Of a DNA stretch of 33,249 nt, positions 1-33,249 are shown piece by piece (position 1 is the stretch's first letter; every line of letters begins with the position of its first letter). The position numbers and the translations under genes are program-made. The DNA comes from an uncultured Aureispira sp. GTDB lineage: Bacteria > Bacteroidota > Bacteroidia > Chitinophagales > Saprospiraceae. Under the pieces are notes generated by a model, which made no database searches, was not told the origin of the DNA, and saw nothing but the letters and a program-made list of their open reading frames with translations. The DNA lies in NCBI GenBank assembly GCA_905480075.1, contig CAJQOX010000235.1:1-33249 (forward strand), written 5' to 3'.

Positions 1-109
1 TTTTTTATTTTTCTTTTCTTGTTATCTCCTTTACCCATGATAAATAAATTATTATAATTTAGACATTAAAAATTCAAAAGTGATTATTGAGATTTGAATC
101 CCAATTAGT

Positions 110-994
110 TTAAAACCAATTAACTGCCCTTTTATTCAGAAAGCGGTTAATACTATGTTTTGTGCAAAACCAAGACAGAAACAGTCCGGTAAAAAGCATT
201 AAAAAAGACAGAAAAGCAAAACTGACATCTATGTTGAACTTCAAAAAAGTCCAGGTTTCGCTTTCCAAAAAGTAATGGGTCATCCAAAGAAAAAATATAG
301 CAAAAACGGAACTGATAAATCCTTTAAAAAGGTGATGCTTTAAGTAGGGTTTTGAAATATATTCTAATGTAGCCCCCGATAGATGTAAAGTAAGTAAAAA
401 GTCTTTATTGCACAATAAAAGCAATTTAATGGAATTTGTAATAAAAGTACTGGCCACAAATATAAAAAATATCATCAATACGAGCAGAAAAACACTAAGC
501 CGATGTACTCCCGAGGAAAGAAAATGTACAGGACTTTCAGAGAAAAAGACATGTTCAACAAATTCTTCAGACTGTATTTCTTTTATAATTGACTTGTATT
601 CAGTAAAGTACTTGCTGGAGATGTTGAATTTAATCATGTCAGGGAGTAAGCTTTGACCAAAAAGGGAAATGTCTTCCTGAGACAAAAAATTATTTTCCTT
701 AAGCAATTCAGTGGCTTCGTCTCTTGAAATAAAAGAAACAGAAAGCGGCTTAGTAGAAGGTAAAGCTTCTAATTTTTTCTGAAAAGAAAAAACAGTAGCT
801 TCATTCGCATCATCTTTCAGCTCAATATAGAAAAATATGTTTTCTTTGGAGTAGTTAACGAACCGATTAATATTTATTGAAATGAGGCCCAGAAATCCAA
901 AAAGATATAGGATTATTGTTAAACTGAGAACAGTTGAAAAATAATTGCCAAAAAAGGAATTTGTAATAATTTTGAGACCTGAAGCACCTGACAT
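110..994 (-). CDS. ftsX: Cell-division protein FtsX (ABC-type permease)
   Basis: This is a 294-residue inner-membrane protein with the FtsX layout. A short cytoplasmic N-terminus precedes TM1 (about residues 20-42). An extracytoplasmic domain of about 120 residues follows, and then three more membrane segments (about 165-187, 218-238 and 258-278). In the family, FtsX pairs with the ATPase FtsE and relays a cytoplasmic signal to periplasmic cell-wall hydrolases at the septum. The identification rests on length, topology and the SFxSRDEA-type segment of the extracellular domain (residues 88-93, SFISRD, precede the DEATELL helix). No ftsE is in the window; in Bacteroidota the two genes are often apart. 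The gene is divergent from the RND exporter at 1271. The ATG at 994 gives the normal family length. Confidence 0.85.
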   Translation of the reverse strand: MSGASGLKIITNSFFGNYFSTVLSLTIILYLFGFLGLISININRFVNYSKENIFFYIELKDDANEATVFSFQKKLEALPSTKPLSVSFISRDEATELLKENNFLSQEDISLFGQSLLPDMIKFNISSKYFTEYKSIIKEIQSEEFVEHVFFSESPVHFLSSGVHRLSVFLLVLMIFFIFVASTFITNSIKLLLLCNKDFLLTLHLSGATLEYISKPYLKHHLFKGFISSVFAIFFLWMTHYFLESETWTFLKFNIDVSFAFLSFLMLFTGLFLSWFCTKHSINRFLNKRAVNWF

Positions 995-1270
995 AAAAAA
1001 TAAATCTGCTTTTTTGAATATATGATATTAATAATACCTATTTTCGCCAACTATTTATCTAATTATAAGATAAAAATATCCAATAAATAAAAATAGCTTA
1101 TACCATTGCATTAAAAAATTTTAGCAAAAGTAAGCAGAAAACATAAGAATTCAAGTAGTATTCTCTAACAAAATGAAACTAAAGTATTCAAAAGGAAACA
1201 ATACTATTTTTTTTTCAGCAATTTGGATAATTAATCCTGGTAATTTTTAATTTTTGAAACGAATAACAAT
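995..1270. other. Divergent intergenic region ftsX / RND exporter
   Basis: This 276-base AT-rich spacer lies between two divergent genes and has no open frame of note. It should hold both promoters. A Bacteroidota-like -7/-33 pair facing ftsX can be read (see the entry at 1125). No convincing TAnnTTTG box was found for the exporter; the nearest match ends at 1256 and is one base out of register. Confidence 0.6.
1125..1155 (-). promoter_or_regulatory. Putative promoter of ftsX
   Basis: On the minus strand, positions 1132-1125 read TACTTTTG, an exact match to the Bacteroidota -7 element TAnnTTTG. CTTG at 1155-1152 sits 19 bases upstream and resembles the TTTG -33 element. Transcription would start near 1118, giving a leader of roughly 125 bases. 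The call rests on sequence match only. Confidence 0.35.
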
Positions 1271-3601
1271 ATGTTTTTAAGATTTCCGAAGACAATCATT
1301 ATTCTTTTTTTTGCATTAAGCATATTAGGCTGTTTTCTTGCTGCAAACAGGGTGCAATTTGTTTTTGATTTTGAGCAGTTTTTTCCTGAAGGAGATGATG
1401 ACCTTAATTTTTTCATGGAATTCAAAGAACGTTTTGAACCTGATGACAATTTTCTATTGGTTGGAGTACACCGGGAAGAAGGGGTCTTTGAAAAGGAATT
1501 TTTGGAGGATATACTTGACTTTTCTTTATCTGCCCGTCGAATCAGTTTTGAAGTACCTTCTTCTGATAGTATAGACAATATAATTTACACAAAAACGGTT
1601 TCCAAAACCGGAGATTCAGTCATCATGATGAATCCTGTCCTTAGTTCACAATCTTTGGTACAGGTAGAGTTTCCCATACGGAATGTATTTACAGGTTTCA
1701 GTTTTATACCGGCAGTTCACATTGAAGATACATCGAAATATGCAAGAGATAAGGAGAAAATTATGCAAGATGAACGTCTTGTAAATAATTTAATTTCGGC
1801 AGATGGGAAAATGCTGGTGGTTGTGCTGAAGACAATCGATAATATAGAACAGAACGTTGCTATTGAACTGATAGAACAAGTAGAAGAACTTTTAAAAAAG
1901 CAGAATTTTAAAGATTATCACTTACTGGGGAAGTCCTATTTTCAGACAGAAATAGTGAGGTTGCAGGTTGATGAATTCTTCCTGACCATGTCCATATCAT
2001 TTTTTCTTGTCTTTTTAATTTTACTCTTTCTATTCAAGAGGATATGGGGAATAATAGTAGCCCTTGTTTCAATTACAGTAGGACTGATGATGTTTATTGG
2101 TATGATGGGGCTTTTCGGGCAGCAGCTTGATACACTAGCATTGTTATACCCTATTATTATGATAATAGTAGCGACCTCGGATGTTGTTCATGTGATGTCT
2201 AAATATACCGATGAATTACATAAGGGGCAGAACAAAAAAGATGCTATCCGTACTACACTTCGTGAAATAGGAATGTCAATTTTTCTGACATCTACAACCA
2301 CGGCAATTGGTTTTTTGTCTTTGTCGACGAGTAGATTAGTGCCTATTCAGAAATTTGGTTTCAATGCAGCAGCAGGGGTTATGATTGCCTATGTGACGGT
2401 TATTGTTTTTACAACAACTATTCTGACTTTATTTTCCAAGGAACAGATAATAGAATTGCGTGAAAAACCTGTTTTTTGGATTTCCTGGATGGAATGGGTA
2501 AATGAACTAACTAAAACTCATGCTAAACAAATAATAGGGTTTATCTGTCTTTTGATTATCATTTGTTTTGTTGGAATAAGTCAGATAACAACAAATACTT
2601 CTTTTCAGAATATTTTACCAAAGGGCGCAAAAGTTACAGAGGATTTTTTGTTTTTTGAAAAGGAAATGAGTGGTTTCCGTCCTTTTGAAATTGCAGTTAG
2701 TATTCAGGGGGATTATGATGTTAATGATTTTGAAGTAATTAAAGAGATAGATAAGGTAGAACAATATTTTAAAACAATACCTGCAGTAAAATCGATGACT
2801 TCGATTACCGGATTTTACAAGAGTATCAATAAGGCATATAAGGGCAATAAACCCGAAGCTTTTGTACTTCCTGAGACTGCCAAGCAATTTAAAAAGTATA
2901 AAAAACTTGCTAAAAAAATGGCTAAAGGCAGTAACTTTGGAATTTTGGTCAGTAAAGACAAGCTTCACACACGTATTTCTGCAAGGGTTCTTGATATTGG
3001 CGCCGATAGTATTAATGTAATCAGGGCAAATTATAAAAAATGGAAAGCTAAAAACATTGATTCCTCAATAATAGAAACACGGACTACGGGAACGGGGGTG
3101 ATAATTGACAAAAATTCTGACTATATTAGAAATTCATTATTACAGGGTTTATTGATGGCATTAATAGTTATCAGCCTTATAATATCCTTCATTTACCGGG
3201 ATTTTAAAATGTTGATAATATCTCTGATCCCCAATTCAATACCTTTGTTGATTGCTGCTGCAATTATCGGTTTCTGGAGTATACCTTTTGAAGCAGGTGC
3301 TGCAATAGTATTTGCAATTATATTCGGAATAGCGATAGATGATACTATACATTTGCTGAGCAAATTCAAACTTACAAAAGATAAGGGGGCAGATACTGAA
3401 GAAGCAATACGGATTACACTTGTTGAAACGGGGAAAGCCATTTGTTTTACCACCGTTATATTGTTCTTCGGTTTTCTGAGTCTATATATATCAAGCAGCC
3501 CACCGGCATTCAGGATCGGTATGTTAATGAGTTCTACGCTCATTTCGGCCTTAGTCTGTGATTTACTGATTATACCGATTATGTTGCGCAAGTGGTTTTA
3601 A
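1271..3601 (+). CDS. RND-superfamily (MMPL-type) exporter
   Basis: This is a 776-residue inner-membrane transporter with the duplicated RND plan. TM1 (about 4-24) is followed by a first periplasmic loop (25-230), a five-helix block (about 235-390), TM7 (about 420-440), a second periplasmic loop (440-620) and a final five-helix block (625-775). The proton-relay acidic positions of RND proteins are visible in both halves: ATSDVVHV near residue 300 and GIAIDDTIH near residue 695. The length and short loops fit the MMPL/'predicted RND exporter' branch (lipid or hydrophobic-compound export) rather than the 1000-residue HAE1 drug pumps. No adaptor protein or outer-membrane channel gene is adjacent, so the substrate is unknown. 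The gene stands alone, divergent from ftsX and convergent with parA. Confidence 0.9.
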   Translation: MFLRFPKTIIILFFALSILGCFLAANRVQFVFDFEQFFPEGDDDLNFFMEFKERFEPDDNFLLVGVHREEGVFEKEFLEDILDFSLSARRISFEVPSSDSIDNIIYTKTVSKTGDSVIMMNPVLSSQSLVQVEFPIRNVFTGFSFIPAVHIEDTSKYARDKEKIMQDERLVNNLISADGKMLVVVLKTIDNIEQNVAIELIEQVEELLKKQNFKDYHLLGKSYFQTEIVRLQVDEFFLTMSISFFLVFLILLFLFKRIWGIIVALVSITVGLMMFIGMMGLFGQQLDTLALLYPIIMIIVATSDVVHVMSKYTDELHKGQNKKDAIRTTLREIGMSIFLTSTTTAIGFLSLSTSRLVPIQKFGFNAAAGVMIAYVTVIVFTTTILTLFSKEQIIELREKPVFWISWMEWVNELTKTHAKQIIGFICLLIIICFVGISQITTNTSFQNILPKGAKVTEDFLFFEKEMSGFRPFEIAVSIQGDYDVNDFEVIKEIDKVEQYFKTIPAVKSMTSITGFYKSINKAYKGNKPEAFVLPETAKQFKKYKKLAKKMAKGSNFGILVSKDKLHTRISARVLDIGADSINVIRANYKKWKAKNIDSSIIETRTTGTGVIIDKNSDYIRNSLLQGLLMALIVISLIISFIYRDFKMLIISLIPNSIPLLIAAAIIGFWSIPFEAGAAIVFAIIFGIAIDDTIHLLSKFKLTKDKGADTEEAIRITLVETGKAICFTTVILFFGFLSLYISSSPPAFRIGMLMSSTLISALVCDLLIIPIMLRKWF

Positions 3602-3734
3602 TAATGAAATGAGCGCTGCTGTTGATAGGGATAAAATGATGTTCCTGTAAGTGAGGAGTACAATAAAGCAGGTGCCCCTGTCATGGAAGCTTATTAAATG
3701 ACAACAGAGCAATTAAGGATAGAAAAAAGGAAGG

Positions 3735-4550
3735 TTACTTCATCTTTTTCTTCTTCTTAGATTTGGTTTTCAGGCGTTTGACTTTCATCTTGTTTTTCCT
3801 GAGTACTTCCTGAGCAAGATTAAGGAAGTTGATAGCACCTTTACAGGAGGCATCATACATAGCAACAGGCATGCCTTCACCCGGAGATTCAGCAATTCGG
3901 GAATTTCGGTGAATGATCGTTTTAAAAACTCGTTCTTCAAAGTATTTTCTTGCTTCCTGAACAACTTCATTGGCTAATCTGAGTCTGGCATCGTACATTG
4001 AGAGTAATATCCCTTCAATATCCAATTCAGGATTCAGTTGATTTTTTACCTGACGGATAGTATTCATAAGTTTGCCAAGACCTTCAAGGGCGAAATATTC
4101 ACATTGTACCGGAACCAATACAGAATCAGCAGCAGTAAGGGCATTTACAGTAACGAGGCCAAGGGAGGGCAGACAATCAATAATGATGAAATCATACTCT
4201 TCCTTGAGTTCACTAATAATTTTTTTAAGAACAAATTCTCTTCTAAAACGATTAATCAGTTCAATTTCAGCTCCAACTAAATTAATATGGGCAGGAATAA
4301 GGTCAAGGCCCGGCGTATCAGTAGAAACTATAGCATCAAAAGGAGAAATTTCATTAATAAGACAATCATATAAATTATACTCTGTTTCTTCATTGTTTAC
4401 CCCTATTCCTGTTGATGCATTGGCCTGAGGATCAGCATCGATCAGAAGGATTTTGTAATCCAGAATTGCCAGACTGGCAGATAAATTTATAGCAGTAGTA
4501 GTTTTTCCGACGCCTCCTTTTTGATTTGCAATTGCAATTACTTTTCCCAT
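3735..4550 (-). CDS. parA: ParA/Soj-family ATPase (orphan)
   Basis: This 271-residue protein has a deviant Walker A motif KGGVGKTT (residues 11-18, with signature lysine K11), Walker A' LLIDADPQ (D38, D40) and Walker B FIIIDCLPSLG. These mark the ParA/MinD family of dimerising ATPases, and the overall sequence is closest to chromosomal Soj/ParA. ParA normally works with a ParB that binds parS sites. No parB flanks this gene: the neighbours are an RND exporter (convergent) and aat. The C-terminus ends in a strongly basic Lys/Arg tail of about 18 residues, which might help bind nucleoid DNA (inference). The frame is open up to 4649, but MGKVIAIANQ at 4550 is the natural family start; the upstream extension is low-complexity and has no counterpart in ParA proteins. 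Confidence 0.9.
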   Translation of the reverse strand: MGKVIAIANQKGGVGKTTTAINLSASLAILDYKILLIDADPQANASTGIGVNNEETEYNLYDCLINEISPFDAIVSTDTPGLDLIPAHINLVGAEIELINRFRREFVLKKIISELKEEYDFIIIDCLPSLGLVTVNALTAADSVLVPVQCEYFALEGLGKLMNTIRQVKNQLNPELDIEGILLSMYDARLRLANEVVQEARKYFEERVFKTIIHRNSRIAESPGEGMPVAMYDASCKGAINFLNLAQEVLRKNKMKVKRLKTKSKKKKKMK

Positions 4551-4652
4551 TGTATATATACTAAATTGTTGATGTTGAAATTGAGGGCTTATTAATATAT
4601 TTATTTCCAAAAACTTATCAGAATAAAGGAATAAACAAAAATTAAACAAAGC

Positions 4653-4668
4653 TTGTACGAAAGTACAA
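4653..4668. repeat. Inverted repeat upstream of parA
   Basis: TTGTAC (4653-4658) and GTACAA (4663-4668) are perfect 6-base arms around a GAAA spacer. They lie about 100 bases upstream of the parA start, in otherwise AT-rich non-coding DNA. This could be an operator or a small leader hairpin. It does not match the usual parS palindrome. Confidence 0.4.
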
Positions 4669-4808
4669 AAATCTAATCTAAAAATATATTATATAGTAAT
4701 GAAAACAAAAAAAGAGTAATAATAATTTTTATACAAGCTAAAAAGATTGAAACATAGAAGGAACAACTTGAATTATACAAAAAACAGAGAAAAATAAAGA
4801 ATGTTTAA

Positions 4809-5486
4809 TCAGACAGAATCCCAGCAATTATTAATAGCAGGTTCCGATTTATTGATTTGCATGTAGTTTAAAAATTTTACTCTTGAAATAAATTTAGCCC
4901 CTAAAGAAGCAAGATGTTTTGTATGGGCCTGACAATCAATTAAGCTAAAATTCCAATCATTCAAAGTTTTAGCCAGGTGTATCAAAGACATTTTTGATGC
5001 ATTGGACACCTTGGAAAACATAGATTCTCCAAAGAAGCATTTACCAATAGACAATCCATACAGACCACCAACAAGTTGGCCATCCTGCCAGGTTTCTACA
5101 GAATGGGCATATCCAAGTTTGTGTAGTTGAATGTAAGCATCAATCATTTCATCTGTAAGCCAGGTGCCGGACTGACCATTACGGGGAACGATTGAACAGT
5201 TGATTATTATTTTTTCAAAACACTGATTAAAAGTGACATTAAAGTGTTTTCTGCGTATTATCTGACGCATGCTTTTAGAAATTTTAATTTCAGAAGGTAT
5301 TAATATGAATCTTGGGTCAGGCGACCACCATAGAATGGGTTCATCTTTATTATACCAGGGAAAGATACCTGATTTATAGGCAATCAACAATCTTTCGACA
5401 GATAAGTCACCTCCGACAGCAAGCAAGCCTTCAGAAGAAGCATTTTGAGGATGAGGAAAGGATAATTCGCTAGTTAGCCAATACAT
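4809..5486 (-). CDS. aat: Leucyl/phenylalanyl-tRNA--protein transferase
   Basis: Aat transfers Leu or Phe from aminoacyl-tRNA to the N-terminal Arg/Lys of proteins, creating N-degrons recognised by ClpS/ClpAP. The family landmarks are present: GLLAVGGDLS, the GIFPWYN segment, the ILWWSPDPRF motif, GTWLTDEM, the G-x-S-V/H-x-E segment (AHSVETW), GGLYGLSIGKCFFGESMFS, and the C-terminal LIDCQ stretch. The length of about 225 residues is normal. A start at 5525 would add 13 residues. The codon at 5486 (MYWLTSEL) places the N-terminus as in the family, but the first is not excluded because it lies only 20 bases after the histidine-kinase stop. The gene is probably cotranscribed with the upstream kinase, without an obvious functional link. 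Confidence 0.93.
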   Translation of the reverse strand: MYWLTSELSFPHPQNASSEGLLAVGGDLSVERLLIAYKSGIFPWYNKDEPILWWSPDPRFILIPSEIKISKSMRQIIRRKHFNVTFNQCFEKIIINCSIVPRNGQSGTWLTDEMIDAYIQLHKLGYAHSVETWQDGQLVGGLYGLSIGKCFFGESMFSKVSNASKMSLIHLAKTLNDWNFSLIDCQAHTKHLASLGAKFISRVKFLNYMQINKSEPAINNCWDSV

Positions 5487-5545
5487 AGAGGACAGGTTTT
5501 GGTTTCGGAGAAGAAAAGCTGTCAATAAATTAAATCAGTTAATAA

Positions 5546-8500
5546 CTACAGGTATTTTACCATCATGTTATAAAGTTCAGTGGGGTTAAAAGGTTTGACT
5601 ACAATATCGTCCATTCCTGCTTCGTAGATACGTCCTCTGTGGTCCATTAAAGCGGAGGCGGTAAGTGCTATAATAGGAATATTTTGGTAATGCTTATTGT
5701 TCATTTTTCTGATTTCTTTTGTAGCACTGTACCCATCCATGTTAGGCATATGAATGTCCATCAGGATAATATCATAGTCTGTGCTTTTAACCTTTTCAAG
5801 CGCATCAATACCATCTTTAGCATGAGAAAATATGACGCCCCATTTTTTTAGAAACTTTTTGACAACCAGAACATTGACTTCATTATCCTCTACCACCAAA
5901 ACGGATATTCCATTCAGGGATTTTTTATTATCTTCAAAGGATTCCCCCATAATTCTTTTGGAATTCAGGGATAATCCTTTTTTGAAATTTAGTACAAAAG
6001 AAAAATTCGAGCCTTTCCCAATAGTACTTTTCAGTTCAATATCTGAGTTTTGTAATTGCAATAGTCTTTTAGTAATAGCAAGCCCCAGGCCAGTACCGCC
6101 GTACTTACGTGTTGTGTTTGAAGCTGCCTGCGTAAACATGTTAAAGATAAACTCCATTTCTTCATCGGCAATACCAATACCGGTATCAATGATTTCAAAC
6201 TTGATGAGGATATCCTTATAACTTTCATTAAGAACATTTAGTTTTAGTGTTACTTCCCCTTTTTCAGTAAATTTGATTGCATTGCTGATCAGATTGTTTA
6301 GAATCTGAGTTAGCCGGTTAGGATCTCCAACCAACAGATTGACTAAAGGAATGTCAGCATCCAGGAAAAGGTTAATATTTTTCTTTTTAGCATTTACATT
6401 CATGCTGTAATGAATACTGTCAAGTAGTCCTAATAAATCAAAATCAATTTTTTCGAAATCAACCTTACCTAATTCAATTTTATTAAAATCGAGGACATCA
6501 TTGATAATAGCCAACAGATTGTTTGCAGAAAACTTGAGAATACTTAAGTTTTCAATTTGGTTATCCGAAGGATTATCTTCAAGAAGGAAATTAGTAAGGT
6601 TAACCACCGCATTCATTGGGGTTCTGATTTCATGAGACATGATAGAAAGGAATTCAGCTTTTGCATGTGAGGATTTTTCAGCTTCTTCCTTCGCCATAAG
6701 CAAGTCCTGCTCCCTTTCAAGTAACTTTTGAGTTCTGCTTGCAATTTTTTGTTCCAGATATTTTTTATTTTTATCACTGTTCTTTATAAGCAATCTGATT
6801 CCTAATAAGATAATACCAGCAAAAAACACGGCAACCCAAATCATGAAATTCAACGTCTTGTAAAAAGGGATGTTAATTTCAAGAGGGATTCTGATTTCAT
6901 TTGCAGAGGACTGACCTTCATAGTTTTGTCCTCTTACTACTAAAGTGTAATTTCCATAGGGTAGTCTGTTAATACGGATTTCGTTTTCATTTGTATACTG
7001 CCACCCTTTCACTGATCCTTCTATATAATAAGCATATTTATTTGATTTGGGGTCTCGGTAATCAAGAAGAGAAAAAGTAAGCCGGAAAAAATTATCAGTG
7101 GGAGCCAGGATGATTTCATTTGTTCTTTGCAACAACTCAGTGCGGTCTTCAAGTTTTGAGGCATTCCTGTTGAGGCACTCGTAACTTATAATATGAATTG
7201 GTATTTGTGTTTTATCACTTTTAATAAAATCGGCTGGGTAAAAGGCAACAATTCCGTTTATCCCACCAAAGTAGAAGCGCCCGCCGGGAGATTTGTAAAA
7301 AGAAATAAAATTAAATTCATCGGTCGTGACACCGTCTCTCGACAAGTAGGTGTTACACCAATGGGTTATTTTGTTAAAAGACATGATACCATAATTGCTG
7401 CTTAGCCAAAGATATCCGAAATCGTCCTCAAGAATGCCATAAATTACATTGTCAGACAAGCCTGAAGCAACAGTAAAGTGATTGTATTCACCGTTTTTGG
7501 GAAACCATTGTATAAGTCCGCCTTCATTGGTGCCAAGCCAAAAACATGCTGCATCGGCATCATTATGTATTGAGTAGATGTAATCATGTGGAAGATGAAA
7601 GGGTTTGTCTTTTTTTGATGAAAAAGATGTAGTAAATTTTTTCTTGTTAAAATCGTATTTATAGACTCCGGTTGACGTTCCAAGATATAAAAAATGTAAT
7701 GATTTATCTTCTGAAAAAGCATAGACCATGCTGTTATTCAGTTCATAACAGTCGTCAGTAGCCTTTATTTTAACAAAAACATCTTTGGTTTTGTTATAAA
7801 AATAAACACCATTAGCTGTACCAAGCCACAGTCTTTTATAACTATCCCTGAATAGTTTAATATTCATAGGACGTTTCTTTATTGAATCTGTGTTAAGCAG
7901 GGATATTTTCCTCATTGTATTATTCTCCGGATCATAACATTGAATGTAATCCGTCTGCCCTGAAAACCACAGGCTACCATCTTCATCACTGAAAGCATCT
8001 AATTCAGGCTGACCTTTTCCAAGTCTGGTGATTTCGTCAGTTTTAAGGTTGATTTTAATTCTTCCGGAATAGGTATTAGCATATAAAAATCCATTTTTGT
8101 CTTCCGTCATACCTCTGATACTAAAGGACTCAGAACCCGGGACAAAAATATCTTTATTGAGGTAGCTGTAGAATTTGTTAGGTTGAATAGTCAGAACAAA
8201 GACTCCATTAGTAGTGCTAATCCAGGTGCTGTTATTATTATCAAAAAATACACTGTAAATTTTATGTATTGTTCTATCAGGTAAATGTTCAGAAAAATCA
8301 TAAATCATCTCGCCGGCAGGGCTGTACATTTTTGAATTCTTAGGATCATTGAACCATATAAGATCATTGGGTGCCTGCTTTATAATACTTTGATGATGGA
8401 TTAATTGCATTTCCTTTGAGAAGGAGGATAACACCTGATAATTTACAGCTTCGTCTTCAGATATAGAGAACCTTATCAGGCTATCTTTCATGGATTGGGC

Positions 8501-9196
8501 ATACCCTGTAAGTTTTTCATGGTAAAAATGTAGATCGAGAACAGATTTAAATGGTACCTCTGTTCTTTCTTTCAAAAGTCCATTTTTCTTGTATTCGTCA
8601 ATATAGCCATGTCCTGCTACCCATATAGAATGCTCGGTTAACAGAATCGCATTGACGGTATTTGCGGAGTCAGGAAGGATTAAAAGTTCAGTAAAAAGAT
8701 TATTTTCAGTGTATTCAAATACCTTATTTTCTTTGGTAATAAAAAAGATGGTATTTTCTGAAGGTTGAAAAATTTTAAGGATTTCATTTTCCTTAAAAGG
8801 CGAAATATGACCAAATTTAGATTGGAAAGTTTCTATTTTATGGCTGTTCAGGTTTAAAATGTCAATTTTATCGAGCAATTTGCCTTTGATGCCATCAAGA
8901 TAAGTAATCCAGATACAGGTATCTTTATCCTGGTAAATATTATTTATAAGATTGCTTGCAAGACCCTGTGTTTCTTTAGTGAACAGTTTGAAAGAATACC
9001 CATCATATCGGTTGAGACCATAATTTGTGCCTAGCCAGATAAAGCCCTTTGAATCCTGAAAAGCAGTTCGTACAAAGCGATTAGAAAGACCTTCTTCAAT
9101 AGATAGTTTTCTGATTTTTGCAGAGTAGGATTGAGCGTAAATATTACTGCCTGAGAGGAGTAATATAAAAGCAAATATGTAATAATATTTGTTCAT
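5546..9196 (-). CDS. Hybrid two-component sensor kinase (Reg_prop-Y_Y_Y-HisKA-HATPase-REC)
   Basis: This is a 1216-residue inner-membrane hybrid kinase. A signal peptide (about 1-21) leads into a periplasmic Reg_prop beta-propeller region (about 25-660; repeats such as FIWLGTNYGLNRYDG). A Y_Y_Y domain follows (about 715-777), then one membrane helix (about 783-804) and a short coiled coil. HisKA carries the phospho-acceptor H855 in SHEIRTP. The HATPase_c domain has its N box near 972, DTGIGI near 1007 and GGTGLGL near 1037. A C-terminal receiver has D1147 in MDIHMPNMDG. Many Bacteroidota relatives (HTCS) end in an AraC-type HTH; this one stops after the receiver, so a separate Hpt/response regulator would be needed and none is in the window. 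Sensors of this architecture often detect glycans, but the ligand cannot be read here. It lies just upstream of aat and downstream of the TPR-CHAT gene. Confidence 0.95.
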   Translation of the reverse strand: MNKYYYIFAFILLLSGSNIYAQSYSAKIRKLSIEEGLSNRFVRTAFQDSKGFIWLGTNYGLNRYDGYSFKLFTKETQGLASNLINNIYQDKDTCIWITYLDGIKGKLLDKIDILNLNSHKIETFQSKFGHISPFKENEILKIFQPSENTIFFITKENKVFEYTENNLFTELLILPDSANTVNAILLTEHSIWVAGHGYIDEYKKNGLLKERTEVPFKSVLDLHFYHEKLTGYAQSMKDSLIRFSISEDEAVNYQVLSSFSKEMQLIHHQSIIKQAPNDLIWFNDPKNSKMYSPAGEMIYDFSEHLPDRTIHKIYSVFFDNNNSTWISTTNGVFVLTIQPNKFYSYLNKDIFVPGSESFSIRGMTEDKNGFLYANTYSGRIKINLKTDEITRLGKGQPELDAFSDEDGSLWFSGQTDYIQCYDPENNTMRKISLLNTDSIKKRPMNIKLFRDSYKRLWLGTANGVYFYNKTKDVFVKIKATDDCYELNNSMVYAFSEDKSLHFLYLGTSTGVYKYDFNKKKFTTSFSSKKDKPFHLPHDYIYSIHNDADAACFWLGTNEGGLIQWFPKNGEYNHFTVASGLSDNVIYGILEDDFGYLWLSSNYGIMSFNKITHWCNTYLSRDGVTTDEFNFISFYKSPGGRFYFGGINGIVAFYPADFIKSDKTQIPIHIISYECLNRNASKLEDRTELLQRTNEIILAPTDNFFRLTFSLLDYRDPKSNKYAYYIEGSVKGWQYTNENEIRINRLPYGNYTLVVRGQNYEGQSSANEIRIPLEINIPFYKTLNFMIWVAVFFAGIILLGIRLLIKNSDKNKKYLEQKIASRTQKLLEREQDLLMAKEEAEKSSHAKAEFLSIMSHEIRTPMNAVVNLTNFLLEDNPSDNQIENLSILKFSANNLLAIINDVLDFNKIELGKVDFEKIDFDLLGLLDSIHYSMNVNAKKKNINLFLDADIPLVNLLVGDPNRLTQILNNLISNAIKFTEKGEVTLKLNVLNESYKDILIKFEIIDTGIGIADEEMEFIFNMFTQAASNTTRKYGGTGLGLAITKRLLQLQNSDIELKSTIGKGSNFSFVLNFKKGLSLNSKRIMGESFEDNKKSLNGISVLVVEDNEVNVLVVKKFLKKWGVIFSHAKDGIDALEKVKSTDYDIILMDIHMPNMDGYSATKEIRKMNNKHYQNIPIIALTASALMDHRGRIYEAGMDDIVVKPFNPTELYNMMVKYL

Positions 9197-9434
9197 ACGT
9201 TATTTGTGGAGTATAGCTTTACTACAAATTACATTTTTTGATAGAAATAAAAAAATTAATCAGCAATTATGATTGCATTCATTTAAAAGAAATTTAATAA
9301 TCCAAATTAAGGAATAAATTTCTATGTAGTGAATAATTGCTGTCCCCAAATTAATAGTCAGGGATTCACTGATGGATTTAGTTTGATAATGACAGTAGAA
9401 AAGATTAAAATTTATATTAATAAGAAGGTCCTGA

Positions 9435-12400
9435 TTATTGTTTGTCTTTTATTAATTTCTTGTAGAATAAAAACCCGAAGACGAATATAAAAGGAGTAGT
9501 AATCAGTAGATATTGCCACCAGGACCAGTATCTGTTCAAATAAATATGATGATAGTCCCCCAGATTGACAAAGCTTGCCCAGAAGAAAGGATGAGATGAA
9601 AGTCCGGAGGAGTTTTCGATGTAAGAAAGTTTTGCAATACGCATTGCTTCATCCTTGTCATAACCTGCTGCGAGTTGAGTATAGAAATTACTTATAAGTA
9701 CAGAAGTAGCTTTGTCGTTAATAGGCCATAAGGTCATCACCAAAGAGGGGGCCCCTGCATACATAAAGCCCCTTCCAAGGCTGACTACACCTTCTCCTCT
9801 TTCATATTTGCCAAAACCGGTTTCGCAGGCAGATAAAACAACTAGTTCTGTGTTTAATTCCAAAAGATTCAACTCATAGGCATGAAGTAAATCATCTTCT
9901 TTTTTTCCTGTATAGGAAAAAACAAGGCTTGAATATTCAGGTTGTTTAGCATCAACAACTCCATGCATGGCCAAATGAATGATGCTGTAATTGTTTTGTT
10001 TTGTAAAAAGTTTAAAAGCTGCTTCATTGGCATTTTCGGCATAAAGAAAATTGCCTTCAAAAGTATGTGACAAATATTCAACTTCCTTTTTTGCGCCGGG
10101 CAAATCACTGACAGAAACCCTTATTTTTTTATTTCGGGGATTAAGTCCCGACATATTTTTAAATTTATTTTTGTCATAAGAAGAAGCCATTGCAAGCATA
10201 TCTCCATTGGTTTGAGAAGGGGTTCTGCTAAACAACATCAAAGAGGAGGAATAGTGGTAATTGATAGTATAATTTTTAATCAGATAGGGTAGCTTTTTGA
10301 AATCTGTTTTTTTGAAATCAGGCTTTTCGGTCAGTAAAACATCGAAAGGGACATAGTTTAGCAAGCCATCCGGCACAAACATGAGCCGTTTAATTTCTTT
10401 TTGTCTTAAAAGGACAGGTTCCAGGTAATTCTGATAGATGATGCGGGCATTTTTTGCAAAGAGGAGATAGTCCTGATCTAAATTTTTTGTAAGTAGTTGT
10501 ACATCAGTCAATGAAGATCTAAGCCCTTTTACAGAGACCATAAACTGTTTGGTCAGAGGAACAGCAGTTAACCAGACAGTATCTTTGTATATTGCAAAAA
10601 TATAGATATTGTTATTGCCCACAAAATATTCAATAAGTGCCGTTGTTTCATTTAGACTTTTCTGAACCTGAACAAGAGACGCTGTTTTGGTATTATATTT
10701 CAATTCATGGTATTTCGGATAATCCTTTTCCAGCGTGTTCTGAAGTTTTCCGGAGGTATGTTTCAGGGTGAGTAATTCTTTTTGGCAGTTGTTAACTTCT
10801 TTTTCATTTCTTAAGGTTTTGGCTTCAAAGAGTAGTTTTTCATAGCGTACTATTTCCCTTGCCAATCTCCTTTCTTCGTCGAGTAAATCTTTAGGTACAT
10901 TCCCAAAATGTCTTGCTTCCTCCGTTTTCAAAGCATCAAGCAGCAGCATAGCTTTACTTTTTTCGACCATTTGAAAGGCTTCTTCCAGATAGTTTCTATC
11001 ATTGGTCTTTTGGAAAAGCTCCAAAGCCAGGCCGACAGATAATTCATAGGTAGGAATCATTTTCTGAAGCATAAAGAGTTTAGACCCTTCTTCCTTAAAA
11101 GAGTTTCTCATTTTTTCGAGAAGCAGCACGGCTGCCTGTGCCATATTATATGCTTCAAGAGTATTGTTGTTTTTGAAAAAAAGCCGGGATTTTGCTTCTA
11201 AAATATCCAGAAGAACTGATTTGTCAGAAACATCATCGATATTTGCAATAAATGAGGAAGAATCAGCACTTGAAAAAGGAATATTTAGCGCAGACTTTGC
11301 CGTGTCAAAATATTCAATAGCTTTGTTGTAGTTGTTTTTCAGGTATTCTGTTTGTCCCAGGTCAAAATATGCAGTGCCGATTTTTGGGTGATAATCACCA
11401 TATAGCTTTTTGAGTATTTTCAGTGATTTCTTGTAATATTCAGTTGCTTTTTCGTGTTCTTTAGTTGCATTATAATACATTCCGAGCACACTGAATGTTT
11501 CATCTTTTTTTGATTCTTCCGTTTCATGAATCTTCAGACTCTTTTGTAATGCATTGAACGCTTCTTTAAACTGTCCCAGTTGTGTAGCAACATCACCAAT
11601 TCCGTTATACATGTTCACCGAAGATTTATCGAGTTCATGCAGGGGGATGTTCTGAGAACTTTTCAGTGATTTTATACCTTCTTTATAAAAAGCCAAAGCT
11701 TCTGCCGGTTTGCCCTGCTGAGCAAAAAACTCACCCAGGTTCAGATAGGTGGTTGCTGCTTCAAAATTATCGCCCAGTTTTTTATACAACTGCAAAGCGT
11801 TTTTACAATAATCCTCTGCTTTGTATATGTCCCCGAGTTCTATATAAAACAAGCCGATATTATTGTAACAGCGTGCAACAAAAACGGTATCGTTCCGGTC
11901 CTGCATATCTTCAAGAGCAACATCGAGTGCAATACTGGTTTTTTCCAGTGCCTGTTCATAATTTCCGGTTTTATAATACAGGGCACCGTATAGTTTCATG
12001 ATTCCCTGTAAGGTTTTATTCTTATCTTTGAGATACTGTCGATAAACATTAAAGGAATTGTCGATATACACTTCCATCCCATCAAAATCCTGTTTGTAAT
12101 AGGCAACAAGGGCAAGATGGTTCATGTCCCTGACAAAATACTTCCAGGATGCATGTTGTTTGTGAATTTTTCCGGCCTTAAGGCCATAAACCAAGGCGGA
12201 ATCCAATTGTTTCTGACTCAGATACATATTGGATTTTAGCAATAGTACCCGGCCCTTGTATATAGCGGATTCTTTGGTAAGCGGGGAATTCAGAATAGAA
12301 AGAGATTTAGAAAACAGCACATTAAAAGAATTGACATCTCCTTTTTTCAGATGAACTTTAAGAATATTTCTGTTCATCAGAAATACTTTAGGAGTACATC

Positions 12401-12602
12401 CTATTTGCTGATAGGCATTTTTGGCTTTGTTAAAATAAGAGACAGACTCTTCCAGCTTTCCCTCCTTGTATAATATCTTGGCCCTGACAAAATAAGATTT
12501 AGCCTCGAGAGAATCTGTCAGATTGCAGAAATCATCCTGAGCCTGAGAGTTTAAAAAGAAGAAAGTTAAAATGAAAAGTAAACTAAATATTTTAAAGTTC
12601 AT
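9435..12602 (-). CDS. Exported TPR-CHAT (caspase-like) protein with C-terminal membrane anchor
   Basis: This is a 1055-residue protein. A signal peptide (1-21, ending SQA) precedes a long tetratricopeptide-repeat solenoid (about 28-480) and a charged helical linker (about 570-650). A CHAT peptidase domain follows (about 730-1015), then one hydrophobic helix (about 1030-1047) and a basic tail KKLIKDKQ. CHAT is a clan CD caspase/separase-like fold. The catalytic dyad appears intact as H880 in HLAMHGV and C926 in LSACETG, followed by the diagnostic GEGVVSLGRGFMYAGA and LWPIND motifs. The signal peptide plus positively charged tail predicts that the TPR and CHAT domains face the periplasm, with the tail inside. 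TPR-CHAT proteins are known as partners in bacterial signalling and defence. Which protein this one cleaves cannot be inferred. It lies between the hybrid kinase and a divergent cysteine peptidase. Confidence 0.92.
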   Translation of the reverse strand: MNFKIFSLLFILTFFFLNSQAQDDFCNLTDSLEAKSYFVRAKILYKEGKLEESVSYFNKAKNAYQQIGCTPKVFLMNRNILKVHLKKGDVNSFNVLFSKSLSILNSPLTKESAIYKGRVLLLKSNMYLSQKQLDSALVYGLKAGKIHKQHASWKYFVRDMNHLALVAYYKQDFDGMEVYIDNSFNVYRQYLKDKNKTLQGIMKLYGALYYKTGNYEQALEKTSIALDVALEDMQDRNDTVFVARCYNNIGLFYIELGDIYKAEDYCKNALQLYKKLGDNFEAATTYLNLGEFFAQQGKPAEALAFYKEGIKSLKSSQNIPLHELDKSSVNMYNGIGDVATQLGQFKEAFNALQKSLKIHETEESKKDETFSVLGMYYNATKEHEKATEYYKKSLKILKKLYGDYHPKIGTAYFDLGQTEYLKNNYNKAIEYFDTAKSALNIPFSSADSSSFIANIDDVSDKSVLLDILEAKSRLFFKNNNTLEAYNMAQAAVLLLEKMRNSFKEEGSKLFMLQKMIPTYELSVGLALELFQKTNDRNYLEEAFQMVEKSKAMLLLDALKTEEARHFGNVPKDLLDEERRLAREIVRYEKLLFEAKTLRNEKEVNNCQKELLTLKHTSGKLQNTLEKDYPKYHELKYNTKTASLVQVQKSLNETTALIEYFVGNNNIYIFAIYKDTVWLTAVPLTKQFMVSVKGLRSSLTDVQLLTKNLDQDYLLFAKNARIIYQNYLEPVLLRQKEIKRLMFVPDGLLNYVPFDVLLTEKPDFKKTDFKKLPYLIKNYTINYHYSSSLMLFSRTPSQTNGDMLAMASSYDKNKFKNMSGLNPRNKKIRVSVSDLPGAKKEVEYLSHTFEGNFLYAENANEAAFKLFTKQNNYSIIHLAMHGVVDAKQPEYSSLVFSYTGKKEDDLLHAYELNLLELNTELVVLSACETGFGKYERGEGVVSLGRGFMYAGAPSLVMTLWPINDKATSVLISNFYTQLAAGYDKDEAMRIAKLSYIENSSGLSSHPFFWASFVNLGDYHHIYLNRYWSWWQYLLITTPFIFVFGFLFYKKLIKDKQ

Positions 12603-12923
12603 AAAATCCGAAAACTGTAGAAAGTGATATACGAAATAAGAAATATTAATTTTAAAATCTCAAAATAATTTTTCTGATTAATATTCCTGATTGATTTAAG
12701 CAAGGTACAATTTAGTTAATTAGAATCACCAAAAAAGGCATTGAAAATAATTTCAAAATAATAATTAATTAGTATTCAAAGTCATAAAAATTAAGAATTT
12801 TCTTTTTTGTTTTTATTTTTACCTAAAATTTCTTTGTCGTAAATAACTTTTTATCTTTTAAAGAATCATTAGCTTGATTTATAGGGCTTCATGGTTTGGA
12901 TTTATACATTAAATTACATTTTT
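12603..12923. other. Divergent intergenic region TPR-CHAT / C1 peptidase
   Basis: This 321-base, strongly AT-rich spacer lies between divergent genes. I see no open frame, tRNA or strong hairpin. It must carry promoters for both flanking transcripts. A TTTG at 12806-12809 resembles a -33 box for the peptidase, but no TAnnTTTG box lies at the right distance. Confidence 0.5.
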
Positions 12924-14021
12924 ATGAAAAATTATCTTTTTTTTATCAGTATTTTGATATTTTCTGAATCAGTAGTAGGACAGTATGAATTTAATGCAAA
13001 ACAAAGTGTTTCCTGTACTGAGGTTAAAAGTCAGGACAGAACGGGAACCTGCTGGAGTTTTGCCACTTCTTCATTCCTTGAATCAGAGGTATTGCGTATC
13101 AAAAATATTGACATTGACCTTTCTGAAATGTTCAGTGTACGGACAACTTATCTCGATAAGGCTCAGAATTATATTTTAAGGCAGGGCAAAGCAAATTTTA
13201 GTGAAGGAAGTCTTTCTCATGATGTAATCAATGCAGTAGAAAGGGCAGGAGTAGTACCCGAGTCTGCTTTTTCAGGTAAATCAGAAGGTGAAACAATTCA
13301 CAATCACAGCGAAATGCTTGCAGCTGCAAAGGGGATGCTTGATGGTTTGCAAAAGAAAAAGAAGCTGAGCTCCAGGTGGAAAAAAGCCCTGAACTGTATT
13401 CTTGATATTTATTTAGGGGAGGCACCGGATAAATTTGAGTATGAAGGCAAAGAATACAATCCTTCTGGTTTTGCGAAATATCTCGGAATAGAACCTGAGA
13501 GTTACATTTCATATACTTCCTATACCCACCATCCTTTTTACAAAAAATTTGTCCTTGAAATTCCGGACAATTATTCAAATGGTTTGTATATGAATATTCC
13601 CTTCGATGAATTGCAATCAATAGTAGATTTTGCTTTGGAAAAAGGATATTCAGTAGCTTGGGATGGTGATGTCAGTGAAGCTACCTTTAAACATGCCAAA
13701 GGCTTGGCAATACTTCCTGTTGATAAGCAAAGAAAAGACCTTTGGGACAGGCCCGGAGAAGAAATAAAGGTAAGTCAGGAACTACGTCAAAGCAGCTTTG
13801 AGAGTAAGTCCACTACCGATGATCATTTGATGCATATAACAGGGATTTCTTATGACAAGAATGGAGGGAAATATTATAAAGTGAAAAACTCCTGGGGAAA
13901 AGACAATGTTTTTGAAGGGTATCTGTATATGTCTTCTGCTTATTTTCAGCTTAAAACGGTGGCAGTCTTATTGCATAAGGAGGCTGTTCCCAAATCAATT
14001 AAAAAGAAACTGAACCAATAG
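12924..14021 (+). CDS. Exported C1-family cysteine peptidase (bleomycin hydrolase/aminopeptidase C type)
   Basis: This is a 365-residue papain-fold peptidase with an N-terminal signal peptide (about 1-20, ending VVGQ). The catalytic triad appears complete: C43 in GTCWSFA, H304 in DDHLMHITG and N322 in VKNSWGKDN. The wide spacing between Cys and His and the DxxLMHxxG context fit the C1B (bleomycin hydrolase/PepC) branch rather than ordinary papain. Classical C1B enzymes are cytosolic hexameric aminopeptidases of about 450 residues whose C-terminal arm limits them to exopeptidase action; this one is exported, shorter, and ends in a different basic tail. The frame is open from 12891, but the ATG at 12924 places the signal peptide at the N-terminus. 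It is followed after 15 bases by the DUF711 gene and is divergent from the CHAT peptidase gene. Confidence 0.9.
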   Translation: MKNYLFFISILIFSESVVGQYEFNAKQSVSCTEVKSQDRTGTCWSFATSSFLESEVLRIKNIDIDLSEMFSVRTTYLDKAQNYILRQGKANFSEGSLSHDVINAVERAGVVPESAFSGKSEGETIHNHSEMLAAAKGMLDGLQKKKKLSSRWKKALNCILDIYLGEAPDKFEYEGKEYNPSGFAKYLGIEPESYISYTSYTHHPFYKKFVLEIPDNYSNGLYMNIPFDELQSIVDFALEKGYSVAWDGDVSEATFKHAKGLAILPVDKQRKDLWDRPGEEIKVSQELRQSSFESKSTTDDHLMHITGISYDKNGGKYYKVKNSWGKDNVFEGYLYMSSAYFQLKTVAVLLHKEAVPKSIKKKLNQ

Positions 14022-14036
14022 GTTTTTATTTTTGTA

Positions 14037-15062
14037 ATGATGGAAAAAATAATACGGAGTGTTTGTATCTTCAGTTCAGATATTGATGCTGAAATGCTGG
14101 CAGAAAAGCATAGTCAAATTGAAACAAAATTATTACAGTATGGCTATTCTATCCAAACACAACGGGTATGTTTTGCCAATGCTGAAATCAACCAAATTGA
14201 GCGGGCTTACCAAAACACTGAATCTGATTTTATATTATCCGCAGGAAGCCTTGACAGGGCTTCAGCAAATGAACAATCGGATGCTTTTATAGAAAGTAAT
14301 CTGCCAATTGCTATTAACCTGCACATTGATGATCAGGTCAAAGAGGAGGATGTGTCTTTGCTTTTTAAAATTATAAAGCAAAACGCTTCAAAGACTTTTC
14401 ATTTTACCTATAGTTTCAATAATGTATTGAACAGCCCTTTTTTTCCTGCTGCAAATTTCGGTCAGAATGGTTTTTCTATCGGATTGCAACCTACCAATTT
14501 GTCTGCAGGTTGCAAAAGCTTGCAACAATGGTTTGATAATATGTCAGGTGTGTGGAATGAACTAACTGATCTTTTTATAAAGGAGGATTCTTTTTTGGGA
14601 ATAGACTCCTCTGTGGCTCCTTTATTTGGGGGCGTGGGTAGTTTTATCCATTTTGTCCAAAAGTTTTATCCCGATTTTGCTGCGGCTTGCACTTCTGATG
14701 TATTTACTCAGGTTTCCGGTTTTATTAAAACAAAAAATCCAAAACCTGCCGGTTTATGTGGTCTGATGTTTCCCTGTCTTGAGGATTTTGAATTAGCTGA
14801 CCTTTATTCCTCAGGTAATTTTTCAATTGAGCGCAATATCTTTTTATCTCTGCACAGTGGGCTTGGGATAGATACTTATCCGGTGGGTATTAATGAGAAC
14901 CCCGAACGGGTTCTTAGTATTCTTCAATTATTATTATCATTATCAAAAAAATACAACAAACCACTTGCTGCAAGGTTTGTATCGGATGGTAAGGCAAAGA
15001 TTGGAGAGCGAACTAATTTTGAAAATCAGTACCTGAAGGATATTGTTGTGAGGCCTTTATAA
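14037..15062 (+). CDS. DUF711/UPF0210-family protein
   Basis: This 341-residue protein has no signal peptide or membrane segment, so it is probably cytoplasmic. It is recognised as DUF711 (UPF0210-like, distantly related to the pyruvate formate-lyase fold) from three segments: SPFFPAANFGQNGFSIGLQ (about 131-150), the GGVGSFIHF stretch (about 197-206), and the C-terminal LGIDTYPVG...NPERVLSIL block (about 275-295), followed by KPLAARFVSDGKAKIGERTNF. The biochemical function of the family is not established to my knowledge, and this member is shorter than the roughly 450-residue UPF0210 proteins. The start could be either of two consecutive Met codons. It lies 15 bases after the C1 peptidase, suggesting an operon, and its stop is only 2 bases from the end of the convergent VTC gene. 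Confidence 0.75.
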   Translation: MMEKIIRSVCIFSSDIDAEMLAEKHSQIETKLLQYGYSIQTQRVCFANAEINQIERAYQNTESDFILSAGSLDRASANEQSDAFIESNLPIAINLHIDDQVKEEDVSLLFKIIKQNASKTFHFTYSFNNVLNSPFFPAANFGQNGFSIGLQPTNLSAGCKSLQQWFDNMSGVWNELTDLFIKEDSFLGIDSSVAPLFGGVGSFIHFVQKFYPDFAAACTSDVFTQVSGFIKTKNPKPAGLCGLMFPCLEDFELADLYSSGNFSIERNIFLSLHSGLGIDTYPVGINENPERVLSILQLLLSLSKKYNKPLAARFVSDGKAKIGERTNFENQYLKDIVVRPL

Positions 15063-15064
15063 AG

Positions 15065-15700
15065 TTACCAACAGATTTCAATACCACTGACGTACTTTGA
15101 GTTTTTTGTGGACCTGAAAGGAAAAAACTGTGAAATCCGATCTGCTTCTTCTTCAATTTCCTGTTCATATTTTACTTCAAGAATAAAAACATTATGTTCA
15201 AATTGCTGCTGTTTTCTTAATCTCCTGCAAGTCATGAGCGAGGAGTAGGAAAGGTTCCAGTCCAGTGTAATCCTGAATTTTTTATCCTTGGTACCAAAAT
15301 AGGCCCTTTTGTATGAGTTCTGCAGTGCAGGTTGAAGAAAAGCAAAGGTTCCTGATAATTTATTGACTTGTTTTGAGATGGGTTTTAAATTGTCAAAAGA
15401 AAAGGTATCTACATTATATATTGTCTTTGACCCTACATTATTTCTCCTGTGTTTAATTTCAAGCTTAGGCTTTTTTATTACAAAAGGGTCCCATCCGTAC
15501 CATCTGACCCGAAATTTATCTCTGTTGGCAATACCCATCACATTCTCCTTATAGGTGGTCAGTCCGGGCGTATCAAAATAAATATTATTGATTTGTCTGT
15601 CAGGGAAAATCTTATAAAGCCCGGCAGGATGCAAAACAATAGATTGCATTATAACATCGAGGCTTAGCCCTTCAATTCTGTATTTTCTCTCGTACCTCAT
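15065..15700 (-). CDS. VTC-domain protein (polyphosphate polymerase-like)
   Basis: This 211-residue soluble protein consists of one VTC domain, the tunnel-shaped fold that in yeast Vtc4 makes polyphosphate from ATP. Residues matching the conserved charged tunnel are visible: E4 and K6 in ERKYR, the YFDTP motif (41-45), R64 and R66 in RVRWYG, E81 and K83 in LEIKHR, R132, R143 and D147 in the KRAYFG/FRITLD strands, E175 and K177 in LEVKYE, and K202 in SKYVSG. The set looks complete, so an active enzyme is plausible (inference). No membrane segment or signal peptide is present. Its ATG overlaps the stop codon of the DUF4956 gene by one base (TAATG), indicating translational coupling. VTC and DUF4956 genes are commonly paired, often with CotH genes, as here. 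Confidence 0.88.
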   Translation of the reverse strand: MRYERKYRIEGLSLDVIMQSIVLHPAGLYKIFPDRQINNIYFDTPGLTTYKENVMGIANRDKFRVRWYGWDPFVIKKPKLEIKHRRNNVGSKTIYNVDTFSFDNLKPISKQVNKLSGTFAFLQPALQNSYKRAYFGTKDKKFRITLDWNLSYSSLMTCRRLRKQQQFEHNVFILEVKYEQEIEEEADRISQFFPFRSTKNSKYVSGIEICW

Positions 15701-16389
15701 TAAACAATCAGGTCAGGTTGGTCTATTATAGAAATATGAGTATCAGCAGATAAAGCCAAGACAGCGTCTTTGGCTTCCTGAATGTTATTTATTGATACTG
15801 TTTTGCAGATAAAACTGAGATCCATTCCAGAATCAAGTGTATCCATTCTTTTAAGTTCTACAAGAGAAAAAGACTTATTCAGCAATTTATCTATACTGAC
15901 AATATCTGACAGGTCGGTAGTTATATTGACATAGAAACGATCTTCTTCCTTGAAAGAAGGACTGTTTCCCATTCTTTTGCTTAAATACAGAAAAAGAAGA
16001 ATAAAAGAAACAACAATGATTGCTATGAAGGGCTGATCGGCACCTGTGGCTAATCCTACTCCTATAGTTAGGAACAAATAAGTCAACTCCTCAGGGTCTT
16101 TGATCGCTGCACGGAAACGGACAATAGATAAGGCCCCTACAAGACCCAAAGAAAGGGCAACGGAGGGTTTTACAATGACCATAATCGACATAGTTGTTAA
16201 AGCAAGAGGAACAAAGTTAGCAGCAAATCTTGCACGGTTAGATACCGCATTGCCATAACTTACATAAAATTTGGCCACAGACATTGCTAAAAGAGTACAA
16301 ACAATCAGATTGATAACAAAACTGAGTGGATGAATGATATCGCGAAGATTGATAAAATAACCCCATAAATGATTTAATAATTCCTCCAT
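15700..16389 (-). CDS. DUF4956 integral membrane protein
   Basis: This 229-residue protein has four to five membrane segments in residues 22-140 and a soluble cytoplasmic C-terminal domain of about 85 residues (145-229). The signature is the GLVGALSIVRFRAAIKDPEE region (about 83-102) between membrane helices, typical of DUF4956. The family has no established activity; its recurrent partner is a VTC-domain protein, and both are present here with overlapping reading frames. A reasonable inference is that DUF4956 anchors or regulates the polyphosphate polymerase at the inner membrane, or moves its product. The upstream gap of 160 bases to the propeller gene could hold an internal promoter, but I saw no clear box. 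Confidence 0.88.
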   Translation of the reverse strand: MEELLNHLWGYFINLRDIIHPLSFVINLIVCTLLAMSVAKFYVSYGNAVSNRARFAANFVPLALTTMSIMVIVKPSVALSLGLVGALSIVRFRAAIKDPEELTYLFLTIGVGLATGADQPFIAIIVVSFILLFLYLSKRMGNSPSFKEEDRFYVNITTDLSDIVSIDKLLNKSFSLVELKRMDTLDSGMDLSFICKTVSINNIQEAKDAVLALSADTHISIIDQPDLIV

Positions 16390-16549
16390 AATCAGTATTA
16401 AATGCTAATAAAATTTATTTTTAATGAAAATCTAAAACAATGTAATGATTTTTTATGAATTGATATGCAAAAGCAAATGACATACTTATATTCTTAAAAT
16501 AAATGAACAAATATTTTATTATCAGGTATGTCTATTTCGGTGGCAGATA

Positions 16550-17791
16550 TCAGTGGATAATAAATTTAAGTGATTCATTATCAATTTGAATGAAGTACAA
16601 TCCAGGAGACAGGTCGCCAAGAGGAACACTTATTCTGTTTTCTGCAGCATCAGAATTAAATCTCAGAATTTGTTTCATTGAGGCTGAGTAAACAGAAATT
16701 AAATGATCTTTTGAAAAGGATTTGTTTTCAAATTCAATAGTTAAATAATCTGAAGCCGGGTTGGGGAATATTTTAAAGGTTTTCTTAGGTTCAATGATTT
16801 CATTAAGTGCATTGGGAACATTGGAAATTTTGGAAACACCTGAACTTGTAGCAACCCATATATTATCGTCAGTATCAATATGTATCTGACGGATTACCGG
16901 GCCAACAAGCCCATCAGATTCATCATAGTCAACCCATTGATTGCCATCATACATAGCTAGACCACCCACCGTGACCAGATAATCAACATAAACTCCCACC
17001 CAGATACGTCCCTGAGAATCCATGTCAATATCTTCAACAGGATTTAGTGTATCAGGTGCCGGCATGATATACATTCTGGTATGTTGTTCAATAATCTGAC
17101 CCGATGTGTCTACCACAGAAACTCCTCCTGCTGTTCCTGTCCAGATATTGTCCTGTGCATCAGCAACAGAGGCCCTTACAACATTGTGCAATAAACCCTG
17201 AGGAGTACTGATTGATGAGAAATTTGTGCCATCGTATTTTACCAGGCCACCCAAAGCAGTAGAAAACCAGACATTGTTGTCAGAATCAAAACTAACGTGA
17301 TTGACCCCTCCGAAGGGCAGACCTGCTGAAGAACTATAGGCTGTGAATAAAGAACCATCATATTTAGTAGCACCACTGAATTCACCAAACCAGATGATCC
17401 CGTTTGCATCTTCTGAGATGTCATTGACCCTGTTATTTCCCAGTCCGTCTGCAGTAGTATAGGATGTGAAGGAGGTTCCGTCGAAAACACTGACCCCAAA
17501 ATCAGTACCCACCCATATTCTCTCATCTGAAGCTATCATTATGGCATTGATATTATTGTCAACCAGACCGGGGTGAGCGCTTTTATCGTAGGATGTCCAT
17601 GAAATTCCGTCAAAATGTGAAATGCCGAACTGAGTACCAAACCAGACATTATCAGCTGTATCGGAATCAAGGCATTGCACATTATTGTCTATCAGACCAC
17701 TGCTATCGGTATAATTAGTAAAATTCTGTGCTGTTATATTTGTAAAAAATAATAATGTTGTAAAAAACAGGAATATAAATTTCATAAACAA
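16550..17791 (-). CDS. T9SS-secreted Reg_prop beta-propeller protein
   Basis: This 413-residue protein has a signal peptide (about 1-21, ending ITAQ). About seven Reg_prop-like repeats of roughly 43 residues follow (about 25-325; units such as NVWFGTQFGISHFDG, RIWVGTDFGVSVFDG and IIWFGEFSGATKYDG), and a type A T9SS C-terminal sorting domain ends the protein (about 333-413, IFPNPASDYLTIEF). It is therefore predicted to be secreted across the outer membrane and surface-attached or released. The repeats are the same class that forms the sensor of the hybrid kinase at 5546, but here they stand alone without kinase or membrane helix. Its role is probably ligand or partner binding. It lies between the CotH gene (54 bases upstream) and DUF4956. 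A second Met two codons in is an equally likely start. Confidence 0.88.
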   Translation of the reverse strand: MFMKFIFLFFTTLLFFTNITAQNFTNYTDSSGLIDNNVQCLDSDTADNVWFGTQFGISHFDGISWTSYDKSAHPGLVDNNINAIMIASDERIWVGTDFGVSVFDGTSFTSYTTADGLGNNRVNDISEDANGIIWFGEFSGATKYDGSLFTAYSSSAGLPFGGVNHVSFDSDNNVWFSTALGGLVKYDGTNFSSISTPQGLLHNVVRASVADAQDNIWTGTAGGVSVVDTSGQIIEQHTRMYIMPAPDTLNPVEDIDMDSQGRIWVGVYVDYLVTVGGLAMYDGNQWVDYDESDGLVGPVIRQIHIDTDDNIWVATSSGVSKISNVPNALNEIIEPKKTFKIFPNPASDYLTIEFENKSFSKDHLISVYSASMKQILRFNSDAAENRISVPLGDLSPGLYFIQIDNESLKFIIH

Positions 17792-17807
17792 TCTTTTTTA
17801 ATTTATT

Positions 17808-17820
17808 AATCGTAACGATT
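17808..17820. repeat. 13-base palindrome between CotH and propeller genes
   Basis: AATCGT (17808-17813) and ACGATT (17815-17820) form perfect arms around a single A. The site lies 17 bases upstream of the propeller start and 25 bases after the CotH stop. The size and symmetry would suit an operator for a dimeric regulator or a small element in the operon leader. This is inference from symmetry only. Confidence 0.4.
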
Positions 17821-17845
17821 TGAAAATGATAAGTGGATTTGTTGA

Positions 17846-20113
17846 TTAATGAAGAATTATCTTTTTAGTGAAAACAGCATCTTTTTTTGTTATTCTGATA
17901 AAGTATAAACCTTTTGAATATTCAGAAACATCGAAGGAATATGTGGAACAATTATGCAGGTTTTTGCTAAAAAGTGTTCGTCCGTTCATATCAATTAATT
18001 CAATTGTAAGTGATACCTGCGGGTCATTGATTTCAATATTAATCAATTTGTTGGCAGGATTTGGATACAAACTAAAATGATTTCCGGGTTTGATTTCTGA
18101 GATTGCCGTAAAATCATTATTCGCATTGAAGGTAGGGATTCTGTAGATGAAATTTCCTGTACCATTCGGATATCTTGCCATTGAAATATCATTGATCTGA
18201 GAAGGGTAGTGGACAGAATCAATAATTGTATTGTTGTCATAGGCAAGTATAATTTGTTCACCATTACCCGTAATTCTGAAGTTTGCATGTAATGCACCAT
18301 CCAACGTATCTTCATCGGGCCAGATAATCAGATAGTCTCCAGCCGGAATGACAACAGAAGGCAGGGCAAAGCGGGTTATATTGGTATCGGAATCGGATAA
18401 AAACAATCCTGCCAGAGAAATATCATTCTGAGAATTATTGTACAGTTCTATCCAGTCATCATAATCACCATTTTCATCTGTTACCACCGTATTGTTTGTG
18501 GCCATAAATTCGTTGATTACCAAATCTCCGGCTTGAACCTGTGACTGAAGAGTATAGTATTCATAAGCCGCCCTTTGCGGAGAAAATACACCCGCAGAAT
18601 CATTATCTGCATAAATATAATATTGTAATTCATTCCCGGAGCCTGTTAGCTGAAAACCATAAATACTATCACCGGAAATACCGTCACTCTGAGAACCGTC
18701 ATCTAACATCATAACCTTTGTAAATAGTTCGTTTGAAGCATGTCGGTAGGCCAGAATTACAGTATCAGCATCAGTTACTCTCGCCCTTATTGCAATATTT
18801 CCACCCAAAGATAAAGTGGCGGGAGCAGTATTTATATTTGATATCAGGGGATATCCCTGAAATCCGGGATAGGTATTCAGATATATTGCCCTTGCATCCA
18901 TCAAATCTGTAATGCCCGGATAATCAATCAGGTCCGAAACCGTAACATTCAGGTTGTCTGTAAAGTCCGTATAGGAATAAAACTTGTTGGTATCATTTGC
19001 AACGGAGACATCAATTATGTTTTGCATATGCTGTGCCCTGTTACTGAAATCCTGATTGTTGAAATTCTCCTGCATAATGGTTCTCATATGAGCGATATAC
19101 ATTTTTCGGTAACGGTCATTAACAAAGAGATTGCGCATAAGAGGACGAGGGTAGACCGAAACATTATTATAGTGTAACAGCGGGTCCATTTCTTTTGCTT
19201 CCTGAATGTTGAATCCACTGAAATGAATAGAAGCATCTGCCAGTCGGTAGGAAGCAAAGGACATATTAAGGTCCCACATTATTGGGTTGAACCTGCCCTT
19301 ATTATCCTCATATATATAATAATTTTGTGCATACCCAACATAGCTGTCAAAGTTGATGAGACTGTAATTGATAGCATGCATCCACAATGTACGATCCACA
19401 TTGAGGATGTTTTCAATACTATACGGATCATTGTTCAGAATGTCAATTAAATTATAAAGATCAGACCATCCGTAATCAGATTTTATATCATATAAATTAT
19501 AATAGGATGCGGAATCAGTACCCGGACTGTTACTAAGGTTGGCATTTTCACCAAAGAGATTCAGGTTTTCAGGAGCACATTTAAAAAAGCTGTTTTCCTT
19601 AGCATCAAAATGTTTGGCAAGAAAATCTTTATTTACAGATTCCACATTTGTATATATGCCCCAGAATATATCATTAATATACAAATCAGCAAAATTTGCC
19701 TTTGAAGCCGGCATATACTTTCTGCATATTTCATAGGAAAGAACCTCTCTGACAAAAGAGGGGTCTTGAATAACATTACCTAACTTCAGTTTTTCTATTC
19801 CATTATGCTTATGATTCTTTATATAATCCAGTTTGATATTAAATGGATTTTTAATTCTGTTGATACTTACAGAACTGAATCCTTTGTATCTTATACCTAC
19901 TGAATCATAAGTAATACCGTCAATCTTCACATTGGCAATCAATCTTTCTCCTAGACCAGCAACATAGAAGCTGTCGAGAATATAATCCCAGTTAGATTCA
20001 GTAAAATATATTTTAATTTCCCTTATAGAATCGACGTCATAAAAGTTGTTCTGAGCGAATAAACTATTGAAATTGACTAAAAAAAGGATGTTGATAAATA
20101 AAAAGTGCTTCAT
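17846..20113 (-). CDS. T9SS-secreted CotH-family kinase with lamin-tail domain
   Basis: This is a 755-residue protein. A signal peptide (about 1-21) precedes a CotH kinase domain (about 28-400), a linker with an Ig-like segment (about 415-530), a lamin-tail domain (LTD, about 533-645, opening GDLVINEFMATN) and a T9SS type A sorting tail (about 675-755). CotH proteins are atypical protein kinases, first shown in Bacillus spore coats. Candidate key residues are visible: RYKGFSS (75-81), K94 in NIKLD, catalytic-loop D256 in NFDSYVG, and the DFG-equivalent metal-binding D281 in MWDLNMSF. The sorting tail sends this kinase fold outside the cell, where ATP is scarce, which makes its phosphate donor an open question. 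It lies 64 bases downstream of the arylsulfotransferase-like gene and upstream of propeller-DUF4956-VTC. Confidence 0.9.
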   Translation of the reverse strand: MKHFLFINILFLVNFNSLFAQNNFYDVDSIREIKIYFTESNWDYILDSFYVAGLGERLIANVKIDGITYDSVGIRYKGFSSVSINRIKNPFNIKLDYIKNHKHNGIEKLKLGNVIQDPSFVREVLSYEICRKYMPASKANFADLYINDIFWGIYTNVESVNKDFLAKHFDAKENSFFKCAPENLNLFGENANLSNSPGTDSASYYNLYDIKSDYGWSDLYNLIDILNNDPYSIENILNVDRTLWMHAINYSLINFDSYVGYAQNYYIYEDNKGRFNPIMWDLNMSFASYRLADASIHFSGFNIQEAKEMDPLLHYNNVSVYPRPLMRNLFVNDRYRKMYIAHMRTIMQENFNNQDFSNRAQHMQNIIDVSVANDTNKFYSYTDFTDNLNVTVSDLIDYPGITDLMDARAIYLNTYPGFQGYPLISNINTAPATLSLGGNIAIRARVTDADTVILAYRHASNELFTKVMMLDDGSQSDGISGDSIYGFQLTGSGNELQYYIYADNDSAGVFSPQRAAYEYYTLQSQVQAGDLVINEFMATNNTVVTDENGDYDDWIELYNNSQNDISLAGLFLSDSDTNITRFALPSVVIPAGDYLIIWPDEDTLDGALHANFRITGNGEQIILAYDNNTIIDSVHYPSQINDISMARYPNGTGNFIYRIPTFNANNDFTAISEIKPGNHFSLYPNPANKLINIEINDPQVSLTIELIDMNGRTLFSKNLHNCSTYSFDVSEYSKGLYFIRITKKDAVFTKKIILH

Positions 20114-20177
20114 TATTGATTGCCGGATTAATAAGTAAAGGTCAACAGAAAAAGTGGACGGAATATAAAATCAGAGA

Positions 20178-21692
20178 TCATCTGATAAGAGAAACCTTTT
20201 TATTAATTACTTTATCATCCCCCTGTTGAATAGCCACATAATACATTCCGGAGGAAAGATGAGATAAGTCAAGCGAAGTGTTATTGGAAATCTGAGAGAC
20301 TAATTTACCGTAAACATCAAAAACGGAGATTTTAAGCTCTGAATCAGAAACCCCTTTAAGAGACAGAATACCGGTTGAAGGATTGGGGAAAAGGCTGATA
20401 CTATTTTCTTCGATCTGATGTATTCCTGTAGCTAAACCACAAGGGTCGGGCCCAAGTAAAGCAGCAAGTCCCGGATGATCACATTCATACCTGAAAGCTT
20501 TTGCAGGACCATCTGAGTATGCCCAGACCTGAGTGCCGTTGGAATCCACTTCGTACATATATTGGTTGGAAACATTGATAAAAGTATTGCCGTTCGACAT
20601 TCTGTCGGAAGCAGATTGACCGGAAGAATTGGCCAGGCAGTTATGTCTCCAGTCGTAAGCAGCAGGACCGTAAGCCTGACCTGCAGTCAGCGTGTAGTTG
20701 TAGCCATTGAGAGGAGGATTTATAGCATCAACAACAGAGGAATTAGAAGTTCCTCCTGAATTATTAAAAAATTGGATATAACCCGCATTAGGTCTTCCTG
20801 AAAGTATCCATCTTGGGTCATGAACTGCTGCTGTAATAGTTTGAGAACCAGGAGCTCCATAATTGGAAGGCTTGCCCCAGCGGTAGAGGAAATCTCCCCC
20901 TTTACCTGAGTTTCCTCCTGTGTGTCCTGCGGCTTCGGCAGTAGTAGTACTGTGGTCAATAATATAAATTTCGCTTGAACGTCTGGAACTAAAAACAATT
21001 TGGTCCAGTGTTGGATTGTAATCAAGGCCATTTACATGGAACCAGTCACCATTTGGACCACTTGGGCCACCACCACCACCACCTGAAATAGCATTGATGT
21101 CCATTAACTGAGGGTTGTTGGCAATTATCCCATAATTATCTTTAGAGGCATCGTGGTCCTGAATAAGATGATCCCAAATATGCCATTCCCAGACAATTTG
21201 TCCAGAAGTGCCATTTTGTTGAACCTCAATAATATGAGTAGGCCATTTATCGGAAGTAGCATTATTATAGCCAGCCTGAGTTAATTCCGCAGCCGTTTTT
21301 ACTTCCCATGCAGTAAGAAGAACATTCCCATTAGGCATCAGGCAAATATCGTGATGCGAACAATAAGAAGAGGAGGAGTAAATAAATTCCCAGACTATAC
21401 CTCCAGTAGAATTAATTTCCTGAACCTTACCGCCAATTGCAGCTCCGTTCAGAATGTTGGTGTTGTATTTTGCGCCTCGAACAATATTGCCATTATCTTT
21501 AAGTGAAACAGCATAATTAGCTGCATCAGCACAGGACCATGAATGTGCAATATTGCCGTCCTTGTCAATTAAGTAGGCAGTATTTGAGTTTTGTTTATTG
21601 TATAAAGCATAGCCGTCGAATGATTGAGCAAAAGAAGAGATGGTAAGCAGAAAAAATATTCCGATTGATATAAGTTGATTCAGATAATTCAT
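20178..21692 (-). CDS. T9SS-secreted arylsulfotransferase-like protein
   Basis: This is a 504-residue protein. A signal peptide (about 1-23, ending SFAQ) precedes an arylsulfotransferase (ASST)-type propeller domain (about 25-415) and a T9SS sorting tail (about 425-504, LFPNPSTGILSLKG). ASST enzymes move sulfate between phenolic compounds without PAPS and use an active-site histidine. Candidate residues are H113/H114 in SHHDICLMPNGN, H219 in WFHVNGLDYN and the arginines of FSSRRSSEIYIID. A glycine-rich insert (about 203-215) sits just before the FHVNGLDY motif and is encoded by a GGT repeat. The family includes members with unproven activity, so enzymatic function is inference. It appears to be the first gene of the CotH-VTC block, about 300 bases downstream of mscS. 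Confidence 0.82.
   Translation of the reverse strand: MNYLNQLISIGIFFLLTISSFAQSFDGYALYNKQNSNTAYLIDKDGNIAHSWSCADAANYAVSLKDNGNIVRGAKYNTNILNGAAIGGKVQEINSTGGIVWEFIYSSSSYCSHHDICLMPNGNVLLTAWEVKTAAELTQAGYNNATSDKWPTHIIEVQQNGTSGQIVWEWHIWDHLIQDHDASKDNYGIIANNPQLMDINAISGGGGGGPSGPNGDWFHVNGLDYNPTLDQIVFSSRRSSEIYIIDHSTTTAEAAGHTGGNSGKGGDFLYRWGKPSNYGAPGSQTITAAVHDPRWILSGRPNAGYIQFFNNSGGTSNSSVVDAINPPLNGYNYTLTAGQAYGPAAYDWRHNCLANSSGQSASDRMSNGNTFINVSNQYMYEVDSNGTQVWAYSDGPAKAFRYECDHPGLAALLGPDPCGLATGIHQIEENSISLFPNPSTGILSLKGVSDSELKISVFDVYGKLVSQISNNTSLDLSHLSSGMYYVAIQQGDDKVINKKVSLIR
21067..21083 (-). repeat. GGT trinucleotide repeat inside the arylsulfotransferase-like gene
   Basis: CCA is repeated almost six times on the plus strand, read as GGT glycine codons on the coding strand. 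It encodes part of the six-glycine run before PSGPNGDWFH. Slippage in steps of three would change glycine number without breaking the frame. Confidence 0.8.
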
Positions 21693-21998
21693 AAAAACAG
21701 TTTTGAAATGATAATTTTTGAATATATAAACAAAAAAAGATGGTAAAATCTAGTGACGTGATATTAGACGACAATAAATTGAATATCCCTCAGAATAAAG
21801 CAAAATGAAAGTGGTGGGTTTTTCTTCAGTGACAAATATAAAGTATATAGTGTAAAGAAAATAATATATTCAACCAATGCACAGGAAATACCAGTGAATT
21901 GCATTTATTTTCTGTTGAATAGAATATTCTGAAAAATCAGGACAGATTAAGAGGCAGTCACAAAGAATAGTAATTTTCACCAGTTGATAGGGGCATCA
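21693..21998. other. Intergenic region arylsulfotransferase-like / mscS
   Basis: This 306-base AT-rich gap has no supported gene. It contains a possible -7 box for the downstream block (see 21833). I saw no clear terminator for mscS. Confidence 0.5.
21833..21840 (-). promoter_or_regulatory. Putative -7 element upstream of the arylsulfotransferase-CotH-VTC block
   Basis: The minus strand reads TATATTTG, an exact TAnnTTTG match, about 140 bases before the arylsulfotransferase-like start. No TTTG/TTG sits about 19 bases upstream, so the -33 box is missing or degenerate. Confidence 0.25.
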
Positions 21999-22823
21999 TT
22001 ATTTTTGAATATGAATATCCATTTGAGGGTAGGGGATAGAGATATTTTCTTTGTCGAAAGCTTTTTTTACATATTCCTGCATGAAATAAAAGGCATCCCA
22101 GTAATCAGTACCATTTGCCCAGACCCAAACAGCAAGGTCAACAGAACTGTCATTTAGTTTTTCAACAAGAATCTGATGTTCTTTTTCTTTATTATGAACA
22201 AGGAAAGGACATCCTTTTATAACAGACCAAATCACCTCTCTTGCTTTATCAATATCGTCATCATAGCCTATTCCGAAAGTTAAATCTACTCTTATCGTTC
22301 CGGCTCCTGTAATGTTTTCAACAATTTCGGAGGTAAGGGTAGAATTGGGTATTACAATCAAGCGTTGATGAATTGTAATGAGGACAGTATTAAAGATTTG
22401 AATTTCCTTAACTTTTCCAATGTAATCTCCTAAACTAATCAGATCTCCTGTTCTGAATGGCTTGAAAAACAATATCAATATTCCACTGGCAAAATTACTA
22501 AGCGAACCCTGAAGTGCCAATCCAACAGCAAAGCCTGCGGCAGCCAACATAGCAACAAAAGAGGTGGTTTCAATCCCGAGAATATCTATAGCACTTATAG
22601 AAACAATCAGTTTTAACAGCAGACCGGTAAGGGTAATGATAAAAGGCCTGAGATCTTCATCAAATTTATTGGCCCTCATCATTTTTTCTAAAAGTACCAT
22701 TGCTTTGTTGATGAGTTTGAAGCCCAAATAAAACACTATTAGCCCCAAAATAAATTTAGGAGCATATTGCATTAGCATTTGAAGAATTTTATTCAGCAGT
22801 TCATCGGTATTTATATCGAACAT
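21999..22823 (-). CDS. mscS: Small-conductance mechanosensitive channel (MscS family)
   Basis: This 274-residue protein has the MscS plan. Three transmembrane helices (about 20-41, 60-80 and 84-116) include a pore-lining TM3 rich in Ala/Gly (AAAGFAVGLALQGSLSNFASG). The beta domain follows (FFKPFRTGDLISLGDYIGKVKEI, then VIPNSTLTSEIVENIT), and then the alpha-beta C-terminal domain (about 180-274, with the VDLTFGIGYDDDIDKA segment). The channel opens on membrane tension and releases solutes during hypo-osmotic shock. The length is typical. It lies about 65 bases downstream of the wzz-like gene. A TAnnTTTG-like box at 22851-22858 (minus strand TATTTTTG) may give it its own promoter, although the matching -33 box is poor. 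Confidence 0.93.
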   Translation of the reverse strand: MFDINTDELLNKILQMLMQYAPKFILGLIVFYLGFKLINKAMVLLEKMMRANKFDEDLRPFIITLTGLLLKLIVSISAIDILGIETTSFVAMLAAAGFAVGLALQGSLSNFASGILILFFKPFRTGDLISLGDYIGKVKEIQIFNTVLITIHQRLIVIPNSTLTSEIVENITGAGTIRVDLTFGIGYDDDIDKAREVIWSVIKGCPFLVHNKEKEHQILVEKLNDSSVDLAVWVWANGTDYWDAFYFMQEYVKKAFDKENISIPYPQMDIHIQK

Positions 22824-22850
22824 GGTATATTAAAATTACAGAACAGGATA

Positions 22851-22858
22851 CAAAAATA
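22851..22858 (-). promoter_or_regulatory. Putative -7 element of mscS
   Basis: The minus strand reads TATTTTTG, an exact TAnnTTTG match, 28 bases before the mscS start. A TTG at 22884-22882 is 23 bases upstream, longer than the usual 19 or so, so support is weak. Confidence 0.25.
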
Positions 22859-22889
22859 ACAACAGGTGGAGGTAGTATAAGCAATAGAT

Positions 22890-24011
22890 TCAAATAATTT
22901 CCTGAGGTTCTTCTTTTGTAACAGGTTCTACTGGATCTAAAATAAAATAATCTCTGAAAATTTTCCGGCCTACTACAAGCACAAAAATAAAACCACCCCC
23001 TATAATAGCTCCTAAAACCATGTGTAGGAAAGGATTAGGTTTATGAACAGATAAAGGAAAAAGAGGAGGGTCTATAATGGTAAATGTTGTGGTTTGTTGC
23101 TGACTATTATAATCAACTTCGGCAGCGTCAGTAGTACTCAAAGCTGAAAAATAGGATTCTGTAGCTTTTCTTAGTTCAGTAGATAGTTTTTGGGTTTTGA
23201 TAATTGAATTATTTCTACCACCAGCTTCAGCAGAATTAGAGTTCACATAATTTATATAATTTGCCTCTGCATATGATAATTGATTACGTAATTCATTTGT
23301 TCTTTTCTGTGACATTTCATAAAATCGTCTTTTTTTATCAATAGCAGAATTGTTATAATATTTTTCTAATTCCTGAAACAAAACGCAAACTAATTCATAG
23401 GAAAAATTTTCAGAAGTTGATTTTGCCTTAATGTGAATCATCGATCCGACTGGGTCAAGAATCAGGTGGTTACGGATAATAGAATTATGTACATATTTTA
23501 AAAGATAATTGGCTTTTCTGTCATAAGGATTTGTTGAATCAGAGGTGAAGAAATAATTAGCATCTGATTCAGTTGGGTAATAAAAATTTCTTAGGTAGTG
23601 ATTAATAATAAAATCATTTTTTACAACAGAGTCAATTTCAAACTGAATTCTATGAAATAAAACATTAGTAAAAATTTTTCTGGTAAAAATGATTTCTTTT
23701 AAGTTATTCAGATTAGAATTAGAATTACTTTGAGTTGCAGAATTAAACGATTGACTAAATCCAAACAGAGAAGAGATATTTTGTTGTTTTTCATTATTTA
23801 ATTCATTAAATTTAAAAGAAAAATCTGCAGTATAAATTGTTGGATCGTTTAATTTTCTGTCCCGCATATATTTTCCAAAAACAAAGGCGACTATAAAAAT
23901 TAACCAAGAGTATTTTACTACTTCAATAAAATAATCTTTAAAAAGACCAAAATACTTTTTTAAATCAAATTTTTTAGAAATAGATATTGAATCATTTTGA
24001 TTTTGATCCAT
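22890..24011 (-). CDS. Wzz-like polysaccharide chain-length/co-polymerase protein
   Basis: This is a 373-residue inner-membrane protein. TM1 (about 31-49) is followed by a periplasmic region (50-325) with an alpha-helical stretch (about 215-290), then TM2 (about 328-350) preceded by the proline-rich segment IDPPLFPLSVHKPNPF that is diagnostic of Wzz/PCP proteins. No tyrosine-kinase domain follows TM2, only a short cytoplasmic tail (EPVTKEEPQEII), so it is a PCP-1/PCP-2b-like form. Such proteins set polymer length and connect synthesis to the outer-membrane exporter. It starts 8 bases after the stop of the SLBB export gene, so the two are almost certainly co-expressed and probably interact. 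The periplasmic Ser/Asn-rich region (about 78-103) is poorly conserved. Confidence 0.85.
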   Translation of the reverse strand: MDQNQNDSISISKKFDLKKYFGLFKDYFIEVVKYSWLIFIVAFVFGKYMRDRKLNDPTIYTADFSFKFNELNNEKQQNISSLFGFSQSFNSATQSNSNSNLNNLKEIIFTRKIFTNVLFHRIQFEIDSVVKNDFIINHYLRNFYYPTESDANYFFTSDSTNPYDRKANYLLKYVHNSIIRNHLILDPVGSMIHIKAKSTSENFSYELVCVLFQELEKYYNNSAIDKKRRFYEMSQKRTNELRNQLSYAEANYINYVNSNSAEAGGRNNSIIKTQKLSTELRKATESYFSALSTTDAAEVDYNSQQQTTTFTIIDPPLFPLSVHKPNPFLHMVLGAIIGGGFIFVLVVGRKIFRDYFILDPVEPVTKEEPQEII

Positions 24012-24019
24012 AGGAATTA

Positions 24020-26461
24020 TTATTTGAGGGCATTAATTAGAGCATAAACCGTTAAACCTGAAACAGCAAGGGCAAGGGTGTCAGTAATAACTTTATGCCA
24101 GTCAATAGCTTTCCTCGCCTTTTTGATTTTTTTCTCTTTGGTACCCACATAAACAAGAGCACCTTTCTCAACCTTAGGATATTTTTTAAAGAAAAGAAAG
24201 GATTTGGTTTTTTTTACCAAACCATTAGCATATCGAACATAAATCAATCGTTTTCTCCCTCCTAATTTCCAATCGATTCCTGCTCCATATTCTTTGACAT
24301 AGAATTTTGCTCTTTTTCCCTGATGGAACGGGATATTTATTTTTCTGGGATTATTTTTTTCATTTTTAAACTCTTCTAACAAAATTTCTTTTTTTTCGAT
24401 TTCCGAGGAAGCTTTCTCCAGTTTTAGTTCTAATTCCTTTTCAGCTATTTCTCCGTTTTCTTTAACAAGAGGGTGATTGATTTTGCCGGCAATAGAAACA
24501 AGATCCTTTAGTTTAGGAATATTAATAATGTCATCCTTTCTGAGGACATAATTAAATCTGGACTTTTTTCCTTCTTTTTTTAATAATTCCAAATCAAGTA
24601 AGACCAGTCCTTCACCTTTACGGATCAACTTTGCTCCTTTGAGAAACGCAATGTTCGTCCAACCACCCGCTCTTTTTAACAAATCATAAACCCTTTCATC
24701 TTCTTTAGTTAAGGTATAAATACCAGGCCATTTAATTTCACCATTAATCGTTATATTTTCAGGACTTTTATACTCTTTCGAAATCCGGACAAAAATCTGA
24801 TCATAAGGGTGTAGTTTGTAATCGTCAGCACCTTCAACCTTAAGATTATTATCAAAATCAGAAATAGTGAAATTTTTAATAATGATATAGGTTTTGTTAC
24901 CTGAGTCATCTGTTTTTAACCTGGATATTTCGATATTACTGTTAGAAGCTTCTCTTTTGATACCATTGGCCATATAAATAACATCATTCAAAGAAAGGCT
25001 ATCACTATATTCATAGGATCCTGGTTTTCTGACTGCACCATAAATCTGAACATTATATTTGTCAATAAAATCCGATTTGTATTTGACTTCGATTTCATCA
25101 AAAGGGCTGAGGGTTTTATTTTCGGGTGAATTAGGATTGTCAAGTAGTTCGTGGACATTTACAGGAATATAATCTAGGGAGAGATCTTCTCTTAGTCTTT
25201 TGATATAGATACGTTCCATAACGGCAGATCTTATTACTCCTGCCTTCATCAAAACATCATAAATTGTTGAATTGCTTAATAGCTGATAAGTCCCCGGAAG
25301 TTTTACAGCCCCGTTAACAGTAATGTAATTTGAAAAAGCCTGTTTAATTGGATTAATTTTAATCCTGTCACCATCCTTAAGGTCAAAATTTTTGTTTTGA
25401 CGTATTAATTCAGATAGATTTACATCAATTAATCTTTCTTCGTCATTCTCATAACGTATAATTTGAATATTTCTTCTGTAGGCATCCGATTTTAATCCAC
25501 CTGAATAATCAATAAGTTCAATTAAATTTTCGTTGTCAATCAATTCATAAAAAAAAGGACGTTCAATAGCCCCTTCAATTTCAACTACACGTCCGGCTAA
25601 AGGCACATAAACATAATCATTATTAAATAGGAAAAAATCATCCGCAACATTGGGGTTGTTCATGAATTTGTATACATCGAGTATGCGGGTTTTGTATTCA
25701 GAGGAAACTACTTTAATCAGTCTGACACTACCTATTTGAGAAGGACCTCCTGCAGCAACTAAAGCATTAAAAGCAGTATTTACAGCAGGGAAAGTGTAGG
25801 AACCCGGATTGAAGACTTCACCGGTAATATTAATTGTTAAGGACCTTGAGTAATTTAGTTCTATAGAGATTTGAGAATTAGCCATGTTTACATGATTAGT
25901 TAATCTCTCCTCAATCACTTTTTTTGCGTCGGAAAACTTCATTTCCCTGATATAAAGCCTGGGTATATGTACTCCTCTTCCAGGATTTGTCAGATTGATA
26001 AATCCCTCTTCGTCAATAGCTACAGAGGCAGAATAATCTGTTGCTCCCCAAATAGTAATAGCAAGTTCATCCCCTATTCCCAACAAATAACTGTCTATAG
26101 CTTTTATATCTCTTGATCGTGTAAATAAAGTGATGCTCTGATCTCTGAAAAATTGTTGCCCCCAGATTCTAGCTTCAGGAAGTTCTGCCTGTCTTATATC
26201 AAATTTTATTTTTCTTTCTTCTTCCTCGTTGTCCTCATCATTTTCAACTTCTTTATCAATTATTTCTTTACTTTCATCAACTACTTTATTTTTTTTAGTA
26301 GTTACAGAAGAATTAATGTCATTTAAATTATCTTTAATTTTGTCAATAACAACAGGGTCAATTTGTGGTGCTACAGGAATAACAGGTTCCTGTGCAATCA
26401 AATTGCTTAGCCATAAGGTATTTAAGCAAATAAAAAGTAAAATAATTAATTTCAACTTCAT
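24020..26461 (-). CDS. Wza-like polysaccharide export protein with multiple SLBB domains
   Basis: This is an 813-residue exported protein. A cleavable signal peptide (about 1-23, ending LIAQ) has no lipobox, so it is not a typical Wza lipoprotein. An acidic linker (about 55-90) is followed by the polysaccharide-export (PES) domain (about 125-205, GIGDELAITIWG). Five to six SLBB repeats come next (units opening ITGEVFNPGSY, VEIEGAIERP, ITVNGAVKLPGTY, VQIYGAVRKPGSY, ITINGEIKWPGIY and VSIAGKINHP; about 210-680). A charged coiled-coil insert (about 680-715) and a C-terminal hydrophobic helix (about 790-810) end the protein. This is the large multi-SLBB exporter common in Bacteroidota, about twice the length of E. 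coli Wza. It should form the outer-membrane or periplasmic conduit for the polymer whose precursors are made by the upstream sugar-nucleotide genes. wzz-like follows directly. Confidence 0.9.
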   Translation of the reverse strand: MKLKLIILLFICLNTLWLSNLIAQEPVIPVAPQIDPVVIDKIKDNLNDINSSVTTKKNKVVDESKEIIDKEVENDEDNEEEERKIKFDIRQAELPEARIWGQQFFRDQSITLFTRSRDIKAIDSYLLGIGDELAITIWGATDYSASVAIDEEGFINLTNPGRGVHIPRLYIREMKFSDAKKVIEERLTNHVNMANSQISIELNYSRSLTINITGEVFNPGSYTFPAVNTAFNALVAAGGPSQIGSVRLIKVVSSEYKTRILDVYKFMNNPNVADDFFLFNNDYVYVPLAGRVVEIEGAIERPFFYELIDNENLIELIDYSGGLKSDAYRRNIQIIRYENDEERLIDVNLSELIRQNKNFDLKDGDRIKINPIKQAFSNYITVNGAVKLPGTYQLLSNSTIYDVLMKAGVIRSAVMERIYIKRLREDLSLDYIPVNVHELLDNPNSPENKTLSPFDEIEVKYKSDFIDKYNVQIYGAVRKPGSYEYSDSLSLNDVIYMANGIKREASNSNIEISRLKTDDSGNKTYIIIKNFTISDFDNNLKVEGADDYKLHPYDQIFVRISKEYKSPENITINGEIKWPGIYTLTKEDERVYDLLKRAGGWTNIAFLKGAKLIRKGEGLVLLDLELLKKEGKKSRFNYVLRKDDIINIPKLKDLVSIAGKINHPLVKENGEIAEKELELKLEKASSEIEKKEILLEEFKNEKNNPRKINIPFHQGKRAKFYVKEYGAGIDWKLGGRKRLIYVRYANGLVKKTKSFLFFKKYPKVEKGALVYVGTKEKKIKKARKAIDWHKVITDTLALAVSGLTVYALINALK

Positions 26462-26500
26462 AATTAAAGTCAGTATTAAATCAGGATTTCAGATTTAAAT

Positions 26501-27553
26501 TCAATCCTTGTATTGATCAGCATAATATTTTTGATAATTCCCTGAGGTTACATTATCTAACCAGGAGTCGTTAGCAAGGTACCATTGAACAGATTTTCTG
26601 AGGCCTTCCTGAAATGTGACAGAAGGTTTCCATCCCAAATCATCTGCTATTTTTGAGGCATCAATTGCATATCTTCTATCATGCCCCTGCCTGTCTTTTA
26701 CGAAAGTAATCAGTTTTCTTGAACTTCCCTGCGCTCTACCAAGTTCTTCATCCATAATATCGCAAAGCAATTCAACCAAATCAATATTTTTCCATTCATT
26801 ATGCCCTCCTATGTTGTATGTCTCTCCTGAAACTCCCTCTGAATAAATAGTATCAATTGCTGTTGCATGATCATTTACCCAAAGCCAGTCTCTAGTATAC
26901 TTTCCATCACCATATACCGGGAGTGCTTAATTGTGTTTAATGTTATTTATACATAAGGGAATTAGTTTTTCAGGGAACTGATGAGAACCATAATTGTTTG
27001 AGCAATTAGATATGACAACCGGTAAATCATAAGTATGATAATAGGCCCTTACCAGATGATCGGAACTGGCTTTTGATGCAGAATATGGAGAACGAGGATC
27101 ATAAGGCGTTTCTTCAGTGAAAAGACCGGTTTCTCCCAGTGTACCATAAACTTCGTCTGTAGAAATATGATAAAAACGTTTTCCCTCCATATTATCAGAC
27201 CATGAATGACGAGCAGCATTCAATAAATTGACAGTTCCCAGAATATTAGTCTCAACAAAGGCAAGCGGGTTAGTTATTGAACGGTCAACATGTGACTCAG
27301 CAGCTAAATGAATAACTCCGTCAAAATTATATTGCTTAAAAAGCTTATCGATGAATTCCTTATCTACAATATCTCCTTTAATAAAGGTGTAGTTTGATTT
27401 TGAATCAATGTCTGTCAGGTTCTCTAAATTACCGGCATAGGTAAGATTATCCAGATTTACTATATGGATTTCGGGATATTTGTTTACGAATAATCTAACA
27501 ACATGAGATCCTATAAAACCTGCTCCTCCAGTTAATAATATTGTCTGTTTCAT
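26501..27553 (-). pseudogene. rfbB: dTDP-glucose 4,6-dehydratase, interrupted by an in-frame stop
   Basis: The whole frame would encode 350 residues, the normal RfbB/RmlB length. Codons 1-208 carry the Rossmann motif GGAGFIG (9-15), AAESHVD (85-90), STDEVYG with the TDE active-site triplet (132-134), and YSASK (Y157, K161). Codon 209 is TAA (26927-26929). Translation in the same frame then resumes without any shift: ALPVYGDGKYTRDWLWVNDH, the YNIGGHNEW segment and the C-terminal RRYAIDASKIADDLGW block. Most RfbB proteins have Lys or Gly-Lys just before ALP, so one A-to-T change (AAA to TAA) explains the stop. The enzyme makes dTDP-4-keto-6-deoxyglucose for deoxysugars; the truncated product would lack the substrate-binding C-terminal domain. 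The gene lies between the UDP-xylose synthase and the SLBB exporter. It is either a true nonsense allele or a base error in this assembly. Confidence 0.88.
26927..26929 (-). other. In-frame ochre stop within rfbB (codon 209)
   Basis: TAA lies between CAC-AAT (His-Asn) and GCA-CTC-CCG (Ala-Leu-Pro) of the dehydratase. The codons on both sides are in the same phase and match the family on each side. There is no homopolymer at the site to suggest an indel. Confidence 0.9.
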
Positions 27554-27601
27554 ATATAAAAATAAACTGCTTTTTAATAATTAAATGGATTGTAGAAAAA
27601 A

Positions 27602-28549
27602 TCATTGTTTAACTGTATCGGGAACCACTTTTTTGAAATACTCATAAGTTAATTTAACCCCTTCGGCCCGACCAACTTTAGGCTCCCAATTCAGAATTTT
27701 TTTAGCTAATTCAATATTCGGCCTTCTTCTTTTTGGGTCGTTCTCAGGCAAAGGATGAAAGGATAACCTTCCTTTGCCAACCATTTTAAGTACCTCTTCA
27801 GCAAATTCCTTTATAGTGATTTCATCAGGATTTCCTATGTTTACCGGCATATGATAATCACTAAGTAATAAACGGTAAATACCTTCTACCAAATCATCAA
27901 CATAACAAAAGGAACGTGTCTGCGAACCATCCCCGAAGATTGTTAACTCTTTGTCCTGTATTGCCTGAGAGAAAAAAGCCGGTAATACTCTGCCGTCATC
28001 TACTCTCATCCGGGGACCATAAGTATTAAATATCCTTATTATACGAGTCTCGAGTCCATGATAGGTATGGTACGCCATTGTGATTGCTTCCTGAAAACGT
28101 TTGGCTTCATCGTATACTCCCCGTGGACCAATAGGGTTGACATTGCCCCAATAGTCTTCTGTTTGTGGATGAACCAAAGGGTCACCGTAAACTTCAGAGG
28201 TGGAAGCGACTAAAATTCTCGCATTTTTAGCCTTTGCAAGTCCCAGCAAATTATGTGTCCCTAAAGATCCAACCTTTAAAGTCTGTATAGGTATTCTAAG
28301 GTAATCAATAGGACTTGCAGGAGAAGCAAAATGAAGGATATAATCAAGATTTCCGGGGACATGAACGAATTTACTTACATCATGATGATAGAACTCAAAT
28401 TGCTTCAGGTTAAAAAGATGTTCAATATTAGCCATATTACCGGTAATCAGGTTGTCCATACCAATAACTTGAAAACCTTCAGCAATAAATCTGTCACAAA
28501 GATGAGAACCTAAAAAACCAGCAGCACCGGTAATTAATATCCTTTTCAT
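27602..28549 (-). CDS. uxs: UDP-glucuronate decarboxylase (UDP-xylose synthase)
   Basis: This 315-residue extended SDR protein has Rossmann glycines GAAGFLG (8-14), HFASPASP (73-80, the UXS-type active-site loop), the STSEVYGDP segment (S118, E119), catalytic Y146 and K150 in GVYDEAKR, and the [10 protein letters not shown] motif with R180. These separate UXS from dehydratases and epimerases. The reaction is NAD+-dependent oxidation and decarboxylation of UDP-glucuronate to UDP-xylose in the cytosol. The substrate is made by Ugd, encoded immediately upstream with a 35-base gap, so the two genes form a complete UDP-glucose to UDP-xylose route. The product should feed the polymer exported by the SLBB/Wzz pair downstream. 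Confidence 0.92.
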
Positions 28550-28584
28550 ATATTTTGTTATAGCTTAATTAATATAAATTTTTG

Positions 28585-29931
28585 TTACTTTGTAATGCCA
28601 TTCAATTTAGATGAATCTACATTAACTACAGACCTCCCGATACTCAAATAAGCCAATCCGGCATCTCTTACAATGTCAAGGTCATATAAATTCCGTCCAT
28701 CAAAAATAACATTGTCTTTTAATTGATTTTTTAGCTCACCAAAATCAGGTGTTCTGAATTCGTTCCATTCAGTCATGATAGCAAGACAATCAGCATTTTT
28801 TATTGCTTCATACTTGCTGCTTGTAAAGCATACTTTGTCACCATAAATTTCTTTAACATTATCCATGGCTTCAGGATCAAATGCCTGAACCGTTGCTCCG
28901 GCTTCCAATAACTGATTAATAGCTTCTAAAGCAGGAGCTTCTCTGATGTCATCTGTGTTAGGTTTGAAGGCAAGACCCCACATAGCAATTACTTTTCCGG
29001 CAAGATCTCCGTCATAATAGGAAAGCATTTTGTCTCCCATTTTTAGTTTTTGTTTCTTATTGACATCCATGACAGATTTAAGAATTTTAAAATCATAGCC
29101 AAAGTCACCAGCAGTTTTGTTTAAAGCTTTTACGTCTTTTGGAAAGCAACTTCCTCCATAACCGATTCCTGCAAACAAAAAGCGTTTACCAATTCTGCCA
29201 TCTGCACCCATTCCTTTCCTGACCTGATCCACATTAGCCCCTACCAATTCACAAAGATTAGCAATCTCATTCATAAATGAAATCCGGGTTGCAAGATAAG
29301 AATTAGCAGCATACTTTGTTACTTCAGCTGACCGTTCATCCATGAAAAATATGGGGTTTCCCTGTAAAACAAAAGGACGGTATAGGTTCTCCATGACCTT
29401 TTTTGCTCTTTCAGAACTTGTTCCGATAACAACCCTGTCAGGTTTCATGAAATCAGGTACGGCAACACCTTCCCTTAAAAATTCAGGATTTGACACAACA
29501 TCGAATAAATCTGTATCAAGGTTTTCAGATAAATAGCTGTGCACTTTCTCAGCAGTACCTACCGGTACTGTACTTTTATCAACAATTACGGTGTATTTCT
29601 TTATTATTGTTCCCAGTTGCTTTGCAACTCCTAAAACATAAGATAAATCAGCAGCACCATCTTCGCCGGGAGGGGTGGGCAAGGCTAAAAAAACAATTTC
29701 AGAAGCATTAACTGCTGATTCTAGATCAGTAGTAAATGATAACCTTCCGTTCTTTGTGTTCCTGTCAAATAAAACCTGTAGGCCGGGTTCGAAAATCGGG
29801 ACAATACCAGATTGCATTTTTTCAACCTTTGATTTGTCGATGTCAACACAAATTACATTGTTCCCGGTCTCTGCAAAACAAGTACCTGTAACCAATCCTA
29901 CATACCCTGTTCCTATTATTGAAATATTCAT
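28585..29931 (-). CDS. ugd: UDP-glucose 6-dehydrogenase
   Basis: This is a 448-residue protein. The N-terminal NAD-binding domain has the GTGYVGLVTG motif (7-16) and the acidic VDIDKSK end of beta-2. The central helix carries the EFLREG and K-Y-A-A-N-S-Y-L-A-T-R segments. The catalytic cysteine C262 lies in GYGGSCFPKD, and the C-terminal domain includes LAFKPNTDDIREAPAL. It oxidises UDP-glucose twice to UDP-glucuronate. The length and all motifs are standard. It is the first gene of the minus-strand polysaccharide block (ugd, uxs, rfbB, SLBB exporter, wzz-like) and faces a long AT-rich gap that should hold the promoter. No glycosyltransferase gene is present in the visible part of the locus. 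Confidence 0.95.
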   Translation of the reverse strand: MNISIIGTGYVGLVTGTCFAETGNNVICVDIDKSKVEKMQSGIVPIFEPGLQVLFDRNTKNGRLSFTTDLESAVNASEIVFLALPTPPGEDGAADLSYVLGVAKQLGTIIKKYTVIVDKSTVPVGTAEKVHSYLSENLDTDLFDVVSNPEFLREGVAVPDFMKPDRVVIGTSSERAKKVMENLYRPFVLQGNPIFFMDERSAEVTKYAANSYLATRISFMNEIANLCELVGANVDQVRKGMGADGRIGKRFLFAGIGYGGSCFPKDVKALNKTAGDFGYDFKILKSVMDVNKKQKLKMGDKMLSYYDGDLAGKVIAMWGLAFKPNTDDIREAPALEAINQLLEAGATVQAFDPEAMDNVKEIYGDKVCFTSSKYEAIKNADCLAIMTEWNEFRTPDFGELKNQLKDNVIFDGRNLYDLDIVRDAGLAYLSIGRSVVNVDSSKLNGITK

Positions 29932-29964
29932 TTACTATATTTATTAGATTTTAATATTGATAAC

Positions 29965-29972
29965 CAAAATTA
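29965..29972 (-). promoter_or_regulatory. Putative -7 element of the ugd/polysaccharide operon
   Basis: The minus strand reads TAATTTTG, an exact TAnnTTTG match, 33 bases before the ugd start. No clear TTTG -33 box lies about 19 bases upstream, so this is a weak call. Confidence 0.3.
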
Positions 29973-30282
29973 TTGAATAATATCGCTTTGATTACCTTGG
30001 GCTCATATATCTGGCAATATACATTATTAATATTAAGAAAAAAAAAAGAGAGTCAATTAAGTTTTTATATTTTATTTTAATGTTTTTTTCTAATGTAGGT
30101 TCTTAAAAAATCTTAATTTAATTATGACTGAAAAGTAAGTTGTTTTTTTGATTTATAACTATTATTGAAAGATGTTAAAAGTTGATTAAAAAGATGTTAT
30201 TTGATTTGTGAAAACCAGACAATCGATAAATACTAAATCATAACAAGTAAGAATTTTATATTCATTTTTTTTATTTAAAAGT

Positions 30283-30299
30283 ACTTTGAAATACAAAGT
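30283..30299. repeat. Small inverted repeat in the ugd/decarboxylase gap
   Basis: ACTTTG (30283-30288) and CAAAGT (30294-30299) are perfect arms around AAATA. It could be an operator or a weak hairpin about 250 bases upstream of the decarboxylase. In such AT-rich DNA a chance occurrence is quite possible. Confidence 0.3.
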
Positions 30300-30548
30300 T
30301 TATTTATTTATTTGAAAAACGCAAGTTTATAGACGATTATTATATCTTTTTATAATAATTTGTCTTTTTCTCCATTAATTAACCCTAGTAAAACAAGTAA
30401 ATTAAAACATGATGATAAATTGACTTTTTAATTCCTTTTTATACCTTTATTTTAATTTAAGAGTTCTATTTTTATGCTTAAAATAATTCTGAAATTTTGT
30501 TTCTGTTAATTATTTCATTCATTTTTTCATCAATGCATTAACCCTATT

Positions 30549-31976
30549 ATGCTGAATAAGATAAAAGAATTTGAAAATCTTTCCAATATTCTGGAGCCTG
30601 ATTCTTCCGAAAGAGAAAAAATCCGGAATGCAATAGTCAGTTATTCAGAGTCATTTCTTGAAAATATTGAAAAAATAAAAACCTATCAAACTACTGCTGA
30701 CAAAGGTTCTCAGCTCTTAGAATTTCCTGTTAAAGAAACAGGAATGCCCATTGATCAGATAATTGAATTAATAAGCCATAATGTTGACCGGCCTGGATTG
30801 AATCCTGCTTCGGGGGGACATATTGCCTATGTTCCGGGGGGCGGAATTTATCCATCCTCCCTTGGTGATTATCTGTCTGATATTACTAACCGGTATGCCG
30901 GTGTTTTCTATGCTAATCCCGGGGCTGTTCGTATTGAGAATATTCTGATAAGGTGGATGTGTCAAATGTTTGGTTTTCCAAAAGAGTCCGGAGGGAATTT
31001 AACTTCCGGGGGTTCTATTGCCAACCTTATTGCCATCGTTACAGCTCGTGATTATAAAAAACTAAAAGGTAAATATTTTGATAAAGCGGTTATCTATTCT
31101 ACTTCTCAGGCGCATCACTGTACACGAAAGGCGATTAAAACCAGTGGTTTATATGAGTCTGTGCAGCGTCATATCCCTATGGACAATCAATTCAGAATGA
31201 TTCCTGAATTGTTGGCAGAGGCTATTCAGTCTGATAAGGAAAAGGGCTTGATTCCTTTTATGGTTATAACTTCTGCCGGAACGACCGATACGGGGGCTAT
31301 TGATCCGCTTACAGAAATAGCTGATATTTGTAAAGAGAATAATCTTTGGTTTCATGTTGATGCTGCATATGGCGGTTTTTTTGTTCTTTCTGAAGAGGTA
31401 AAAGATCAATTCAAGGGTATTGAATTTGCTGATTCCGTCGTTATAGATCCTCATAAAGGATTATTTTTACCTTATGGAAGTGGGGCAGTATTGGTAAGAA
31501 ATGCCAAGTGGTTGTATGATTCAAATCACATGCAAGCCAATTATATGCAGGATACTTTTGATGATGTAGAGGAGCTTTCTCCGGCTGATCTTTCACCAGA
31601 ATTGACAAAACCTTTCCGGGGGATGCGTTTGTGGTTGCCTTTGCAATTGTTTGGTTTAGCACCATTCAGGGCTGCATTGTCTGAAAAAATCTGGCTTTGC
31701 CGTTACTTTTATGAAGAGATTCAGAAAATTGATGGTTTTGAAGTAGGACCTTATCCTGCGCTTTCAATTATGACCTACCGATATGTTCTTAAGGAGGGGG
31801 ATTCCAATTCATACAATCTCGAATTAGTTAACAGAGTAAAAGAAGAAGGGAGTGTTTTTATATCATCAACCACTATTGATGGCCTGGTTTTTTTAAGGTT
31901 GGCTGTTTTATCTTTCAGAACACATCTGAAAACGATTAATAAATGTTTGGAAGTATTAAAAAATCTTACAAGCTGA
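30549..31976 (+). CDS. PLP-dependent group II amino-acid decarboxylase
   Basis: This is a 475-residue cytosolic enzyme of the group II (DOPA/tryptophan/glutamate-type) decarboxylase family. Landmarks are the NPGAVRIENILIRWM segment, GNLTSGGSIANL (phosphate-binding), AHHCTRKA (the His that stacks on PLP), ITSAGTTDTGAIDP, WFHVDAAYGG (Asp contacting the pyridine nitrogen), and the Schiff-base lysine K303 in DPHKG. The sequence and length resemble aromatic-L-amino-acid decarboxylases, but the substrate cannot be fixed from sequence. It stands alone on the plus strand after a 617-base gap and converges with smc, 22 bases separating the stops. Confidence 0.9.
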   Translation: MLNKIKEFENLSNILEPDSSEREKIRNAIVSYSESFLENIEKIKTYQTTADKGSQLLEFPVKETGMPIDQIIELISHNVDRPGLNPASGGHIAYVPGGGIYPSSLGDYLSDITNRYAGVFYANPGAVRIENILIRWMCQMFGFPKESGGNLTSGGSIANLIAIVTARDYKKLKGKYFDKAVIYSTSQAHHCTRKAIKTSGLYESVQRHIPMDNQFRMIPELLAEAIQSDKEKGLIPFMVITSAGTTDTGAIDPLTEIADICKENNLWFHVDAAYGGFFVLSEEVKDQFKGIEFADSVVIDPHKGLFLPYGSGAVLVRNAKWLYDSNHMQANYMQDTFDDVEELSPADLSPELTKPFRGMRLWLPLQLFGLAPFRAALSEKIWLCRYFYEEIQKIDGFEVGPYPALSIMTYRYVLKEGDSNSYNLELVNRVKEEGSVFISSTTIDGLVFLRLAVLSFRTHLKTINKCLEVLKNLTS

Positions 31977-31998
31977 AACTTTTAAATTCTTTTAGTAA

Positions 31999-33249
31999 TT
32001 AAGTAACAGTTTCCAGTTCCCTGAAGTCTACGGGCACCACACGTGAAATACCTTTTACCATAGTTACTCCATACATGATATCTACGGATTCCATAGTTTT
32101 TTTATTATGAGTAACAATCACGAATTGAGAATTGGCAGAAAAGTCTTTGACAATATTGTTGAACTTGGCGATATTAGCATCGTCGAGGGGGGCGTCTACT
32201 TCGTCAAAAATACAAAAGGGAGCTGGTTTAAGGAGATAAAGTGCAAATAGAAGGGCTGTGGCTGTAAGTGTCTTTTCACCTCCGGAGAGTTGATTAATTG
32301 ACAGTGGCCTCTTGCCTTTGGGTTTGGCAATGATCTCAATTTTAGAATCAAGTGGTGATTTAGGATTTGATAATTTTAAATCACAGGTGTCATCTTCGTG
32401 AAATAAGCTTCTGAAAACCTCTACAAAATATCCTCTTACCTTGTTAAAAGCATCAAGGAATTGTTCAGTGGCTTTGCGTTCTATTTCTTCTATTGTGGCC
32501 AGTAAATTTTTTTTGGATTCTTCCAGATCTTCTTTCTGGTCTTGAATTAATTTGTTTCTTTCCTGAATTTCATCATAGGCTTCAATTGCCATAGGATTGA
32601 TTGGCCCATAATTAGTCAGTCTTTCTCTTAGTTGTTCAACATTGGATTCGAGTACGGCTTCTTCGAATTCCGGATTGGGGTTTTCATTAACCAAATCATT
32701 TATTTTGATTTCAAATTCAACATTCAGCCGTTCCGCAATAGAAGTAAGTTTCAGTTTTACAGTATTAAATTCATTATCCAGTTTACTGATTAATTCCACT
32801 GTATTGGTGAATTTTTTTTGGGTCTGACGTAATAATTTTTCTGTCTCAGATATATTGCCCCTTTCGTCGAAGTAATTTTTTTCAGCTTCCCCCAGTAATT
32901 CCTGATCTCTTTTTTTAGAAGCATAGAAATCCTGAAGCTGTTTATTTATTTCCTTGATTTCAGTTTCTGCCGAAGACAAATCTCCTCCTGATTGATTGAG
33001 GATTTCTTCATCTCTTTTGCGTTGATCTTTTAGTTCTTTGAGTTGTCTGTGGCAAAAGTCCAATTCTTTTTCGATTGTAGACATCGAGTTTTGATGTCTT
33101 ACCTGTTCAATATGTTTTTTATTGTAATTTGAAGAGGCTTCAGACATGTTTTCGGCAATGTTTTGAAAATAGGCATCTTTTTCTGATACAGTTTCTTTTA
33201 GTGAAATAGCTTTTTTCTGAATGTCTGCAAGTTTTGAGCGGTATTCAAC
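31999..33249 (-). CDS. smc: Chromosome segregation protein SMC, C-terminal part (runs off window)
   Basis: The frame is open from its TAA at 31999 to the right edge with no stop, giving at least 416 residues of a protein that is normally about 1180. The visible part is a long charged coiled coil (about 1-240 of the fragment) followed by the C-terminal ABC head. The head carries the signature motif LSGGEKTL, Walker B and D-loop FCIFDEVDAPLDD, and the switch histidine in VTHNK. The N-terminal head with Walker A and the hinge lie beyond 33249. SMC dimers with ScpA and ScpB load at origin-proximal DNA and organise the chromosome. The ATG at 33147 is an internal Met, not the start, because coiled-coil sequence continues upstream in frame (for example KAISLKETVSEKDAYF). 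Confidence 0.95.
   Translation of the reverse strand, partial: VEYRSKLADIQKKAISLKETVSEKDAYFQNIAENMSEASSNYNKKHIEQVRHQNSMSTIEKELDFCHRQLKELKDQRKRDEEILNQSGGDLSSAETEIKEINKQLQDFYASKKRDQELLGEAEKNYFDERGNISETEKLLRQTQKKFTNTVELISKLDNEFNTVKLKLTSIAERLNVEFEIKINDLVNENPNPEFEEAVLESNVEQLRERLTNYGPINPMAIEAYDEIQERNKLIQDQKEDLEESKKNLLATIEEIERKATEQFLDAFNKVRGYFVEVFRSLFHEDDTCDLKLSNPKSPLDSKIEIIAKPKGKRPLSINQLSGGEKTLTATALLFALYLLKPAPFCIFDEVDAPLDDANIAKFNNIVKDFSANSQFVIVTHNKKTMESVDIMYGVTMVKGISRVVPVDFRELETVT

Follow-up and report, generated by a model that had tools for sequence, protein, structure and literature searches.

In Gram-positive bacteria, Pel loci carry a trio of genes coding for a DUF4956 protein, a polyphosphate polymerase and a CotH protein (PMC7112168, PMC12345266). 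Deletion of the DUF4956-like gene of Streptococcus intermedius was reported to raise Pel and deletion of the CotH gene to lower it, both mutants aggregating less; a polymerase mutant kept its aggregation and Pel, and the analyses described in that paper did not find the trio outside Pel (PMC12345266). The NELoc-2 locus of C. perfringens is described as having VTC and CotH genes alongside a glycosyltransferase gene (PMC2879425). In yeast VTC, synthesis was reported to be coupled to translocation via a channel lined by basic residues, and substitutions of R264, R266 and E426 inactivate Vtc4 (PMC9911596). The catalytic aspartate pair of B. subtilis CotH was given as D228 and D251, and the phosphate source of spore-coat CotH was called an unanswered question in the same account (PMC7821199).

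The locus described here lies in a stretch of 33,249 nucleotides from an uncultured Aureispira sp. (Saprospiraceae), which is called the window below. Five minus-strand ORFs follow one another between positions 15065 and 21692 (Table 1), as the initial annotation had described them: their positions, Pfam domains and three type IX secretion system (T9SS) sorting tails were all found. The VTC and DUF4956 ORFs overlap by one base, the DUF4956 stop codon lying on the VTC start codon. Counted from the ORF ends, the gaps are 160 bp between DUF4956 and Reg_prop, 54 bp between Reg_prop and CotH and 64 bp between CotH and the arylsulfotransferase (ASST)-like gene. A scan for promoters and terminators returned 73 promoter-like and 10 terminator-like sites, which is about the level of shuffled sequence. 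A second genome of the genus (locus L120, the same as L159) has the same five genes in identical order and with identical flanks. The arrangement exceeds chance, being kept in this second genome, with CotH found near VTC about 27-fold over its density. CotH is matched 12 times in the window's genome, which also carries a second VTC-DUF4956-CotH locus, located on contig C331 and absent from the initial annotation. A DUF4956-VTC-CotH locus is likewise present in the cultured Aureispira sp. CCB-QB1.

Table 1. Features of the five-gene locus and its upstream flank in the window.
Feature	Coordinates	Strand	Evidence and remarks
VTC-domain protein, 211 aa	15065..15700	-	PF09359 E 1.2e-26 (Pfam)
DUF4956 protein, 229 aa	15700..16389	-	PF16316 E 8.1e-15 (Pfam)
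Reg_prop beta-propeller protein with T9SS sorting tail, 413 aa	16550..17791	-	PF07494 E 1.3e-25; PF18962
CotH-family kinase (predicted) with Lamin Tail Domain and T9SS sorting tail, 755 aa	17846..20113	-	PF08757 E 5.3e-41; PF00932 E 3.3e-18; PF18962
Arylsulfotransferase (ASST)-like beta-propeller with T9SS sorting tail, 504 aa	20178..21692	-	PF05935 E 1.6e-23; PF18962
MscS-type mechanosensitive channel	21999..22823	-	PF00924; upstream of the five genes
Polysaccharide export and nucleotide-sugar genes	22890..29931	-	Pfam/NCBIfam; directly upstream, context only

The MscS-type gene also flanks the locus in L120 and in a near relative, L160, and is a conserved upstream flank, probably outside the module discussed below. 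The polysaccharide-export cluster, which is on the same strand as the five genes and was not mentioned in the initial annotation, codes for a chain-length-like protein, an SLBB/Poly_export protein, two dehydratases/epimerases and a UDP-glucose dehydrogenase. Its chain-length and SLBB genes are retained in both L120 and L160.

The VTC-domain protein is predicted from its sequence to be a cytoplasmic polyphosphate polymerase with a triphosphate tunnel fold. A profile search links it to structures of yeast Vtc4 (E 9e-23), and its residues R64, R66 and E175, all located in invariant columns, align with R264, R266 and E426 of Vtc4. Some related tunnel enzymes hydrolyse or cyclise rather than polymerise. 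VTC is probably not the sole polyphosphate enzyme of the trio genomes, since 23 of 24 of them also have PPK. A 778-aa VTC fusion in L081 was discarded as a product of a spurious upstream frame on a GC-rich contig, its VTC domain being confined to residues 518-743.

The DUF4956 gene is located at most 500 bp from VTC and on the same strand in 57/61 loci. Among 394 genomes, DUF4956 is present in 58/58 with VTC and in 31/336 without it, and CotH in 56/58 and 80/336, respectively, although Fisher tests on these co-occurrences treat related genomes as independent. Since VTC was never found without DUF4956 in a genome of this draw, DUF4956, to which Pfam gives no function, gains its first strong partner. 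CotH, in turn, does not require VTC, because 80 genomes have the former without the latter. The DUF4956 protein consists of membrane helices and a C-terminal cytoplasmic PII/ACT-like domain (model pLDDT 84), which resembles the SbtB PII-like proteins (Foldseek E 1e-3, TM-score about 0.6 of the target); there is also a sub-threshold Pfam match to MgtC (E 7e-4). Just two residues, R91 and R93, are invariant in 20 DUF4956 sequences. Among the 50 Foldseek matches listed, none supports the membrane part as a channel and none aligns it with a VTC chain. We propose DUF4956 to be a membrane partner or conduit of VTC. A split of DUF4956 proteins into types A and B was dropped, as iterated profiles merged the two, with 60 hits in common.

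The three larger products of the locus appear to be exported. A C-terminal Por_Secre_tail domain (PF18962) was found in the ASST-like (E 2.7e-14), CotH (E 7.5e-15) and Reg_prop (E 1.2e-12) proteins, in agreement with TIGR04183; each of the three has a signal-peptide-like N-terminus as judged by eye, and a SprA-type T9SS translocon gene is present in the genome. Thus, the three marks of a T9SS cargo (sorting domain, translocon gene and signal peptide, the last one by eye only) are found together. Among CotH proteins encoded at VTC loci, 28/29 N-termini look exported by the same visual inspection and the remaining one is cut by the stretch end, so the earlier placement of CotH outside the cytoplasm can be extended to VTC loci in general.

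In its modelled structure, the window CotH resembles that of B. cereus (5JDA/5JD9; Foldseek E 4e-20, TM 0.76). The protein has K88, E158, D256, N264 and D281, with D256 and D281 aligned to D228 and D251 of the B. subtilis protein; it thus retains the canonical kinase residues, and kinase activity is predicted on these grounds. The CotH of the second locus belongs to a membrane-anchored beta-helix type, with His at the position of the D228-type Asp. Alignment of three members of this type has shown the fold and the metal-site Asp to be kept, along with the same His substitution. In a survey scoring at most two candidates per genome, beta-helix CotH was found in 33/298 genomes of the order, 32 of these 33 having VTC as well. 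Half of its places (22/44) are within 10 kb of VTC, and DUF4956 adjoins it in 12/20 such loci fetched. A CotH tree was built by a quick method from 97 rows, 22 of them hand-chosen non-adjacent ones, so that adjacency in it is partly due to selection. Its smallest starred clade has 14 rows: seven VTC-adjacent ones and the window, four non-adjacent ones and two paralogues that the window's genome encodes on other contigs. An assignment of the window CotH to a VTC-only lineage is not supported, as the tree places members located away from VTC in the same subfamily.

The even draw across the phylum contained 67 VTC places in 58 genomes, of which 60 stretches were read together with the window; genomes G016, G119, G305, G333 and G336 and the VTC fragment G022:C160 were omitted from the locus set, and some stretches end at contig ends. 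CotH is located near VTC in 26/61 loci, with 29 genes found, 29/29 on the VTC strand, against 1.08 expected from Pfam densities, the loci having been read with our own, perhaps slightly more sensitive, profile. Density and strand rule out a chance neighbourhood of CotH and VTC, and the recurrence of VTC, DUF4956 and CotH asserted in the initial annotation, the absence of which would have counted against its reading, is borne out repeatedly. At the other 35/61 loci, the fetched stretch contains no CotH gene. Named genomes were scanned as well, with the VTC clade of the window as seed, and CotH was present at 53/80 loci, with 68/70 CotH genes on the VTC strand; 40 loci, hand-picked to cover that clade, form a biased sample. 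A HlyD-type adaptor gene is present at 38/61 VTC loci, a DUF2490 barrel gene at 15/61 and either of them at 53/61, which hints at an exit route from the cell; both genes are missing from the window locus. The order DUF4956-HlyD-OEP was found in 10/20 additional DUF4956 loci, which all belong to a single family.

The ASST-like protein has a propeller fold according to Pfam but matches AssT only weakly (E 0.73). Residues H113, H114, H219, N221 and H291 are invariant in seven ASST-like proteins, all encoded at VTC-CotH loci. ASST-like genes recur at such loci in five families, and 7/35 ASST genes of 54 genomes are located there against 0.19 expected. In L086, which comes from another family, a T9SS-tailed CotH and an ASST accompany VTC-DUF4956. 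The recurrence in five families supports the proposed role of the ASST-like protein as a partner. The secreted Reg_prop propeller, previously counted as another component, now looks weaker: its intact homologue (67% identity in L120) is confined to the same genus, with a weak remnant in L160, and other VTC loci gave only short propeller-repeat matches. A role of Reg_prop as a conserved partner is not supported.

Overall, the five genes can tentatively be considered as one surface-phosphate module, in which VTC supplies polyphosphate, DUF4956 serves as conduit or gate and CotH phosphorylates the surface; we would put this at somewhat less than an even chance. It draws on the gene content, order, conservation, cross-genome co-occurrence, export signals and intact catalytic residues seen at these loci, from which we infer polyphosphate as the product, DUF4956 as the conduit and any use of polyphosphate by CotH. 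The adaptor and barrel genes at most other loci and the synthesis-coupled translocation of yeast VTC (PMC9911596) fit this reading. The VTC enzyme would build polyphosphate from ATP inside the cell. DUF4956, with its invariant Arg-x-Arg and its PII/ACT-like sensor domain, would take the chain and move it across the inner membrane, gate the enzyme, or both, and in most other Bacteroidota loci the HlyD-type adaptor or the outer-membrane barrel could extend the path. CotH, sent to the surface via the type IX system, would act on or with the exported phosphate and so phosphorylate surface material; the ASST-like propeller would be its co-exported partner, and the Reg_prop propeller presumably a lineage-specific addition. 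VTC polyphosphate delivered to the periplasm or surface via DUF4956 (and, at loci that have one, a HlyD-type adaptor) may even be the phosphoryl donor for exported CotH, making extracytoplasmic phosphorylation independent of ATP. We regard this as unlikely; if true, the trio outside Pel would represent a general, phylum-spanning way to phosphorylate the cell surface without ATP.

The trio might instead serve a surface polysaccharide, with CotH phosphorylating exopolysaccharide machinery or matrix proteins at the expense of ATP or another donor, DUF4956 as a sensor-regulator, VTC as an accessory and the window cluster belonging with the upstream export genes. The changes in Pel and aggregation caused by the S. 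intermedius deletions (PMC12345266), the recurrence of the trio in Gram-positive Pel loci (PMC7112168) and the glycosyltransferase neighbour in NELoc-2 (PMC2879425) all fit such a role, as do the same-strand export and nucleotide-sugar genes upstream, two of which are kept in L120 and L160. However, PelG above the cut-off was found in 0/24 trio genomes (there were two sub-threshold matches), with no match in the window's genome, which rules out, for the genomes considered here, that the trio is solely a Pel accessory, and HlyD adaptors beside DUF4956 suit export more than pure regulation. Corynebacterium glutamicum, included as a named control genome, gave matches to VTC, DUF4956 and CotH and none to PelG. 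We find the polysaccharide role somewhat unlikely. It is also conceivable, if quite improbable, that polyphosphate itself is the surface polymer, which CotH or its partners attach, cap or organise, protein phosphotransfer being secondary. The repeated presence of adaptor, barrel and OEP genes points to export of some material from the cell, and the His of beta-helix CotH suggests that some VTC-linked CotH proteins may bind rather than phosphorylate, but the canonical kinase residues are intact in the window CotH.

Very doubtful, in our opinion, is a chance placement, in this genus, of ASST, CotH and Reg_prop beside DUF4956-VTC as an independent T9SS surface cassette, the true CotH partner being the anchored beta-helix CotH of the second locus. 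Such independence would agree with L160, where DUF4956-VTC is kept at 80% identity while the surface genes are lost and CotH remnants only are left, with the 160 bp separating Reg_prop from DUF4956, with the dozen CotH matches in the genome and with contigs where ASST and CotH occur together away from VTC (about 2.5 kb apart in G023, about 5 kb in G361). It is at odds with the gene order kept in G659, with T9SS-tailed CotH and ASST accompanying VTC-DUF4956 in other families (e.g., L086) and with the excess of ASST genes at VTC-CotH loci. As to the surface-phosphate module, the loss in L160 and the missing catalytic Asp in the second-locus CotH speak against tight coupling. Also counting against the module are the 35 VTC loci lacking CotH, the genomes with CotH and no VTC, the absence of adaptor and barrel at the window locus, the members of the window's CotH subfamily located away from VTC, the aggregation and Pel kept by the S. 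intermedius polymerase mutant (PMC12345266) and the lack of a Foldseek match, among those listed, in favour of a DUF4956 channel.

CotH kinases function outside the cytoplasm. With a conserved operon that unites genes for an exported CotH, for polyphosphate synthesis and for a membrane protein whose neighbours are of export type, the question of the CotH phosphate source becomes testable. The reading of the Pel trio changes from a Pel accessory to a wider module in which Pel loci take part, and the recurrence of the grouping suggests that cells may modify their own surface with exported phosphate chains.

The initial annotation knew of no described system with this composition. This does not hold for the trio as such, known from Gram-positive Pel loci together with DUF4956 and CotH deletion phenotypes; for the form that carries T9SS tails and ASST, our literature search found no description. 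The locus resembles SIR_1592-1594 of Streptococcus intermedius in bringing together a DUF4956/MgtC-ACT membrane protein, a polyphosphate polymerase and a secreted CotH; unlike the Gram-positive Pel trio, it is located outside a Pel locus, in a two-membrane bacterium, and has a T9SS-tailed CotH with ASST and Reg_prop partners. It shares the association of VTC with CotH with C. perfringens NELoc-2, reported to combine two VTC-domain proteins and CotH in one locus, but NELoc-2 is Gram-positive and its VTC-adjacent genes are annotated as tubulin/FtsZ-like (PMC2879425, PMC11677781). The window CotH shares its kinase fold and the two catalytic Asp residues with the Bacillus spore-coat kinase (5JD9/5JDA; PMC7821199) and differs from it in surface export, the Lamin Tail Domain, the T9SS tail and the linkage to VTC-DUF4956. 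In the eukaryotic VTC complex, the polymerase likewise has a tunnel fold and these catalytic residues of VTC and is paired with a membrane protein (PMC9911596), whereas here VTC is a small separate protein without SPX or membrane domain, and its partner is DUF4956.

The five minus-strand genes of the window, described in the initial annotation as coding for an arylsulfotransferase-like protein (ASST), a CotH-family kinase, a Reg_prop propeller, DUF4956 and a VTC domain, were found by ORF and Pfam analysis to have both the positions and the domains ascribed to them, and the T9SS sorting domains claimed for the first three are C-terminal in all of them. The host genome belongs to Saprospiraceae and includes an SprA gene; the nearest named records to the window VTC come from a Saprospiraceae MAG (82% identity) and an Aureispira MAG (80%). 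Matches to two VTC, two DUF4956 and twelve CotH genes are present in this genome, one of the twelve falling under the family cut-off. Its second locus, on contig C331, includes DUF4956, VTC and a 988-aa CotH that has a membrane anchor at its N-terminus and a right-handed beta-helix. The window's dehydratase-like ORF (see table) reaches only to about position 206 of its 332-position profile, and its in-frame stop codon is either a real nonsense mutation or an assembly error.

Coordinates of the features discussed (L, fetched locus stretch)
Stretch	Position	Strand	Feature
Window	15065-21692	-	ASST-like, CotH, Reg_prop, DUF4956 and VTC genes
Window	26520-27553	-	dTDP-glucose/GDP-mannose dehydratase-like gene in polysaccharide cluster; in-frame TAA near 26927
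L049	6865-9828		beta-helix CotH
L125	13130-14017		second tunnel-fold protein (CYTH, E 4e-6) between DUF4956 and beta-helix CotH; VTC also at the locus

Across 394 genomes drawn evenly from the phylum, VTC was found in 58, DUF4956 in 89 and CotH in 136. DUF4956 is present in all 58 VTC genomes versus 31 of the 336 others, and CotH in 56 versus 80 (Fisher p of 5e-47 and 1e-27, respectively, with related genomes treated as independent); CotH occurs in 23 of the 31 genomes that have DUF4956 and lack VTC. Among the 61 VTC loci read (60 fetched stretches and the window), 57 have DUF4956 on the VTC strand at a distance of 500 bp or less, and 60 have it anywhere in the stretch; the exception is L106, whose contig stops after VTC. 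The claimed recurrence of the three families together was borne out by CotH at 26 of these loci, 29 genes versus 1.08 expected, all on the VTC strand and 25 within 5 kb of VTC; the fetched stretches of the other 35 loci contain no CotH. A T9SS tail was detected on 16 of the 29 proteins, while the N-termini of the other 13, judged by eye, are lipoprotein-like (five), membrane-anchored (three), signal-peptide-like (four) or cut by the stretch end (one). We consider it highly probable that VTC, DUF4956 and exported CotH constitute a functional module.

A scan of named genomes, for which the window's VTC clade served as seed, returned 80 loci, with CotH at 53 and DUF4956 at 50. All but two of their 70 CotH genes are on the VTC strand, and one of these two comes from L178, as part of a further VTC-CotH-DUF4956 set that is placed oppositely. 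Verrucomicrobia, Gemmatimonadetes, Anaerolineales, Pelagibacteraceae and a Woesearchaeote are among the loci by record title, some being MAGs with a title-based taxon only. All three families were matched in Corynebacterium glutamicum and Methanosarcina acetivorans among 14 control genomes. Some Saprospiraceae loci (L126, L131, L133, L134, L136, L138, L143 and, in part, L130 and L137) have a RibBA-like gene and two glycosyltransferases upstream of VTC and no DUF4956 beside it; DUF4956-CotH is placed elsewhere in several such genomes. L129 and L132 code for proteins similar in size and place to the L125 CYTH protein, the CYTH match itself coming from L125.

At the window locus the grouping takes a lineage-specific form that carries a T9SS surface cassette (ASST, CotH, Reg_prop). 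G659, a genome of the window's genus, has all five genes in the same order between the same flanking genes (71, 73, 67, 90 and 82% identity for ASST, CotH, Reg_prop, DUF4956 and VTC). A near relative, L160, keeps the flanks and DUF4956-VTC (VTC 80%, MscS 89% identity), and the only matches in the 1.19 kb between its MscS and DUF4956 genes are fragments resembling residues 371-439 (E 8e-14) and 600-663 (E 1e-8) of the window CotH and a questionable trace of Reg_prop (E 0.004). Given these remnants, the cassette was probably once present and then decayed. It can disappear while VTC stays, although L174, a fragment of the same MAG, has DUF4956-VTC-CotH at a second locus. Of the 35 ASST genes in 54 genomes, 7 are at VTC-CotH loci, spread over five families and each on the VTC strand, with 0.19 expected. 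Since in G023 and G361 it occurs in the contig neighbourhood of CotH away from VTC, ASST also pairs with CotH independently of VTC.

The predicted model of the window CotH matches the B. cereus CotH fold, and both catalytic Asp residues, D228 and D251 in B. subtilis according to PMC7821199, are present in the alignment. Its subfamily is mixed: the smallest starred clade (14 rows) unites the window, seven VTC-adjacent and four non-adjacent proteins and two same-genome paralogues from other contigs. In the tree the beta-helix CotH proteins make up one side of a branch with full support, but all 31 rows were drawn from VTC loci, so the branch alone is no proof of VTC exclusivity. A separate search, covering 298 genomes from the order, detected them in 33, of which 32 have VTC, versus 74 of the 265 others. 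Only 22 of the 44 places are within 10 kb of VTC. DUF4956 is beside CotH in 12 of 20 fetched beta-helix stretches, nearly all with VTC elsewhere in the genome, which indicates that the three families travel together even when split. Three aligned members (L049, L097, L108) have His at the D228 position and keep the D251 equivalent; the membrane-anchored beta-helix class may therefore be something other than a canonical kinase. At L119, the second G659 locus, one VTC is surrounded by three beta-helix CotH genes.

Signs of export were sought with profiles built for this analysis, and Pfam confirmed four of the five adaptor matches and both barrel matches that were checked with it. An HlyD-type adaptor was found at 38 of the 61 VTC loci, a DUF2490 barrel at 15 and either at 53; both are absent at eight, including the window, L049, L097 and L108, which together make up the window's own VTC clade. 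The DUF4956 model combines membrane helices with a PII/ACT-like domain, and R91 and R93 are the only invariant residues across 20 sequences. These could be likened to the basic residues lining the yeast VTC channel, reported in PMC9911596 as required for translocation. Among 20 further DUF4956 stretches, mostly from genomes without VTC, three have CotH and ten, all of one family, the order DUF4956-HlyD-OEP. In this family (L279-L288), which lacks VTC, DUF4956 lies amid DUF6580, an HlyD adaptor, an outer membrane efflux protein and a short-chain dehydrogenase (Pfam for L283 only, order in all ten), and it may serve other exported products there. PPK is present alongside VTC in 23 of the 24 genomes with the VTC-DUF4956-CotH trio in one locus, so VTC there is likely a special-purpose polymerase. 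Exit of polyphosphate from the cell via the module is perhaps an evenly balanced proposition; that it then feeds CotH seems unlikely.

Paper searches in open-licence PubMed Central turned up nothing on the trio in a T9SS or Bacteroidota form. PMC7112168 counts cotH, a poly-phosphate polymerase, DUF4956 and DUF4832 among the accessory genes of streptococcal and clostridial Pel clusters. In S. intermedius, as described in PMC12345266, deletion of the DUF4956-like gene raised Pel and deletion of CotH lowered it, both reducing aggregation, while the polymerase mutant kept Pel and still aggregated; its authors state that they did not detect the three genes together anywhere but at Pel. None of our 24 trio genomes has PelG above the cut-off (two sub-threshold matches), so the Pel-only statement fails beyond the set its authors examined.
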